From assembly GCA_903837345.1 (NCBI GenBank), contig CAILUG010000054.1, forward strand, positions 1 through 64,000: a stretch of DNA of 64,000 nucleotides, in the 5' to 3' direction. Of this stretch, positions 1-64,000 are shown piece after piece (the stretch's first letter is position 1; the number at the start of each line of letters is the position of its first letter). Below the pieces are notes generated by a model that saw only the letters and a list, made by a program, of their open reading frames with translations, did not search any database and was not told the DNA's origin. The translations under genes and the position numbers were made by a program. This DNA comes from an uncultured Gammaproteobacteria bacterium. Lineage in GTDB: Bacteria > Pseudomonadota > Gammaproteobacteria > Pseudomonadales > Pseudohongiellaceae.

Positions 1-88
1 CATTACCCATCATTGCGACATCCTGGAAACCGGCAATGACTCTTACCGCTTCAAACACCATAAAAGTGGTGCCAAGAAAGGTCGCTAG
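1..88 (+). CDS. istB: IS21-family helper ATPase IstB, C-terminal tail (partial at window edge)
   Basis: Reading from base 2 to the TAG at 86-88 gives 28 residues that include DILETGNDSYRFKHH and end in a basic tail (KKGR). The tail I/LETGN-S-RF is what I recognise as the extreme C-terminus of IstB, the AAA+ helper of IS21-family transposition. The rest of the gene lies outside the window. The terminal repeats of the element follow directly, which supports the call. The fragment is short, so the family assignment rests on this motif and the context. Confidence 0.7.
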   Translation, partial: ITHHCDILETGNDSYRFKHHKSGAKKGR

Positions 89-90
89 AC

Positions 91-135
91 TGGAAAGTTT
101 TGGACGCTGACAGGTGGAAAGTTTTGGGCGCTGAT
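91..135 (+). repeat. Tandem terminal repeats of the IS21-like element
   Basis: Two 21-base direct repeats at 91-111 and 115-135, separated by three bases, differ at two positions (TTGGAC/TTGGGC and CTGAC/CTGAT). In IS21 elements such repeats are transposase (IstA) binding sites at the ends. Confidence 0.7.
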
Positions 136-144
136 TGACAAACG

Positions 145-759
145 ATGAACACGGTCGAAGTCGGTATGAAAGGCGAATTCCTCAATGGCCGTGTGCGTAC
201 CAACCTGGCGTTATATAAATCCTACGCCCATGGCACCTACTTCTTCGTCTATCTGGCCGCCAACTCCACGCAGAACCTGGGCAACCTGAAAGCGGTGACC
301 TACCAGGGCTTTGAAGGTGAAGTAACGGCAATGGTGAATTCAAATTTCGACGTGAATGCTTCGTTTGGTTATACCGACAGTGAAATTACCGGTTCGGACA
401 CCAAGACCGATATCGGCAACCGTGCACCCAACGTGTCGAAATATACTTTCAACCTTGGCGCTGACTTCCATGCTCCGGCACCTGCATTGGGCAAGAACGT
501 GGAAATGTTCTTCCGCCCGGATTTCCAGGTAATAGGGCCAACTGCGTTTCTGGACCGTGAGCAGGCAGGCACCAACAACCGCGATGCGGTGCCGCTGCTG
601 GATCTTCGCATGGGAGTGGAAGTTGCAGGGGACTGGTCAGTCACCGCCTGGGCCAAGAATACTCTCGACAAGAAATACAATGCCGAGTATTCGACCGGTG
701 GTTTCGTGTTCAAGGCACCGCCACGCCGTTTCGGAATTGACTTCCTGAAGCATTTCTAA
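145..759 (+). pseudogene. TonB-dependent receptor, C-terminal beta-barrel remnant cut by the insertion sequence
   Basis: The 204 codons encode only the last part of a TonB-dependent outer-membrane receptor. Visible features are alternating barrel strands (VEVGMKGEFLNGRVRTNLALY near the start), the ASFGYTDSEI strand, the APNVSKYTFNLGADF strand and a terminal strand ending in phenylalanine (FGIDFLKHF), as expected for BAM-dependent insertion. The plug domain and most of the barrel are missing. Full receptors have about 700-900 residues. The frame opens right after the IS boundary, so ATG 145 is probably an internal methionine. It is most simply a gene disrupted by the IS21-like element. The substrate cannot be deduced. 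Confidence 0.8.
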
Positions 760-770
760 CTATTGCAGTA

Positions 771-804
771 GCAGCTTGCTGAATGATGATAGTCGGCAAG
801 CTGC
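771..804 (+). other. Inverted repeat after the receptor remnant
   Basis: GCAGCTTGC (771-779) and GCAAGCTGC (796-804) form a perfect 9-bp stem with a 16-base loop. There is no T-run directly behind it, and a stronger terminator follows at 817-854. It may be a secondary mRNA 3' structure. Confidence 0.4.
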
Positions 805-816
805 AATTTCCAACTG

Positions 817-854
817 AAAAAAAGGTCGCAATGCAATTTGCGACCTTTTTTTTT
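817..854. terminator. Bidirectional rho-independent terminator between receptor remnant and clpB
   Basis: The stem GGTCGCAA/TTGCGACC (824-846) is flanked by A-run and T-run on both sides. It can therefore end transcripts of the receptor on the plus strand and of clpB on the minus strand. Confidence 0.88.
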
Positions 855-872
855 GCAACAACAACTTCTATC

Positions 873-3491
873 TCAGGCCTTCAAGGCTTCAGCAGTTTTG
901 GCTTTCTTGCCGAACGCAATGTCCTGTCCCACCAGACTTACCACTATGGTACTGCCGGGCGGATACACACCTTTCAAAACTTCCTGCGCCAACGGATTTT
1001 CCAGCCACTGCTGGATTGCCCGCTTCAGCGGACGTGCGCCGTAGACCGGATCGAAACCAAGATTGGCGAGTTTATCGAGTACACCTTTCTCAAGCTGCAA
1101 CTGCAAATCCATGTCTGCCAGCCGATGCCGCAACAAGCCAATCTGTATTTCGGCAATGCCGCGCATTTGCGACTGCTGCAGCGGATGGAACACCACTACT
1201 TCGTCGATACGATTGATCAGTTCAGGCCGGAAATGACGGCTGACCACCGGCATTACTGCAGCCTTCACCTGTTCCTGTGATACTTCATTGTTGCCGTCCT
1301 GCCACAAATCCATGATGCGATCGGAGCCCAGATTGGAGGTCATTACAATCACGGTGTTGCGGAAATCGACAGTGCGGCCGTGACCGTCGGTCAAACGACC
1401 ATCGTCCAGTACCTGCAACAAAATGTTGAATACATCCGGATGCGCCTTCTCCACTTCATCGAGCAGCAGCACCGAGTAAGGCCGGCGCCGCACAGCTTCA
1501 GTCAGATAGCCACCTTCTTCATAACCAACATAACCGGGAGGCGCACCAATCAGACGGGCCACCGAGTGTTGTTCCATGAACTCGCTCATGTCGATGCGCA
1601 CCATCGCATCTTCTGTATCGAACATGAATTGCGCCAGCGCCTTGCAAAGTTCGGTCTTGCCAACACCGGTAGGCCCGAGGAACAGGAACGAACCGCTGGG
1701 ACGGCGGGGATCAGACAAGCCCGAACGTGAACGTCTTACCGCATGAGCCACTGCATTTACCGCTTCGGCCTGACCGATCACGCGTTTGTGCAATTCCTCT
1801 TCCATGCGCAGCAATTTCTGTTTTTCACCTTCCAGCATTTTCGAAACGGGAATGCCGGTCGAGCGTGATACCACTTCGGCGATTTCCTCTTCAGTCACCT
1901 TGTTGCGCAACAACCTCAATTCGGTATTCTGTGGACTGGCGGCCGCTTCAAGTTTTTTCTCAAGTCCGGGAATCACGCCATATTGCAGTTCCGACATGCG
2001 CGCCAAATTGCCGGCCCGGCGGGCACCTTCCATTTCGATGCGGGCCTGTTCCAGTTCGCTCTTGAATTTCTGGGCGCCTTGTACAGTGGCTTTTTCCGAA
2101 CGCAGGATTTCGTCGAGATCGGCAAATTCCGCCTCCAGCAACCGGATTTCTTCGTCAAGTTTCAGCAGCCTTTTTTTGGAAGCATCGTCTGTTTCCTTCT
2201 TCAATGCTTCGCGCTCGATCTTCAGCTGGATCAGGCGTCGCTCCAGCCTGTCCATGTCTTCCGGCTTGGAATCGATCTCCATGCGTATACGGCTGGCGGC
2301 TTCGTCAATCAGGTCGATGGCTTTGTCCGGCAGCTGACGATCAGTGATGTAACGAGCGGACAACTTGGCTGCAGCGATGATGGCAGAGTCAGTGATGGTG
2401 ACGCCATGATGCACTTCATAGCGCTCCTTCAATCCGCGCAGGATTGCAATTGTGTCGATTTCATTGGGCTCATTGACCAGCACTTTCTGGAAACGCCGCT
2501 CAAGGGCAGCATCCTTCTCGATGTATTTGCGATACTCGTCCAGCGTGGTGGCGCCCACGCAATGCAGCTCACCCCGTGCCAGTGCAGGTTTGAGCATATT
2601 GCCGGCATCCATCGCACCTTCGGCCTTGCCAGCACCTACCATCGTATGGATTTCATCAATGAACAGGATCACCTTGCCTTCCTGTTTGCCGAGTTCACTC
2701 AGTACCGCTTTCAGTCGCTCTTCGAATTCACCACGGAATTTGGCGCCTGCGATCAGCGACCCCATATCGAGCGAAAGGATTTTCTTGTCTTTCAAACCTT
2801 CCGGAACCTCGCCATTGACGATGCGCTGGGCAAGGCCATCGACGATGGCGGTTTTGCCAACGCCAGGCTCGCCAATCAATACCGGATTGTTCTTGGTACG
2901 ACGCTGCAATACCTGGATAGTGCGGCGGATTTCGTCATCGCGGCCAATCACCGGATCCAGTTTGCCCTGGGCAGCCTTGGCAGTGACATCGACCGTATAC
3001 TTCTGCAGGGCCTGGAATGCTTCCTCGGCTTCCGGACTGTCGACACTGGCACCACCCCGTGAATTGCGGATTGCGGTTTCCAGCGCACCGATACTTACAC
3101 CACCGGAATTCAGCAATTTGCCGAGCGAGGAATTCTTGTCCTGCATCGCGGCGAGCAGCATTGCTTCACTGGAAATGAACTGGTCATTGTTTTTCTGGGA
3201 AAGCTTGTCTGCGAGATTGAACAGCTTGGTGGTATCAGGCGAAACCGACAATTCGCCGCTGTGATCCTTCACTACCGGCAAGGCGGCCAGCAGCTTGTCG
3301 AGCCCGCTGCGCAAGCCGGCCAGATCAAAACCGGTCTGCGTCAGCAGCGGCCGCAGCGACCCGCCCTTCTGCTCCAGCAGCGCGCTGATAATGTGAACCG
3401 GCTCCAGGTAGGAGTGATCCTTGCCCACAGCCAACGACTGGGCATCTGAAAGTGCCTGTTGCAACTTGCTTGTCAGTTTTTCCATTCGCAT
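873..3491 (-). CDS. clpB: ClpB disaggregase (Hsp100 AAA+ chaperone)
   Basis: ClpB threads aggregated proteins through its central pore in cooperation with DnaK in the cytoplasm. From the chosen start the protein has 872 residues, close to the roughly 860 usual for the family. In order there is a Clp N-terminal repeat domain (about 1-145), a first AAA domain with Walker A GEPGVGKT (about 207-214) and Walker [10 protein letters not shown], a coiled-coil middle domain rich in E/K/R (about 400-520), and a second AAA domain with GPTGVGKT and [15 protein letters not shown] 3491 was chosen because AGGGGG lies six bases upstream and the protein then starts MRMEKLT, like other ClpB. An upstream in-frame extension would lie over the promoter. 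It is transcribed alone from a heat-shock-type promoter. Confidence 0.97.
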
Positions 3492-3522
3492 TGGAAACCC
3501 CCTGATTATTGATAACGCTAAG

Positions 3523-3549
3523 GTGGGGGCCAATGAACCCGGATTCAAG
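3523..3549 (-). promoter_or_regulatory. Sigma-32 (RpoH) type promoter of clpB
   Basis: On the minus strand CTTGAA (3549-3544) is followed, after 14-15 bases, by CCCCCAC (3529-3523). The heat-shock consensus is CTTGAAA, then 11-16 bases, then CCCCATNT. The start of transcription would fall about 25 bases before ATG 3491. ClpB is a classical RpoH target. Confidence 0.75.
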
Positions 3550-3605
3550 ACCCGGAGCGACTCTTGCTTGACCTGGCGCAAGCTTCCAGGAGCCCTGAAA
3601 CAAAA

Positions 3606-4640
3606 TCAGCCGCGCTCCAGCAAAGCCCTCAACTCGATCACCGTGGCATTGGCACGGGAAATGTAATTGGCCAATGCCAACGAATGATTGGCAAAAAACC
3701 CGAACGCATCACCATTGAGCACAATCGGGCTATCCAAAGGCGCTTGCGCCTCTTCCAGCTCCCGAATCACCTGCTGCAAATTCACCCGCGCATTTTTCTT
3801 GTCAAGCACGGAGCTGAAATCATGTTCAATTGCATGCAGGAAAATGGCGAGAGCGAAGGCAGAGCCGCGTGCTTCGTAGAATACGTCATCGATCAGCAGC
3901 CACGGCGTCTGTACTTCGTTTTCTTTCAAACCGGGTCGCGCTTGCACCGCCCCAATGTCACTGCCGAGGTCAGTATTGACCCGTATCTGCCCCACGCTGG
4001 CCGACAACCGCTGTGACAAACTGCCGAGCCTTGACTCCACCACTCCCAGATAATCTGCCAGATTGTCGGCACGCGCATAGAACTGGGCATCATCCTTGCC
4101 GCCATCCTGCAGGCGATGGCGATAGTGGATCAGATGTTCGATGGCATTTTCATACTGGCTTTCACTGGACGGAAACAGCCAGCGATCATTGGTCGATGAC
4201 AACAGCGGATCCGCTTCTTCGAGATCCTTGTCTTCCGCCGACTGCGTCAGTGAACGTGAAAAGCCGTTGCGCATGGCCCGCGCCAGATCGCGGCATTGCA
4301 CCAATACCCCGAATTCCCAGTTGGGCATGTTGTCCATGAAGATGCCCGGCGGCAGTATATCGTTGGAAAGATAGCCACCCCGCTTGTGCAGCATGTGGTT
4401 GACTACCTGGATCAGCGCATCCGTGGTCAAAGTACCCACCACCACTTTTTCGCCCCTGGACGCAGCCTCGGCCTGGGTGCGCACAACGCTGTCATACAGC
4501 GGCACTTCCTTGTCCCACCACCACATCAGACTGAGGATCACTATCATCAGCCCGACCAATGGGGTCAGCCAGAGCACCAGCTTGCCCTGTCTGGTCAGCT
4601 TGAACCCCCTGCCGGCTCGTTCGAATTCGGTCTGATCCAT
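3606..4640 (-). CDS. DUF2333 family membrane-anchored protein
   Basis: This protein of about 344 residues has one transmembrane helix near the N-terminus (LVLWLTPLVGLMIVILSLMW) and then a large, probably periplasmic, domain. Recognisable DUF2333 stretches are KRGGYLSNDILPPGIF, DNMPNWEFGVLVQCRDLARA, FPSSESQYENAIEHL, FYARADNLADYLG and RLGSLSQRLSASVG. The family is common in Gammaproteobacteria and has no established function. The start was set at MDQTEFER because the upstream extension runs over the divergent promoter region and a purine-rich AGGCAGGT lies just ahead. It is separated from clpB by about 115 bases and is divergent from the dehydrogenase gene at 4754. Confidence 0.85.
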   Translation of the reverse strand: MDQTEFERAGRGFKLTRQGKLVLWLTPLVGLMIVILSLMWWWDKEVPLYDSVVRTQAEAASRGEKVVVGTLTTDALIQVVNHMLHKRGGYLSNDILPPGIFMDNMPNWEFGVLVQCRDLARAMRNGFSRSLTQSAEDKDLEEADPLLSSTNDRWLFPSSESQYENAIEHLIHYRHRLQDGGKDDAQFYARADNLADYLGVVESRLGSLSQRLSASVGQIRVNTDLGSDIGAVQARPGLKENEVQTPWLLIDDVFYEARGSAFALAIFLHAIEHDFSSVLDKKNARVNLQQVIRELEEAQAPLDSPIVLNGDAFGFFANHSLALANYISRANATVIELRALLERG

Positions 4641-4753
4641 TTTACCTGCCTCGGTTTCACTTACGGTCTGGATATGATTTTCATGCCGGCATGCTACTCC
4701 AATCCCTTCACTGCTAGAATTGACCTGCATCAGCCCCTATATCAGGACTTCCC

Positions 4754-6583
4754 ATGAAAATAACAAGACTGCTCGGCCTGACACTCTGCACCCTCATCCC
4801 TGCCGGCTCGTTGTGGGCAGCCGTGCCGGTCGGTGAGGACACCTTCAATTCATTCTGTGCCAGCTGTCACAAGCAGGAAGCCAGCGACAAGATTCCGTCG
4901 GCAGGCATGCTGCGCAAGCTCAATCCCAATGCCATTTTGCGGACCCTGACTGACGGCGCCATGCGCATCCAGGGCGACAGCATCGGTGCTGACAAACGGG
5001 TGGCCGTGGCGGAATATCTGAGTGGACAGAAAGTCATCGAACAACCGGTGAATTTCACGGTCGGCATGTGCGACAAGATTCCCCCGCTCACCACAGCCGC
5101 CGCCGCAACCGTTTGGAGCGGCTGGGGTCTCGACGAAAAGAACAGTCGCTACCAGAGCCAGACCGGTGGCCTCACTGCCGCCAATGTACCCAGGCTGAAA
5201 CTCAAGTGGGCGTTTGGCGTGCCCGATGTCACCTCTCATCGTGCCCAGCCCGCCATCTATGGTGATCGTCTTTACATGGGCAGTCAGGCGGGACTGGTAT
5301 TCGCACTCAATGCCAGGACCGGTTGCACCTACTGGAGCTACAAGTCTGAAGCCGGCATCCGCACAGCGATTTCAGTAGCCGAGATCACCGTCGCCGGCAA
5401 AAAACACACAGCTGCCTTGTTCAATGACCTCAAATCCTGGGTCTATGCACTTGATGCCGAATCCGGCGTGTTGTTGTGGAAAACCAAGGTCGATTCACAT
5501 CAGGGAGCCATGGGCACTGGTGCCATCAAGTATTACAACGGCCGCGTTTATGTGCCCACTGCCGGCCTCTCGGAAGAAGGTGCGGCCAATGGCATTTCAG
5601 ATTATGTGTGTTGCAGTTTCCGCGGCTCAGTTACCGCACTTGATGCCAACACCGGCAAGGAAATCTGGAAGACCTATACGCTGCCAGAGCCACAGCTGAT
5701 TCGCAAACTGCCTGGTGGCAAGGAGCTGCGCGGCCCGGCTGGAGCCTCGGTGTGGAATTCACCCACGATTGATGTCAAACGTAACCTGCTGTATTTCGCC
5801 ACCGGCAATGCCTACGTTGAACCGCGCAGCTCCACCACCAACGCCATCATCGCGCTTGAACTCGACACCGGCAAAATCGTGTGGGTCAACCAGGTGCTGG
5901 AAGGGGATATCTGGAGCGGCGGCTGCGAGCCGGCGCTCGGCGGCAAACCTGACAATCCCGGTTGCTCCAACCCTGTCGGTCCTGATTTTGATTTCTCCGC
6001 CTCGCCGGTGCTCACAACTGCAACCAACGGCAAGGACTTGATCATAGCCACGCAGAAATCAGGGCTGGGCTATGCGTTTGATCCCGACGACCACGGCAAA
6101 TTGCTGTGGACTTATCGCTGGGGTGAAGGTTCTGCCGCTGGTGGTGTGTATGGCACTGCCACCGATGGTGAACGTGCCTATTTCGCGGTAGCCAGCAATC
6201 GCACCAAGGCCCCCGGTGGCATACACGGTGTCGATCTGGTCACCGGCAAGCGGCTGTGGTTCGCGCCTCCTGCCGACCTGTTGTGCAAAAGCGGTCCAGG
6301 TTGTACACCTGTGCAAGCGTCGGCCGTCACGGCGATGCCAGGTGTCGTATTCTCCGGTGCCTGGGATGGCGGCTTGCGCGCTTACGACAGCAAGACCGGC
6401 AAGGTCATCTGGACCTTTGACACCAATCCCGGCTTCAACACAGTCAACGGTGTCAAAGCCAGTGGTGGTTCGCTAGATGGCCCGGGGCCAGTCATAGTCA
6501 ATGGCATGGTCTATGTGGTTTCCGGCAACGGCGGTCCCTTTGGCAATCCGGGCAATGTATTGCTGGCATTTGGAGTCGAATGA
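4754..6583 (+). CDS. Secreted PQQ-type quinoprotein dehydrogenase with N-terminal cytochrome c domain (polyvinyl-alcohol-dehydrogenase-like)
   Basis: This protein has 609 residues, with a Sec signal peptide (about 1-22, cleavage after LWA). A cytochrome c domain follows with one haem site CASCH (Cys35, Cys38, His39), then a PQQ-type beta-propeller of WKT/WS-type repeats (for example YWSYKSEAG, LLWKTKVDSHQG, KVIWTFDTNPG). A cytochrome c domain fused ahead of a propeller is the order seen in polyvinyl alcohol dehydrogenase (EC 1.1.2.6); most alcohol dehydrogenases of this class carry it at the C-terminus. It would oxidise an alcohol in the periplasm and pass electrons to its own haem. The substrate is not proved. 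AGGA lies seven bases before ATG. The stop overlaps the next gene, suggesting coupled translation. Confidence 0.82.
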   Translation: MKITRLLGLTLCTLIPAGSLWAAVPVGEDTFNSFCASCHKQEASDKIPSAGMLRKLNPNAILRTLTDGAMRIQGDSIGADKRVAVAEYLSGQKVIEQPVNFTVGMCDKIPPLTTAAAATVWSGWGLDEKNSRYQSQTGGLTAANVPRLKLKWAFGVPDVTSHRAQPAIYGDRLYMGSQAGLVFALNARTGCTYWSYKSEAGIRTAISVAEITVAGKKHTAALFNDLKSWVYALDAESGVLLWKTKVDSHQGAMGTGAIKYYNGRVYVPTAGLSEEGAANGISDYVCCSFRGSVTALDANTGKEIWKTYTLPEPQLIRKLPGGKELRGPAGASVWNSPTIDVKRNLLYFATGNAYVEPRSSTTNAIIALELDTGKIVWVNQVLEGDIWSGGCEPALGGKPDNPGCSNPVGPDFDFSASPVLTTATNGKDLIIATQKSGLGYAFDPDDHGKLLWTYRWGEGSAAGGVYGTATDGERAYFAVASNRTKAPGGIHGVDLVTGKRLWFAPPADLLCKSGPGCTPVQASAVTAMPGVVFSGAWDGGLRAYDSKTGKVIWTFDTNPGFNTVNGVKASGGSLDGPGPVIVNGMVYVVSGNGGPFGNPGNVLLAFGVE

Positions 6584-6978
6584 CCATGTTGCGCGCATTG
6601 ATCGTTGCTGCACTTGTGCTGAGCGTGGGCCCGTTTGCCAATGCTGCCGAGGACAACAACCTCAAGAACCTGATCGGCACCTTTGTGGGCCAGGCCTTCA
6701 ACGGTGATGGCCTCTACCCGGTAACAACCACCTTCACCATGGAAATCGGCAATCGCCTCACCGGCAGTTACGAACTCGCAGGCCAGAACACCAGGTTCCA
6801 CGGTCATCTCTCCAACATCATTTTCGAAGGGCCGCGCACAATATCGATGCAATGGACTGACAAGGATGGCGAAGGCTTTGCAACGATGGAATTCACACCT
6901 GATTTCAAATCCTTCACCGGCGGATGGACCGACAAACTTGGCTCCTCGCCGCTGCCGTGGACAGGCAAGAAAATCTAG
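6580..6978 (+). CDS. Small secreted protein coupled to the quinoprotein dehydrogenase
   Basis: This is a 132-residue protein with a clear signal peptide (about 1-22, ending ANA). The mature part of about 110 residues is predicted to be beta-rich (VGQAFNGDGLYPVTTTFTME, LTGSYELAG, GGWTDKLGSS). I do not recognise the family; the repeated short strands ending in WTG could be a small lipocalin-like or beta-sandwich fold. The ATG at 6580 overlaps the TGA of the dehydrogenase (ATGA). A second ATG at 6586 is an alternative start. Tight coupling suggests a periplasmic partner or accessory subunit of the dehydrogenase (inference). Confidence 0.7.
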   Translation: MTMLRALIVAALVLSVGPFANAAEDNNLKNLIGTFVGQAFNGDGLYPVTTTFTMEIGNRLTGSYELAGQNTRFHGHLSNIIFEGPRTISMQWTDKDGEGFATMEFTPDFKSFTGGWTDKLGSSPLPWTGKKI

Positions 6979-7001
6979 CGCCGGGAGCGCCAGGAGCCGG
7001 T

Positions 7002-7640
7002 ATGCGTCTGATCGGAATGCTCGATTCGCCTTATGTAAGGCGCGTTGCAATTTCACTCGAAGTACTCGGCGTAGCGTTCACCCATGAGGCGGTATCGGTG
7101 TTCAGCACCTTTGAAAAGTTCCATGCGCTGAATCCGGTGGTGAAAGCGCCCACGCTGATTTGCGATGACGGCACCGTGCTGATGGATTCGGCCCTGATCC
7201 TGCAATTTGTCGAAGCCGCACTCAGCAATGGCCGCAGCCTGTGGGTCGGCGAGCAGATCCAGTTGCAGCATGAATTCCGGATGGTGGGGCTGGCGATGGC
7301 GGCTTGCGAAAAATCGGCACAGGCTATCTATGAAACCAATCTGCGACCTTTGGCCAAACAACACGAGCCGTGGCTGGCACGGGTACGTGGTCAACTGAAA
7401 GCGGCTTATAGCGGGATGGAACAGGAAGTCCGGCAACGACCCCATTTGTTCGGGGGCTCACTCAATCACGCCAGCATTGCAGCTGCAATTGCATGGCAAT
7501 TCACACAATCGGTTTTGGCTGAATTGGTGCCCGTACCGGAACATCCGGGTCTTGCGGCGCTGTCAGCACGACTGGAACAGCATCCGGCCTTTGTGAAATA
7601 TCCGCCGCTCGGACCAGGCGTGCAACCGCAGTCGGCATGA
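7002..7640 (+). CDS. Glutathione S-transferase family protein
   Basis: This protein has 212 residues. The N-terminal thioredoxin-like domain begins MRLIGMLDSPYVRRVAI, with a Ser-Pro pair (Ser9) at the usual position of the glutathione-activating residue. It continues to the conserved cis-Pro and Glu/Asp-Ser region VKAPTLICDDGTVLMDSALI. The C-terminal half is an all-alpha domain. It resembles the YibF/YfcF type of bacterial transferase. ATG 7002 was chosen because CAGGAG lies just upstream and the protein then starts like the family. The gap to the small secreted protein is only 23 bases, so co-transcription is likely. The substrate is unknown. Confidence 0.85.
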   Translation: MRLIGMLDSPYVRRVAISLEVLGVAFTHEAVSVFSTFEKFHALNPVVKAPTLICDDGTVLMDSALILQFVEAALSNGRSLWVGEQIQLQHEFRMVGLAMAACEKSAQAIYETNLRPLAKQHEPWLARVRGQLKAAYSGMEQEVRQRPHLFGGSLNHASIAAAIAWQFTQSVLAELVPVPEHPGLAALSARLEQHPAFVKYPPLGPGVQPQSA

Positions 7641-7648
7641 GCAAACCA

Positions 7649-8446
7649 TTATTGCCAGCAGAACGCTGTCACCTTGTGGTTCATCAGCACTTCATCGAAC
7701 ACTACCTGCGCAGACGCACCGCCAGCGATGCCGGCACAGACATGCAAGGGCAGCAGATGTTCTGCGCGCGGATGGCAGAAACGTGCATAAGGAGCCTGCT
7801 GCCAGTTGGCGAGTGCATTGAGCCGCTCATCCGCTGACAAAGTGGCAGTGCCTACTGTATCCAGCAACCACTGGTGAAACTGGTCACTGGCAGCACGCAG
7901 ATCCGCTTGTGCGCCGGCAAACAACACTTGCAGGTTGTGAAATGACATGCCGGAGCCGATGATCACCACGTTTTCCTTTCGCAACTCCTGCAAAGCCAGG
8001 CCAAGCCGCAGATGTGCGCCGGCATCAAGCCCTTTCAGCAACGACAACTGTATACAGGGAATATCGGCTGCCGGATTGATCAGCAACATGGGCACGAAGG
8101 TGCCGTGATCAAAGCCGCGCGTTGTATCCATCACGCACGGCAGCTCTGCTTCCTGCAACAAGCTGCCGATATGGCGCGCCAGTTCTGGCGCTCCCGGTGC
8201 CGGATAACGGTATTCATAGGTCTGTGGTGGAAAGCCGTAATAATCGAACAACATGCCATGGTGCTTGCCGGCATAAACGGTGGGCTGCAGTTCTTCCCAA
8301 TGCGCACTGATCAGCACGATCGCTTCCGGCTTCACAAATTTGCCGGAGAGTGCTTTCAGGAATCTGATCAATCCGGCATGGGACGGGTCATCAAGCAGCG
8401 GCATCGGTCCACCGCCATGCGGAATGTAATAGACCGGGGCTGGCAT
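7649..8446 (-). CDS. DODA-type extradiol ring-cleavage dioxygenase (LigB superfamily, YgiD-like)
   Basis: This protein has 265 residues and belongs to the class III extradiol dioxygenases, which use non-haem iron or, in DODA members, also zinc. Diagnostic pieces are the N-terminal YIPHGGGPM with a metal-binding histidine, VLISAHWEE, the AGKHHGMLFDYYGFPPQTYE block with TYEYRYPAPG, RGFDHGTFVPM and the catalytic-region stretch VVIIGSGMSFHNL. YgiD of E. coli cleaves 4,5-DOPA, but the natural role of most members is unclear. It converges with the glutathione transferase gene, leaving eight bases between them. Its ATG overlaps the stop of a 27-codon reading frame. Confidence 0.88.
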   Translation of the reverse strand: MPAPVYYIPHGGGPMPLLDDPSHAGLIRFLKALSGKFVKPEAIVLISAHWEELQPTVYAGKHHGMLFDYYGFPPQTYEYRYPAPGAPELARHIGSLLQEAELPCVMDTTRGFDHGTFVPMLLINPAADIPCIQLSLLKGLDAGAHLRLGLALQELRKENVVIIGSGMSFHNLQVLFAGAQADLRAASDQFHQWLLDTVGTATLSADERLNALANWQQAPYARFCHPRAEHLLPLHVCAGIAGGASAQVVFDEVLMNHKVTAFCWQ

Positions 8447-8529
8447 CAGTGTTTGGCGTGCAATGACAGACAGGCGTCAATATCGGCCGGATCGGGGGCA
8501 TTGATCCAGGTTTTGCGGAAGAGGGACAT
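8446..8529 (-). CDS. Possible 27-residue peptide translationally coupled to the dioxygenase
   Basis: On the minus strand ATG 8529 is preceded by CGGAG at eight bases and opens a 27-codon frame (MSLFRKTWIN ... SLHAKH). Its TGA overlaps the dioxygenase ATG as TGATG. The good ribosome binding site and the exact coupling suggest that ribosomes reach the dioxygenase through this frame. The dioxygenase has no strong site of its own other than sequence inside this frame. It may be a leader peptide or a real small protein; I do not recognise it. Confidence 0.42.
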   Translation of the reverse strand: MSLFRKTWINAPDPADIDACLSLHAKH

Positions 8530-8594
8530 GATCAAAACTCCGTTGCGCACATGCAGGACGACCAGCTGCGTCGCCAGATCCGGCCACTGTTAGG

Positions 8595-8619
8595 GAGGCC
8601 CGGGTATCGACCCGGCCTC
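8595..8619. terminator. GC-rich hairpin in the divergent region 8530-8684
   Basis: GAGGCC-CGGGT, loop ATCG, ACCC-GGCCTC forms a strong stem with one bulge and lies between the two divergent genes. On the plus strand a T-rich stretch (ATTTTTCATTT) starts about ten bases later. It could be an upstream terminator or the base of a regulatory leader. Confidence 0.4.
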
Positions 8620-8684
8620 AAGCCTACCATTTTTCATTTGCTGGGGTACACTTGTGAAGTGTTCGAATCTGAGGGGATTTCGCC

Positions 8685-9521
8685 ATGATAAAAATCGACC
8701 GTCGTGAATTCATAACTGCATTGGGCGGCATTGCTGCTGTCAACCTGTTGAGCCATGAAGCGCGCGCCGATGCGCTTGAACACTACATGGAGCAGAAGCT
8801 CCATGCACAGACAGAAGGCAAAGCTGCCGATGGCAGTAGTGGTGACTTTCCCTCCGCCGCCCAGGTCAATGCACAAATCACCAGTCGCCATTACCGGCGC
8901 GGCGTGGGTGGGCTATTCATCACCAACAATCCGGCCGAAAAAGTCGCGATGCTGCCCGCCATGCCTGCCAAACCCAAACTGCTGGATTTTTACGAACTGC
9001 GGTTTGCCCGCACCCGCAATCATTGCTTCCAGAGCGCCAACAAGGCCATGCAGCGCGGTGCGGCCGAAGAAATCGTGCTGGCCTGTCTGCTGCATGATGT
9101 GTCACAGGAATTGATCAGGGTGGATCACGGCTACTATGGGGCCCAGCTGTTTGAACCCTATGTGCCGGAACTCACTGCCTGGGCCATTCGTTACCACCAG
9201 CCACTGCGTTTCTTTGCCGATGAAAAAGCCGGTTATACCTATCCCGATTTGTATCGCAGCATTTACGGCTATGACTATGTGCCACCACCGCATGTACAGG
9301 CGGCCTATGAAGCCGCGAAAAAACACAAATGGTATTACGCTGCGCGTGAAGTGACGGTGAGTGATCTTTATGCGTTTGATCCCAACGCCAAGGTCAACAT
9401 CGACCCGTTCGTGAATCTGGTTGCCAAGCACTTCAAGCAGCCGGCAGAAGGACTTGGCTATGACAACAGCCCTTCGGCCCACATGTGGCGTTCGCTGATT
9501 TATCCGGATTCACCGCTATAG
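8685..9521 (+). CDS. Tat-exported HD-domain protein
   Basis: This protein has 278 residues. The N-terminus DRREFITALGG followed by a short hydrophobic run and ARA is a twin-arginine signal. The body contains an HD-type metal site: His113 in RNHCFQSANK, the His137-Asp138 pair in LLHDVSQ, His148 in DHGYYGAQ and His171 in AIRYHQPL. HD proteins are phosphohydrolases, or mixed-valence di-iron oxygenases such as inositol oxygenase and PhnZ. Export through Tat would fit a metal-loaded, folded enzyme. The C-terminal 90 residues are rich in Tyr and Pro. The substrate is unknown. AGGGGA lies upstream of ATG 8685. Confidence 0.72.
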   Translation: MIKIDRREFITALGGIAAVNLLSHEARADALEHYMEQKLHAQTEGKAADGSSGDFPSAAQVNAQITSRHYRRGVGGLFITNNPAEKVAMLPAMPAKPKLLDFYELRFARTRNHCFQSANKAMQRGAAEEIVLACLLHDVSQELIRVDHGYYGAQLFEPYVPELTAWAIRYHQPLRFFADEKAGYTYPDLYRSIYGYDYVPPPHVQAAYEAAKKHKWYYAAREVTVSDLYAFDPNAKVNIDPFVNLVAKHFKQPAEGLGYDNSPSAHMWRSLIYPDSPL

Positions 9522-9536
9522 GGCAGGCTGCACGTA

Positions 9537-10175
9537 TTAGTCGAGTTTTTTCAGTGGCGCGGACAACCAGCTGCGTTCATTGGCAACTGATACAGCGAGA
9601 CGGGTGACTTTGCCGATAACGCGATCCTTGTTTACAAAGCCGAAATAACGCGAGTCTTCACTGTTATTCCTGAAATCCCCCATCACAAAATAGGAATCCG
9701 CAGGCACCGTCAACTCCTCATCGATTTCACGCAGCACCAGGCGCTGATCCACCTGGATCTCGTGGCTGTGCTCTCCCAACTGTTCGGTAGCCCGCAATAT
9801 TCCTGTGCGCTCGCCACGATCAGTAATCTGCAGTGGCACTGGCTTGCCATTGATGACCAGTTGCAGGTCATTCATGCGAATGCGATCGCCCGGCAAGCCG
9901 ACCACCCGTTTCACATAGGTTTCAGTCTTGCCTGGCGGTGTGAGAGTCACAATATCGCCACGCTCCGGCTGGTGGTATTGCGCAATGCGACCTTCAGTGA
10001 AAGGCACATTGGGGCCGAGCAGGGTTTTGTTGATCAGCAGCACATCGCCGGGCCAGATGGTCGGCTCCATTGAGCCGCTTGGCACCGGGCTCCAATCGGC
10101 AATGGCAGTGCGGAAAAACGCCATGCCGAGCAGAATCAGGATAATGGCGCGATTGTCATTGAAAAATTTACGCAT
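9537..10175 (-). CDS. lepB: Signal peptidase I (short form)
   Basis: This 212-residue membrane serine protease removes signal peptides on the periplasmic side. It has one transmembrane helix (about 10-26), the catalytic serine at Ser35 in PSGSMEPT, the general-base lysine at about Lys89 in TYVKRVVGLPGDRI and the box E sequence GDFRNNSEDSR. E. coli LepB has 324 residues and two transmembrane helices, so this is a short variant. It may be a second enzyme rather than the main housekeeping one. It is a single gene, convergent with the HD protein gene. Confidence 0.9.
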   Translation of the reverse strand: MRKFFNDNRAIILILLGMAFFRTAIADWSPVPSGSMEPTIWPGDVLLINKTLLGPNVPFTEGRIAQYHQPERGDIVTLTPPGKTETYVKRVVGLPGDRIRMNDLQLVINGKPVPLQITDRGERTGILRATEQLGEHSHEIQVDQRLVLREIDEELTVPADSYFVMGDFRNNSEDSRYFGFVNKDRVIGKVTRLAVSVANERSWLSAPLKKLD

Positions 10176-10319
10176 GGACGCATAACCCTGTGCATGTTGG
10201 TCACACGGTTTTGACCAGCACTATCAAGGAAAGTTCCGGCACCAGACCAATTGAATGCAGGAAGCTTTGCTTGCAGCCCACCACCACCATATCGGACACC
10301 ATGCAGCTATAATCCATAA

Positions 10320-10649
10320 ATGTATACAATCTACGATCTCATGCTGCTGATGCCGTTTGTGCTGGCGGCCATGTACTGGTGGCGTACCAGCCAGCAGAAG
10401 AGCATTGCACTGGACACTGCCCGCAGGTATTGCCGCGAGCGTGACCTGCAATTGCTCGATGAATCACTGGTGTTTCTCAAATTCAGGCTGGAGCGCAATC
10501 TGCACCAGCAGCGTTTTCTTTGCCGCGTGTACGAATTTGAATTCTGCCCTGACGGCAACATGCGCAAGACCGGCGAAATCGTATTGACCGGTTACCGGGT
10601 GCTGAGAGTGATCCTGCAAAGCGATGTACTCGATATCACCCAGTACTAG
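10320..10649 (+). CDS. DUF3301 family protein
   Basis: This is a 109-residue protein with an N-terminal membrane segment (IYDLMLLMPFVLAAMYWW) and a small cytoplasmic domain. The domain contains the family hallmark ARRYCRERDLQLLDESLVFL and the FEFCPDGNMRKTGEIVLTG strand pair. The family is restricted mostly to Gammaproteobacteria and is uncharacterised. Its TAG overlaps the stop of the convergent transferase gene (CTAG). Confidence 0.85.
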   Translation: MYTIYDLMLLMPFVLAAMYWWRTSQQKSIALDTARRYCRERDLQLLDESLVFLKFRLERNLHQQRFLCRVYEFEFCPDGNMRKTGEIVLTGYRVLRVILQSDVLDITQY

Positions 10650-11263
10650 GCTGGTTTCGGGATAAGTGCATCATCCATTTCACTGGCGCGCAGGCGTGCC
10701 GGCCGATTGCTGATGCGGGCGAAATAATCCCTGAATTCGGTCCGGTCCGGCAGTGTTTTGAATTGCAAGCCGTAGCCAACCTGCGAGCCGACATAGACAT
10801 CAGCTGCAGTGAACTTGTCTCCGGCTACGTAGGTATGGGCACTCACTGCATTGGCAAGTGTTTCCACTACCAGCTCGAAACTGCCATAACCAACCATGCG
10901 TTGTTGTTCAGGCTTGATAACGAGGCCCAGCATCTGATTGGTGATGGCTGATTCGACCGGTCCGGCCGCGAAAAACATCCAGCGATAATAATCCTGTCGT
11001 TCTGCCGGTGGCGGCACCAATCCTGCAGCGGGAAATATTTCGGCCAGATAGGCAATGATCGCCGCTGTTTCTGTAATTACCCTGCCCTTGTGTTTCAGGG
11101 CAGGCACTTTGCCCATTGGATTGATATCAGTATAAGGCGCGGCTTTCATCGCCGGGCCGTAAGGCACTATTTCAGTCTGGTACGGCACTGCGCATTCTTC
11201 CAGCATCCAGCGCACAATGCGGCCCCGGCTTTGCGGATTTGTAAAAAAAACCAGTTCAGACAT
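10646..11263 (-). CDS. Glutathione S-transferase (GstA-like)
   Basis: This protein has 205 residues. The N-terminal thioredoxin fold starts MSELVFFTNPQSRGRIVRWM, with the NPQSRGR glutathione-site motif of this subfamily. The conserved MGKVPALKHKGRVITETAAI region with cis-Pro and Glu-Thr contacts follows, then a helical C-domain (KFTAADVYVGSQVGYG). ATG 11263 has GGAG eight bases upstream. An earlier in-frame start would overlap the permease gene and lacks family sequence. It is co-directional with the AI-2E family gene, 23 bases behind it. Confidence 0.87.
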   Translation of the reverse strand: MSELVFFTNPQSRGRIVRWMLEECAVPYQTEIVPYGPAMKAAPYTDINPMGKVPALKHKGRVITETAAIIAYLAEIFPAAGLVPPPAERQDYYRWMFFAAGPVESAITNQMLGLVIKPEQQRMVGYGSFELVVETLANAVSAHTYVAGDKFTAADVYVGSQVGYGLQFKTLPDRTEFRDYFARISNRPARLRASEMDDALIPKPA

Positions 11264-11286
11264 GGTGATTTCTCCAGGGTGTTTGT

Positions 11287-12444
11287 TCAACCGTTGCTGG
11301 CAACATCCGTTTCCGGCTTTATCTCAACAATGGCTTCAACCAGATAGTGCTCGCGGTACATCGATATGAATGCCATCAAAACTGCAATCAGGATAGGGCC
11401 GACTATCAGCCCGGTAAATCCGTAAACGTTGACGCCTCCCAGCATGCCGCAGAACACCAGCAGCACCGGCATGCCTGCCCCCTTGCCGATGAATATGGCC
11501 TTGATGACATTGTCACTGAGGCTGATCGGGATCAGGCCCCACAACATCACAAAGATGCCCCAGGCTTCCGACTCCGTCATCATGAACAGCCCCAGCGGCA
11601 GCCAGATAATGGCTGCACCTACAACCGGAATCATGCCGGCCAATCCCGTCAACACCCCGAACAATACCGCCAGTGGCACACCAGCGATCAGATAGCCGAC
11701 GATGGCCAGCACTCCTTGCGCCACCGAAGTCAGCAGGGCCCCGCGGATCACTGCGGTGACGGTAAGATAGATTCGCATCGCTACCGATTCAGTCTGTTCA
11801 CGCCGCATCGGAATGATCGAAAACAGCCATTGCAGAAAACGCTCACCATCGCAAAAACAGAAAAACATCAATACCACAATCAGGGTCAGGTTGATTATGG
11901 CGAGCAGGATATTGCGGGCAGTGGCGGCTCCCAGATCTGTCAACTTCAGACTGAGCGCATCGGTATTTTTCAGCAGAAATTGCTGCGGATCGAACTGCGC
12001 CAGCGCCGGATTGCTAAGCAGATAGCTGCGCAATTGGGTCCAATTGGTTTGCATCCAGTCCGGCAGCAAGGTAAGCATATTGCCGTGGGCTCTGGTATTC
12101 AGATCGGATATCCAGTGACTGACAGTCGGATAAAGCTGGGCTGATTGTGCAATCATCACCCAGAACAACGCCAGCACAGGCAGCAGCACCAGCAACAACA
12201 CGCCGGTGGTAAACAACAATGCGGCTCCGGTATTGCGCCGCGGCATCCGCTTTTGCAACTTCCGGTAGGCAGGCCAGAACACCAGCGTCAACGACACCGC
12301 CCAGATGATTACATTGGCAAACAGCGAAAGGATCAGCAGCAACTGATACAGCAGAAAGGCAAACACGCCAAAGAAAAACCACCGGAACAGGCGCAGCTTT
12401 TCGGCGTTGTCTGCCGGTGGATTTGATGGTTCTTGCTCATTCAT
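11287..12444 (-). CDS. AI-2E family transporter (PerM/YdiK-like permease)
   Basis: This is an inner-membrane protein of about 385 residues with roughly eight hydrophobic helices. The typical arrangement is present: an N-terminal helix pair, a long soluble insert (about 80-150), then a C-terminal bundle with GVPLAVLFGVLTGLAGMIPV and GVNVYGFTGLIVGPILIA. Both are signatures of this superfamily. Members export autoinducer-2 or act as Na+/H+ antiporters; many are uncharacterised. The start was set at MNEQEPSN (12444) because AAGGAA lies seven bases upstream. Confidence 0.87.
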   Translation of the reverse strand: MNEQEPSNPPADNAEKLRLFRWFFFGVFAFLLYQLLLILSLFANVIIWAVSLTLVFWPAYRKLQKRMPRRNTGAALLFTTGVLLLVLLPVLALFWVMIAQSAQLYPTVSHWISDLNTRAHGNMLTLLPDWMQTNWTQLRSYLLSNPALAQFDPQQFLLKNTDALSLKLTDLGAATARNILLAIINLTLIVVLMFFCFCDGERFLQWLFSIIPMRREQTESVAMRIYLTVTAVIRGALLTSVAQGVLAIVGYLIAGVPLAVLFGVLTGLAGMIPVVGAAIIWLPLGLFMMTESEAWGIFVMLWGLIPISLSDNVIKAIFIGKGAGMPVLLVFCGMLGGVNVYGFTGLIVGPILIAVLMAFISMYREHYLVEAIVEIKPETDVASNG

Positions 12445-12524
12445 GGCCGGTTCCTTCGCGGTAGGAAGCAGCATGAGTATAGCTGAGCGCACCTGTTACG
12501 TAAGTATCAAGTGCGTATTGCGGG

Positions 12525-13958
12525 CTATTGCGCCGGCTTTTCCCAACCACCACCAAGAGACTGATACAGGCCCACTGCCGCATTAAGCTGCAAGAGTTTG
12601 CTGTCGAGCCAGGAATTGCGGGCAGTAAACAAGGTGTTCTGGGTTTGCAGCATGGTCTGGTAATCAGTTACCCCTTCGGTATAGCGGGCCTTGGCTTCAC
12701 GGAACGACTCTTCAGCTGCATTGAGATTGTTGAATGCCGTGATGTTCTGGGCTTCCAGCAACTGGATATTGCTCAGAGATACTTCCACATCATTGAAAGC
12801 TGCGAGTACCGCCTTCCGATAACTGGCCAGGTTGTTTTCCATGGTTATTCTGGCCTGATCGATATTGCGGAAACGCTGGCCGTTATCGAGCAGGGTTTCC
12901 ACCAGATTGGCGCTGATGGTGATTGTACTGGCGGGTGAGGACACCAGATTGCTCAGCGAAGTACTGCTGGCACTGGCATTGCCGGTGAGACTGATCTGGG
13001 GAAACAGACTGTTATGCACAATGGTGAGATTGGCATTGGAACTCTTGAGCGTCGATTCAGCCAGCACCAGGTCAGGCCGGCGCCGCAACAAATCCGATGG
13101 AATGCCCGGCTGGACAGCGGGCACCTTGATGTCGAGCAGGCTCTTGCCCTTGATGTCAAAGCCCTGCACGTTATGCCCCTGCAACAATGCCAGTGCTGCA
13201 CGCGCCGACAAATCATTCTGCTGCAGGGTACGCAAGCTGTTGCGCGCGTTTTCTATGGTGATCTGCTGCTGCAAAGCTTCAATCTGCACTGCCACTCCGG
13301 CATCTACGCGTGCCTGCGCAATGGCGCCGATGGCTTCAGCATTGGCGAGGTTCTGCTGTGCAGCCACGACCTTGTCGCGGGTCAGCAACAACTGGAAATA
13401 CGTGGAAGCGGTGGTTCCCAGCGTTGTCAGAGCCAGACTCTCAGCCTGCGCAATCCGACCACTGTAATCTGACAGCGCCTTGTCGTAGGTGGCAGGCTTG
13501 CTGAGGATGTCGTTGTAGGTGAATCCGGCAGCCACGGTAAACGGCACGTTGGTGCCGGTGGAGGTGGAACCGAGTATCGGTGTCTTGTGGGTTTGGGTAG
13601 AGGTGGCGCCGGTGCCGATGGTGACGGTCGGCGTGGGCAGCAAATTGTAGCCGGCTTCCCGCAGACTGATCTGGGCCGAGTCCAGATTGCGTTTGACGTT
13701 GGCCAGATCCAGATTACTGGTTTGCACGTTGCTGATCAGCGTAGTCAGCTCCGTATCTTCAAAATTGTTCCACCAATCCTTTTTCGGCCACATTGGTGCA
13801 TTGGCAGTTACTGGACCTTCCCAACCTGCCGGTACATCAGTAGCGGGCAGCGGGGGGAGCTTGCTGACACAGCCGCCCAGCATGACTGCCATCGCCAACG
13901 CAGTCAGGTGCGGGAATTTCACAACAGGATTCTTGAGTTCAACTTTTTTCATAATCAA
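12525..13958 (-). CDS. Outer membrane factor lipoprotein (NodT/OprM family) of the MacAB exporter
   Basis: This is a TolC-type outer-membrane channel of 477 residues. The signal peptide ends in the lipobox LGGC, so it is a lipoprotein. Two outer-membrane-efflux repeats follow. The first contains DLANVKRNLDSAQISLREAG and the second NANLTIVHNSLFPQISLTG. The PSDLLRRRPDLVLAE block between them is the hallmark of the NodT subfamily. Its ATG overlaps the macB stop (four bases), and macA lies upstream. The operon therefore encodes adaptor, ABC pump and exit duct together, whereas E. coli MacAB borrows TolC. Confidence 0.9.
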   Translation of the reverse strand: MIMKKVELKNPVVKFPHLTALAMAVMLGGCVSKLPPLPATDVPAGWEGPVTANAPMWPKKDWWNNFEDTELTTLISNVQTSNLDLANVKRNLDSAQISLREAGYNLLPTPTVTIGTGATSTQTHKTPILGSTSTGTNVPFTVAAGFTYNDILSKPATYDKALSDYSGRIAQAESLALTTLGTTASTYFQLLLTRDKVVAAQQNLANAEAIGAIAQARVDAGVAVQIEALQQQITIENARNSLRTLQQNDLSARAALALLQGHNVQGFDIKGKSLLDIKVPAVQPGIPSDLLRRRPDLVLAESTLKSSNANLTIVHNSLFPQISLTGNASASSTSLSNLVSSPASTITISANLVETLLDNGQRFRNIDQARITMENNLASYRKAVLAAFNDVEVSLSNIQLLEAQNITAFNNLNAAEESFREAKARYTEGVTDYQTMLQTQNTLFTARNSWLDSKLLQLNAAVGLYQSLGGGWEKPAQ

Positions 13959-15913
13959 TCGTTCGCCAACGCTACTACCGGATCAAGCCGCGACGCTTTG
14001 CGTGCAGGGGCAAAACCGAAAATCAGGCCGGTTGCAGCGGCACAAGAAAAAGAAAGCAGGATGGGTTGGAGGGAGAAATGCACAGGTGTACCCAAGGCAG
14101 AAACCACAAAACCGCCAGCGATTCCCAAAACAACACCGAGCACGCCACCCACACCGGTGACTACGATAGCCTCGGACAGGAACTGGCTGAGGATGTCGAA
14201 TTGGCGCGCCCCTGTTGCCATGCGGATGCCGATTTCCCGTGTACGTTCGGTGACCGACACCAGCATGATGTTCATAACCCCGATACCACCCACCAACAGT
14301 GATATGGCGGCGATTATGCCAAACATGAGAGTGAGCGTCTTGGTGGTGGACTGCAGCGTGTCGAGCATTTCCGAGGCGTTGAAAATACGGAAATCCTGCG
14401 AACCATGGCGAGCCACCATGAACTGGATCAGGTCACGCTGGGTCTGTTCGATTTTATCCACGTTGGCCGCATAGACACCGATGCTACGCGCGAACTTCTG
14501 CCCCATCAGTCGCAGCGAGCCGGTCTTGAACGGAATATAGACGACATCGTCCTGATCCTGGCCATTGGCAGAAGACCCTTTTTTGGTGAGTACCCCGATG
14601 ACCTGGAACGGAATGTTGCTGATCAGAATGTACTCACCCAACGGATTGATGCCATCGGGGAACAGTTTATCCAGCACAGTGGCACCCACTATCGCCACTG
14701 AAGTGTATTTGGCGTTGTCTTCCTCATTGAAAAACACACCCTGCGCCAGTGGCCAGTTACGCAGTACCGGCAAGGCAGAACCAGTAGCAGTCACTTGAGT
14801 CGAATAGTCCTGCTTCTTGTAACGAACTGTGTAGTTGCCCTGTTGTTCCGGCAAGGTGCCCAGCACATTGGCTACGTTGTCGGCGATGGCAGTGGCATCA
14901 TCAAAGGTCAATGTAGAAGGCATGTTGCGCCGCTGGGCCTCGTTCCTGGCAGGGTTCAGGTTCAACGTGTTGGTACCGATCGAGCTGAGCCGGTCCACAA
15001 TCTGTTGTTGTCCACCCTCGCCTACCGCCAGAATCACTACTACCATCATAATCCCTATGACTATCCCGAGCAGGGTCAGGAAGGTACGGAACCGGTTCTC
15101 CTTCAGTGAACGCATTGCCATGCGCACCGCTTCGCCGATACTTCCCAACGAGGAAGATTGCGTCCGGCTGAGAAACAGGTCGCGCAACTTGTCATTGTTT
15201 TTGGGGTCCACTGCGGCAAGCGCAGTTCCAGTGTCATTAATCACTGCACCATCACGGAATTCGATTGTGCGGTCGGCATTCTGCGCAACTTTGGAATCGT
15301 GGGTGATGATGATGACAGTGTGTCCGTCTCGTGAAAGTTTTTTCAGCAAGGCCAGTACTTCCACGCCACTCTGGGAATCAAGTGCCCCGGTGGGTTCATC
15401 AGCGAGGATGATCTTGCCTCCGTTCATCAGCGCACGCGCTATTGACACTCGCTGCTGCTGCCCGCCTGACAACTGGGTGGGCCGGTGATCCATACGTTCA
15501 CCGAGTCCGAGTGTGGTCAGCAAGGCTTCCGCCCGCAGGTGCCGTTGATCGGCAGTTTTGCCGGCATAGATGGCGGGAATTTCCACATTCTCCAGCGCGG
15601 TAGAAGCTCCCAGCAAGTTATAACTCTGGAATACGAAACCAAAGGCCTCGCGTCGCAGCCAGGCCAGATCATCGGAATCAAAACTGTTGATGTTGCGACC
15701 GGCAAACAGATAGGTACCAGAGGTGGGACGATCAAGGCAACCCAGCAGATTCATCAACGTCGACTTGCCGGAGCCGGACTGGCCCATGATGGCAACAAAT
15801 TCGCCGGAATAGATCTTCAGATCGATCCCGCGCAGCGCGTTCACTTCAACACCGCCGCCCGTGATAAAGGTACGGCGGATATCGCGCATTTCAATTAGTG
15901 GTATTGCTTCCAC
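13955..15913 (-). CDS. macB: MacB-type ABC exporter, fused ATPase and permease
   Basis: This protein has 652 residues. The N-terminal ABC ATPase (about 1-230) shows Walker A GQSGSGKST, signature LSGGQQQRV and Walker B ILADEPTGALD. A first transmembrane helix follows near residue 280, then a periplasmic MacB core domain (about 300-510). Three C-terminal helices with the FtsX-type sequence GGIGVMNIMLVSVTERTREI complete it. MacB is a mechanotransmitter that drives periplasmic substrates (macrolides, toxins, lipopeptides, siderophores) through the outer membrane duct. It lies two bases after macA and overlaps the duct gene. Confidence 0.95.
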   Translation of the reverse strand: MEAIPLIEMRDIRRTFITGGGVEVNALRGIDLKIYSGEFVAIMGQSGSGKSTLMNLLGCLDRPTSGTYLFAGRNINSFDSDDLAWLRREAFGFVFQSYNLLGASTALENVEIPAIYAGKTADQRHLRAEALLTTLGLGERMDHRPTQLSGGQQQRVSIARALMNGGKIILADEPTGALDSQSGVEVLALLKKLSRDGHTVIIITHDSKVAQNADRTIEFRDGAVINDTGTALAAVDPKNNDKLRDLFLSRTQSSSLGSIGEAVRMAMRSLKENRFRTFLTLLGIVIGIMMVVVILAVGEGGQQQIVDRLSSIGTNTLNLNPARNEAQRRNMPSTLTFDDATAIADNVANVLGTLPEQQGNYTVRYKKQDYSTQVTATGSALPVLRNWPLAQGVFFNEEDNAKYTSVAIVGATVLDKLFPDGINPLGEYILISNIPFQVIGVLTKKGSSANGQDQDDVVYIPFKTGSLRLMGQKFARSIGVYAANVDKIEQTQRDLIQFMVARHGSQDFRIFNASEMLDTLQSTTKTLTLMFGIIAAISLLVGGIGVMNIMLVSVTERTREIGIRMATGARQFDILSQFLSEAIVVTGVGGVLGVVLGIAGGFVVSALGTPVHFSLQPILLSFSCAAATGLIFGFAPARKASRLDPVVALAND

Positions 15914-15915
15914 GG

Positions 15916-17358
15916 TCAGAACCGTCCGCCGGGGAAGCCACCGCCACCAGGGAAGCCGCCGCGATTGTTGTTTTGCTGGGTGTTGTTGCCATTGGCCGGA
16001 GGATTGGCCTGGATCACGCCAGCGATTACCTGTTCACCTGCCACCAATCCCGAGATGACTTCCGCCGAAACCCGGCTGGTGACTCCCACCATGATCTGAC
16101 GTTCTTCGCGAGTGCCATCGGGCTTGACCACAGTGACTGAAGCCGGACGCGGCGCATTCGGATTGATGCTGGCCAGACCGCCACCACGACGACCCTGACC
16201 GTTGCCACCACCGAAGCCGGGAGGGCGCCCTTGGCCGGGCACAAAGCCGGGCGGAGGACCACCGGCACCACCAGGACGGAAGCCGCCGGGAGGACCACCA
16301 GCGCCAGCACCTTGCTCTGCCTGTTGTCCAGCAGCAGGTGCACTGTTGGCCGTTCCGCCTGCAGCAGCCACTCTGGCAGCGCCGCCTTTGTCACCAAATT
16401 TGAGGGCACCTACTGCCACTGTCAGCACATCCTGCGCAGAAGCAGTGATGAAATAAACCTGTGCAGTCATTTCCGAAAGCAGCGCGGCATCGGCGTTATC
16501 TACATCAAACAAGGCCGTATAGAGTACGACGTTGTTAGTCACTGTGGGTGTTGGCAGTATCTGGCGCACTTTGGAATACCAACGACGATCGCCACTGCCC
16601 AGTGTCGTGAAGTAGACAGTCATGTTGGGCTTGATGCTGCTGATATCAGCCTCGGAAATCTCGGCTTGTACCGTCATTGTTGCGAGATTCGAAATTCGCA
16701 GGATGGTAGGCGCCATCTGCACTGCATTGAGTGTGTTGCCTTCGATCAGACTGATACTGACTACGGTGCCGGCTACCGGTGCGAAAATTTTGGTGTAGTT
16801 AAGCGTGGTTTCATCACTGGAGAGCGAGGCTCGACTCTGTTCGATCTGCTTCTGCAATTGTTCCAGCGCAGATTGGGCAGACGCCAGGTTGTTGACCGCA
16901 GTGTCATAGTCAAGTTGACTGGTGGCGTTGGCGGCTCGCAACCGCTCCTGCCTCGCAGCAGTGGATTTGGCCAACTCAAGCGCGGCCTTGCGCCCATCTA
17001 TCTGGACTACCTGCGATGCGATGCCGGCGCGGCTTGACTCCACTTTGGATTCCTGCAATTTGGCATCAATTTCGGCCAGCAAATCCCCTTGCTTCACCAC
17101 ATCGCCCACTTGTACATACATCTTTTTCAACTGGCCCGACACCTGCGCGCCCACATCGACAAAACTCAGGGGTTTGAGCGTACCTGATGAAGCGATGGTG
17201 TTTTCGATGGAACCCCTTTCCACTTTCACAAGCAGCGGCTGGTCATCGACCTTCTTTTGTCCGTTCCGGTAAATGAACCAGGCTCCAATGGCGGCCACTA
17301 CCACAACCGCAGCGATCATATAGAGCCTTGTTGATTTGCGACGCGCTAAACTTTGCAT
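15916..17358 (-). CDS. macA: MacA-type periplasmic adaptor with Gly/Pro-rich insert
   Basis: This membrane fusion protein has about 480 residues. It has one N-terminal membrane anchor (about 13-32), a biotinyl-lipoyl half motif (VDVGAQVSGQLKKMYVQVGD), a coiled-coil hairpin (about 95-180), the second lipoyl half (IFAPVAGTVVSISLIEGNTL) and a beta-barrel domain. Between the barrel and the membrane-proximal domain lies a stretch of about 85 residues very rich in Gly, Pro, Ala and Arg (about 335-405), and the C-terminus is also Gly/Asn-rich. These are unusual for MacA. ATG 17358 was preferred to the GTG 18 bases upstream because TGGA lies before it. Confidence 0.92.
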   Translation of the reverse strand: MQSLARRKSTRLYMIAAVVVVAAIGAWFIYRNGQKKVDDQPLLVKVERGSIENTIASSGTLKPLSFVDVGAQVSGQLKKMYVQVGDVVKQGDLLAEIDAKLQESKVESSRAGIASQVVQIDGRKAALELAKSTAARQERLRAANATSQLDYDTAVNNLASAQSALEQLQKQIEQSRASLSSDETTLNYTKIFAPVAGTVVSISLIEGNTLNAVQMAPTILRISNLATMTVQAEISEADISSIKPNMTVYFTTLGSGDRRWYSKVRQILPTPTVTNNVVLYTALFDVDNADAALLSEMTAQVYFITASAQDVLTVAVGALKFGDKGGAARVAAAGGTANSAPAAGQQAEQGAGAGGPPGGFRPGGAGGPPPGFVPGQGRPPGFGGGNGQGRRGGGLASINPNAPRPASVTVVKPDGTREERQIMVGVTSRVSAEVISGLVAGEQVIAGVIQANPPANGNNTQQNNNRGGFPGGGGFPGGRF

Positions 17359-17458
17359 TTGGAAATCCACAAGCACTGTTAAATTAAAGAATGTTCGGGT
17401 AGTTAAACGCCCGAAAGAGCGAACAGTTTACGTGAAAAGATGCAGCAAAAAAGGAATA

Positions 17459-17480
17459 ATGACTGGCAAGTCATTTTTTT
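17459..17480. terminator. Hairpin terminator downstream of the glutaredoxin gene
   Basis: ATGACT, loop GGCA, AGTCAT (17459-17474) is followed by seven T on the plus strand; on the minus strand a T-rich TATTCCTTTTTT follows. It lies between the 3' end of the folD-trpD-grx run and macA and can insulate the two. Confidence 0.5.
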
Positions 17481-17504
17481 GTTTCGTCTGTTCAGCAATC
17501 ACCC

Positions 17505-17753
17505 TCAGGGGGGCGGTAACTGCTTTTTCCGGAACAAGGTGCTGAGTTCGTTATAGCCTCCGATGCTGACATCATTGATGAAAATTTGCGGCACCGTACT
17601 GCGCCCACCCGATCTCTGGCGCATCTCCTGATAGCGTTCCAGGTCATGGGTCACGTCGATTTCCTCGAACTTGTAACCGAGCGTGGTGAGGAGTTGCTTG
17701 GCTGAATGACAATAGCCGCACCAATCCTTCGTATAGATCACAACTGTGGACAT
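17505..17753 (-). CDS. grxC: Glutaredoxin (GrxC type)
   Basis: This small thiol-disulfide oxidoreductase has 82 residues. Its motif is CGYC (in DWCGYCHSAKQLL), whereas classical glutaredoxins have CPYC. The cis-Pro motif STVPQIFIND and the glutathione-site GGYNEL follow. The Pro-to-Gly change in the active site resembles thioredoxin CGPC spacing and may shift the redox potential. ATG 17753 has GAGT seven bases upstream. An in-frame ATG at 17768 overlaps the trpD stop and would add five residues. Confidence 0.9.
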   Translation of the reverse strand: MSTVVIYTKDWCGYCHSAKQLLTTLGYKFEEIDVTHDLERYQEMRQRSGGRSTVPQIFINDVSIGGYNELSTLFRKKQLPPP

Positions 17754-17761
17754 TGAAGTAC

Positions 17762-18793
17762 TCAGCATTGGGCATTGGTGATTCGGATCAACTTTTCTAC
17801 TGTCTGTCTGGCCCTGCCGTCGTCAATGGCAGCAGCAGCGATAGCAACGCCTTCACGCAAATCGCTGGCAGTTCCCGCTACCACCAGTGCAGCTGCACTG
17901 CCGAACAACACAATGTCACGGTACGCATCACGCTGACCAGACAGCAACTTCAGCAATCTGTCAGCGTTGTAGGCGGCGTCACCACCCTTGATATCGGCCA
18001 GGGTGGCACGAGTCAGCCCGGCCTGTTCGGGTGTCAGATCAAATTCACTCACCGCACCCCCCTGAACCGCGCAGACATGATTGCTGCCCAAGGTACTCAG
18101 TTCGTCGAGGTCACCGGCTCCGTGAACAACCCACGCACTTTCGCAGCCTAGACGCGCCAGTGTTTCTGCCAGCGGTCGCACCCACTCTTTCGCATAGACA
18201 CCGACCAGATAGCGTTTGACGCCGGCCGGATTACACAGAGGGCCCAAAAGATTGAAGATGGTGCGTATACCCAGTTCAGCCCGCACAGCTCCCACATGCT
18301 TGAAAGATTCATGGTGACGGGGCGCCAGCATGAAGCCGTAATTGGCTTCACGCAGCGAGCGTTCTATGACCGGGAAATCCGCATGAATATTGATGCCCAA
18401 CGCAGTCTGCACATCAGCAGTGCCGGATTTCGACGACACGGCACGGTTGCCGTGCTTGGCCACCGGCACTCCACAAGCTGCAACCACCAGCGCAGTGGCG
18501 GTGGAGATGTTCAGTGTATGCATGCCGTCTCCGCCGGTGCCAACGATATCCATGGCACCATCCGGGGCCTTGATCGATAACGCCTTGCTGCGAATCACGC
18601 TGACAGCCGCACTGATTTCATCAACAGTCTCGCCACGCATGCGCATGGCTACCAGCAGCGCGGCAATCTGCGCCGGCGTTGCGCCACCGCTCATGATGAG
18701 GGTGAAGGCCTGTTCCGCTTCGGCAAACGTGAGGGACTGTCCGCCCACAGTCTTGCTGATCAGGTTTTTCAGTTCGGCGGCAGTTGCGCTCAT
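17762..18793 (-). CDS. trpD: Anthranilate phosphoribosyltransferase
   Basis: This 343-residue enzyme joins anthranilate to PRPP, the second step of tryptophan synthesis. Key motifs are present: GTGGDG for the pyrophosphate loop, ISTATALVVAACGVPVAKHG, NRAVSSKSGTADV and, for the anthranilate side, NLLGPLCNPAGV. It is close to the usual 330-345 residues. No other trp gene is in the window, so trpD is separated from trpE/G/C here. It follows folD by three bases and shares that operon. Confidence 0.95.
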   Translation of the reverse strand: MSATAAELKNLISKTVGGQSLTFAEAEQAFTLIMSGGATPAQIAALLVAMRMRGETVDEISAAVSVIRSKALSIKAPDGAMDIVGTGGDGMHTLNISTATALVVAACGVPVAKHGNRAVSSKSGTADVQTALGINIHADFPVIERSLREANYGFMLAPRHHESFKHVGAVRAELGIRTIFNLLGPLCNPAGVKRYLVGVYAKEWVRPLAETLARLGCESAWVVHGAGDLDELSTLGSNHVCAVQGGAVSEFDLTPEQAGLTRATLADIKGGDAAYNADRLLKLLSGQRDAYRDIVLFGSAAALVVAGTASDLREGVAIAAAAIDDGRARQTVEKLIRITNAQC

Positions 18794-18796
18794 GAA

Positions 18797-19675
18797 TCAG
18801 TGCTTCTTCATCTCAATGGCGAGCAAAGTGTTCTGCATCAGTGACGCAATCGTCATCGGACCCACTCCGCCAGGCACGGGCGTGATCCAGCTGCACTTGT
18901 CCTTGACGTTGTCGAAATCGACATCGCCACGCAGTTTGAAACCTTTCGGGTCGGTCGCATCAGGAACTCGGGTGGTCCCCACATCGATCACCACTGCGCC
19001 CGGCTTGACCATGTCGGCAGTGATGAACATCGGCTTGCCGATGGCAACGATGAGGATATCGGCGCTGGCACAGATTTCTTTCATGTTGGTAGTGCGGCTG
19101 TGCACCATTGTCACCGTGCAGTTGCCAGGATTGGTGTTGCGCGACATCAGGATGGCCATTGGCGTGCCGACGATGTTGCTGCGCCCTACAACCACGCAAT
19201 GCTTGCCGGCAGTTTCAATCTTGTTGCGTTTCAGCAGTTCCATGATGCCGTTCGGCGTCGCGGAAATGTAGGTTGGCAGCCCCAGCATCATGCGTCCGAG
19301 ATTTTCCGGATGGAACCCGTCGACATCCTTGCGGAAATCGATGGCTTCAGTGACTTTGTCTTCGTTGATATGTTTCGGCAATGGCACCTGCACAATGAAA
19401 CCGTCGATGGCGGGGTCCTGGTTGAGCTTGTCGACCACTGCCAGCAGTTCGGCTTCGGTGATGGTGGCAGGATAGGTCAGCAGTGTGGAATCAAAACCAC
19501 AGGCCTTGCAGGCCAATACCTTGTTGTTCACATAGGTCATGCTGCCGCCATCATTGCCGACCAGCACTGCGGCCAGATGCGGCACCCTGCCTCCGGCCTG
19601 CTTGATTTTGGCGACCTTGCCGGCGATTTCCTGCTTGAGCTGATCGGATGTGGCTTTGCCATCGAGTAACTGCAT
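18797..19675 (-). CDS. folD: Bifunctional methylenetetrahydrofolate dehydrogenase/cyclohydrolase
   Basis: This 292-residue enzyme interconverts 5,10-methylene-, methenyl- and 10-formyl-tetrahydrofolate with NADP. Visible signatures are [14 protein letters not shown] with the catalytic lysine region, [22 protein letters not shown] of the nucleotide-binding fold and [18 protein letters not shown] near the end. ATG 19675 follows AGAGGT by four bases, and the protein then starts MQLLDGKA as in the family. Fhs at 26239 makes 10-formyl-tetrahydrofolate directly from formate, so both routes of C1 entry are in this window. Confidence 0.96.
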
Positions 19676-19822
19676 GGTGACCTCTGTTGCTGAACGTTGG
19701 GAATGGAGAACGGGGAGATCCCGGCAACCGGGGATCAAACAAACGCGCATTCTACCCTCGGGTTCGGGGACTAGTCACTCCGGGCAAACAGAGGAAACAG
19801 CTGTAACTCCCCGGGTTGCCGG

Positions 19823-21781
19823 CTAGGGTCCGGCAGCTTTGCCGGCTGCATTGAGCATGGACTCCGCATCCCGCTGCATTTCATGAAGAACATTCAGCTT
19901 GTGCTCGCGCGAGCCGGTCTCGATGTCATTGTGGGCAAGCACCAAGGTCGTGGCCGTCGCTATCGTAACCAGCGCTGCCCTGGGGTCGTCTGTATTCATT
20001 TGCAGCAGGGCCTTGGCAAACAGGATACCGGCGTCATGGGAAATTGCGAAAGCCTGGTCGTAAAGACCGAGCGCGGCAGCATTATCTCCCGCCAGTTGCC
20101 GCAATTTGCCGAGCGCGGACAGAGCTGTCGGCCGATTGAATTCACTGAGGCGGGGGACCAGGCTTTGCAGCATTGCTTCCAGGTAGTCCGGGGTCACAGC
20201 AGTGCACTTCCTGGAGACGACCTGGTTTACCAGCTCATTGAGCGGTGTGAGCAGTCCGGTCTCGCCACTGTTGCTGTGCTCGATATGTGCACTCACCACT
20301 TCTGATGCAGGCAATGAAATCAAGGGCGAGATACAGGACAGCAGCATGCGATTGAACAGGGGCCGCAACATTGCCGGATTGTCCTGCAGGATGCCATCAT
20401 AGATTTCACTGGCATCCTCTGCCCCTGCTTCACCGGTATAAGCCACCTTGATCGCATAGAATTCTGCATTGCGGACCTCCAGCGGATCATGACGGTACCA
20501 GTCAACAGCCAGTTTCAGTGGTTTGCGCCACAATTCTGCATTGGTAGTGGTTTGCCAGGCATTCACTGCCACCATCAGCAGCGGGATGGCCAACAGCAAC
20601 TTTTGCGTCGAGCCCGGAAATCTTGCCCGCCCCACCACAAGCAGACAAACAACAGCGAACAAGGGACCCACTATTGCCAGATAGTTGCGGTGATTGAAAT
20701 ACAATTCCAGTGGAATCACGGATCCTTCAATGATGTGACCGGCGAGAAACCAGAATACAGCCAGCGCCAGCACCGGCTGTTGTTTCCGGTACAGGCATGC
20801 AAGCACCAGCACAATCAACCAGGCCAGACAGGCAAACAGTGTGGTGATTGGCATCAGCAATGAAGTGGATAATTGCGGAGTATGAAACAGTTCTGTGCTG
20901 AGCATGTCCGGACTGATGAGCTGGCCCAGGTAGGCCCACAGGATGCGGCTCTCTGTCAGCACACGTTCCAACAGAGTGAAGTTCAGCTTGCTGATGAAAC
21001 TGTCTCTGGTGGCATATGCATAGACAACAGCACTGGCAACCAGCACAGCGAACGGCACCCACAACACCAGGTTCCGCCACCGTCTGAACAGCGGATTTGC
21101 CGGATCCGCAGCAAACAATGTGTATTCCAGCGCAATTACGTACAACAACAATGAGGCAGCATTTTCCTTTGCCAGCAATGCCAGCAGGCCGGCACATCCA
21201 AGCCCAACAGTCAGTGGCAGCAACTCTTTCCATCCGGCCGGGGAAGCCGGCTGGGGACGCCAATGCAGATAGCCCAGCAACCCGGCCAGCATGAAAGTGC
21301 TGCACAACAGCGTCATGCGCTGAACCGTGTACAACACCGCAGTGACATGCAACGGATGCAAGGCCCAGATCGCCGTACAGAAACCGGCGATAAGCATCAG
21401 ATCCTGCTGGCCCAGCTTGCGGATACGGCAAAACTGCACACATAAGGCATAAACAAGTGCCGAGTTGACCAGATGTATCAGCAGATTGACCAGTTTGAAA
21501 GCAAAGGGATTGTCCGGCCAGGCATCGGCCTGCAACGCAAAAGTCAGCAGTGAAAGCGGACGCCCCAGCGGTCCTGCGCTGCCTCCTGCCACGAAATCCC
21601 ACAGATTGCGATCAAAAATGCCGGAACCGTCCACGTTGGCCAGTGCGTCCAGGTTCACAAAATCATCAAACATGAAATTGCTGGTCAAACCACGCCAATA
21701 GACAGCCGCAACCAGCAACAACAAAAGCGTGAGCAGTACCGGGTGTCTGGTGGAAAACTTGTTGTTTGCTGCTACGCCCAT
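19823..21781 (-). CDS. TMTC-like GT-C membrane glycosyltransferase candidate (paralogue 1)
   Basis: This is a polytopic membrane protein of about 652 residues with about ten helices in the first 440 residues and a soluble helical C-terminal region. Near the first loop is an acidic pair (FMFDDFVNL, Asp39-Asp40), as in GT-C transferases. GRPLSLLTF followed by FKLVNLLIHLVNSALVYAL resembles the TMTC/protein O-mannosyltransferase group. It shares YTVQRM(T) and HRNYLA with the protein at 28061-30037, so the two are paralogues. The C-terminal 200 residues look like degenerate TPR helices. Pilin genes lie about 8 kb away. A role in glycosylating pilin or another surface protein is inference. The start is uncertain: ATG 21820 is an alternative and no clear ribosome site is seen. 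Confidence 0.65.
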   Translation of the reverse strand: MGVAANNKFSTRHPVLLTLLLLLVAAVYWRGLTSNFMFDDFVNLDALANVDGSGIFDRNLWDFVAGGSAGPLGRPLSLLTFALQADAWPDNPFAFKLVNLLIHLVNSALVYALCVQFCRIRKLGQQDLMLIAGFCTAIWALHPLHVTAVLYTVQRMTLLCSTFMLAGLLGYLHWRPQPASPAGWKELLPLTVGLGCAGLLALLAKENAASLLLYVIALEYTLFAADPANPLFRRWRNLVLWVPFAVLVASAVVYAYATRDSFISKLNFTLLERVLTESRILWAYLGQLISPDMLSTELFHTPQLSTSLLMPITTLFACLAWLIVLVLACLYRKQQPVLALAVFWFLAGHIIEGSVIPLELYFNHRNYLAIVGPLFAVVCLLVVGRARFPGSTQKLLLAIPLLMVAVNAWQTTTNAELWRKPLKLAVDWYRHDPLEVRNAEFYAIKVAYTGEAGAEDASEIYDGILQDNPAMLRPLFNRMLLSCISPLISLPASEVVSAHIEHSNSGETGLLTPLNELVNQVVSRKCTAVTPDYLEAMLQSLVPRLSEFNRPTALSALGKLRQLAGDNAAALGLYDQAFAISHDAGILFAKALLQMNTDDPRAALVTIATATTLVLAHNDIETGSREHKLNVLHEMQRDAESMLNAAGKAAGP

Positions 21782-21884
21782 GCAGATGTGAGTCTTTGAT
21801 GTACAAGGAAGCTGAAGCATCACATAGCGAGTCAGCGCAAACAACGGTAAAATACGCTTCTTTTTCAATTTTCCGGCCAATCCC

Positions 21885-22424
21885 ATGCGCATAGAAGCAA
21901 TCCCCATCGGCAAGAACCCTCCTTATGACGTAAACGTACTGGTGGAGTGCCCGATCGGTGGCCAGCCTATCAAGTATGAGCTCGACAAGAAGTCGGGCAC
22001 ACTGGTGGTTGACCGCTTCCTCTACACGCCGATGGCCTACCCCGGCAACTACGGTTTCATTCCACACACCCTGTCGGATGATGGCGATCCCATCGATGTG
22101 CTGATCTGCAACACCCGGCCTTTGGTGCCGGGCTGTCTGATCAATGTACGACCGATCGGTGTGTTGATCATGGAAGACAATGCGGGCGGCGACGAGAAAG
22201 TCATTGCAGTGCCGTCTTCACACCTCACCAAACGCTATGACGGCATTCACAACTATTCCGATCTGCCGGAAATCACACTGCAACAAGTGGCGCATTTCTT
22301 CGAGCACTACAAGGATCTGGAACCAGGCAAGTGGGTGAAGATCGGCGAATGGGGCAGTGCAGATGTGGCACGCCAGTACATCATTGACGCCATCGCGCGC
22401 GCGATGGCAGCAGACCAGGTTTAG
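21885..22424 (+). CDS. ppa: Inorganic pyrophosphatase
   Basis: This soluble family I pyrophosphatase has 179 residues. It shows [10 protein letters not shown], the metal-binding signature [21 protein letters not shown] and the C-terminal [10 protein letters not shown]. It is essential for pulling biosynthetic reactions forward by hydrolysing pyrophosphate in the cytoplasm. It starts at ATG 21885, diverging from the GT-C gene with about 100 bases between, and converges with the DsbD-like gene. Confidence 0.97.
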
Positions 22425-22445
22425 CCAACCCCGGGGCGGAACCGC

Positions 22446-24602
22446 TTAAATCCGCCCCAATGCTGCCAGCACGGTACTTTCACTGAGTATCTGCGGCAGC
22501 ACTTCCGCCGGCTTCGAGTTGTCGGCAGGAAACATCAGATACAACGGCACGCCACTGGTTGCGTATTGTTTCAGCACTTCGGTGATGGCGGGATCGTTGT
22601 TGGTCCAGTCACCTTTGAGATAAATCACTCCTTTCTCTTTCAGTTTGGCCGTGAAGGCTTGCGATCCCAGCGCTACCCGTTCGTTGACCAGACAGGTGAT
22701 GCACCACGCCGCTGTCATATTGACGAATACCGGCTTGCCTTCAGCGCGCAATGCAGCCAGTCGTGCTGCCGTGTAGGGTTCGTAGTTTTCTGCAGCATCG
22801 GCTGCAACTTCGGCATGCGCACGCGCCTGCAGGAAGGGCGTAAACAAGGTGCTGCCAGTGGTGCCCGCACATAGCAGGATCACCAGCATGCTTGCATGTC
22901 GCCGCCAGCCGCGGCTGTTGTGCCGGTATTGATAGAGCCAGCAGGCAAAAGCCAGCAACAGGCAGCCGCCGATCACCAGCGCCATGGCATTGCTGTCGGT
23001 CTGCTGACCCAACACCCACAACAACCACACCACAGTGGCATAGAGCGGAAATGCCAGCAGTTGGCGGAACGTGAGCATCCAGGGTCCTGGCCTGGGCATC
23101 ATTTTCGCCAATGCCGGCAGGAACGACAGCAGCACGAACGGCAGTGCCATGCCAAAACCCAGCGCCAGGAATACTGTCAGTGCCACCAGCGTCGATTGTG
23201 TGAATGCAAAGCCGAGCGCCGCTCCCATGAAAGGTGCTGTGCACGGGCTTGCCACCACACTGGCCAGCACACCGGTGAAAAACGAACCGGTATATCCTTC
23301 TTTTTCCTGCAGATCAGTACCAACCCCCATCACTGATGTGCCGAATTCCACCACGCCCGACATCGAAAGCCCCATTACAAAGAACAGGAACACCAATGAG
23401 GCGACAAACCACGGTTGCTGCAGGTGAAAACCCCAGCCTGCTGCGGTTCCGCTGGCCTTGAGGCCGAGCAACACAGCTGCCAACACCAGGAATGACACCA
23501 TCACGCCTGCCATGTAGGTAAGACCATGCAGGCGTTGCTCACGCCTGGTGATGTGAGTGGTGGATGCCAGATGCAAAACTTTCAGGGACAGCACCGGAAA
23601 CACACAAGGCATCAGGTTGAGTATCAGCCCGCCCAGAAAAGCAAACAGGAATGCACCTGCTATGGAAACCGTACTGGCCGCAGGTGTGGCCGGCACTGTG
23701 GCTGATGCGGGTGTATTGGCAACGCTCACTGCGCCTGCAGCGGGTTCTGCTTCCACCTGATAAGCAGTTTGTCTGCCACCGGCATCGGCCACCAGCAGCA
23801 AACCGCCCACGCGCTTCGGCATTTCCCGCGCTACGCGGCGGTGCTGCTTCTGTTTCAACTGCAAACTGTTCTGTTGCCGTGAAATTTCCTGGGGCGCAAT
23901 GTAGTCGATCACACGATGCTGGTCGGGAATGAAGGTGATTTTGCCGGCACCTTCAAATATCGCGGAAGTTGCCTGCACCAACAGGTTGAGCTCGCCATCG
24001 CTGAAGAAAAACGAGGAGGTAAGTCTGGTGTCCACACGCGGCTGCGAATCACGCGTTCGCGCAAACCCGTAGGCCCACTTGCCATTGGGGACTGCACTCT
24101 GGCCGGCGGGCAACACCGGCATTTCCAGCGTCAGCGATACGCCGCCCGGAATACAGGTGTCGTCACACTCAAGCCAGTTGGCCTTGGCAGCCAGTGACAG
24201 CTTGTTGCCGGAAAAATCAGCCGGTATCTGCAGCGGCACCAGCTCGAACACCTCACCAACGTAGCCGAAATCGACCAGATCTGCCGGCAGGTTGAAACGC
24301 TCGGGAGTGGGCCAAACGATATTGCCTGCACTGACACCGTTGGGGAGCTCCCAACTGATTTCCGTGGCCTTGCCGGCATCGCCGGGATTGATCCAGTAGG
24401 TATGCCAGTGCTCTGCATGTTCAAGCCTCAGCGCCACCCACAAAGTGGTGCCGGCAACAGCAGTGGTGGTTTCCGGAATCAGCAGGGCTTTTACATGTTC
24501 GCTATGCTGCTCGGCACTGGCAACACTGCCGACTTGCGCGCTCACGCTCATGTGCATGCACAGGCCAAGCAGCAACAAACCCAGGCTCTTAAATAATTTC
24601 AT
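22446..24602 (-). CDS. DsbD/ScsB-like thiol:disulfide interchange protein
   Basis: This is a 718-residue inner-membrane reductant carrier. It has a signal peptide (1-22), then a periplasmic alpha domain of the ScsB/DsbD-2 type (HWHTYWINPGDAGKATEI, LECDDTCIPG with its Cys pair). Eight hydrophobic helices form the DsbD beta domain (about 310-575, LNLMPCVFPVLSLKVL and ASPCTAPFMGAALGFA carrying the transmembrane cysteines). A C-terminal thioredoxin-like domain contains AAWCITCLVNE. It would pass electrons from cytoplasmic thioredoxin to the periplasm, for example for cytochrome c maturation, which fits the haem proteins encoded nearby. The N-domain is longer than in E. coli DsbD and is of the ScsB kind. 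Confidence 0.88.
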   Translation of the reverse strand: MKLFKSLGLLLLGLCMHMSVSAQVGSVASAEQHSEHVKALLIPETTTAVAGTTLWVALRLEHAEHWHTYWINPGDAGKATEISWELPNGVSAGNIVWPTPERFNLPADLVDFGYVGEVFELVPLQIPADFSGNKLSLAAKANWLECDDTCIPGGVSLTLEMPVLPAGQSAVPNGKWAYGFARTRDSQPRVDTRLTSSFFFSDGELNLLVQATSAIFEGAGKITFIPDQHRVIDYIAPQEISRQQNSLQLKQKQHRRVAREMPKRVGGLLLVADAGGRQTAYQVEAEPAAGAVSVANTPASATVPATPAASTVSIAGAFLFAFLGGLILNLMPCVFPVLSLKVLHLASTTHITRREQRLHGLTYMAGVMVSFLVLAAVLLGLKASGTAAGWGFHLQQPWFVASLVFLFFVMGLSMSGVVEFGTSVMGVGTDLQEKEGYTGSFFTGVLASVVASPCTAPFMGAALGFAFTQSTLVALTVFLALGFGMALPFVLLSFLPALAKMMPRPGPWMLTFRQLLAFPLYATVVWLLWVLGQQTDSNAMALVIGGCLLLAFACWLYQYRHNSRGWRRHASMLVILLCAGTTGSTLFTPFLQARAHAEVAADAAENYEPYTAARLAALRAEGKPVFVNMTAAWCITCLVNERVALGSQAFTAKLKEKGVIYLKGDWTNNDPAITEVLKQYATSGVPLYLMFPADNSKPAEVLPQILSESTVLAALGRI

Positions 24603-24751
24603 TCATCCACTCCAACAAGACCGCACTGACGGCTTCGGGTTGTTCCATCCTGTACCGCATGCACACCTGTGTCCATGACCACGAAACGCCTGATTACCTT
24701 TCAGTTCAGTCGGGATTCAGAAGCCCGGCATCAGATACACCAACGGCTTGT

Positions 24752-26062
24752 TCATTTTTTTGCCAGCACTTCCGGTTTGGTGGCCTGCAGAATGTCATGG
24801 ATCGCCTGCCGCTCCGGAGCGGGCAGGCTCTTGCCATCCAGCAGCGTGGTATCGCCGGCGAGTACGGCACTGATATCACCAAACAACAGCTGCCTGACCC
24901 GATCGGCCAGCGCTGCCACGGCATCGGAATAAACCAGATAACTGAGACGGTAGCGAAAGGTGCGGGTGTTGAGATCGAACTGGCGCAGGGATTTGCCGTC
25001 GCTGGTGGCAGGTCCGCGTTGCTCGAACCATTGTTGATACCCGGAATTGCCCAGCACCGCATCCCCGAGTGGCGCTTCGTCCATCATGAACATCGCTTCC
25101 AGCAGCGGCTTGACCAGTGCCTGCAGCTCCTCGTCTTTGGTCTTGCTGCTGGCGGCCAGCAACTTGCGACTTTCATAGTTGAGGCGCACCAGCCGGTTCT
25201 GCACTTCCACCTGATGCTGCAACACCAGCAAAGCCACAATGTCGCTGGTCTTGCGCGGATAGGCGGCAAGATCAACAAACTGGTCGAGACTGCCGAGGTT
25301 GATCTCGCCCACCCACGGCCGTTTTGACAACACCGACACATCCTTGACGATGAAATTGCCACGATGCATCTGCCTGCCACTCATGCCGGTCACATACCAG
25401 CCGGCCCAGCGTTCTTCGATGGGAGTGGACTGATCGGTGATGTCAGACAGTTCATGCGACACGATGTTGCCGTCGGAGGCGGTGATCACCGAGCTGAGCA
25501 TGAAACGCGGCACTCCGCCCCCGGTCATCGAATAGGTGTCGTGGCAGCGCAGGCAGCGATCAGTTTCCTGTTTGAAGGGAACTTCCGCTTTTATGTCCTG
25601 GCTGACATCAAAGAACACGGGGCCCAGCACTGGGTCCATCGCTGCCACTTCCAGGGAGCGGCTGCCTGGCACAAAGGTTACATAGACCTCATCAGTAAAG
25701 AACATTGAGCGTGGGGTCTGCGGCGAGATGAAACGTTGCTTGAGGCTGCTCTTGGAAAACACCAGCATCTGCGAAGAAAGGTCTATGCCAAGCGCTTGCA
25801 GCAAGCCTTCCAGATAACCATTACGCCCGGCCTGATACGGGATCTTTTCACCCTTGGCGGCCAGCGCTTTCATCAAACGGCTGTAAGGATCGGTGGGCGG
25901 GTTCTTGCCATAGCCCATTTGCGGATATTCAGTGTCATAGATGAGCTGGGCCTGTGCCGGTGCCAGGCTGACCAGCAAGGCCGGGAGTGCCAGCAGCAGT
26001 GGCCAGAAGTGCCAGCCACGCGGGCGCCGGTTCACTCTTGGAATACAAGGAAATGTTGGCAT
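24752..26062 (-). CDS. Exported single-haem protein of unknown function
   Basis: This protein has about 436 residues with a signal peptide (hydrophobic run about 18-37, ending AQA). One c-type haem site CLRCH is seen (Cys160, Cys163, His164), followed by DTYSMTGGGVPRFMLSS. Preceding strands (MFFTDEVYVTFVPGSRSLEV, DPVLGPVFFDVSQ) and later WAGWYVTGMSG form a domain I have met in uncharacterised secreted cytochromes but cannot name. The C-terminal half is helical. ATG 26062 was chosen for GGGGA six bases upstream. It lies behind the DsbD-like gene in the same direction, 149 bases apart. Its job is unknown; electron transfer in the periplasm is likely. Confidence 0.65.
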   Translation of the reverse strand: MPTFPCIPRVNRRPRGWHFWPLLLALPALLVSLAPAQAQLIYDTEYPQMGYGKNPPTDPYSRLMKALAAKGEKIPYQAGRNGYLEGLLQALGIDLSSQMLVFSKSSLKQRFISPQTPRSMFFTDEVYVTFVPGSRSLEVAAMDPVLGPVFFDVSQDIKAEVPFKQETDRCLRCHDTYSMTGGGVPRFMLSSVITASDGNIVSHELSDITDQSTPIEERWAGWYVTGMSGRQMHRGNFIVKDVSVLSKRPWVGEINLGSLDQFVDLAAYPRKTSDIVALLVLQHQVEVQNRLVRLNYESRKLLAASSKTKDEELQALVKPLLEAMFMMDEAPLGDAVLGNSGYQQWFEQRGPATSDGKSLRQFDLNTRTFRYRLSYLVYSDAVAALADRVRQLLFGDISAVLAGDTTLLDGKSLPAPERQAIHDILQATKPEVLAKK

Positions 26063-26238
26063 TGAAATCCCCGGAAATATACGCAATTAAGCCGGGATTA
26101 TAGCCGAACCATCCGGTTTTCCTCGCTCGGCAAATGATGCTAGACTGCGCCGCCTTTTACAGGAACCCCTCCGGACTCCCCGTCCTCAGTAGCCACCCTG
26201 CAGTTGGCCTCCAAATCAGAATTTACGAGGAATTTGTC

Positions 26239-27912
26239 ATGACGCATTTGTCAGATATTGAAATTGCCCAGGCCGCCACCGCCAAGCCTATTGCTGAAAT
26301 CGGCGCCAAGCTTGGCATCCCGCTCAGCGCGCTCCACCCCTACGGCCACACCAAGGCCAAAGTTGATTACTCCTTCATCCAGGCCCAACAGAAAAACAAA
26401 AACGGCAAACTTATCCTCGTAACCGCGATTTCACCAACCCCGGCCGGTGAAGGTAAAACCACCACTACAGTCGGCCTTGGTGACGGTCTCAGCCGCATCG
26501 GCAAGAAAACCGCAATCTGCCTGCGTGAGCCGAGCCTGGGGCCCTGCTTCGGCGTGAAAGGTGGCGCTGCCGGCGGCGGTTACGCCCAGGTGATCCCGAT
26601 GGAGGACATCAACCTGCATTTCACCGGCGACTTCCACGCCATCGGTTCAGCCCACAACCTGCTGTCCGCGATGATCGACAACCATATCTACTGGAACAAC
26701 GAACTGAATCTGGATGGCCGCCGCATCAACTGGCGTCGTGTGGTCGACATGAATGATCGTGCACTGCGCGACATGGTGGTTGCCCTCGGCGGGCCTGGCA
26801 ACGGTTTCCCGCGCCAGACCGGTTTTGACATTACGGTAGCGTCCGAAGTAATGGCCATTTTCTGTCTCGCCACCGACATCAAGGATCTGCAGCGTCGTCT
26901 CGCCAACATCGTGATTGGCCAGACCCGTGAGAAAACCACGATCACCGCCAAAGACATCAAGGCAGACGGTGCCATGACTGCACTGCTGAAAGATGCACTG
27001 ATGCCAAACCTGGTACAGACCCTGGAAGGCACGCCTGCCTTCATCCACGGCGGTCCGTTTGCCAACATTGCCCATGGCTGCAACTCGGTCATGGCCACCA
27101 CCACTGCACTGAAGCTGGCCGACTACGTGGTCACTGAAGCAGGCTTCGGTGCCGATCTTGGCGCCGAGAAATTCATGGACATCAAGTGCCGCAAAACCGG
27201 CCTGAAACCTTCAGCCATCGCCATCGTTGCCACCGTTCGTGCCCTCAAGATGCACGGCGGTGTAGCCAAGGACCAGTTGAAAGGTGAAAACCTGGAAGCA
27301 CTGAAAAAAGGCTTCGCCAACCTGGAACGTCATCTGCAGAACCTGGCCAAGTTTGGCGTACCGGCAGTGGTTGCCATCAACAAATTCATTCACGACACAA
27401 CGGCTGAGCATGATCTGCTGAAACAGCTGTGCGCAGGCGTCGGCGCCAAAGTCATCCTTTGCACCCACTGGGCTGACGGTGGTGCAGGCATAGAAGAACT
27501 GGCACGTGAAATCGTCGACATCTGTGAAAACCGTCCGGGCACTTTCAAGTACCTGTACGAAGACACCGCTACCCTGTGGGAAAAAGTGAACACGATCGCG
27601 AAGGAAATCTACCGCGCATCGGAAGTCACCTGTGATGCCGCCGTGAAGAAACAGTTCGAGGACTACCAGAAGCTGTATCCGAACTTCCCGATCTGCATGG
27701 CGAAAACCCAGAGCAGCTTCACCACTGACGCCACCAAGATGGGCGCTCCGGTAAACCATACGGTTCACATTCGCGAACTGCGTCTGTCCGCTGGAGCCGA
27801 GTTCATCGTGGCAGTTTGTGGTGAAATCATGATCATGCCAGGCTTGCCTAAAATACCATCGGCCGAGAAAATCTTCGTGAACGAAAAAGGCCAGATCGAA
27901 GGCTTGTTCTAG
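26239..27912 (+). CDS. fhs: Formate-tetrahydrofolate ligase
   Basis: This protein has 557 residues, the usual family size. It makes 10-formyl-tetrahydrofolate from formate, ATP and tetrahydrofolate. It shows the P-loop [34 protein letters not shown], and the [27 protein letters not shown] region (reported here only by its ends, [11 protein letters not shown] and [10 protein letters not shown]). The start at 26239 follows ACGAGG by about ten bases and matches the family N-terminus. A strong terminator follows. Codon use looks that of a well-expressed gene. Confidence 0.97.
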
Positions 27913-27952
27913 GATTGAAGTGAATGCCCTGCTGATCTGCGGATCGGCCGAC

Positions 27953-27988
27953 AAAAACAGACCAGTAGCTCCTGGTCTGTTTTTTTTT
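27953..27988. terminator. Rho-independent terminator after fhs
   Basis: AAAAACAGACCAG, loop TAGCTC, CTGGTCTGTTTTTTTTT. The perfect 8-bp stem with A- and T-runs on opposite sides can serve fhs and the convergent GT-C gene. Confidence 0.92.
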
Positions 27989-28060
27989 GGACCCTTGGTC
28001 TTGCCGGTTGCGAATCATTGGCCCGATTCGGGCATGGTTGCTCCAAATGCTGGACGCACT

Positions 28061-30037
28061 TCACCGGGGCTGGCGTGGAGTCGTGTTAATTGCCGGATTG
28101 ACCAGCACGGCTGCAGCCTGGTTTTTCTGCTCCTTGTTTTCCTTCGCTTCCTGCAGGATTTTCTCGAGCTTCCGGACCTGGAATCCATCTATTCCACGAT
28201 GCTTCCGGTTGACCTCCCGCACCAGATTGAGTGTGTCCGCTGCATCAACCAATTCGCCTGCGCTGACCTGGCTTTGCAGCAGTTCGGCCAGAATTACGAT
28301 GTCGCCGTTGGTTTCAAAGCCCATCCGCATATAGATCACACCTTGTGCATATTTCCCTTCCAGCAGAGCCTGAAAGCCCTGAAAGCGGTAAAGATAACCC
28401 CTGATCAGCGGATTGATTTGATTGCCCGGTTGCGACACTGCAGCATTGATAAGGCGCTCCATGTCCGGTTGCGTGATAGTGCTGGCGCATTTGCCGCCAT
28501 CGACAAGGGTGTAGAGTCTTTCCATGGAATTCATGGCGTATACGCTGACCGGATACGAGCCTAGTACCGAGACTGCCTTGTCAATCACCTCCGGCACTTT
28601 GATGCCCAGCGCACAAGCATTGTGAATCTGGTGCAACAGCGGACCTGCATCGCGCTGATCTATCGCCGCTGCCGCCTCCAGCTCTGTGCCGGTTTTGGCA
28701 AAGTCGCCATGAGTCGTGTAAAGATTGGCCATGTTGGTGTGGGCCCGTGACGAACCCGGATGATCGACAACTGCCTGTTGATCCATCAATTCTTCATTGC
28801 TCCACTCCTTGACCCGGCCAAAGGTCTGCAGCAGAAACACCAGGAAGAACAGCACCAAAACTGCAACAGCCAACCTGAATTCCTTGTAACCCAGTACGTA
28901 ATACACCACCGGCAACAAGACGCCCGCGAGAGCCAGATAGTTACGATGTTCGAATACCAGCTCGAGCGGAATAATGGTGGATTCCAGCAATTGGGAAATC
29001 AGGAACCACGCCAACCCAAACGCCAGCACCGGTGCCCGCTGACGCAACAGCCAGATCGCCGACACCACTGCCAGCATCAGTGCCAGCAGGATCAGGGTCA
29101 GCGGATCCAATGAAGCAGTCACCGGAAAATCATCATGGAACAAGCTCATGTCCCGCACCTTGGGCAACAACATCAGCTTCAGATAGAACGGGATGACATG
29201 CAGCTGGGTCAGCAGGCGTTGACCCAGCGTGAAGTTGCGAAGGCTGTAATCAAGCAGCTTCGAAAAATGCGTCACCAGATACACTCCGCCAACCAGCAGC
29301 GGCAACAATACAAACACCAGCAGGAACATCCGGTGCCGGCGTGGCAACTGGTTGGGAGAGGCCAAGCTGCGAAACACCAGCGCTTCATAAGCCAGGATGT
29401 ACAGGGGCAGCATAGCGCCGGTTTCTTTCGAAAAAACCGCAAGTGCCTGCAACAATGGATACAGCACCCACCCCACCAGCCAGTATTTTGCCGAGGCCTG
29501 TGGCTGGCTGCGTGCTGTCAGGTAGCACATCAGCCCAGCCAGCGTAAACAACGCTGCCAGAATGGTCATGCGCTGCACCACATACAGCACTGTGCTGACC
29601 AGCAGGGGATGCAACAGCCAGAATGCACTCACCACTCCGGCAGTAAGCAGAATGCGATTGCGATCAACAGCTGGCGCCAGCAGTGGCAAAGTCTGCAGCA
29701 ACAAACGGAACAGCAACATCCCGGTCAGCAGGTGCAACAACAGGTTATGGAATTTGTAGCCCCACGCTTCTACTCCATAGTGCCAGCCGCTTATTACAAA
29801 ACTGGTGATGGAAACCACCCGGCCCAGCATGCCGCTGTCATTGTGGGTGATGGTGTAGAGAAAACCCTCCCAGCTCATTTTGTCGAGATGGACGGCAACA
29901 ATATTCTGCAAATCGTCCAGAACGAAAGGGCCATTGAGTCCCGGCCAGTACACCAACACAGCAAGCAACAACACGGCTACCACAGCAATGGCGGCAGGTA
30001 GCGGGAAAGCGGTTGTTGTTTGCTCGGATCGCTGCAT
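28061..30037 (-). CDS. TMTC-like GT-C membrane glycosyltransferase candidate (paralogue 2), next to the pilin genes
   Basis: This 658-residue protein has about ten hydrophobic helices in the first 410 residues, then a helical soluble tail with TPR-like spacing (ANLYTTHGDFAKTGTELEA). It has an acidic pair in the first loop (FVLDDLQNI, Asp41-Asp42), the KFHNLLLHLLTGMLLFRLL helix, LYVVQRMTILAALFTLAG and FEHRNYLALAG, all with counterparts in the protein at 19823-21781. It lies directly downstream of pilA copy 1, behind that gene's terminator. In several bacteria the gene after pilA encodes a pilin glycosyltransferase (TfpW, TfpO/PglL), which is the basis for proposing pilin as substrate. Family membership is by eye only. 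Confidence 0.68.
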   Translation of the reverse strand: MQRSEQTTTAFPLPAAIAVVAVLLLAVLVYWPGLNGPFVLDDLQNIVAVHLDKMSWEGFLYTITHNDSGMLGRVVSITSFVISGWHYGVEAWGYKFHNLLLHLLTGMLLFRLLLQTLPLLAPAVDRNRILLTAGVVSAFWLLHPLLVSTVLYVVQRMTILAALFTLAGLMCYLTARSQPQASAKYWLVGWVLYPLLQALAVFSKETGAMLPLYILAYEALVFRSLASPNQLPRRHRMFLLVFVLLPLLVGGVYLVTHFSKLLDYSLRNFTLGQRLLTQLHVIPFYLKLMLLPKVRDMSLFHDDFPVTASLDPLTLILLALMLAVVSAIWLLRQRAPVLAFGLAWFLISQLLESTIIPLELVFEHRNYLALAGVLLPVVYYVLGYKEFRLAVAVLVLFFLVFLLQTFGRVKEWSNEELMDQQAVVDHPGSSRAHTNMANLYTTHGDFAKTGTELEAAAAIDQRDAGPLLHQIHNACALGIKVPEVIDKAVSVLGSYPVSVYAMNSMERLYTLVDGGKCASTITQPDMERLINAAVSQPGNQINPLIRGYLYRFQGFQALLEGKYAQGVIYMRMGFETNGDIVILAELLQSQVSAGELVDAADTLNLVREVNRKHRGIDGFQVRKLEKILQEAKENKEQKNQAAAVLVNPAINTTPRQPR

Positions 30038-30090
30038 GGTCAGAATGCCAGGAAGGTTGGCCCAGGTGTTAACGTACAGAAAAGCACAAT

Positions 30091-30124
30091 AAAAAAGCCA
30101 GTCTCTTGCGAGACTGGCTTTTTT
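30091..30124. terminator. Terminator after pilA copy 1
   Basis: AAAAAAGCCAGTCTC, loop TTGC, GAGACTGGCTTTTTT. A perfect 9-bp stem with symmetric A/T runs. The same hairpin, slightly changed, follows the other two pilin genes. Confidence 0.93.
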
Positions 30125-30157
30125 GCAAACGTGGAACCGATGTTCAGTCAGGAATAA

Positions 30158-30589
30158 TCAGTTGCAGCTGCCAGGCAGGTACTTGGAACCAACGATGGCT
30201 TCGCACTTCCAGTCAACACCACCGGAACTGTTCTTGGTGGGGCGCAGTCCCAGGGACACCTGCTTGCCGCCGGTGATACCCAGTTTGGTTGTGTTGCCTT
30301 TGACGAGGATGGTGGTACCGGTCCAGGCCAGGCTGCGGGTCATGCCGGAAGTTACCGACTGGATGGTGATCTGGGTGGATGTAGGCACTTTGCCGTTGAT
30401 GATGGTGTACTCGGATATCAGGTTCTTGGCAGTGGTAGCTGCCAGGATGATTTCAGAGGCTTTGGCACGGATGGTGTAATCCTGGTAGGCCGGTAGTGCA
30501 ACGGCCGCCAGAATGCCGATGATCGCGATTACGATCATCAATTCAATCAGGGTGAAACCCTTCTGGATCTGCTTCTTCATGTTTTGCAT
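30158..30589 (-). CDS. pilA: Type IV major pilin, copy 1
   Basis: This prepilin has 143 residues. The leader [11 protein letters not shown] is cut by PilD before Phe1 of [20 protein letters not shown], with Glu5 in place. The mature protein is 132 residues. The two cysteines near the C-terminus (KCEAIV and GSCN) would close the D-region loop. The start is set at 30589, where AGGAG lies eight bases upstream; an internal ATG at 30580 is less favoured. It differs from copy 3 at four mature positions. It is in the same direction as the other copies and has its own sigma-54 promoter and terminator. Confidence 0.96.
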
Positions 30590-30717
30590 CAAAGTGCTCC
30601 TTGTATTTGGGAAATGTGATTGGTTCTGTCGTGAACAATAAGGAGGTTGCGGACATTGCCCTACTTCCATCCTTACAGGCCAGTCGACCGACAAACCTCA
30701 ACTTGCAACTGTAACAA

Positions 30718-30733
30718 GGCAAGTCCTGTGCCA
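30718..30733 (-). promoter_or_regulatory. Sigma-54 promoter of pilA copy 1
   Basis: On the minus strand TGGCAC-AGGAC-TTGCC. This is a full match to the -24/-12 consensus TGGCAC, five bases, TTGC. It lies about 130 bases upstream of the start codon, leaving a leader of about 118 bases. PilA transcription by RpoN with PilR is established in Pseudomonas. Confidence 0.88.
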
Positions 30734-30846
30734 AAAAAAAATTCTCACTGTCTTTCCGACAAGATGTGGACCAGGTCACAAAATCCGGCAGCAAAGCCCG
30801 GCAGTTCCGGGATCACCTGTAACGGACCGGGCGCAAGCCGCCCAGA

Positions 30847-30899
30847 GTTACCGTAACGGTCCGGACAATTTTCTTCACTTGCCGACAAAAATTGTCACA
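30847..30899 (-). promoter_or_regulatory. Conserved upstream activating region of pilA copy 1
   Basis: The region contains the overlapping inverted repeats GTTACCGTAAC and ACCGTAACGGT, then GACAAAAATTGTC (30884-30896). It lies about 150 bases upstream of the -24 element, the usual place for an enhancer-binding protein. Several TGTC words on the minus strand resemble the PilR site. The same block occurs upstream of copy 2. Confidence 0.6.
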
Positions 30900-30956
30900 T
30901 TCCGCTTCTGGCCGTGATTGCTCCCGAGGCCAAGCTGGCCAAAGATGAACCAGAAA

Positions 30957-30991
30957 TAAAAAAGCCAGCCTCTTGCGAGACCGGCTTTTTT
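30957..30991. terminator. Terminator after pilA copy 2
   Basis: AAAAAAGCCAGCCTC, loop TTGC, GAGACCGGCTTTTTT. This is a copy of the hairpin behind pilA copy 1, with changes that weaken the stem pairing but keep the A and T runs. Confidence 0.82.
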
Positions 30992-31024
30992 GCAAACAAG
31001 GAACCGATGTTCAGTCAGGAAAAA

Positions 31025-31456
31025 TCAGTTGCAGCTGCCAGGCAGGTATTTGGAACCAACGATGGCTTCGCACTTCCAGTCAACACCACCGGAACTGTTC
31101 TTGGTGGGGCGCAGTCCCAGGGACACCGACTTGCCGCCGGTAATCCCCAGTTTGGTGTTGTTGCCTTTGACGAGGATGGTGGTACCAGTCCAGGTCAGGC
31201 TGCGGGTCATGCCGGAAGTTACCGACTGGATGGTGATCTGGGTGGCTGTAGGCACAACACCGTTGATGATGGTGTACTCGGAGATCAGGTTCTTGGCAGT
31301 GGTAGCTGCCAGGATGATTTCAGCGGCTTTGGCACGGATGGTGTAATCCTGGTAGGCCGGCAGTGCGACGGCAGCCAGAATACCGATGATCGCGATTACG
31401 ATCATCAATTCAATCAGGGTGAAACCTTTCTGGATCTGCTTCTTCATGTTTTGCAT
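31025..31456 (-). CDS. pilA: Type IV major pilin, copy 2
   Basis: This prepilin has 143 residues, with the same leader, processing site and C-terminal cysteine pair as copy 1. Compared with copy 3, the mature sequences differ at only three places (RAKAAE/RAKASE, NGVVP/NGKVP, PTATQ/PTTTQ), plus one change in the leader. ATG 31456 has AGGAGCACG upstream; a TTG three bases earlier is not needed. The whole unit (terminator, gene, sigma-54 promoter, upstream site) of about 870 bases is repeated in tandem. Confidence 0.96.
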
Positions 31457-31578
31457 CAACGTGCTCCTTGGATTTGGAAAATGTGGTTAGTTTCGTTTGA
31501 AATAATGTGGTTGCGAACATTGACCCTGCATCCATACAGATCAGCACACCAACATACCTCAACATGCTCTTATCTCAA

Positions 31579-31594
31579 GGCAAGTCCTGTGCCA
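31579..31594 (-). promoter_or_regulatory. Sigma-54 promoter of pilA copy 2
   Basis: On the minus strand TGGCAC-AGGAC-TTGCC, identical to the element of copy 1 and about 123 bases before the start codon. Confidence 0.88.
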
Positions 31595-31704
31595 CAGAGG
31601 AAAACTTCCCGATTCCCCGGCAAGATGAGTACCACGTCACAAATTCTGCTGACTAACCTGGATATTCAACCAACATTTGCGCAGAAAGTTGCGCAATCCC
31701 CCCA

Positions 31705-31762
31705 GTGTTACCGTAACGGTCCGGACAATTTTCTTCACTTGCTGACAAAAATTGTCACATCC
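31705..31762 (-). promoter_or_regulatory. Conserved upstream activating region of pilA copy 2
   Basis: GTTACCGTAACGGTCCGG is followed by ACAATTTTCTTCACTT and the palindrome TGACAAAAATTGTCA (31743-31757). It is almost identical to 30847-30899 and lies at the same distance (about 150 bases) from its sigma-54 promoter. Confidence 0.62.
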
Positions 31763-31832
31763 CGCTATTGGCCGTGGCTGCACAATTAGCCAAGCTGGAT
31801 GATACTCATCCAGCAACACAAAACTCCCAAAC

Positions 31833-31867
31833 AAAAAAAAGCCAGCCTCTTGCGAGACTGGCTTCTT
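31833..31867. terminator. Terminator after pilA copy 3
   Basis: AAAAAAAAGCCAGCCTC, loop TTGC, GAGACTGGCTTCTTT. This is the third version of the hairpin. The minus-strand T-run is eight bases; the plus-strand run is interrupted by C. Confidence 0.82.
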
Positions 31868-31901
31868 TGCATTCCTGGAACCGATATTCAGTCAGGAAAT
31901 A

Positions 31902-32333
31902 TCAGTTACAGCTGCCAGGCAGGTATTTGGAACCAACGATGGCTTCGCACTTCCAGTCAACACCACCGGAACTGTTCTTGGTGGGGCGCAGTCCCAGGGA
32001 TACCGACTTGCCACCGGTAATCCCCAGTTTGGTGTTGTTGCCTTTGACGAGGATGGTGGTACCAGTCCAGGTCAGGCTGCGGGTCATGCCGGAAGTTACC
32101 GACTGGATGGTGATCTGGGTGGTGGTAGGCACTTTGCCGTTGATGATGGTGTACTCGGAGATCAGGTTCTTGGCAGTGGTAGCCGCCAGAATGATTTCAG
32201 AGGCTTTGGCACGGATGGTGTAATCCTGGTAGGCCGGCAGTGCGACGGCAGCCAGAATGCCGATGATCGCGATTACGATCATCAATTCAATCAGGGTGAA
32301 ACCTTTCTGGACCTGTTTCTTCATGTTTTGCAT
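31902..32333 (-). CDS. pilA: Type IV major pilin, copy 3
   Basis: This prepilin has 143 residues. The leader [11 protein letters not shown] (Val for Ile in copies 1 and 2) is cut before FTLIELMIV. The mature protein of 132 residues ends in the same two-cysteine loop. AGGAG lies eight bases before ATG 32333. It is the outermost copy. Its sigma-54 element and upstream palindrome have diverged slightly from those of copies 1 and 2, so copies 1 and 2 share the more recent regulatory ancestry, although the proteins of copies 2 and 3 are closest. Confidence 0.96.
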
Positions 32334-32456
32334 TTAAGTGCTCCTGGGCGAGTTGACGAAATTTTTTACCGGACTGTTTATAACAAATACTTGCCTGTTC
32401 AGACCAGAGCAACACCAGCCCCATCCAAGACAAACATCTGTGTACACAATCTCAAA

Positions 32457-32472
32457 GGCAAATCCTGTGCCA
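32457..32472 (-). promoter_or_regulatory. Sigma-54 promoter of pilA copy 3
   Basis: On the minus strand TGGCAC-AGGAT-TTGCC. It keeps the -24 GG and -12 GC with correct spacing, and lies about 124 bases before ATG 32333. Confidence 0.86.
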
Positions 32473-32620
32473 AAAACCAAATATCCCTGATTATGGTTAA
32501 TTATGTGGACTGCTTCACAAAATATTGTACCTGAACGCAAGCTTAACCCTGTTTCCCGCCCATATTCCGGGGTAATGCAGGTCAACTACCGGTAACACAT
32601 CGACAAATCTGACCACAACC

Positions 32621-32635
32621 TGACAAAAAACGTCA
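32621..32635 (-). promoter_or_regulatory. Upstream palindrome of pilA copy 3
   Basis: TGACAAAAAACGTCA is a diverged form of the TGACAAAAATTGTCA palindrome found upstream of copies 1 and 2. It lies about 150 bases from the sigma-54 promoter. A CCGGTAACA motif sits 30 bases further in, in place of the GTTACCGTAAC block. Confidence 0.5.
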
Positions 32636-32771
32636 CACCGCTTATTGCCAGCCCTGTCAATGACCAGTTGGACCAGGTTATTTGACCCCCGGCTTGGCGA
32701 CTCTTACTATCCGACCCTTGTGCCGGGGTCGCAATGGGCCTTATGTCTAATATCACGTCAAGGGGAGCAGC

Positions 32772-33956
32772 ATGGCAAGATCGACCAAGAGCCCAAGCGG
32801 AAAAGCGGTCAGCAAGAACGCAACTGCAGCCGGCCAGAAAACCGAATTCCGCTTTTACGACAACCGTCAGAACTATCTTTCATTCATCAACACTTGCAAT
32901 GAGAAATCCGCGATAGCGAAACGCGCCGGCAAGGAGTTTCAGCACCTGCGTCCGGTGCCGCCGGCGCTGCGCCTGTACGACGCCGGCATGGGCGATGCTA
33001 CTGTCCTCTCGGATTGCCTGCGCGATCTTCATCATCGCTTCCCCACTGTGCCAGTGGTGGTGGTGGCCAAAGAGATCAGCATGGAGGATGTGCGTATCGG
33101 CCTCGACAAAATGGTCGACCGTTTTTGCGAGCACCCGTCCACGGTGCTGGTGCTAACCAATCTCAACTACGCTGATTGCCGGCTGATGCCTTCCAACGTG
33201 GCGTCTGCCAATGCGATGAACTGGCAGGAAATCAAGCTGGAAGGCAGCATGTCATATGGTTACAAGCAGCAGCTGGAAAGCATGCATCCACTGTTTGCAC
33301 ATGGCTGGGAAACACAGACCAGCAAGACCAGCGGCAATCCGCTGTTCAAGCGCCCTTCTGTTGTCGTCATCTACCGTCAGGACCATCAGATTCTGCTGGA
33401 TGCGGTGATTCCACGCCCAGGCATGCAAAACTGGTATTTCGATTTCATTCTCGCCTCACAGCCCTGGCGTGCCCGCACCTCCGCCCGCTTCAAGGCCGAA
33501 AAGATAGTGGCACCACTGGTACGCTCACTGGCACCCGGAGGTCGGATGCTGATCATCCAGTCCTGCGGCAAGGATCCTGCTGAAGAGGTCATCAAGGAAT
33601 TCTGGCCCGGTGAACAGCCGTTCCCCGTCAATCGCCACGATATCCTTACCGAGCTGCGCGCAGTCCTGGGCCGGGAAGCGCGCCACTTCAAACTGCGGGA
33701 AGAGTCGGACGACAAGGCCATCTTCCGATACAGCATGCATGCGCTGCCCTCTGAAATAGGTGGTGCCAGCATCGGCACCTCCACGCTGTTTGCGGCGTGG
33801 AATGCTTCCGTCTACGTCAACCAGATCGAGGATCAGCGGCTGGAGCAAGTAATTCGCGATGGCACCTACCTCAAAGCCACTGAAAAAGTGCTCAATAAAC
33901 ACGGTGGCCTGCATTTCAACGATGAAGCGTTTGTAATCTCCCGCTATTACGACTAG
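32772..33956 (+). CDS. SAM-dependent methyltransferase-like protein
   Basis: This protein has 394 residues. The first 30 residues are basic and Ser/Thr-rich and probably disordered. LRLYDAGMGDATVLSDCLRD matches motif I of class I methyltransferases (glycine-rich loop), and FDFILASQPW with LVRSLAPGGRMLIIQSCG match motifs IV and V/VI. The C-terminal third is not recognised. AAGGGGAGCAGC before ATG 32772 is a strong ribosome site. It diverges from the pilin genes with about 440 bases between. The substrate is unknown. A link to pilus biology is only positional. Confidence 0.65.
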   Translation: MARSTKSPSGKAVSKNATAAGQKTEFRFYDNRQNYLSFINTCNEKSAIAKRAGKEFQHLRPVPPALRLYDAGMGDATVLSDCLRDLHHRFPTVPVVVVAKEISMEDVRIGLDKMVDRFCEHPSTVLVLTNLNYADCRLMPSNVASANAMNWQEIKLEGSMSYGYKQQLESMHPLFAHGWETQTSKTSGNPLFKRPSVVVIYRQDHQILLDAVIPRPGMQNWYFDFILASQPWRARTSARFKAEKIVAPLVRSLAPGGRMLIIQSCGKDPAEEVIKEFWPGEQPFPVNRHDILTELRAVLGREARHFKLREESDDKAIFRYSMHALPSEIGGASIGTSTLFAAWNASVYVNQIEDQRLEQVIRDGTYLKATEKVLNKHGGLHFNDEAFVISRYYD

Positions 33957-33972
33957 CGCAGGTACAATTGGC

Positions 33973-34019
33973 CACTTTGGAGGCCCGGGCTGTTGCAGCC
34001 CGGGCCTTGCAGCAAAGTG
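33973..34019 (+). other. Large GC-rich stem-loop in the metG leader
   Basis: The inner stem GGCCCGGGCTG/CAGCCCGGGCC (33982-34006, loop TTG) is perfect over 11 bp, and an outer stem CACTTTG/CAAAGTG (33973-33979 with 34013-34019) encloses it. The structure ends ten bases before metG ATG 34029 and has no T-run. It could end the methyltransferase transcript or limit ribosome access to metG. Confidence 0.6.
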
Positions 34020-34028
34020 AGCACCCCG

Positions 34029-36074
34029 ATGCATATACGCAACATCCTCGTCACCAACGCCCTGCCCTTCGCCAATGGCCCCATCCATCTGGGCCACATG
34101 CTCGGCTATATCCAGGCTGATATCTGGGTGCGTTTCCAGCGCATGCAGGGGCATACGGTGCATTATGTTTGCGCTGATGACACCCACGGCACCGCGATCA
34201 TGCTGAGTGCAGAAAAAGTCGGCATCTCACCGGAACAATTCATCGAAGGCGTACGGCTCGAGCATCACCGCGATTTCCAGCGCTTCCTGGTGGACTTCGA
34301 CATCTATCATTCCACCCACTCCGAAGAAAACCGCGAGCTGGCCACCGACATTTATCTGCGCATTCGCACTGCCGGCAAGATTGCCATGCGCAAAATCTCC
34401 CAGCTATTCGACCCCGAGCGGGGCCTGTTTCTCGCTGACCGTTTCATCAAGGGCCAGTGTCCCAAGTGCAAGGCCGAGGACCAGTATGGTGACAACTGCG
34501 AAGTGTGTGCTTCCACCTATGCCGCCACCGACCTGATCAATCCGCGTTCCACCATTTCCGGCGCCGCACCGGTACTGAAAGACTCGGAGCACTATTTCTT
34601 CAAGCTGCCGGATTTCGCCGACATGCTGAAGGAGTGGACCCGCAGTGGTGTTCTGGCGGTGTCGGTAGCCAACAAGCTTTCCGAGTGGTTGCAAAGCGGG
34701 CTGCAGGAGTGGGACATCAGTCGCGATGCGCCCTATTTCGGTTTTGAGATACCGGGTGCGCCTGGCAAGTATTTTTACGTTTGGCTGGATGCACCAATCG
34801 GTTACATGGCCAGCTTCAGGAAATTGTGTGCCGAAAAAGGTCTCGATTTCGGCGCTTACTGGAATGAAGGCGCCAGTACCGAACTCTGGCATTTCATCGG
34901 CAAGGACATCGTCAACTTTCATGCACTGTTCTGGCCTGCCATGCTGGAAATTGCGGGTTACCGCAAACCTACGCAAATCAGTGTGAACGGCTTTCTGACG
35001 GTGAACAGTCAGAAGATGTCGAAATCGCGCGGCACTTTCATCATGGCTGACACCTATTTCCGGCACCTGAACCCGGAATACCTGCGTTATTACTTCGCCG
35101 CCAAGCTCGGTCAGAATCCCGACGATCTTGATCTCAACTTCGAGGATTTCACGTTGCGCGTGAATGCGGATCTGGTCGGCAAAGTCGTCAACATCGCCAG
35201 TCGTTGTGCCGGCTTCATCAACAAGAACTTTGACGGCATGTTGTCAGCCACTGATTCACAACCGGTACTTACTGCAGAATTCCAGCGCGCAGCGGCAGAA
35301 ATTGCCGAACATTACGATGCCCGCGAATATGGCAAGGCGATGCGTCAGATCATGGCGCTTGCCGACAAAGCCAACGCCTGGATCGCTGAAAAACAACCTT
35401 GGGCAGTTTCCAAAACCGCGCCCCAGTCCAAAGAAGTGCAGGACATCTGCAGTGTCGGCATCAACCTGTTCCGGCTGCTGATGATCTATCTGAAACCGGT
35501 GCTGCCGCAAATGGCGCAACAAGTAGAAGCTTTCCTGCAAGTGCCTGCGCTGCATTGGGCACAGGCAAGCACCACGCTTGGCTCGCACCGCATTGGCACT
35601 TTCATCCCGCTGATGACGCGTGTCGATCCAGCCAGCATCACGGCAATGCTTGATGCCAGCAAGTCCAGCCTGGCAGTACCTGTTCCTGCCGAAGTTGCGT
35701 TGCTTTCACCACTGGCGAAAGAACCGATAGCTGCAGAAATCGAATTTCCCGATTTTGCGAAAGTGGATTTGCGGGTGGTGAAAATCCTGCATGCCGAACA
35801 CGTGGAGGGTGCCGACAAACTGCTGAAGCTGACGCTTGATCTTGGCGCCGATGACAAAGGCCAAACCGTGCAACGCACTGTGTTTTCCGGCATCAAATCG
35901 GCTTACCAGCCGCAAGACCTTATTGGCAAACACACGGTATTGGTGGCCAACCTCAAAGCCCGCAAGATGAAATTCGGCTGGTCGGAAGGCATGATCCTGG
36001 CAGCTGGCGATGGCAAGGATATCTTCCTGATCGCTCCGCACGAAGGTGCAGTTCCCGGCACCAGAGTGACTTGA
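34029..36074 (+). CDS. metG: Methionyl-tRNA synthetase
   Basis: This protein has 681 residues and charges tRNA-Met. The Rossmann catalytic core has the HIGH-type motif HLGH (about 20-23) and KMSKS (about 329-333). The zinc knuckle has [17 protein letters not shown]. An anticodon-binding helical domain follows, then a C-terminal EMAPII-like tRNA-binding dimerisation domain ([20 protein letters not shown] to the end). This is the long E. coli type. The start [17 protein letters not shown] is placed at 34029. The Shine-Dalgarno sequence is poor and may lie in the stem-loop described separately. metG ahead of the rnf operon is frequent in Gammaproteobacteria; here five genes lie between. Confidence 0.97.
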
Positions 36075-36091
36075 AGCAAAGAAAAGAGTGG

Positions 36092-36832
36092 CTAAACCCA
36101 CTCCCGCAGATGCACCTGCAGTGGTTTTCCCGCTGCAGATTGCACAGCCACCGCAATCCTGAATTCTTCCGCATAAGGCAGCTGGACAAAACTCCAGTTG
36201 GCAACGTCGTCGTTTGCCACTGTCATGGTGAGTTGCGGCTGGTCGTCAGCATCAAAATGGAAAGCAAATGAATCAAGCCCGAGCTGCAAACCGAGACCGC
36301 GTGCTTTTACATAGGCTTCTTTCAAGGTCCACAGCCTGAAGAAACACTCGCGCTGTTCGGGTTCAGCACGGATTTTGATAAGGGCAGTTTCTGCAGGAGC
36401 GAAAAAACGCTCTGCCAGTGCAAGCATCTCGACTTCGCGGGTTACCGCCTCAACATCAACTCCAACTTCGGCATCAACGGCAACTGCCAGCACCAACAAG
36501 CCGCGGGTATGACTGAGGTTGAATTGCAGTGGAGCCGGCTGTTGCTGCAATTGCGGCTTGCCATATATGTTGCGCGTGAATTGCAAGCTGGCTGGTGCTT
36601 GCTGCAAATATTGGCCCAGCACATCACGTACCAAAGCACGTGCCTGCAAAAAGCGCTGCCTGTCACCGGCAAACCTGAAACGTTGCCACCGCTCCTTCTC
36701 TTCGGCGTTGAGCCAGTCCGCATATTGTTGCTGACTCACTTCCTTCAGCGGACTCCATTCCCGGGCTACCCACAAATGGATATCCCCGGCCACCGGCAGC
36801 TGCATTCCAGTTTTGGACGCTGGTGCCGCCAT
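36092..36832 (-). CDS. 4'-phosphopantetheinyl transferase (Sfp/EntD type)
   Basis: This protein has 246 residues and transfers phosphopantetheine from CoA to carrier proteins. Key motifs are FNLSHTRGLLVLAVA, the Mg-binding VGVDVEAVTR and FFRLWTLKEAYVKARGLGL. Its length and two-lobe pattern are those of the Sfp type rather than the short AcpS type. ATG 36832 overlaps the stop of the cyclophilin gene (TGATG). It could activate the atypical carrier protein at 59107-59403 or a secondary-metabolite synthase outside the window. Confidence 0.9.
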   Translation of the reverse strand: MAAPASKTGMQLPVAGDIHLWVAREWSPLKEVSQQQYADWLNAEEKERWQRFRFAGDRQRFLQARALVRDVLGQYLQQAPASLQFTRNIYGKPQLQQQPAPLQFNLSHTRGLLVLAVAVDAEVGVDVEAVTREVEMLALAERFFAPAETALIKIRAEPEQRECFFRLWTLKEAYVKARGLGLQLGLDSFAFHFDADDQPQLTMTVANDDVANWSFVQLPYAEEFRIAVAVQSAAGKPLQVHLREWV

Positions 36833-37812
36833 CAACGCCTGCTGAAACTTTGCAAAGTAAGCTGTTGCGCTTTCGGGTTCGTCATAAGCAGCTGCACATT
36901 GTCGTAAATGGCCGCGCCAGAGCGCACGGACGGGATGACCGCCACATTGGTAAGCGGGTTGAAAGTGGCATAACTGTCAGGCAGATTCGTGATTGCCTTG
37001 AGACTGCCAGGCCTGACTGAAAAAACCAGTGTTGGCTGCGTAGCGATCAGATCAAGCGAAAGCTCATATGCACCTCCACCCAGCACGCTTACCGGAAAAG
37101 TGACCGAGGAGCCGCATAGCTCAGTCAAAGCATCATTCGCTACCGGTGCACTGCAGTGGTAAGGCTGCGCCGTGCTGCCTGGCAACAGATCAGTGGTATA
37201 GGCGCGCGTGATCAGGACCAGATTTTGGCGAGCAGGTTGTGCGGGATTGACTGGTGGTACGAGCGGAATTTCATTAAATACACTTCCCAGTACTGAAGAT
37301 TCATCGACGACCTGCAAACCCGCAATCTTGTCGACAGTGTCCATGCCATAAACCACATTGGCAAACACTGTGAAACTGCCATTGGCCGGGGTATCAAGAA
37401 AAGTATTGTTGGCCAGATTGACGAACCATTGGCTGGTTGCGCTATTGGGATCACCTCCCAATTTGGCCATCGCCACCGTGCCACGCAAATTGGAGCGGTT
37501 GAATTCATTGTTGACTGTGCCAAAAGTGGGAACAGCGTTGATCTTGTTGTTGGTGTCAATATTGAAACCACCTCCCTGGATCACAAAACCTGGAACACTG
37601 CGGTGAACCAGGTTGTTGGTGTACAGGCCACCATTCACATAGCGCAGGAAATTGGAGACAGTAGCAGGCGCTGCTGACGGCAGCAGTTGCATGCACCACT
37701 CACCCTGGAGTGACTGCATACAGACATATTTCTGGGCCAGTGCGGGCCTGGCCATAAAGAACATGAGCGGGATCAGCAGGGCTATCCAGCGGATCAGGCT
37801 GTTACTTCTCAT
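36832..37812 (-). CDS. Periplasmic cyclophilin-type peptidyl-prolyl isomerase
   Basis: This protein has 326 residues. It has a signal peptide (1-26, ending ALA), then a cyclophilin domain (about 30-195): NFLRYVNGGLYTNNLVHRSV, GFVIQGGGF, LRGTVAMAKLGGDPNSATSQWFVN and FANVVYGMDTVDKI. The usual active-site Arg-Phe-Gln pattern is seen as HRSV/FVIQGG, so the catalytic Arg is kept. A C-terminal extension of about 130 residues (SAPVANDALTELCGSSVTFP onwards) is not in classical PpiA and is not recognised. It is translationally coupled to the phosphopantetheinyl transferase gene. Confidence 0.87.
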   Translation of the reverse strand: MRSNSLIRWIALLIPLMFFMARPALAQKYVCMQSLQGEWCMQLLPSAAPATVSNFLRYVNGGLYTNNLVHRSVPGFVIQGGGFNIDTNNKINAVPTFGTVNNEFNRSNLRGTVAMAKLGGDPNSATSQWFVNLANNTFLDTPANGSFTVFANVVYGMDTVDKIAGLQVVDESSVLGSVFNEIPLVPPVNPAQPARQNLVLITRAYTTDLLPGSTAQPYHCSAPVANDALTELCGSSVTFPVSVLGGGAYELSLDLIATQPTLVFSVRPGSLKAITNLPDSYATFNPLTNVAVIPSVRSGAAIYDNVQLLMTNPKAQQLTLQSFSRR

Positions 37813-37927
37813 TCACTTCTCCTGGATCGGGAGCCGGCAAGACTACCACAACTGTTTTGCCGCTACTCTGGCTGCACAACCTGTAGTTTAATTGGCGCTT
37901 AATGCAGCTACGATCCAGGAGTTTCCC

Positions 37928-38311
37928 ATGCGTTTCCTCCACACCATGATACGGGTTGGCGATCTCGACAAATCGCTTGATTTCTATACCAACATCTTCG
38001 GCATGCAACTGTTGAGCAAAAAGGATTTCCCGGATGGCCGCTTTACCCTCGCCTTCGTCGGTTACGGTGATGAGGAACACAACACTGTACTGGAACTGAC
38101 CCATAACTGGGATACCAAAAGCTACGAGCAGGGCAATGCCTTCGGCCACATCGCGATAGCAGTGCCTGATGCCTACAAGGCCTGCAACGACATTACCGCC
38201 AAGGGCGGCAAGGTGGTGCGACCGGCCGGCCCGATGAAATTCGGCGGTGGCGTCATTGCTTTCGTTGAAGATCCGGATGGCTACAAGATCGAACTGATCG
38301 AACGCAAATAA
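37928..38311 (+). CDS. gloA: Lactoylglutathione lyase (glyoxalase I)
   Basis: This protein has 127 residues and converts the hemithioacetal of methylglyoxal and glutathione to S-lactoylglutathione. It has the family start MRFLHTMIRVGDLDKSLDFY with a metal-binding His, YTNIFGMQLLSKKDFPDGRF, the central VLELTHNWD with the metal-binding Glu, GFGHIAIAVPD-like FGHIAIAVPDAYKA, and FVEDPDGYKIELIE. ATG 37928 was chosen over an upstream in-frame start for its family N-terminus and the nearby AGGAG. Confidence 0.95.
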   Translation: MRFLHTMIRVGDLDKSLDFYTNIFGMQLLSKKDFPDGRFTLAFVGYGDEEHNTVLELTHNWDTKSYEQGNAFGHIAIAVPDAYKACNDITAKGGKVVRPAGPMKFGGGVIAFVEDPDGYKIELIERK

Positions 38312-38363
38312 CTTTCCAGTGTTAAACACCGTTGTGCAAGCGCGCAACCATTGACGGCGGACC

Positions 38364-38939
38364 ATGACAGACATCCTGCTTTTGCTGATCGGTGCGACTC
38401 TTGCCAACAATTTCGTACTGACTCAGCAACCGGCTGTTTATCCGCTCAACAGTGCTGCCGGCAAACTGCGCAGTGTCATCGTCCTGGCCGCCATTACCAG
38501 CCTGGTACTGATGCTTTCGTCGGTTGGCAACTATTGGGTCTATAACTTTCTGCTGCTGCCCTTTGGCCTGGCATTCCTGCGCACAGTGATTTACCTCCTG
38601 GTAATCGCCACGCTGGCCAGCTTGAGCGGGGTCGTGATCAGCAAAACCGCGCCGGAATTTTCCCGGCTGTCAGGCCTCTTCACGCTGTTGATCACCACCA
38701 ATGCCGCAGCGCTGGGATTGGCACTGGTCAATGACAACAATTCCAGCTCTTTCCCTGCAACGGTTGTTTACGGATTGGGAACAGCAGCAGGATTTTCGCT
38801 GCTGCTGATCCTGTTCTCGGTGCTGCGTGAGCGATTGATGTTTGTTGACGTGCCCCAACCTTTCCAGGGCCCGGCTATAGCCCTGATCACAGCGGGGCTG
38901 GTCTCGCTGGCGTTCATGGGTTTCGCCGGACTGGTATAA
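38364..38939 (+). CDS. rnfA: Rnf complex subunit A
   Basis: This 191-residue integral membrane protein has six helices. The family opening TDILLLLIGATLANNFVLTQ and the central LFTLLITTNAAALGLALVN are clear. RnfA, together with RnfE, holds an Fe-S cluster in the membrane. Rnf moves electrons between NADH and ferredoxin with ion transport, or supplies electrons to SoxR reduction (Rsx). It is the first gene of a six-gene operon with overlapping ends. Confidence 0.95.
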   Translation: MTDILLLLIGATLANNFVLTQQPAVYPLNSAAGKLRSVIVLAAITSLVLMLSSVGNYWVYNFLLLPFGLAFLRTVIYLLVIATLASLSGVVISKTAPEFSRLSGLFTLLITTNAAALGLALVNDNNSSSFPATVVYGLGTAAGFSLLLILFSVLRERLMFVDVPQPFQGPAIALITAGLVSLAFMGFAGLV

Positions 38940-38942
38940 GCT

Positions 38943-39542
38943 ATGACTCCCGCCGGGTATTTCATCGCTGTCCTGCTGCTGCTTGCCCTTGTGCAGGTGT
39001 ATTGCGCGGTGACCAGCATTGCCGTATCAAAGTCCGGAGTCGAAGCAATTTCCATGGTCGACCAGGTGAACGCGCTGCTGCCCCAGACTCAATGTGGCCA
39101 GTGTGGTCATCCCGGCTGCAAGCCCTATGCACAATCCATTGTCAGTGGGGGCCCCATCAACAAATGTCCGCCTGGCGGAGCTGCCACCATTGCTGATCTG
39201 GCCACACTGCTGGGCGTGCCGGTTCAGCCCCTGGATCCCGAACACGGGGTAGAAAGCCCGCGCAACATCGCCTGGATCCGCGAAGACGAATGCATCGGAT
39301 GCACCAAATGCATCCAGGCCTGCCCGGTGGATGCGATCCTCGGTAGCGCCAAACACATGCATACCGTGATCGTCAGTGAATGTACCGGCTGTGATTTGTG
39401 TGTAGAGCCCTGCCCGGTTGACTGCATCGACATGCTGCCGGCCCGGACTCCATTGCAGGGCTGGGATTGGCCACGCCCTGATCCAGGCCTGGCCGGGCCT
39501 GTACCGGTTGCGACCGATCGCATGCCCGGGACAAGTGTATGA
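38943..39542 (+). CDS. rnfB: Rnf complex subunit B, ferredoxin-like
   Basis: This protein has 199 residues with an N-terminal membrane anchor. It has a four-cysteine cluster site [13 protein letters not shown]...CPPGG and two [4Fe-4S] motifs [16 protein letters not shown] and [16 protein letters not shown]. It accepts or gives electrons to soluble ferredoxin. The gene starts three bases after rnfA, and its TGA overlaps the rnfC ATG. Confidence 0.96.
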
Positions 39543-41143
39543 ACAGCATGCAACCCAAAACATGGAGTATGGCCGGCGGTATCCAGCTAGCTGCCAACAA
39601 GCAGCAATCCCTGCAAGGACCGATTCGTACCGCGCTGCTACCGCCGCAATTGATCGTGCCGGTAACCCAGCCGGATTACAGTCAGCCGCAACTTTGCGTG
39701 CAGGTTGGCGAGCGTGTGCAAAAAGGTCAGCCGCTGGTGTGTGTCTTGTCAGCCCAGGGTCTTGCTGCCCATGCACCGGCTGCCGGCATTGTCACCGCCA
39801 TCACCACCCATGCAGTACCCACCGCCTCAGGTCTGCCTGAACTTTGTGTAGTGATTGATACAGACGCAGCCGATACCAGCTGGCATAAACTGCCGCCGTT
39901 GGACTACATGCAAAGTGATATTGATACCGTTATCCAGCGAGTGGCTGAGTCAGGTATCAGCGGCCTGGGAGGTGCGGGTTTTCCCGCCCACCAGAAATTG
40001 CGCAGTTCTCTCGGCAAGGTTGATACCCTCATACTCAATGCGGCCGAATGCGAACCTTACCTCACCGCCGATGAAGCGCTGCTGCGTGAACGGGCAATGG
40101 ATGTACTCGACGGCTGTCTTATATTGCTGCGGATTACCGGAGCTTCACGCTGCCTGATCGGCATTGAAGACAACAAACCGCAAGCGCTTGCAGCGTTGCG
40201 CTCACATGCCGGCGATCCTCGACTGCATATAAGGGTGATACCTGCCAAATATCCCTCTGGTGCCGACCGGCTGCTGATTCATGCACTGACCGGCACTGCA
40301 ATCCCCGCCAGCACCCTGCCAATCGACTGTGGCGTGCTGTGCCACAATGTCGGCACTGTGTTTGCGATTGCGCGGGCGGTACTGCATGGCGAACCTTTGT
40401 TGTCTCGCATCACCACCATCACTGGCGCTGCCGTGCAGCAACCCGCCAACTACGAAGCACTGATTGGCACACCAATCAGGGAACTGCTGCTGCAAAGTGC
40501 CGTTGATACTACCCGCCTGTCTCAACTGGTCTGTGGCGGACCAATGATGGGCACTGCACTTGCCAATGCCGATCTGCCTGTCACCAGGACTGCCAATTGC
40601 ATTATCGCCGCCACCGAACCGGAACTTCCGTTGCCGCAGCCGGCGCAAGCCTGCATTCGCTGTGGCTTCTGCGCTGAAGTTTGTCCGGTGCAATTATTGC
40701 CACAACAACTTTACTGGTTTGCCCGCAACAGGGAGCACGCCCGGGCCCTCGCGCACAACCTCGCCGACTGCATCGAATGTGGTGCTTGTGCCCATGTCTG
40801 CCCCAGCCATATTCCGCTAGTGCAGTATTACCGTGCAACCAAGGCGGAAATTGCAGAGGCAAACGACAAGCAACAACGCGCGCACCATTGGAAACTCCGC
40901 TTTGATGCCCATCAACAGCGCAAAGCGGTGGAAAAAGTTGCGGAAGAACAACGTCGCGCCGAGCGTGCTGTACTGGCCAGCCAGAAACAACAATCCGGCA
41001 CAGCTGCCACTCTTTCGGCCAGGGATGCAGTAGCTGCTGCGCTGGCGCGGGTGCAGGCCAAAAAAGCGGCAGGGGATAAATTGGCCTCAGGGTCAGTAGC
41101 AAGCAGCAATGTCGCAGATGACAACAAAGACTCCAGGTCATGA
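39539..41143 (+). CDS. rnfC: Rnf complex subunit C, NADH-side
   Basis: This protein has 534 residues. It has the N-terminal lipoyl-like SLBB part, the NADH/FMN-binding [16 protein letters not shown] and [18 protein letters not shown]. Two [4Fe-4S] motifs follow: [17 protein letters not shown] and [17 protein letters not shown]. The C-terminus is an Ala/Gln/Lys-rich coiled coil (about 430-534), as in gammaproteobacterial RnfC. ATGA overlap with rnfB and rnfD. Confidence 0.96.
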
Positions 41144-42168
41144 ACGCACTGCAATCACACAGCTCACCACATGGCCACCAAGGCAACAGCACCGGACAGT
41201 TGATGTTGCAGGTGGTGCTGGCGTGTGTGCCTGGCACTGCTGCGCTCTGGTTTTACTTTGGCTACGGCGTGCTGATCAATCTGGTTTGGTTATGTGTGCT
41301 GGCGGTGGGGCTGGAAGCGCTGGTGCTGATACTGCGTCAACGACCTGTGCTTGTTTATCTGCGTGATTACAGTGCTGTGGTTACCGCGGTTTTGCTGGCA
41401 GTGGCGTTGCCTCCCACCGCACCCTGGTGGCTGGGCCTTTGCGGCATCTTCTTTGCAATAGTCATTGCCAAGCACCTGTATGGCGGGCTCGGCTACAACC
41501 CGTTCAATCCTGCCATGGTCGGCTATGCGGCGTTGCTGCTGGCTTTCCCGGTGCCGATGACACGTTGGTTGCTGCCGGCCGGAGTTACCCAGGCACTGCC
41601 GGATATCGGCACTTCATTCGCGCTGTTTCTGGATCACGACATACACACCGGTATTGACGCCTACACTGGCGCCACCCCGCTCGACAAATTCCGGCAGCAC
41701 CATGCGCTGTTGGTGAGTGAATTCTGGAAGGGCACTGCAGTGATGGGGCAGTGGTCTGGGGTTGGCTGGGAATGGGTGAATGCCGGATTTCTGGGTGGTG
41801 GCCTCTATTTGCTCCACAAAAAAATCATCAGCTGGCACATTCCTTTGAGCTTTCTGTTGGCCATGACCTTGCTGGCCGCACTGTTTTATGACGGCGGCAG
41901 TTCCCAAAGCCATGGTTCGCCGTTGATGCACCTGTTTGGTGGTGCCACCATGCTGGGCGCGTTTTTCATCGCCACCGATCCGGTGACAGCGGCAACCACT
42001 ACGCGAGGAAAACTGGTTTATGGTGCACTTGTTGGCAGCGTGGTATTTGTGATCCGCGCCTTTGGTGCTTATCCTGATGGAGTAGCGTTTGCGGTATTGA
42101 TCGGCAATCTGGCGGCACCACTGATTGACAGATGCACCCAGCCGCGCACTTTCGGACACAGCAAATGA
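41140..42168 (+). CDS. rnfD: Rnf complex subunit D
   Basis: This 342-residue membrane subunit has about nine helices and carries covalently bound FMN. The attachment motif S/TGAT is present in DAYTGATPLDKF (about residue 180). The NPFNPAMVGYAALLLAFP block is a family signature. It probably couples electron flow to ion movement. It overlaps rnfC and rnfG by four bases each. Confidence 0.95.
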   Translation: MNALQSHSSPHGHQGNSTGQLMLQVVLACVPGTAALWFYFGYGVLINLVWLCVLAVGLEALVLILRQRPVLVYLRDYSAVVTAVLLAVALPPTAPWWLGLCGIFFAIVIAKHLYGGLGYNPFNPAMVGYAALLLAFPVPMTRWLLPAGVTQALPDIGTSFALFLDHDIHTGIDAYTGATPLDKFRQHHALLVSEFWKGTAVMGQWSGVGWEWVNAGFLGGGLYLLHKKIISWHIPLSFLLAMTLLAALFYDGGSSQSHGSPLMHLFGGATMLGAFFIATDPVTAATTTRGKLVYGALVGSVVFVIRAFGAYPDGVAFAVLIGNLAAPLIDRCTQPRTFGHSK

Positions 42169-42839
42169 GCAATCCAGCAGCCCAGGTCAGCCCTGGCAAA
42201 GCGACACTGCAGCACAGCCTGCGCCTGGGCGCGTTTGCGCTGGGTACCGCCGCACTGCTGGTGTTTGCCGACAATCTCACCAAAGCACAAATCGATTTGC
42301 ACCGTCTTGAATTCGAGCAGCAGTTGCTCATTCAGGTACTGCCGGCAAGTTTGCATGACAATGACCTGACTGCGAACAGTTTCCGGCTCGGCCCTGACAG
42401 CAGAGCCTATCGCCAGCCGGAGTTGCTGGGACTAAGCACCACACGCACCGGCTATCTTGCCACCATGAAGGGTATGCCCGCCGGTGTGATCCTGCCGTTC
42501 GAAACCGAGGGTTATGGCGGCGCCATCGTGCTCGTCATCGGCATCGCAACTGATGGCAGCATTACTGGCGTACGGGTATTGCAGCATGGCGAAACCCCGG
42601 GACTTGGTGGCCAGATCGACATCAGTGAATCGCAGTGGATTACCGGGTTCAATCAGCACTCGCTCACAGATACACCGGAATCAAAGTGGCAGGTAAAGGG
42701 TGACGGCGGCAATTTTGACCAGTTCGTGGGTGCGACCATCACACCGCGTGCGGTGGTTGCTGCTGTTCACAATGCCTTGCTGTTCTTCGAAGCCAACAAA
42801 AATGTTCTGCTTGCTGCCGGCAGCAAGAAGGAACCGTGA
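42165..42839 (+). CDS. rnfG: Rnf complex subunit G, covalent flavoprotein
   Basis: This protein has 224 residues. One N-terminal helix anchors a periplasmic FMN domain. The flavinylation site is the Thr in FVGATITPRAVV (consensus SGAT), preceded by GETPGLGGQID. FMN is joined by ApbE, which is not in this window. The start at 42165 gives the ATGA overlap with rnfD; a frame extending upstream lies inside rnfD. Confidence 0.95.
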   Translation: MSNPAAQVSPGKATLQHSLRLGAFALGTAALLVFADNLTKAQIDLHRLEFEQQLLIQVLPASLHDNDLTANSFRLGPDSRAYRQPELLGLSTTRTGYLATMKGMPAGVILPFETEGYGGAIVLVIGIATDGSITGVRVLQHGETPGLGGQIDISESQWITGFNQHSLTDTPESKWQVKGDGGNFDQFVGATITPRAVVAAVHNALLFFEANKNVLLAAGSKKEP

Positions 42840-43462
42840 TGAACTCTGCTTCTTTTGGTGAGTTTGCCAAAAATGGCCGCTGGCTCGACAATCCCGGACT
42901 AGTGCTGTTGCCGGGGCTGTGTCCGCTGCTGGCAGCCTGCACTTCGGCGACTAACGCATTGGGCCTCGGCCTGGCAATGATGGCCGTGCTTGTCGGCACC
43001 AACCTTGGCGTTTCCCTGTTTCGCAATCAGCTCTCTGCGGCGATCAGACTGGCTGTCATGTTAATGCTCATGGCTGCAATCACCACTGTGGTTGAACTGG
43101 TCATGCAGGCGTATATGTTCAAGCTTTACCAGGCTCTTGGCATATTCGTTACACTTGTTGCATGCAACTGGATGGTGCTCGACCGTGCCGGCAACTTCGC
43201 CTGCATCCATCCATCCAAGCCGGCACTCGTTGATGGCTTGCTGACTGGCGCGGTGTGCATGCTGCTGATGTTGGCCGTGGGAACAATACGTGAGTTGATG
43301 GGCCCCGGCGCACTACAACCGGTGGCGGCCTTTCTGGTGCCGGGCTTGCTGATGGCACTGGGAAATGTGATCACCCGGCGGCTGGCGCGATCGAAGCCGA
43401 CCGCAGCAATCGGGACTGTTGCTGTGGGCAGCAAACGGGCTCGAGTCACCGGAAGGATTTGA
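42839..43462 (+). CDS. rnfE: Rnf complex subunit E
   Basis: This 207-residue membrane subunit has six helices and is homologous to RnfA in inverted topology. It has NPGLVLLPGLCPLLAACTSATNALGLG (only ends meant: NPGLVLLPGLCP and TSATNALGLG) and AGNFACIHPSKPALVDGL. ATG 42839 overlaps the rnfG stop (GTGATGA). A GTG at 42836 is an alternative start. Confidence 0.94.
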   Translation: MNSASFGEFAKNGRWLDNPGLVLLPGLCPLLAACTSATNALGLGLAMMAVLVGTNLGVSLFRNQLSAAIRLAVMLMLMAAITTVVELVMQAYMFKLYQALGIFVTLVACNWMVLDRAGNFACIHPSKPALVDGLLTGAVCMLLMLAVGTIRELMGPGALQPVAAFLVPGLLMALGNVITRRLARSKPTAAIGTVAVGSKRARVTGRI

Positions 43463-43469
43463 TACATCC

Positions 43470-44099
43470 ATGAACAAGCTCAAACGTACGCAAATATTCG
43501 AACGCCTGCGCGCTGCCAATCCGCAACCAACCACCGAACTTGTTTTCAACACACCGTTTGAATTGCTGGTTTCGGTAATGCTGTCCGCACAAGCCACCGA
43601 TATCAGTGTCAACAAGGCTACAGCCAGACTGTTTCCGGTTGCCAACACTCCCGAAACCATTCTCGCGTTGGGTGTGGACAAACTGAAGGGTTATATCAGG
43701 ACCATTGGCCTCTTCAACACCAAGGCTGCCAACGTGATCAAGACCTGCGCCATGCTTGTCGAACTCCATAAATCGCAGGTGCCGGAAGATCGTGAGGCGC
43801 TGGAAGCTTTGCCGGGGGTTGGCCGCAAAACTGCCAACGTGATTCTCAATACTGCTTTCCGGCACCCGACCATGGCGGTGGACACGCATATTTTCCGTGT
43901 CGCCAATCGTACAGGGCTGGCTCCCGGCAAGAATGTACTTGAAGTGGAAAAAAACCTCCTGAAACATGTACCGAAGGAATTTCTGCTGGATGCGCATCAC
44001 TGGCTGATCCTGCACGGTCGCTATACCTGTGTCGCCCGCAAGCCCCGTTGCGCCAGCTGTGTGATTTCTGACCTCTGTGAGTACAGTGACAAAGCATGA
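43470..44099 (+). CDS. nth: Endonuclease III
   Basis: This 209-residue DNA glycosylase/AP lyase removes oxidised pyrimidines. It has a helix-hairpin-helix LPGVGRKTANVIL with the catalytic Lys, the catalytic Asp in FRHPTMAVDTHIFRVANR, and the C-terminal [4Fe-4S] ligands C-X6-C-X2-C-X5-C (CVARKPRCASCVISDLC). It starts seven bases after rnfE. The rnf-nth order is typical of Gammaproteobacteria. Confidence 0.97.
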   Translation: MNKLKRTQIFERLRAANPQPTTELVFNTPFELLVSVMLSAQATDISVNKATARLFPVANTPETILALGVDKLKGYIRTIGLFNTKAANVIKTCAMLVELHKSQVPEDREALEALPGVGRKTANVILNTAFRHPTMAVDTHIFRVANRTGLAPGKNVLEVEKNLLKHVPKEFLLDAHHWLILHGRYTCVARKPRCASCVISDLCEYSDKA

Positions 44100-44178
44100 C
44101 ACTGCCTGCGGCAATCTTTATAGTTTCTTAAATATGGGCAAGTAGCTTTGCAGCATCAAACCAAGATCAATAACTGAC

Positions 44179-44721
44179 ATGAAACTGTTATTTCTTTGCA
44201 CCCATAATCGCTGCCGCAGCATAGTGGCGGAAGCTGTAACCCGTCACGTTTGCGGTTCACTGGCTGAAGTGCAGAGTGCCGGTAGCCAGCCGGCTCGCAA
44301 GGTGCATCCGCTCACACTGGAACATCTGGCCCTGCATGACATTCCGGTGCGTGGCCTGCGCTCCAAATCAATCGACAGTCTGGCGAACTTCCATCCCGAT
44401 TTTGTGATTACGGTGTGCGACAGTGCTGCCGGAGAGAGCTGTCCATTATGGGTCGACAAGGCTCACAGGATCCATTGGAGCTTGATGGATCCATCGGTGC
44501 TGGAAGAGGATGGCGTTGCTTGTGGAGCTGCCTTTGCCTCGCTGATCGCCACGCTCACACTCAGAATGAAACGCATCATGGATGTGTTGCAGAACACCGG
44601 GAACCAGGAAGTGTTGGCCAGGGAATTTGAGGCACTGTCCAACCACTTTGTGAAAGCTGCCGAGCCCGAGCGCAAGCAGCAGATCCCCCTCGACATGCAA
44701 TACAGCGCAAGAGCCCGCTGA
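44179..44721 (+). CDS. Low-molecular-weight phosphatase/arsenate reductase (ArsC) family protein
   Basis: This protein has 180 residues. It has the P-loop CTHNRCRS (CX5R, residues 8-14) at the N-terminus, and SAGSQPARKVHPLTLEHLA and DFVITVCDSAAGESCP, which carry the two further cysteines used by thioredoxin-linked ArsC. It is longer than usual (about 140 residues) by a C-terminal helical tail of about 40 residues. It would reduce arsenate or act as a protein phosphatase. No ars operon genes are near. It converges with fabV, one base apart. Confidence 0.85.
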   Translation: MKLLFLCTHNRCRSIVAEAVTRHVCGSLAEVQSAGSQPARKVHPLTLEHLALHDIPVRGLRSKSIDSLANFHPDFVITVCDSAAGESCPLWVDKAHRIHWSLMDPSVLEEDGVACGAAFASLIATLTLRMKRIMDVLQNTGNQEVLAREFEALSNHFVKAAEPERKQQIPLDMQYSARAR

Positions 44722-45909
44722 TCAGACCAGTTGCTGTATCGGCATTACCGGATCAACCTCGGCCTCATAATCGACACCCGGCACTTCAAATCCGAACAGC
44801 TGCAAAAAGCCGGTTTTATAGGCTTTGAAATCAGTCAGCGTGGCGATGGTCTCGGTGGTGACTTGCTGCCAAAGTTCCGTGACTTTCTGCTGCACAGCCG
44901 GGGCCAATTCCTTGAGATCGGCACGCCAGCGACCATCAGGGTCCTGCTGCGGAGCAAAGCCATAGAGACTGTCGCGGAACAGGCCATAGACCTGCTCGAT
45001 GCAACCTTCATGGGTGCCGGCTTCTTTCATCACCTTGAACAGCAGCGCCAGGTAAAGTGGCATAACCGGTATCGCCGAACTGGCTTGTGTCACTACAGCC
45101 TTCAGCACTGATACCCGCGCAAGACCACCGCGCGGTTCCAGTTTGCGATTCAACTGTTTGGCTTTCAGGTCAAGATCCTTCTTGGCGGCGCCGATGGTCC
45201 CGTTCCAGTAGATATCCCAGGTCAATTCGGCACCCAGATAGGTATAGGCGGTAGTACGTGCATCAGACGCCAGTACCCCGGCATCATCCAGCGCTTCAAT
45301 CCACATCTGCCAGTCTTCGCCACCCATCACTGCCACGGTGTTGGCAATTTCTTCCGGAGTTGCAGCTGGTACGCTCATTTCCTGGATTACTTCCTTGTCG
45401 GTGTTGATGCCACGCATGGTGATGTCTTTGCCGATCGGCTTGAGCGTGGAAGTATGTACAACCCCGGTGACAGGATGCTGGCGACGTGGTGATGCCAGAC
45501 TGTAGATCACCAGATCCACCTGGCCCAGATCAGCCTTGATGGTATCAATGACCTTCTTCTTGATTTCCCTGGAGAAGGCATCGCCATTGATGCTCTTCGC
45601 ATAGAGGCCGGCCTGTTCCGCTTCATGGTGGAATGCGGCACTGTTGTACCAGCCGGCGGAGGCGGGTTTGTCAGGTGCGCCTTCCTTCTCGAAAAACACG
45701 CCCAGCGTGGCAGCGCCGGCACCGAACGCTGCAGTGATGCGGGATGCGAGCCCGTAACCGGTAGAGGCTCCTATCACCAATACATTTTTCGGGCCGGCTA
45801 TTTCACCCTGCTTTTTCACATAGTCGATCTGGTTTCTGACATTCATCGCACAGCCAACCGGATGTGATGTGATGCACATGAAGCCGCGAACACGAGGTTT
45901 GATGATCAA
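44722..45909 (-). CDS. fabV: FabV-type trans-2-enoyl-ACP reductase
   Basis: This 395-residue protein is a triclosan-resistant NADH-dependent enoyl-ACP reductase that completes each cycle of fatty acid synthesis. It shows [20 protein letters not shown] at the start, the cofactor loop [19 protein letters not shown], and [38 protein letters not shown] carries the Tyr...Lys catalytic region with KKDLD. No fabI is seen in this window. It stands alone on the minus strand. Confidence 0.96.
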
Positions 45910-45975
45910 GGGTGGTTCCTCCCGCAGTCAATACGGCGCGCATGTTATCACGCCAGCCGGGCATGATGTGGCGAC

Positions 45976-47055
45976 TCAAAGTTCGGGAGAAAGTTCCTTT
46001 AGCTGCCGCTCACGCTCTGCTGCAGAAAGCTGTGACAACCGCCTCGCCGCGTCATAGAAGCGCTCCAGATCTCCCCCTTGCCTCTGCAGCAACTGCTGCA
46101 GTGCCGGCACCCATTGGTTATAGGTCGCTACCGTGGCCAGCTGGGCATTGTTGAGATCAGAGGCAAACCAGTGGTCATAACCGGAATAACCATTCCAGCC
46201 GGTTTTGAGTTGCTGATAACGCTGACGCAAGTCCGCCTGTATGCCCCTTTTCCGGCTGCGCATTTCAGTCACCGGCAATGTCTGCTGATACAGGCGGCCC
46301 AGCTCTGCAACTGTCGGCAACACCAGATCCACGAACTGCTGCTGGCGTTTGCGGGCTTCGATGACCGCTGACAGCACCTGTTGCCTGTTCATTGCGTCAG
46401 GCAGCGTCTGCAACCAGCGTTGTTGTCCTTCCTGTTCCACCAGCGTGGCGAAACTTTCATTGAATCCGGTATCGCCGTTTACATAGAGCAATTGATGGGC
46501 GAGTTCATGAAAAATGGTGCCGGCCAGTTGTGCATCATCGCGGTTCAGCATGCTGCTGGGGACCGGATCGTTGAACCACCCCAGTGTCGAATAGGCGCTC
46601 ACGCCGCCCACATAGGTTTCGAGGCCCCGCTGTTCCAGCTGCACAGCAAAATTGCGGGCATCGGCTTCCGAGAAATAGCCGCGATAACTGACACAGCCAG
46701 CCACCGGATAACACCATTGCTCGGGCTTCAGCGAAAACTCCGGCGCTGCAAATACATTCCAGACTATGTATGCGCGGTGCAGATCGACATAGCTGGAATA
46801 GTGCTGTCGCACTGGCAAATGCAGCTGCTGGTCCGCGAACTTGCGAAGTTCCAGCACCAGGGCCAACTGGTGGCGGGTGGAGTCAGGCACGGCCGGATCC
46901 TGCAGGACTTTTGCAATGTCCTGCCGTTGCTGCAACAGGCTCAACTGGCCAACAATGGCCTGACGGTAATAGGCAAGGGAATCACAACCACCGAGCAGCA
47001 AGGCGAGCAATGCAACTGACAATTGCGCAACCGTTGCTTTGTGCGCAATTCGCAT
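45976..47055 (-). CDS. Lipoprotein aminopeptidase (COG4324-type zinc protease)
   Basis: This protein has 359 residues. The signal peptide ends in lipobox LGGC (Cys24), so it is a lipoprotein. The zinc site HELAH (His183, Glu184, His187) lies in GTIFHELAHQLLYVNGD, with a downstream Glu in FNESFATLVEQEG as third ligand. The YFSEADARNFA and AYSTLGWFNDPV stretches mark the predicted aminopeptidase family. Function is not established beyond being a metalloprotease. It is followed in reverse direction by the cyclotransferase gene nine bases away; both are exported enzymes. Confidence 0.85.
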   Translation of the reverse strand: MRIAHKATVAQLSVALLALLLGGCDSLAYYRQAIVGQLSLLQQRQDIAKVLQDPAVPDSTRHQLALVLELRKFADQQLHLPVRQHYSSYVDLHRAYIVWNVFAAPEFSLKPEQWCYPVAGCVSYRGYFSEADARNFAVQLEQRGLETYVGGVSAYSTLGWFNDPVPSSMLNRDDAQLAGTIFHELAHQLLYVNGDTGFNESFATLVEQEGQQRWLQTLPDAMNRQQVLSAVIEARKRQQQFVDLVLPTVAELGRLYQQTLPVTEMRSRKRGIQADLRQRYQQLKTGWNGYSGYDHWFASDLNNAQLATVATYNQWVPALQQLLQRQGGDLERFYDAARRLSQLSAAERERQLKELSPEL

Positions 47056-47064
47056 GCTTGCGGC

Positions 47065-47835
47065 TTACTCCTTCACTTTGATTTCATACAACTTCGACCA
47101 GAGCTTGCCGGTCACGAACAGACGCTTGCTGTCGGCATCCCAGGCTATGCCGTTCAACACATCGTCATGACCTTTTTGTTCGTTGATACCGTGCAGGTCC
47201 AGCTTGCTTTTTACCTTGCCGGTAACAGGATCGATACGCACGATGAAGTCGGTGTACCAGACATTGGCCCACACTTCGCCATTGATGTATTCAAGCTCGT
47301 TGAGCCTGTCGAGCGGAGCGCCATCTTCAGTGACCTGCACACGACCAGTCTCCTTGAATGTCACCGGATCCAGAAACCGCAGAAATGCGGTGCCGTCACT
47401 GACAATCAGCCGGTTGCCGTCGTGGGTCAGACCCCAGCCTTCACCGGGCAGATAGAACGATTTCACCTGCTTGAAGCTGGCAAAGTCGTAGACCAGCGCC
47501 ACATTGCTCTGCCAGGTAAGCTGATAGACGAGATTGTTGAGCACCGTAATGCCTTCCCCGAAGTATTGCGACGGCAGCAGCGTGCGTTGTTGTACCGTGC
47601 CGGTGCTGAGCTCCACCTTGCGCAGTGATGACTCACCATTGCGGCCGGTGCCTTCGTACAACACGCCTCCGATGATCACCAGCCCCTGGGTAAAGGCATC
47701 ATGGTCATGCGGAAACGTGTTGATGACCTGCACCTGTTTTACCGGCACTGCTGCCTGTGCCAGTGATGCGGTGAGGCACAAGAGGATGGTCAGCAGCCAT
47801 GACTGCCTGCAACAGGCAAGTGTGGAAAAGTGCAT
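47065..47835 (-). CDS. Glutaminyl-peptide cyclotransferase (QC, beta-propeller type)
   Basis: This protein has 256 residues. It has a signal peptide (1-28) and then a five-bladed propeller with the family hallmarks FPHDHDAFTQGLVI, YEGTGRNGESSLRKVEL, FGEGITVLNNLVYQLTWQ, GEGWGLTHDG and NELEYINGEVWANVW. It forms N-terminal pyroglutamate on exported peptides. The likely operon with the aminopeptidase suggests shared processing of N-termini in the periplasm. Confidence 0.92.
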   Translation of the reverse strand: MHFSTLACCRQSWLLTILLCLTASLAQAAVPVKQVQVINTFPHDHDAFTQGLVIIGGVLYEGTGRNGESSLRKVELSTGTVQQRTLLPSQYFGEGITVLNNLVYQLTWQSNVALVYDFASFKQVKSFYLPGEGWGLTHDGNRLIVSDGTAFLRFLDPVTFKETGRVQVTEDGAPLDRLNELEYINGEVWANVWYTDFIVRIDPVTGKVKSKLDLHGINEQKGHDDVLNGIAWDADSKRLFVTGKLWSKLYEIKVKE

Positions 47836-47846
47836 TGAGGGGATTC

Positions 47847-48248
47847 CTACAACAAACCTTTGAATACCGCGACCAGGGTACCCAGGATCATCAGCACAGT
47901 GGGAAGGAAAGTCAGACCGAAACCCGGACCACGACTTTTGGGCTCTTTGACATAGGCGCGCGCATAGAGTGCACGTCCGATAATCCAGACCACACCCATG
48001 GCCGCTGCAATCTTGTGGCCTGGCCAGCCCTGGTTTTCAAAAGCCCAGCTGAACATGAACAACGCCGGCACAAAGACAACCAGCTGTTCCAGCGTATTCA
48101 TTTGCACGCGCAGATGGCGCTCAAACATCGGATGCCCGCTTGTCGCCGGAGCATGGACGCCGTACTGGCCGCGGGCTTTGCCGACCAGCATGGAAAAATA
48201 GATGAACTGGATCAATGCAAGTGTAGCAACGAGAACTGTCAATTCCAT
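47847..48248 (-). CDS. MAPEG family membrane protein
   Basis: This protein has 133 residues and four hydrophobic helices. It has MAPEG features RGQYGVHAPATSGHPMFERHLRVQMNTLEQ (ends meant: GVHAPATSGHP and RVQMNTLEQL) and GRALYARAYVKEP. The family includes microsomal glutathione transferases and eicosanoid enzymes; bacterial members probably conjugate hydrophobic electrophiles with glutathione. ATG 48248 has GGAGGT six bases ahead. Confidence 0.9.
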   Translation of the reverse strand: MELTVLVATLALIQFIYFSMLVGKARGQYGVHAPATSGHPMFERHLRVQMNTLEQLVVFVPALFMFSWAFENQGWPGHKIAAAMGVVWIIGRALYARAYVKEPKSRGPGFGLTFLPTVLMILGTLVAVFKGLL

Positions 48249-48297
48249 TCCAACCTCCATAGTCAAAAAAAGGGTGTGACGGAGGCGAAGCTTGCAC

Positions 48298-48885
48298 TTA
48301 TTTCAGAATGGCTTCCAGTGAAAATTGGATATGTTCCAGCGTCTGTTTGGGGGATTTGCCTGCCCGCAAACCGAGTTTGCCGGACTCGTAAAGCGCCACC
48401 AGATGGTCGGCTGCGAACTCGGCTGTGACGCCGCTCGCCAGTCCCCTGGATTTTTCCAGTTCCCGCGTGCGTGCCAGGAATGCCCTGCGGATCACGCTGA
48501 ATGAATCGCGGATCAGTTTGGCGAGGTTGTCTTCCCACTGGATGCTCTCGCACATGGAATTGACCAGCAGGCAACCATAGCCACGACGGGCCGGGGCGAC
48601 ACCCGCGATGCTTTCCTGGAAGAATGCAGCAATGGCAGCGGCCGGCTTCAGTGCAGCATTGCCAAGCGTTGCATCCATCTGCACCTTGAGAACTTCATTG
48701 TAATGCTCAACACAACTCTTGAAAAAAACTTCCTTTTCCCCGAAGGAGTTGTACATGGTGCCGCGGTTGATGCGGGTGGCATCCAGCAGTTTCTGCACGG
48801 AGCTGGCAACAAAACCATCCTTCCAGAACTGGTGGGTAGCACGGGAGATGACGTCGTTGTAATTGAATTCAATGGGTCTGGCCAT
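48298..48885 (-). CDS. TetR family transcriptional regulator
   Basis: This protein has 195 residues. The N-terminal helix-turn-helix (about 8-55) has DVISRATHQFWKDGF and LLDATRINRGTMYNSFGEKE. The C-terminal ligand domain includes GYGCLLVNSMCESIQWEDN, typical of the NemR/AcuR-like group responding to electrophiles. It lies 49 bases ahead of the MAPEG gene in the same direction, so it may sense electrophiles and control this detoxification gene. ATG 48885 has AGGA nine bases upstream. Confidence 0.9.
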   Translation of the reverse strand: MARPIEFNYNDVISRATHQFWKDGFVASSVQKLLDATRINRGTMYNSFGEKEVFFKSCVEHYNEVLKVQMDATLGNAALKPAAAIAAFFQESIAGVAPARRGYGCLLVNSMCESIQWEDNLAKLIRDSFSVIRRAFLARTRELEKSRGLASGVTAEFAADHLVALYESGKLGLRAGKSPKQTLEHIQFSLEAILK

Positions 48886-49080
48886 GGTGTGCAATCCTGT
48901 GAAGAAGTGGGACAACTGGTGGCGACAATGCCAAGGATTCTAGTGGAGACATGCCGGTAATCATGTAAATTTCCTGTAATGGAAATTCCATAAAAACCCT
49001 AGTATTTGCAGTAGAACGCCCAGTTATGGAACTGGTTGACATGAACTTCGGCGGGAACCTGAACGGAATCTTAACGCCAA

Positions 49081-49785
49081 TCAAAACCAGTGATGCACAA
49101 GCACAACACCGAGTCCCAGCAGCCCCCCCACTACACCACCCCACACCACCAGCCAGCCCAGATGCTCCTTGATCATTTTCTGCATGATCTCCTTCACCAT
49201 TTGCGGCGTCATCTGCTCCAGCCGCTGATCAACGATGTACTCAACCTTGCGCAACAGCGCATCGCTGTTATGACCGGCAATTTCAGCGAACAAACCGGGG
49301 TCTTCACCGACGCTGCGCAGAAAATCCTGCATGCGCACCACGAAGGGTTCACGCAGGCCCTGCAGCCTGTTGGCACCGCCAAACATCGACAGTGCAGTAC
49401 CAAATCCCGACTCCATGATGACTTCCACCAGGGTATCGAAAGCCTTGTTGAAGTCGAGACGCGGCAACAGCTTTTCCACCAGTGCATTGCCGTCACCGCT
49501 GATCGATGCCAGTACCTTGTGCACGTTTTCGGCGGAAAAAAACTGCTCCATGACCAACACGCGGATGCCGGCACGGAATTCGGTGAAGCGTGCGGGGATT
49601 ACGCCGGAGCCATAAATGCCTGGTACTTTCTCGAACAGCATGTAGATCGCAATCGAGTCGGTGACTGCACCGGTGAAGGAATACAGCCCCGTGTTCAGCA
49701 CGATTTCACCGGCGAACCCGGGCAGCAGGAAGCCGGCCACACACAGAGATATCGCGATCACCAGGGTCAACCAACTTTTGTCCAT
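49081..49785 (-). CDS. DUF445 family membrane protein
   Basis: This protein has 234 residues. It has a first hydrophobic segment (LTLVIAISLCVAGFLLPGFA), the DUF445 signature GAVTDSIAIYMLFEKVPGIYG (GAVTDSIAIYMLF), GVIPARFTEFRAGI, and a C-terminal membrane helix (GWLVVWGGVVGGLLGLGVVL). The function is unknown. It lies ten bases behind yhdP and may share its transcript. Confidence 0.87.
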   Translation of the reverse strand: MDKSWLTLVIAISLCVAGFLLPGFAGEIVLNTGLYSFTGAVTDSIAIYMLFEKVPGIYGSGVIPARFTEFRAGIRVLVMEQFFSAENVHKVLASISGDGNALVEKLLPRLDFNKAFDTLVEVIMESGFGTALSMFGGANRLQGLREPFVVRMQDFLRSVGEDPGLFAEIAGHNSDALLRKVEYIVDQRLEQMTPQMVKEIMQKMIKEHLGWLVVWGGVVGGLLGLGVVLVHHWF

Positions 49786-49795
49786 GCTTGCCTCT

Positions 49796-52700
49796 TTATT
49801 TGGCGGGTTTGCCCTGCTTGCTCTCGTCAGGCGGCTTGAAGCCGGTAGTCGGCTGCTCCCACGGTCCATGCAGGGGATAAATAACGGTGGTGAAATCCTC
49901 GAGCTGCTTCGACAGCAATTTGCTTGCCAGATAGGAGCTGATAGCCAGCGGCCATGCGGCTACCAGCGCCGCCACCATCGACACGTTCTGGCTCAGCGGA
50001 ATCTGCACCTGCATATCGGCATCTATGGTTTCTTTACGCAGGTTGATCTCGCCTTCAATAACGAGGTTGGAGGAAGGACTCTCGATGTGCAACGGACTGG
50101 TAGTGGTAACCACGCCGTCGTTGAAATTCAGGGCTCCATCGATTCTGTCGAAGGTGAACCCTTTCGAGAAAATATCCGAAAAATCCAGTTTGAACCTGCG
50201 CACCAATGCATCCAGATTCAAAACTCCCAAACCCCTGCCGATACCGGCGCCTTTGTCAACATAACGCCCGTCGTTGATATTGACCTTTATCGCACCAGTG
50301 GCCCGTTTCAGCGAAAAATGCAGCGGTGAGCCAGGCCACTCCAGGTTGCCATCGAACGACGCATTCTTGCTGACCACGATCACATCGTGGCCCCAGGCCG
50401 GCAGCACCCTGGCCAGATCGCCGGCTGCAAACAGCCCGGTGAAACTGCTGTGGTGTTTGCCGTCCATATAGCGCCAGTCGGCGGATGCGCCGACTGTGCG
50501 GGTAGTATCGGTAATCGCGGAATCGGCCGATTTCACGCGGAAATTGGTGATGCTCGCTCCGAGCGCATTGGGACGGAATTGCCAGGAGAACGCGCCCAGG
50601 TTGTCGCTGCCAACACTGAGTTCATCCGTCTTGAAATCAAACGCCGGCAATTTGGTGGGATCAACGTCCTTGAGGGGGTCTGCTTCCTCCGGCGGATTCT
50701 TGATGGTTTTGTCCACTACCGGCCACGGCTGCAAACGCAGATAGTTGAGCGCCACCTGCCAGGGCTTGCTGGCATCATCAGCCAACTCCAGGGTCCCCGA
50801 CAGCAACTCGTTGCGACCGCTGATGCGCCACATTTTTTCGGGATGACTCACCACCACATTGATGTTGCTGAAGCTTTGGCCCGGCAGCTTGAGTTCGCCA
50901 ATGTTCACAACCACCAAACGCAGATAGTCTGCCACTTGCCGGCCCTCTCCCGGAGCCTTGTTCATGACCTTGGCAACCTCATCCCACGCAGTTACGTCCA
51001 GCCTGGCGAGGTCACCACTGACCAAAACACCGGGGGCGTTGGTATCCGCCTGCCGCACATTGAAGTTGCGATTGCGCTCTCCCAGGCTGATCTGGCCGCG
51101 CTGGATGCCGCTGCTGTCGAGCTGCAAGGACCCGGTGAGCAGATCGCGATAACGGAAATCCATGGTGCGGTTGGCGTTGGCTGTGGGGAAATCCAGCTCC
51201 AGCGACAGCGGGCTGGCCTGTTCCCTGGTTTTTGCCAGTGGTTCCGGCAGGCTGCTGCTGAGTCCGGTCAGATCGGATTCCAGCAACACACTGGTCTCTT
51301 TGCCGTCGCCACGCTGAGCCGGTGCTATTTTCACCGTGGCCTTGTAATTCATATCACCCTGCATGTAATTCAGAAGTTCGCGCACAAACACCGGCTGACC
51401 CGACCATTTCTTCAATTCCTGGGCTGAGACCTTGCTGGTACCTTCGATGCTGATGGTCTGTTGCCCGGTGCCGGGATCACGTGTGCTGATCATTGCCTTG
51501 AGCGGACTGTCGAACAGGCTGGCAGACAATTTGCCGGCCTGCAAACCCCGCTTGCTGTTATAGGAAATCGCACCATCAATTTTTTTCAGCTGCAAATCGA
51601 CATCAGTCATGTCCAGCACACTGTTATGGGTAAGCGTATCCACACTTATCAGCGGCAGTTTGCTGTGCTCGTGCAGATCAATTCCCAGTGCCACCTGCAA
51701 AGCGAGATCACCGGAAGCGGTCCATTTGTCCATGAAAGGGCCGATCACGTCATGCACAGGCGTTTTGCGGAGAAAGTCGATGCCAAGAGCCGTGGACGTG
51801 TTGGCTGTTACTGCCACTCCCAGCACTGCTGTGTCCTTGACCGGCCTTATCATGGCTTCGGCATGATCCACCGCAATCCCGGCAATGCTGCCGCCGGTGG
51901 CGATTACATCCACCGTATTGTTGCTCTGCACCACACTGCCAACCACATTGCGGAGTTCGGGCCAGACGGGCAGAAATTCAAGGTTGCCGTCATTTACGTG
52001 ATACCAGGAGCCGACAAAAGTGTCATTTTCCGGCGCGTGTTCACCGGTAATGGTATGCAAAACAAACGCACTGTCACTGACTTCCCCGCCCTTGAGTGCC
52101 GAGCGCAGCCAGTCCATGGTTACTTTGAGATTGGGCAAGGTCGGCAAGTAATCCGGCGCCACTCCCACCCGCATGCGATTCATGCCGATCTGCAAGCTGA
52201 ATTCATTGTCCCACCCGGCATTGTCGTCATGCAGATTGTGCACATCAAAACTGACGCGGCCTGACAAATCGGCATTTTCAACGTCAATGAAATTGCTGTG
52301 CACTTTGATTTCATCATGGTTCGCCTCCCAGCTGACGCGCGCATTGACCTTGTCAAAATGCCATGGCCGCTCAAACAGTTTCGGCAAATGCAGGGTGAAG
52401 TCGCGGGAATCTACTTCCGCAAACCCGCCCTCGGCGGTGGCCTCAACGTAGCCGGTTACTCCACTGCCTGCAGGCGCATTCTGCCAGGCATTGACTGCCA
52501 CATTTTCGGCATTGCCACGCAACAAAAATCCTTTCGGATAAGAGCCGTCAGCAGAGGTTTCAAAATCGGCATTGCGCAAGGTGCCACGCATGGACAGTAT
52601 TTCAAGTGCACTTTTCGCGGTTGCCGGCATTGGCACAACACTCACCAGCAGCTGGTTCACCATGGCCAGGTTTATTTCACTGGCAAGCACTTGCCAGTGC

Positions 52701-53725
52701 GGGGCAGGCTTTTGCGAGGCAAGCAATTGCAGTTTGCCAATACTCCAGGTCTGGTTCTGCCAGTCGAAGCCGGCGTCCTGCATGCGAATGTTCCAGTCGG
52801 CAGGTACTGCAGGATCACCATAGACCGGCCGTGCCGACAATTTGAAACCACCGTGTTCCAGATCAAGCTTGTGCAACTTGTCGGAGTTGAGTGCCTGTAC
52901 ATTTACATCCTGCAGTTCGGCTGAAAAATTCTGGATGCCGTTGCTGTCAATCTCCAGCCACAAGCGGCCGCGACCCTGCAGTTGCTGCCATTGCCAGCCG
53001 GACGCCAATTGCGCCTGCACGAGCGGCAAGAGATTGACCTGTTCGGTATCAAGCCATGCAGTTGCTGAAAAACTGCGACGTGGATCGCCATGTAATTGCA
53101 GCACCAACCGGGCGGGAGAAGGCTGCTCGTTGAGACGGAACTGCAACTGCATGTTATGGCTGGAAATACGGTTTTGAATATTGAGGATCGCCGAACCGAG
53201 ACTCACACGTTCGCCATTGTGGCGCTGCAAGACAATGCTGCTTTCACCGACAGTCAGGACTTTGGTGTTCAGCAGGAAATCCACAACAGGATCGCTGTTG
53301 CCGCCTGCCTGGGGAGGCACACCTGCCAGAGTCCAATTGTGATCAGCCTGCTCCTGCAATGTGACGGACATGTTCGAAATGCTTATGCGCGAAACCACCC
53401 ACTGGCGGGCCAGAAGTGAAGCAGGCACATCCAGCACCGTTTCAATCCGGGCAATGACATGTTGCGGTGCTGTCTCCCCGGCAACACCGATCCGCAGATT
53501 GCTGATGGAAATACTGGGGCCGAACCGGAACCACGAGCCCTTGATCTCGCCAATGGTGACTGGCGCCCCCAGTGCTGAACCCAGTTGGGACTCAAGTACG
53601 TCCTTGTGGGTTGCAATCAGCGGCATCAGCAAGCGGCCCAGCGTGACATAGGCCGTCAACAACACCAGCAGCAGCAAGCCGATATGCTGGAAACGGCGCA
53701 GGACGCGCCATGGCAAGGAGTTCAC
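49796..53725 (-). CDS. yhdP: YhdP family AsmA-like lipid transporter
   Basis: This protein has 1309 residues. One N-terminal helix (HIGLLLLVLLTAYVTLGRLL) anchors it in the inner membrane, and a very long periplasmic part of beta-strands follows, ending in the AsmA-like C-terminal region (GDLARVLPAWGHDVIV, GAGIGRGLGVLNLDALVRR, IYPLHGPWEQP). E. coli YhdP (1266 residues) forms a bridge for phospholipids from inner to outer membrane together with TamB and YdbH. Its start overlaps the rng stop by four bases, as in many Gammaproteobacteria. Confidence 0.95.
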   Translation of the reverse strand: MNSLPWRVLRRFQHIGLLLLVLLTAYVTLGRLLMPLIATHKDVLESQLGSALGAPVTIGEIKGSWFRFGPSISISNLRIGVAGETAPQHVIARIETVLDVPASLLARQWVVSRISISNMSVTLQEQADHNWTLAGVPPQAGGNSDPVVDFLLNTKVLTVGESSIVLQRHNGERVSLGSAILNIQNRISSHNMQLQFRLNEQPSPARLVLQLHGDPRRSFSATAWLDTEQVNLLPLVQAQLASGWQWQQLQGRGRLWLEIDSNGIQNFSAELQDVNVQALNSDKLHKLDLEHGGFKLSARPVYGDPAVPADWNIRMQDAGFDWQNQTWSIGKLQLLASQKPAPHWQVLASEINLAMVNQLLVSVVPMPATAKSALEILSMRGTLRNADFETSADGSYPKGFLLRGNAENVAVNAWQNAPAGSGVTGYVEATAEGGFAEVDSRDFTLHLPKLFERPWHFDKVNARVSWEANHDEIKVHSNFIDVENADLSGRVSFDVHNLHDDNAGWDNEFSLQIGMNRMRVGVAPDYLPTLPNLKVTMDWLRSALKGGEVSDSAFVLHTITGEHAPENDTFVGSWYHVNDGNLEFLPVWPELRNVVGSVVQSNNTVDVIATGGSIAGIAVDHAEAMIRPVKDTAVLGVAVTANTSTALGIDFLRKTPVHDVIGPFMDKWTASGDLALQVALGIDLHEHSKLPLISVDTLTHNSVLDMTDVDLQLKKIDGAISYNSKRGLQAGKLSASLFDSPLKAMISTRDPGTGQQTISIEGTSKVSAQELKKWSGQPVFVRELLNYMQGDMNYKATVKIAPAQRGDGKETSVLLESDLTGLSSSLPEPLAKTREQASPLSLELDFPTANANRTMDFRYRDLLTGSLQLDSSGIQRGQISLGERNRNFNVRQADTNAPGVLVSGDLARLDVTAWDEVAKVMNKAPGEGRQVADYLRLVVVNIGELKLPGQSFSNINVVVSHPEKMWRISGRNELLSGTLELADDASKPWQVALNYLRLQPWPVVDKTIKNPPEEADPLKDVDPTKLPAFDFKTDELSVGSDNLGAFSWQFRPNALGASITNFRVKSADSAITDTTRTVGASADWRYMDGKHHSSFTGLFAAGDLARVLPAWGHDVIVVSKNASFDGNLEWPGSPLHFSLKRATGAIKVNINDGRYVDKGAGIGRGLGVLNLDALVRRFKLDFSDIFSKGFTFDRIDGALNFNDGVVTTTSPLHIESPSSNLVIEGEINLRKETIDADMQVQIPLSQNVSMVAALVAAWPLAISSYLASKLLSKQLEDFTTVIYPLHGPWEQPTTGFKPPDESKQGKPAK

Positions 53726-55209
53726 GACATCACCACGTCAAACTGTTCATTGGTGTACGATGTTTCCACCTTGACACCGATGCGCTTGCCGGTGATCTGT
53801 TCAAGATCCAGCACCGTGGATGATTCCTCATCAAGCAACCGGTCAACCACTTTCGGGGAAGCGATCACAAACAGCGCCCGGTTTTCGTAAGCGCGTGCAA
53901 CCCGCACGATTTCACGGAATATGTCATAGCACACGGTTTCCACTGACTTGATGCTGCCCCTGCCCTGGCAAACCGTGCATTCGGTGCACAGCATCTGCCG
54001 CAGGCTTTCGCGCGTACGTTTGCGTGTCATCTCCACCAGTCCGAGCTCTGACATCGGCGAAATACGCGTGCGGGCCGGATCTTTCTCGAGCGCCTTCTGC
54101 AACGTGCGCAAAACCTGGCGTTTGTGCTCTTCATCCTGCATGTCGATGAAGTCGATGATGATGATGCCGCCGATATTGCGCACTTTGAGCTGGCGGGCGA
54201 TGGCTTTGGCGGCCTCGACATTGGTCTTGTATATGGTCTCTTCCTGGTTGTTGCTGCCAAGAAAGGCGCCGGTATTGATGTCGATCGTGGTCATCGCTTC
54301 ATTCTGGTCGATCACCAGGTTGCCCCCACTTTTGAGCTTGACGGAACGGCCCAATGCTTTCTGGATTTCATCTTCGATGCCGAACACATCGAACAGCGGA
54401 CGTTCACCCTGGTACAACTCGATGTTCTTCTCGATTTCAGGAATGAAATCATGGGCGAACCTGAGAATCTCGTCGCGCACCATGGCATCGTCAATTCGGA
54501 TGCGCTCCACCTGCGGGGTCATCAGGTCGCGCATGGCGCGCACATAAAGCACCAGATCCTTGTAAATGGTCTGTATTCCGTTCACCGCACGGCATTCGCT
54601 GATTCTGCGGTCTACCGTACTCCACATGCGTCGCAGAAAACCTATATCTGCAACAAGCTCACTCTCGCTGACACCTTCTGCCGCTGTCCGCAGGATGAAA
54701 CCGCATTGATCCAGCACACCTGTCTGGTTGACAGCGTTGTTCAGCGCTGCCAGCAGGCGATCACGTTCCGGCTCATTCTCGATGCGCTGTGATATTCCAA
54801 GATGGCGGTTGTGCGGCATGCACACCAGATAACGCGAAGCAATTGACAGAAAAGTAGTCAGCCGGGCCCCTTTGCTGGCAATCGGCTCCTTTGCCACTTG
54901 CACCACCAGATACTGGCCTTCCCTTACCAGCATGTCGATGGTCTGGGTCGGCTGCGGCACCAGCTCATAACCATCCGCGCCCGGCACCATGATGTCGGCA
55001 GCATGGATAAAACCCGCCTTTTCCAGGCCGATATCAACGAATGCAGCCTGCATGCCCGGCATTACCCGCACCACTTTGCCGAGGTAGATGTTGCCGACCG
55101 GACCGAGCCGGTTGTTGCGCTCGATATAGATCTGTTGCAACAAACCCTGCTCGATGAGGGCCACTCGCGTCTCGCTTGGACTCGCATTGATCAGGATTTC
55201 AACACTCAT
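53722..55209 (-). CDS. rng: Ribonuclease G
   Basis: This protein has 495 residues and matures 16S rRNA 5' ends. The S1 RNA-binding domain (about 35-120, GNIYLGKVVRVMPGMQAAFV) precedes the catalytic core with NLVIDQNEAMTTIDINTGAF carrying the Mg-binding aspartates. IIIIDFIDMQDEEHKRQVL and the Zn-link CTECTVCQGRG follow. It lacks the long C-terminal scaffold of RNase E. It overlaps maf upstream and yhdP downstream. Confidence 0.97.
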   Translation of the reverse strand: MSVEILINASPSETRVALIEQGLLQQIYIERNNRLGPVGNIYLGKVVRVMPGMQAAFVDIGLEKAGFIHAADIMVPGADGYELVPQPTQTIDMLVREGQYLVVQVAKEPIASKGARLTTFLSIASRYLVCMPHNRHLGISQRIENEPERDRLLAALNNAVNQTGVLDQCGFILRTAAEGVSESELVADIGFLRRMWSTVDRRISECRAVNGIQTIYKDLVLYVRAMRDLMTPQVERIRIDDAMVRDEILRFAHDFIPEIEKNIELYQGERPLFDVFGIEDEIQKALGRSVKLKSGGNLVIDQNEAMTTIDINTGAFLGSNNQEETIYKTNVEAAKAIARQLKVRNIGGIIIIDFIDMQDEEHKRQVLRTLQKALEKDPARTRISPMSELGLVEMTRKRTRESLRQMLCTECTVCQGRGSIKSVETVCYDIFREIVRVARAYENRALFVIASPKVVDRLLDEESSTVLDLEQITGKRIGVKVETSYTNEQFDVVMS

Positions 55210-55856
55210 TTACCACAACCTTTCAACAGGGGAATACAGGAAATACCAAAATGCTCGAGCAGGGAACCGGTTTCATACAGCGGCAATCCCACGACATTGC
55301 TGTAACTGCCGGCAATACGATCAACAAACAAGGCGGCCTTGCCCTGGATGCCATAGGCGCCGGCCTTGTCCTTCGGCTCGCCGCTTTGCCAATAGGCATC
55401 AATCTCATCCAGCGTGAGCTGCCTGAAACCGACCTCGGTACTGACTACGGTTTGCTGCAATAGTTCACCCCTGATTACTGCAATTGCTGTCAGCACTTGA
55501 TGGGTACGCGCCGACAACATGAGCAGCATCTCGCGGCACTCTGCCAGCGTAGCAGGCTTGCCCAGCACACAACCCTCACACACTACCGTAGTATCAGCAG
55601 CCAGCACCGGCAGATCCAGCAACCGGTTGCCGTCGCCCCAACCTGCCTCTGCCTTGTGCCTGGCCAGCCTTTGCACATAAGCCTCCGGACTCTCACCAGC
55701 AAGCAAACTTTCATCGATATGCTGCGGCAACAACAGATATGGCAATCCAATCTGGGCCAACAACTCCCGCCGCCTTGGAGAAGCAGAAGCCAGATAGAGC
55801 CGTGGAGCCTGGGATGAGGACAAACCTAACCTCGTCTGCCTGGTGGTCGGGAGCAC
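55206..55856 (-). CDS. maf: Maf nucleotide pyrophosphatase (dTTP/UTP type, YhdE)
   Basis: This protein has about 216 residues with the signature LASASPRRRELLAQIG, the ESPEAYVQRLARHKAEAG helix, VLAADTTVVCEG and PKDKAGAYGIQGKAALFVDR. It hydrolyses non-canonical or methylated pyrimidine nucleotides. The start is uncertain: the longest frame begins with GTG 55856 and adds about 17 residues before the conserved part, with no convincing ribosome site. TGA overlaps the rng ATG. Confidence 0.92.
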   Translation of the reverse strand: MLPTTRQTRLGLSSSQAPRLYLASASPRRRELLAQIGLPYLLLPQHIDESLLAGESPEAYVQRLARHKAEAGWGDGNRLLDLPVLAADTTVVCEGCVLGKPATLAECREMLLMLSARTHQVLTAIAVIRGELLQQTVVSTEVGFRQLTLDEIDAYWQSGEPKDKAGAYGIQGKAALFVDRIAGSYSNVVGLPLYETGSLLEHFGISCIPLLKGCGK

Positions 55857-55995
55857 AGTTGAACATAATGCCGGCCAGAATACTGTCCGCCAGGCAACGG
55901 TTCACAACAGGGCCTGCTGGATGGACAACCATTATCCCTGATCAGTTCCCCGCAAACCACGGCGCCGGTCGTATGCGATGCCGACGAAATGAACC

Positions 55996-56061
55996 ATGGC
56001 TGAATACCGCTATACTGGCGTTCCCGACCACCCGGAACAACCGGCAACAGCAGCTCCATGA
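55996..56061 (+). CDS. Possible 21-residue upstream peptide before the ferredoxin reductase
   Basis: ATG 55996 opens a 21-codon frame (MAEYRYTGVPDHPEQPATAAP) whose TGA overlaps the next ATG as ATGA. The frame runs across the first unit of a tandem duplication. There is no strong ribosome site. It may be a leader peptide or chance. Confidence 0.25.
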   Translation: MAEYRYTGVPDHPEQPATAAP

Positions 56062-56092
56062 CCACCCTGAACTACCGGCAACAGCAGCTCCA
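56026..56092 (+). repeat. Tandem 33-base duplication across the ferredoxin reductase start codon
   Basis: Unit 1 (56026-56058, GACCACCCGGAACAACCGGC onwards) and unit 2 (56060-56092, GACCACCCTGAACTACCGGC onwards) differ at two positions and share the last 18 bases exactly (CCGGCAACAGCAGCTCCA). The single base between them (T 56059) completes the start codon ATG 56058-56060. Confidence 0.85.
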
Positions 56093-57062
56093 GCTCAAAC
56101 CAAATGAAACCGTACTGGATTGTCTGCTCCGCCATGGCGTCGCCCTGCCCTATGCCTGCAAGGCCGGCATGTGCCAGGCCTGTCTGGTGAAAGCTGTTGG
56201 CTGCACTGCCACCGAAGAATCCAGCAAGTGGATCAAGCCTGCATTGCAGGCACGCGGCTATACGCTGGCCTGTCAGTGGGTGCCCGCTACCGATGCCGGC
56301 GCAGAACTGCCCGAACTGGCCGATTTCGCGGTGACCGCGACCATCCGCAGCTTGCAGCCGCTCAACTCACAGGTACTGCAAGTGTTGCTCGATATTGCCG
56401 ACCCTCGCAGCATGTTTGCCTACCGGCCTGGCCAGTATCTGACCGCCACCAATCCGGCGGGTGTTGCCCGTGCCTATTCAATTGCCAATGATTTTGCAGT
56501 GGAAGGCATGGTGGAGCTACACATTGCCGCCACCAGCCATGGCGAGTTCACGCACTGGCTATTCTCCACAGCCAGGGCTGGCGATCAGCTCTACCTGCGC
56601 GGCCCGACCGGAACCTGTTTTTATGATGTGCGCGACGATGCTGACCAGCCTCTGCTGCTGGCCGGTACCGGTACCGGTCTGGCCCCGCTGCTGGGGATAG
56701 TCCGTGATGCACTTAGGCAGCAGCACACCCAGGCCATCCATCTCTATCATGGCGGCCGCACACCTGATCAGCTCTATCTGGTGGATGAATTGCAGAATCT
56801 GGCCCGCAAACACCCTGATTTCCACTATCACCCGTGTGTAATTGAAGCAGCGGACAACCCTGCATTGCGGCCAAGCCTGGGCAGGGTGGAGCAGGTTTTG
56901 GTGCAGGATATGGCTAAAGCAAAGCTGTCGGCGTACCGTATTTATCTGTGTGGAGCACCTGCGTTCGTGCATGGCTTGCGCAAAAAACTCTATCTGCAGG
57001 GTGCGCGCTCCGAACATATCCACTGTGATCCATTCACTGAGCGCACAGTGGTGCCTGACTGA
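56058..57062 (+). CDS. Ferredoxin-NAD(P)H reductase fusion (CDP-6-deoxy-glucoseen-reductase-like)
   Basis: This protein has 334 residues. The N-terminal plant-type [2Fe-2S] domain has CKAGMCQACLV and a later Cys (LACQW). The FAD domain has YRPGQYLTATNPAGVARAYSIAND (RAYSIAND binds flavin), and the NAD domain has LLLAGTGTGLAPLLGI and IYLCGAPAFV. The order ferredoxin-FAD-NAD is that of AscD/RfbI and of oxygenase reductases such as BenC. It would move electrons from NAD(P)H to an acceptor. The first residues are encoded by the duplicated unit. The FMN-dependent enzyme gene follows after 34 bases, a plausible partner. Confidence 0.88.
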   Translation: MTTLNYRQQQLQLKPNETVLDCLLRHGVALPYACKAGMCQACLVKAVGCTATEESSKWIKPALQARGYTLACQWVPATDAGAELPELADFAVTATIRSLQPLNSQVLQVLLDIADPRSMFAYRPGQYLTATNPAGVARAYSIANDFAVEGMVELHIAATSHGEFTHWLFSTARAGDQLYLRGPTGTCFYDVRDDADQPLLLAGTGTGLAPLLGIVRDALRQQHTQAIHLYHGGRTPDQLYLVDELQNLARKHPDFHYHPCVIEAADNPALRPSLGRVEQVLVQDMAKAKLSAYRIYLCGAPAFVHGLRKKLYLQGARSEHIHCDPFTERTVVPD

Positions 57063-57096
57063 AACGCGCAACCACAGCACTCCTTGAGGCTAGCCC

Positions 57097-58608
57097 ATGA
57101 ACAGTTTGGTCAAACTCAGTGACAACTTTTTCTCGACGATGGCTACACTGCTGGCCAATGGCTTCATCATTGCGGTCGGGATAATGTTTGCACTGGCAGT
57201 GTTCTATTACATTATCGACATCACCCAGACGCAGCACACGATCCGCCGCAACTATCCCTTGATCGGCCGCTTCCGTTATTTGTTCGAGCGACTCGGCGAG
57301 TTTTTCCGCCAGTATTTTTTCTCGATGGACCGCGAGGAGTTGCCCTTCAACCGTGCGCAACGCTCATGGGTATATCGGGCTGCCAAAAACCTGGACAATA
57401 CCCAGCCATTCGGCTCCACCCGTGACAACGATCGCACCGGCCACATCATTTTTGCCAATGCCGGCTTTGCAATTCTTGACGAAGAAGCAACAGCACCTGA
57501 AACCATCGTGTTTGGCCCTCACTGCCGCCAGCCTTACCGCAGCAACTCGCTTTTCAATATTTCCGGCATGAGCTACGGAGCCATTTCCAAACCGGCTGTG
57601 CAGGCACTCTCGCGCGGCGCAGCCATGGCCGGTTGCTGGATGTGTACCGGCGAAGGGGCATTGTCGGAATACCACCTGGAAGGCGGCTGCGACATCATCT
57701 TCCAGATCGGTACCGCCAAATATGGCGTACGCGACGGGCACGGCAATTATTCGCTGGACAAGCTCCGGGAAGTGGCCGGCAAACCGCAAGTGAAAATGAT
57801 CGAACTCAAACTGTCGCAAGGTGCCAAACCCGGCAAGGGCGGCATACTGCCCGGCGTCAAGGTTACCCCGGAAATTGCCCGCATCCGCGGCATACCGGAA
57901 GGCGAAGCTTCACTCAGTCCCAACCGCCACACTGACATCAGCAACAATCACCAACTGCTCGAACGTATCGGCTGGCTGCGCGAATTCACCGGCAAACCGG
58001 TGGGCATCAAAACAGTGCTGGGCGATGAAGGCTGGATCGAGGATTTGCTGCAGGTTATCAATGCGAAAGGCGCGGAACATGCCCCTGATTTCATCACCCT
58101 CGACAGTGCTGATGGCGGCACCGGCGCTGCGCCGATGACCTTGATGGATGATGTGGGCCTCGGCATCCATGAATCACTGCCGCTGCTGGTGGACAAATTG
58201 CTGGAACATGGCCTGCGTGATCGCATCAAGGTGATCTGCTCGGGCAAGCTGATCAATCCGGCGGACGTGGCGTGGGCACTGTGTGTGGGAGCAGATGCCA
58301 TCAACAATGCCCGCGGCTTCATGTTCTCGCTCGGCTGTATCCAGGCGATGCAGTGCAACAAGAATACCTGCCCTACCGGCATCACCACCCACGATCCCAA
58401 ACTGCAACGTGGTCTCGTCACCAGTGACAAGGCGGCACGCGTAGCCTACTACCAGCGCAATATGATCAAGGAGATCAGCATCATTGCGCATTCCTGTGGC
58501 GTCCCCAACCCGCGCCACCTGCAACGCAAACACGCCCGCATAGTATCAACCAGCAGCCACAGCATCAGTCTGGTGGACTACTACAGCGGGAAGGCAACTG
58601 CGCAATAA
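57097..58608 (+). CDS. FMN-binding glutamate synthase family protein (membrane-anchored)
   Basis: This protein has 503 residues. An N-terminal helix (ANGFIIAVGIMFALAVFYYI) precedes a GltS-type TIM barrel. It shows NISGMSYGAISKPAVQALS, TGEGALSEYHLEGG, IELKLSQGAKPGKGG, ITLDSADGGTGAAPMTLMDD and CNKNTCPTGITTHDP, which supplies the Fe-S cysteines. There is no glutaminase domain, so ammonia or another donor, or a different reaction, is likely. Members of this stand-alone group are uncharacterised oxidoreductases. The neighbouring reductase may feed it electrons. Confidence 0.9.
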   Translation: MNSLVKLSDNFFSTMATLLANGFIIAVGIMFALAVFYYIIDITQTQHTIRRNYPLIGRFRYLFERLGEFFRQYFFSMDREELPFNRAQRSWVYRAAKNLDNTQPFGSTRDNDRTGHIIFANAGFAILDEEATAPETIVFGPHCRQPYRSNSLFNISGMSYGAISKPAVQALSRGAAMAGCWMCTGEGALSEYHLEGGCDIIFQIGTAKYGVRDGHGNYSLDKLREVAGKPQVKMIELKLSQGAKPGKGGILPGVKVTPEIARIRGIPEGEASLSPNRHTDISNNHQLLERIGWLREFTGKPVGIKTVLGDEGWIEDLLQVINAKGAEHAPDFITLDSADGGTGAAPMTLMDDVGLGIHESLPLLVDKLLEHGLRDRIKVICSGKLINPADVAWALCVGADAINNARGFMFSLGCIQAMQCNKNTCPTGITTHDPKLQRGLVTSDKAARVAYYQRNMIKEISIIAHSCGVPNPRHLQRKHARIVSTSSHSISLVDYYSGKATAQ

Positions 58609-58630
58609 CGGAATGACAGACTGGCCGGGC

Positions 58631-59107
58631 TCAGGCCACAGCTACGGGTTTGCCTTGTCTAAAAGCCGTAATTTTTTCACCGACCGTAGCCTGTAGTGCT
58701 GCTTGCATGGCCGGGGTCGGGAAAGGCATGACTTTCAGAAACAGTTCGGCACTGGCAATCCGTTTGTCGGTTTCCATGGTGCCTTTGGTCAACAAATAGC
58801 CGCTGCCGGTATGAGTGATTGCGGCAGAAATGGTTACATGCTGCCCTGGTGAGAGAAAACCGTAGAACTTTGCCGACTTGATCGATACCAGATAGACCAT
58901 GTTGCCGAAATCGTTGTCCATGAAATACAAAAACCCGGAAGCTTGCGCGATAGCCTCGACCATCAACACGCCTGGCAGAATCGGATTGCCGGGGAAATGA
59001 CCCTGGAATACCGGAGCATCATCCGGCAGCCGGCTTTGACAGATTATTGATTTGCCTTGTTCGTAAGCCCTGATTTCATCAATGAACTGGTTTTTCTCAA
59101 TATTCAT
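58631..59107 (-). CDS. FabZ-like 3-hydroxyacyl-ACP dehydratase (FabZXL-like)
   Basis: This hot-dog-fold dehydratase has 158 residues. It has the catalytic GHFPGNPILPGVLMVEAIAQ (His37, Glu51), ASGFLYF and FYGFLSPGQHVTI. The end ELFLKVMPFPTPAMQAAL resembles the tail of FabZ proteins in rhizobial acpXL clusters more than that of housekeeping FabZ (which ends in ARLTC/AR-type tails). It would dehydrate 3-hydroxyacyl chains carried by the neighbouring ACP. Its ATG overlaps the ACP stop (TAATG). Confidence 0.85.
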   Translation of the reverse strand: MNIEKNQFIDEIRAYEQGKSIICQSRLPDDAPVFQGHFPGNPILPGVLMVEAIAQASGFLYFMDNDFGNMVYLVSIKSAKFYGFLSPGQHVTISAAITHTGSGYLLTKGTMETDKRIASAELFLKVMPFPTPAMQAALQATVGEKITAFRQGKPVAVA

Positions 59108-59403
59108 TACTTGATAAGACCGTAGATGTTCTCTACAAAAACCGACATGCGGTAATTGTCCTTGGCCGCGGCACCACTGTTGGCGGCTTTTTGCATCCAC
59201 TCTTCCATGGGAATCTTGATATCGAATGTATCTTCGATTTCAAACACCACCACCAGGAAATCCACGCTTTCAATCCCGATATCCGCCATAAGGTTGTCAT
59301 CCGGCTTGATTTCGGTGATGCCTTTGTAGGCCAGATTGCACTGTTCGATGATGATTGTTTCAACAGCCTTGTAGACTGCTTCCCTGGTGACTTTTTCAGT
59401 CAT
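59107..59403 (-). CDS. Atypical acyl carrier protein (AcpXL-like)
   Basis: This protein has 98 residues. The phosphopantetheine site is Ser46 in DIGIESVDFL (classical ACP: DSLD). VVFEIEDTFDIKIPMEEWMQ closely recalls AcpXL (VFAIDKEFGIKIPLEQW), the carrier for very-long-chain hydroxy fatty acids of lipid A in Rhizobiales. Length (AcpXL about 93) and context with FabZ- and FabF-like proteins agree. The start at 59403 has GGGGG seven bases upstream. Confidence 0.85.
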   Translation of the reverse strand: MTEKVTREAVYKAVETIIIEQCNLAYKGITEIKPDDNLMADIGIESVDFLVVVFEIEDTFDIKIPMEEWMQKAANSGAAAKDNYRMSVFVENIYGLIK

Positions 59404-59724
59404 AAAACCCCCGGATTGGCAACAAATGAAAATCGGAATCTGCGTGTTGAAACCTGGCAGAAAGCCAGGCAACGCCTGACTGCGGAACCAGGGTCCCGGG
59501 AACCAGCGGCAGATCAGTAACTATGGTTGCTGGTTAAAGTACGCAACGTTTCTGTCGTCGTCAACGCATTGCGCTGGTTCGTTCCCGGTTATCGGTGCGG
59601 ATTTTGATCTTCGGCAACTTCGCCTTTTCAGGGGCAGACATGAATATAAGTTGGTGCTTTGCCAAGTTTCGCTTAGGATTTGTCACGACATCCCCCTTTT
59701 ACACCTTCCGGGCTTCACCTTTCC
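59404..59724. other. Divergent intergenic region between carrier protein and response regulator
   Basis: This 321-base region must hold promoters for the two divergent transcripts. I see local inverted words (CCTGGCAGAAAGCCAGG near 59452-59468) but no clear -35/-10 pair or palindromic operator that I would defend. Confidence 0.4.
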
Positions 59725-60444
59725 ATGAGTGTTGATCATTACAACAGTGAACCTTTGATTCTGATTGTTGAGGATGAAGCCGAAATTGCGGAAATCATTG
59801 AAGTCTATTTGCGCCAGGACGGTTTCAAGACCCTGCATGCCGGTGACGGCCAGAAAGGCATGCAGCTCTTCACCAAACAAAAGCCGGACCTGGTGATTCT
59901 GGACATCCGCCTGCCCGGCCAGAACGGACTCGACATACTGCAGTCGATTCGTGCCCAGGGCACCACACCGGTAATCATGCTTACGGCGCTGACTGATGAC
60001 GTCAACAAACTGCTGGGGTTGCGACTGGGAGCTGACGATTACATCACCAAACCTTTCAATCCCTCCGAACTGGTGGCGCGCGTGCGCGCGGTTTTGCGAC
60101 GCACCATCGTCAGCGTGCAATCCCCGACTTCGAATACCCAGGTTGGACGCCTGTCAATTGACCATAACGCCTATGTTGCTTCCTGGATGGATGACAACGG
60201 AAAAAACGAAGTGCTGCCGCTCACGCTTACGGAATTCCGCATTCTGGCGTTCATGGCGCGCCATCCCAAGCGTTGTTTCAGCCGTTTTGAACTGATTGAG
60301 GCCTGCCTGCCGGAAAGCGATGCACTAGATCGCGTGATCGATTCGCATCTGAGCAAGTTGCGGCGCAAATTGCATGATGCCGGCTGCGAAGGCTTCATCG
60401 AAACCGTACGCAGAGTGGGATACAGGCTATGGCCGGAGCATTGA
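59725..60444 (+). CDS. OmpR-family response regulator (BaeR-like)
   Basis: This protein has 239 residues. The receiver domain has acidic pocket VEDE (residues 15-18), phospho-acceptor Asp60 in LVILDIRLPGQNG, MLTALTDDVNKLLG and the Lys in YITKPFNPSELVARV. The winged-helix domain (about 135-239) ends SHLSKLRRKLHDAGCEGFIE and VRRVGYRLWP. It overlaps the sensor kinase gene by 16 bases. BaeR controls RND efflux and envelope stress in E. coli; the target here is not known. Confidence 0.93.
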   Translation: MSVDHYNSEPLILIVEDEAEIAEIIEVYLRQDGFKTLHAGDGQKGMQLFTKQKPDLVILDIRLPGQNGLDILQSIRAQGTTPVIMLTALTDDVNKLLGLRLGADDYITKPFNPSELVARVRAVLRRTIVSVQSPTSNTQVGRLSIDHNAYVASWMDDNGKNEVLPLTLTEFRILAFMARHPKRCFSRFELIEACLPESDALDRVIDSHLSKLRRKLHDAGCEGFIETVRRVGYRLWPEH

Positions 60445-61580
60445 ACAAGGTCTGGGTACGCTTCGGCATCTACATGGCGTTGGCGATGCTGCTTACTGCT
60501 GCCATCATTGCCGGCTTCCTGTTCTGGAATGCCCAGATCCGGCGTGACGAATTTCTGGCAACCCTGCCTGCGGACGTGCGTGCCGAGATGGTGCAACTGA
60601 TCAGGGCCGGACAGGAAGGCAGCAAGCGCGCAGACGATATATACGACCAGTATTCAACCCGGGAACCCCCTGGCGTCTCGCAGGAAATTTTTCTGAGTCT
60701 GGGCGCCATCCTTGTTTTCGGCCTGATTGCAGCCTTCATGTCGGCCCGTATATTCGTGAGACCCCTGTCTTCGGTTATTGCGGCGGCGTTAAGGGTTGCG
60801 CAAGGGGATTTGACGGTGCGGGCCCAGGCGCCCAATACCAGCGGGGAGCTGAAGGATCTGATCCAGAACTTCAACAATATGGCAGATACGCTCGAGCGCC
60901 TGGAAAAGGAGCGCAGGGAAACAGCGGCTGCCATGTCGCATGAATTGCGTACACCGCTGACAATTTTGCAGGGACGCCTGCACGCCCTGTGTGACGGAGT
61001 CATTCCAGCCAGCAAAACCGAATTCCTGCGTCTGCTGGACCATACCGAACATCTGGTACGGCTGGTTGATGACATGCACACCATGTCGCTGGTGGAAGCC
61101 AGTCGTCTCTCCCTCAACTGCACCTATGTGGAACTGGGCGCATTCATCCAGGAACTGGTACCGTTTTATGCGCATCGCGCCAAGGGTTATGGCGTGGAAA
61201 TCGAATTGCAGATAGAAACCGTATTCGTGAACTGCGACAAGGACCGGCTACGGCAAGTGCTGGCCAATCTGATTGAAAACACGCTGCATTACGCTGCCAG
61301 CGGCGGGATCCTGGAAATCCGCGTTTTCCAGGAAGGCAATCACGCCGTACTGGAATTGAGTGACCGCGGCTCGGGTTTTGCTGATGGTGAAATTGAATGG
61401 GTATTCAATCCGTTTTTCCGCGGTGAAAAATCCCTGGTCAAAGGCAAGCCCGGCTCCGGCCTCGGGCTTTCCATCGTGCAAAGCATCATCAAACAGCACA
61501 ACGGCAGCATCCAGGTTTCCAATCGTCCTGAAGGCGGTGCCTGCTTCAAGATGCTGCTGCCGCTCGCGGCCAATACCTAG
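60429..61580 (+). CDS. Sensor histidine kinase (BaeS-like)
   Basis: This protein has 383 residues. Two transmembrane helices (about 12-33 and 88-108) enclose a short periplasmic loop of about 55 residues. A HAMP domain (about 110-160) is followed by the phospho-acceptor His171 in MSHELRTPLTILQGR and the ATPase domain with NLIENTLHYA (N box), DRGSGF (G1) and GSGLGLSIVQSI (G2). It is the partner of the response regulator immediately upstream. The small periplasmic loop suggests sensing within or at the membrane. Confidence 0.93.
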   Translation: MAGALNKVWVRFGIYMALAMLLTAAIIAGFLFWNAQIRRDEFLATLPADVRAEMVQLIRAGQEGSKRADDIYDQYSTREPPGVSQEIFLSLGAILVFGLIAAFMSARIFVRPLSSVIAAALRVAQGDLTVRAQAPNTSGELKDLIQNFNNMADTLERLEKERRETAAAMSHELRTPLTILQGRLHALCDGVIPASKTEFLRLLDHTEHLVRLVDDMHTMSLVEASRLSLNCTYVELGAFIQELVPFYAHRAKGYGVEIELQIETVFVNCDKDRLRQVLANLIENTLHYAASGGILEIRVFQEGNHAVLELSDRGSGFADGEIEWVFNPFFRGEKSLVKGKPGSGLGLSIVQSIIKQHNGSIQVSNRPEGGACFKMLLPLAANT

Positions 61581-61608
61581 AACTTTCACCGACTGATTCA
61601 GAGTACTC

Positions 61609-61964
61609 GGGCCTCTCCCTGAACATTATGGGGACACGCTTGCATACTTCCTATGTGGAGCACAGCCTTGGACCGATAAGTGTTTCTGAAACACGCCGCA
61701 AGTACGTCCCTGCAGGCTTGTCTTCGGCCGTCCATGGCCTCAGACAGTTTCAGAAACACTTATCGGCCCAAGGCTCTCAATATCTGTGCGTAATTCTCCC
61801 TGATTTAAGAACATGCGCAGAAACCGGAAGACTCTGGCGCCTGAAACTGCATTGGGAAGAGGGCTTCTCCCTGAAGCTGGAGGGGACCTCTGCGGCCAGG
61901 GATGGCCGCAGGGAGCTACAGGGATGTATTCATGCGTGTCCCCGTAATCTTCAGGGAGAAGCCC
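61609..61964. repeat. Composite palindromic element with 31-bp terminal inverted repeats
   Basis: Outer arms 61609-61639 and 61934-61964 are inverted repeats of 31 bases with three mismatches. Inside are a second pair of 29 bases with one mismatch (61664-61692 with 61747-61775; GTTTCTGAAAC at the inner end) and a perfect 8-bp hairpin CTGCGGCC/GGCCGCAG (61890-61897 with 61904-61911). The word TTCTCCCTGA occurs again at 61793 and 61864. The element fills most of the 435 bases between two convergent genes and contains no credible gene. The layout is that of a non-autonomous (MITE- or REP-like) repeat. Confidence 0.75.
61664..61775. repeat. Inner 29-bp inverted repeat
   Basis: AGCCTTGGACCGATAAGTGT onwards (61664-61692) faces its reverse complement at 61747-61775 with a single A/G difference; 54 bases lie between. 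Transcripts from either side would fold into a long hairpin that could act as a terminator or RNA stabiliser for the convergent genes. Confidence 0.8.
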
Positions 61965-62015
61965 GACTGCGATGAGGGTCAGCAAAGCGCCAGAGGCTTT
62001 GCTGCAATGCGGCTG

Positions 62016-63230
62016 TTATTTCTTGAAAACGAGACTGACGTTGTTGTTGCCGAAAGCAAAGGAATTGCTCATCGCACAAGACAGTTTGGCGGCGAGCGGG
62101 GCCGAGAAGTTGATGTTCAAACTGAATTCGTCATCCAGTTTTTTGAAGGGAGTGATGGTTTGGGTTTGCATGGCTTTAACGGTATAGACCGCTTCGAGCG
62201 CCCCGGCAGCACCCAGCAAATGACCGGTAAGTTGCTTGGTGGGGGTCATGTGAATCGCAGAAAGCCTGTCACCGAATATCAGTTTCATTGCATTGAATTC
62301 GGCCACATCATTGAGCTTGGTACCGGTACCGTGCGGATTGATCAGATCAATCTCGCCGGCGCCGATGTTGGCATCTTCCAGCGCAAGCTGCATGGCAAGT
62401 GCTGAATCGCTGCCATCGGGGATAGGCATTACCATGTGATAGCCACCGCCGGTTGAACCGAAGCCGGCCAGTTCCGCGTAGATTTTGGCGCCGCGGGCTT
62501 TGGCAGCGGATTCTTTTTCCAGCAACAACATGGCGGCACCTTCGCCAAGCACAAAACCATCACGGTCATGGGCAAAGGGACGACTGGAATTTTCAGGGTC
62601 ATCGTTGTTGTTGGACATGGCTCGCAGGCGATCGAAACCCGCCACCATCAGTGGTGTGATAGTGGCTTCGACACCGCCGGTAAGCACCGCATCAACCCGC
62701 CCGCTTCTGATCATGTCGAGCGCTATGCCGATGGCATTGGCGCTGGAGGAGCAGGCAGTGGCTATGGTGTGTTGCTGGCCTATAAATCCCCATTTGATCG
62801 CAATCTGGTTGACAATGGAGTTGGGCTCGATAAAGGGCACGGTCATCGGGTTGACCCGGGATGGCCCTGACTTGATCAAGCGGGTAAGTGCATCTTCGGT
62901 GTAGTACATGCCACCGAGGCCGGTTCCCAGTGAAATACCTATGCGGCGCTTGTCGATCCCCGAGTTTTCCAGCCCTGCGTCCCTGACCAGTTCAGCAGCA
63001 GCGGCCATGGCAAACTGGGTATTCAGCGAAAGATTGGCAACCGAATAGCCCAGCAGGGTCGACATATTGGTCTTGATCTCTGCAGCGATCTGGGTTCTGT
63101 ATTCAGCAGGATCAAAGCGGAAAATGCGTGCGATGCCCGATTTGGCCTGCAGCAGGTTTTCCCAGAATTCATCGAGGTTGTCACCCAGTGCAGAAATGGC
63201 ACTCAACCCGGTAATAACCACTTTTTCCAT
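62016..63230 (-). CDS. Beta-ketoacyl-ACP synthase II (FabF-like)
   Basis: This condensing enzyme has 404 residues. The Cys-His-His triad is complete: Cys160 in TIATACSSSANAIG, His in LINPHGTGTKLND and His in KQLTGHLLGAAGALEA. The N-terminus MEKVVITGLSAISALGDN and the C-terminal NSFAFGNNNVSLVF are typical. It is an elongating KS II. The location near the AcpXL-like carrier and the dehydratase suggests a dedicated pathway rather than general fatty acid synthesis, but those genes are separated from it by the two-component system and the repeat element. Confidence 0.93.
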   Translation of the reverse strand: MEKVVITGLSAISALGDNLDEFWENLLQAKSGIARIFRFDPAEYRTQIAAEIKTNMSTLLGYSVANLSLNTQFAMAAAAELVRDAGLENSGIDKRRIGISLGTGLGGMYYTEDALTRLIKSGPSRVNPMTVPFIEPNSIVNQIAIKWGFIGQQHTIATACSSSANAIGIALDMIRSGRVDAVLTGGVEATITPLMVAGFDRLRAMSNNNDDPENSSRPFAHDRDGFVLGEGAAMLLLEKESAAKARGAKIYAELAGFGSTGGGYHMVMPIPDGSDSALAMQLALEDANIGAGEIDLINPHGTGTKLNDVAEFNAMKLIFGDRLSAIHMTPTKQLTGHLLGAAGALEAVYTVKAMQTQTITPFKKLDDEFSLNINFSAPLAAKLSCAMSNSFAFGNNNVSLVFKK

Positions 63231-63513
63231 ATTGCACTCGCCGTAACTATCAGCTTCAGGAACCAGGCATTTCCATCGCCCAAGGAGGGTGATTCAAGAC
63301 TTCCAAACAATCCCTTTCAGCACCGGTTTCTCTACTGCAGATAAACGGTGTAAGGTGCTCATCTTGCACGGAAAAATACCTGCCGTGAACCAGTATTTTC
63401 TCCACGCGCCCTCCACAAAACCTCAATCATTACGCAAGCAACGGCACCCATAATAGGCTGGCTGTAGGTGGGATGATTTACCCCTTGTTTTCTGCGGAAC
63501 CCTTTGTGGGCTA
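63231..63513. other. Divergent promoter region between ketosynthase and outer membrane factor
   Basis: This region has 283 bases without a gene. It must drive both divergent genes. I see no convincing sigma-70 pair, operator palindrome or terminator to report. Confidence 0.4.
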
Positions 63514-64000
63514 ATGAAAAATACAACCGCTGACAAATGGCATACACACTTGATGCTCGCGCTGGCTCTATGCGGATGCGGGCTGGCGGGCTGTGCACTG
63601 ATCAAAACTCCAGTACCTGGATTGCCCAAGTCTGTGCCCGAACAGTGGGCACACCCGCTTGCGCAAGAAGCCAATGCCATCAAACCCGATCTTTACAGCT
63701 GGTGGACTGCTTTTGCCGATCCGCAGCTGAACGAACTGGTCAAACTCGCAATCAGACAAAACCTCACCATTGCCCAGGCCCAGGACCGCATCCGTCGTGC
63801 ACGCATCCAGCTGGGCCATGCCGGCGACCAGTTTCTGCCACAACTGCATGCCCACGCCCAACCCAATGAAGCCATATCTGCACGAGACACCTATTTTCAA
63901 TACGGGCTGGATGCCACCTGGGAGATCAGCCTGTTCGGCCGCAAGGAAAGCGTGATGAAACTGGCACGGGCTCAAATAGCCGCAAACGAAGCAGAAGCCC
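63514..64000 (+). CDS. Outer membrane factor lipoprotein (NodT family), 5' part, cut by window end
   Basis: The frame from ATG 63514 stays open to the window end (162 codons). The signal peptide ends in lipobox LAGC (Cys27). Then come the family start WAHPLAQEA, LYSWWTAFADPQLNELVKLA and QNLTIAQAQDRIRRARIQLG, followed by AQIAANEAEA, all characteristic of the first efflux repeat. It is the exit duct of an RND or ABC pump whose other parts would lie to the right. It is the second such protein in this window (see 12525-13958). The kinase-regulator pair next door may control it. Confidence 0.87.
   Translation, partial: MKNTTADKWHTHLMLALALCGCGLAGCALIKTPVPGLPKSVPEQWAHPLAQEANAIKPDLYSWWTAFADPQLNELVKLAIRQNLTIAQAQDRIRRARIQLGHAGDQFLPQLHAHAQPNEAISARDTYFQYGLDATWEISLFGRKESVMKLARAQIAANEAEA

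Follow-up and report, generated by a model that had tools for sequence, protein, structure and literature searches.

A candidate GT-C pilin glycosyltransferase, distantly related to TfpW and linked to pilA, in an uncultured gammaproteobacterium

The protein encoded directly behind a pilA array in a member of the Pseudohongiellaceae, here called Q, is very probably an inner-membrane GT-C enzyme of the TfpW kind, which would O-glycosylate PilA in the periplasm with a polyprenyl-phosphate monosaccharide as donor. The branch to which Q belongs is best read, from the sequences compared, as an undescribed and widespread lineage of GT-C pilin glycosyltransferases. The gene is located at 28061..30037 on the minus strand of the window, i.e. 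the whole stretch of 64,000 nucleotides that was analyzed, and its entry in the ORF list comprises 658 aa with an ATG start. The 11 predicted TM helices span residues 13-413 and the TPR tail residues 414-645. The initial annotation had described a polytopic protein with an acidic pair in the first loop and a TPR-like tail beside pilA. This description was confirmed by the pair D41/D42, the 11 TM helices, the tail and the position of Q, which begins 121 bp past the end of pilA copy 3 on the same strand.

The pilA genes form a tandem of three near-identical copies with a period of about 870 bp, all on the minus strand (copy 1, 31902..32333; copy 2, 31025..31459; copy 3, 30158..30589). Each matches PF00114 and N_methyl, and their products are the presumed substrates of Q. 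A fourth near-identical pilin, with 94-97% identity to the three, stands alone on another contig next to an efflux operon (G000:C62:66768). The sigma-54-type promoter pattern TGGCAC-N5-TTGC occurs on the minus strand at 30719..30733 before copy 3, and likewise before copy 2 (31580-31594) and copy 1 (32458-32472). The window harbors four exact matches to it against 0.51 expected, three of which precede pilA copies. Each copy is followed by a terminator-type hairpin; the one between copy 3 and Q (30091..30124, minus strand) has 15 pairs and then a T-rich tail. A hairpin with a T-run was also detected in 46 of 65 gaps between pilin and GT-C gene at other loci, as counted by a simple rule with no shuffle control. 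The arrangement pilA-hairpin-Q is the one known for attenuation in the pilin-accessory cassettes of P. aeruginosa (PMC11841053). Within the window, neither a flippase nor a GT2 gene adjoins Q. Divergent from the array, 32772-33956 encodes a 394-aa protein that is still present at two related loci (L004 and L005); it gave no Pfam or PHROG match and looks methyltransferase-like by eye.

The linkage to pilin was assessed in two sets of genomes, 195 from the order and 321 from the class. Loci were sampled with the Q sequence alone as query, hence independently of pilin, and the surrounding DNA was then taken; the order set includes five further loci, L003-L007. The Q family was present in 44 of the 195 order genomes and 88 of the 321 class genomes, that is, in about a quarter of the gammaproteobacterial genomes sampled. 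A script located a pilin ORF within 1.5 kb in the order set at 37 of 40 readable loci and in the class set at 29 of 39. In all 66 cases the pilin lay upstream of the family gene and never downstream, in 63 of them on the same strand, and the gaps were mostly 10-150 bp. Inspection by eye added L065, in which a TfpY-like gene intervenes, and L153, for which a long start had been called, which raises the counts to 38/40 and 30/39, or about 86% overall (68/79). L007 and L142 are the same sequence, so that one locus is counted twice. The genome (3.26 Mb) contains four PF00114 pilins, so that a gene picked at random would have a pilin neighbor with a probability of about 0.2%; the link between Q and pilA is not due to chance. 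No tRNA was found as a landmark for the pilA slot, except at one locus. The cassette is patchily distributed, as six genomes of the same family lack a Q homologue (G045, G082, G111, G138, G162 and G184). One relative with 35% identity to Q (L143, G384:C35:105637-107505) contains a single in-frame TAG stop, and is either a broken copy or the result of a sequencing error.

Several loci carry tandem GT-C gene pairs behind one pilA (L042, L043, L050, L053, L059, L070, L144, L148 and others). In several genomes these copies belong to different subclades, as though each carried out a transfer of its own. About one quarter of the class-level loci have no adjoining pilin, and the same holds for a paralogue of Q in the window that the initial annotation had missed, although its observation on the pilA-adjacent protein stands. 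This paralogue, P2 (19823..21766, minus strand, 647 aa), retains every key residue, shares 35% identity with Q over 407 aa and is the only other family member in this genome. It adjoins an inorganic pyrophosphatase gene, and L168 and L172, which fall in the same subclade, likewise lack a pilin neighbor, hinting that this subclade may have a target other than pilin. Eukaryotic TMTCs act on several secreted proteins and Gtr enzymes on O-antigen. By analogy, Q could be a GT-C enzyme with broad or non-pilin targets, for which pilA is one substrate or a mere neighbor, and the membership of LPS and general protein glycosyltransferases in the superfamily fits such a role as well as P2 and the unlinked class-level members do. 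This reading is nevertheless improbable, given a pilin directly upstream at 68 of 79 loci with a conserved terminator-type gap and a Pseudomonas locus at which the Q-family gene is swapped with TfpW/TfpX/Y-like genes. In two Pseudomonas genomes (G197 and G212) family members fill the pilA slot in the order pilB<- ->pilA-GT-C-GT2, while in other Pseudomonas this slot carries TfpW or TfpX/Y-like genes.

Searches of Pfam, NCBIfam and PHROGs with Q returned weak TPR matches and nothing else, and phmmer and profile searches against the PDB returned TPR proteins only. The match of Q alone to TPR_19 is weak (E=0.025 at 421-463). Twelve of 25 relatives match TPR_19 (best 5e-11), TPR was also recovered by profile, and the tail of the full-length model matches TPR proteins in Foldseek. 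A TPR-like tail of Q is thus supported. An AlphaFold2 model of Q built on seven seq­uences shows 11 TM helices followed by a helical-repeat tail, with a modest pLDDT of 65 at full length. As Foldseek results for the full model were dominated by TPR folds, the membrane domain was modelled separately (pTM 0.73, pLDDT 64). Its best six PDB entries were Pmt4, AglB, ArnT and Pmt1-Pmt2, with probabilities of 0.63-0.99 and E values of 0.2-0.7; the model is consistent with a GT-C fold, short of proof. Positive-inside counts fit an N-in topology, which would place both the DD loop and the tail outside.

The acidic pair in the first periplasmic loop is retained in 102/102 (D41) and 99/102 (D42) family members, R73, K204 and R365 are invariant, and H364, R365, N366 and Y367 are nearly so. 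The family carries VQRM, LES and EHRNY motifs; in Q, the positions are DD 41-42, R73, QRM 155-157, KE 204-205, LES 351-353, EHRNY 363-367 and W412, with HRNYLA at 364-369. DD, R73, KE, the basic EL5 motif and the 11-TM topology match the descriptions of TMTC and ArnT, and in these enzymes an EL2 Asp contacts the acceptor and is salt-bridged to an EL3 Lys (PMC7801869). The corresponding column 158 is occupied by D in TfpW (4/4) and in most TMTC-like proteins (10/12), and by T, A, N or S in the Q family (D in 0/102). The absence of this Asp from all 102 members indicates that the site is remodelled. Q155, M157, E352, N366 and C517 are nearly specific to the family, and it may be guessed that the invariant E352 stands in for the missing Asp. 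The loss of the loop-2 Asp could also point to a non-catalytic helper of pilin assembly in the manner of TfpX/TfpY/TfpZ that has retained the GT-C fold, and TfpY, which occupies a like slot, does act in assembly and leaves the pilin unmodified (PMC11841053). It is hard, however, to reconcile such a helper with the near-complete retention of the D41/D42 pair and the invariance of R73, K204 and R365, with the GT2 sugar-lipid synthase that travels along, or with L065, which has a TfpY-like gene besides its family member. A helper function is therefore quite unlikely, and a catalytic GT-C protein remains the preferred reading.

The GT2 gene lies downstream of the family gene on the same strand at 38 of 44 order-level and 26 of 39 class-level loci (64 in total), and is immediately next to it in 54. 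The nearest known relatives of its product are dolichol-phosphate mannose synthase, ArnC, sll0501 and AglJ, and judged by its sequence the protein is a polyprenyl-phosphate-sugar synthase of the GtrB/DPMS type. The proposal of the initial annotation that Q uses a lipid-linked sugar is thereby strengthened, since a conserved neighbor of this kind strongly suggests such a donor. In this genome the GT2 gene is unlinked to Q. It is located at C46:160230 and its product shares 61% identity with the GT2 of the Pseudomonas genome G212. The site (L190:2123-7088) reads pilD-pilC-pilB<- ->GT2 ... nadC, ampD, with pilA gone and GT2 alone, whereas a SAR86-type relative (L006) has pilDCB<- ->pilA-GT-C-GT2-methyltransferase-PF03706-GT4 ... 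nadC, ampD. In the window and in the relatives L004 and L005, the pilA-GT-C pair lies between the 394-aa gene/metG and fhs; on the short contig L003 the fhs side alone is visible. The gene order suggests that the pilA-GT-C pair moved and GT2 stayed behind in this genome, and an ancestral pilA site that has kept GT2 without pilA indicates relocation of the pilin genes in this lineage. A membrane protein of PF03706 (LPG_synthase_TM) recurs in the cassette (L006, L046, L056, L091 and L092), and is a possible flippase or accessory protein.

TfpW of Pseudomonas paraeruginosa PA7/Pa5196 is a GT-C pilin D-arabinosyltransferase that adds alpha-1,5-linked D-arabinofuranose. Its donor, polyprenyl-P-D-arabinofuranose, requires DprE1. 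This enzyme (PF04030) was detected in PA7 (4.5e-76) and was absent from this genome in the profile search. In PA7, pilA (L087:9316-9855, minus strand) is followed by a 641-aa and then a 245-aa protein; this matches the described order pilA-tfpW-tfpX (PMC12369383), which identifies the 641-aa protein as TfpW. Pairwise, Q and PA7 TfpW are marginally similar (E=0.012). Profile-profile comparison of 25 family members with four TfpW-type proteins, in contrast, gave a probability of 99.8 and an E value of 9.9e-29 over 542 columns, tail included. Of the families against which the initial annotation had proposed HMM searches, GT39 (PF02366, PF13231) and TMTC (DUF1736) gave no match, and TfpW was matched by profile. 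DD, R73, K204-E205, Y285 and W412 of Q have counterparts in TfpW. The initial annotation had set TfpW apart by its different signatures; this did not hold, as TfpW of PA7 is homologous to Q, distantly but over the full length, and shares its DD/R/KE/W frame, its kind of tail and its genomic slot. This homology, together with the common frame and slot, indicates that Q represents a divergent offshoot among TfpW-type enzymes and not an unrelated lineage. The idea of a further pilin-modifying lineage therefore survives in part: a TMTC-like GT-C/TPR protein, linked to pilA and without a Pfam or NCBIfam model (as searched with Q and 25 members), yet related to TfpW.

The profile homology, the common slot and the common residues would also fit a plain TfpW orthologue that adds alpha-1,5-linked D-arabinofuranose. 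In a tree of 118 proteins, built by a quick method with SH-aLRT support only, the Q family (102 rows) nevertheless splits off with a support of 100, the TfpW core has 95, and TfpW and TMTC-like paralogues lie outside the Q family branch. Simple orthology was rejected on account of this separate clade, the differing EL2 and EL5 signatures and the lack of DprE1 in this genome, and as the family is linked instead to a hexose-type GT2, arabinosylation by a plain orthologue is highly improbable. The relatives of GT2 and the distribution of DprE1, absent here and present in PA7, rather predict as donor of Q a polyprenyl-phosphate monosaccharide other than D-Araf.

A mechanism can be proposed for Q as a divergent pilin glycosyltransferase. 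On the cytoplasmic side, GT2, whose gene in this genome lies at the former pilA site next to pilBCD, would load a monosaccharide onto polyprenyl phosphate, and a flippase would turn the charged lipid to the periplasmic face. There, the basic residues R365 (EL5) and R73 (EL1) may bind the donor phosphate and D41/D42 may serve catalysis. The sugar would pass to Ser/Thr of pilins that are still held in the membrane and unassembled, and the TPR tail of Q, on the periplasmic side, would select the pilin. The sequences themselves establish the pilA linkage, the homology to TfpW, the conserved residue frame, the association with GT2 and the separate clade, whereas within this scheme we infer the glycosyl transfer, the pilin acceptor, the acceptor residue, the type of sugar, the role of the tail and the flippase. 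The cassette of pilA, one or two GT-C/TPR copies and GT2 may, with the balance leaning slightly in favor, represent a widespread third class of dedicated pilin glycosylation that has no name yet. In it, a GT-C enzyme devoid of the usual loop-2 Asp would transfer single sugars carried on polyprenyl phosphate, and copies in tandem would build short glycans stepwise. TfpW had seemed to be a rare enzyme of a few Pseudomonas; should the Q branch work alike, GT-C pilin glycosylation would be common. Pilin glycosylation by TfpO and TfpW shields cells from phages that bind pili, and influences immune recognition as well as assembly (PMC11841053). The Q branch provides a defined three-gene cassette, with VQRM and EHRNY next to pilA as a marker for annotation, and Q is a candidate enzyme for adding single sugars to proteins. 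A search of the open-access literature retrieved TfpW, TfpO, TfpM, PglL and TMTC and no account of the Q branch.

Compared with known systems, Q shares most with TfpW of PA7/Pa5196, whose gene likewise lies directly behind pilA and whose product has a helical TPR-like tail and the DD/R/KE/W frame. However, identity is about 20-24% only and the two form separate clades. TfpW carries GRFD and GHERF where the Q family has QRM[TAN] and EHRNY, with the limit that the alignment of EHRNY and GHERF is possibly off by one column; Cys517 and Glu352 are conserved in the Q family, and its cassette, unlike that of TfpW, includes a GT2 partner. TfpO/PilO, TfpM, PglS and PglL modify pilin in the periplasm, as proposed for Q, and transfer oligosaccharides from a lipid carrier. 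They carry an O-antigen-ligase/Wzy_C domain, which Q lacks. The initial annotation had already seen no such domain, and neither Q nor any of 25 members matched Wzy_C, PF08409 (DUF1736), PF02366 or PF13231. A Wzy_C-type transferase was thus rejected as an identity for Q; the genome encodes a single Wzy_C protein, which belongs to an unlinked cluster of polysaccharide genes. For TfpO, TfpM and PglS, the gene is often a neighbor of the pilin gene (PMC12645811). TMTCs are GT-C proteins with 11 TM helices, DD in EL1, K in EL3, an Arg in EL5 and an extracytoplasmic TPR tail (PMC7801869). Q matches the eukaryotic O-mannosyltransferases TMTC1-4 in the 11-TM layout, the placement of DD, K and Arg and the outside TPR tail, but lacks DUF1736 and the EL2 Asp, differs in the EL1 and EL5 motifs and is linked to pilin. 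The three-component Gtr systems (GtrA flippase, GtrB synthase, GT-C) likewise combine a GT-C protein with a synthase of the GtrB/DPMS type. They differ from the Q system, for which GtrA was not identified, in that the predicted acceptor of Q is pilin and not O-antigen.
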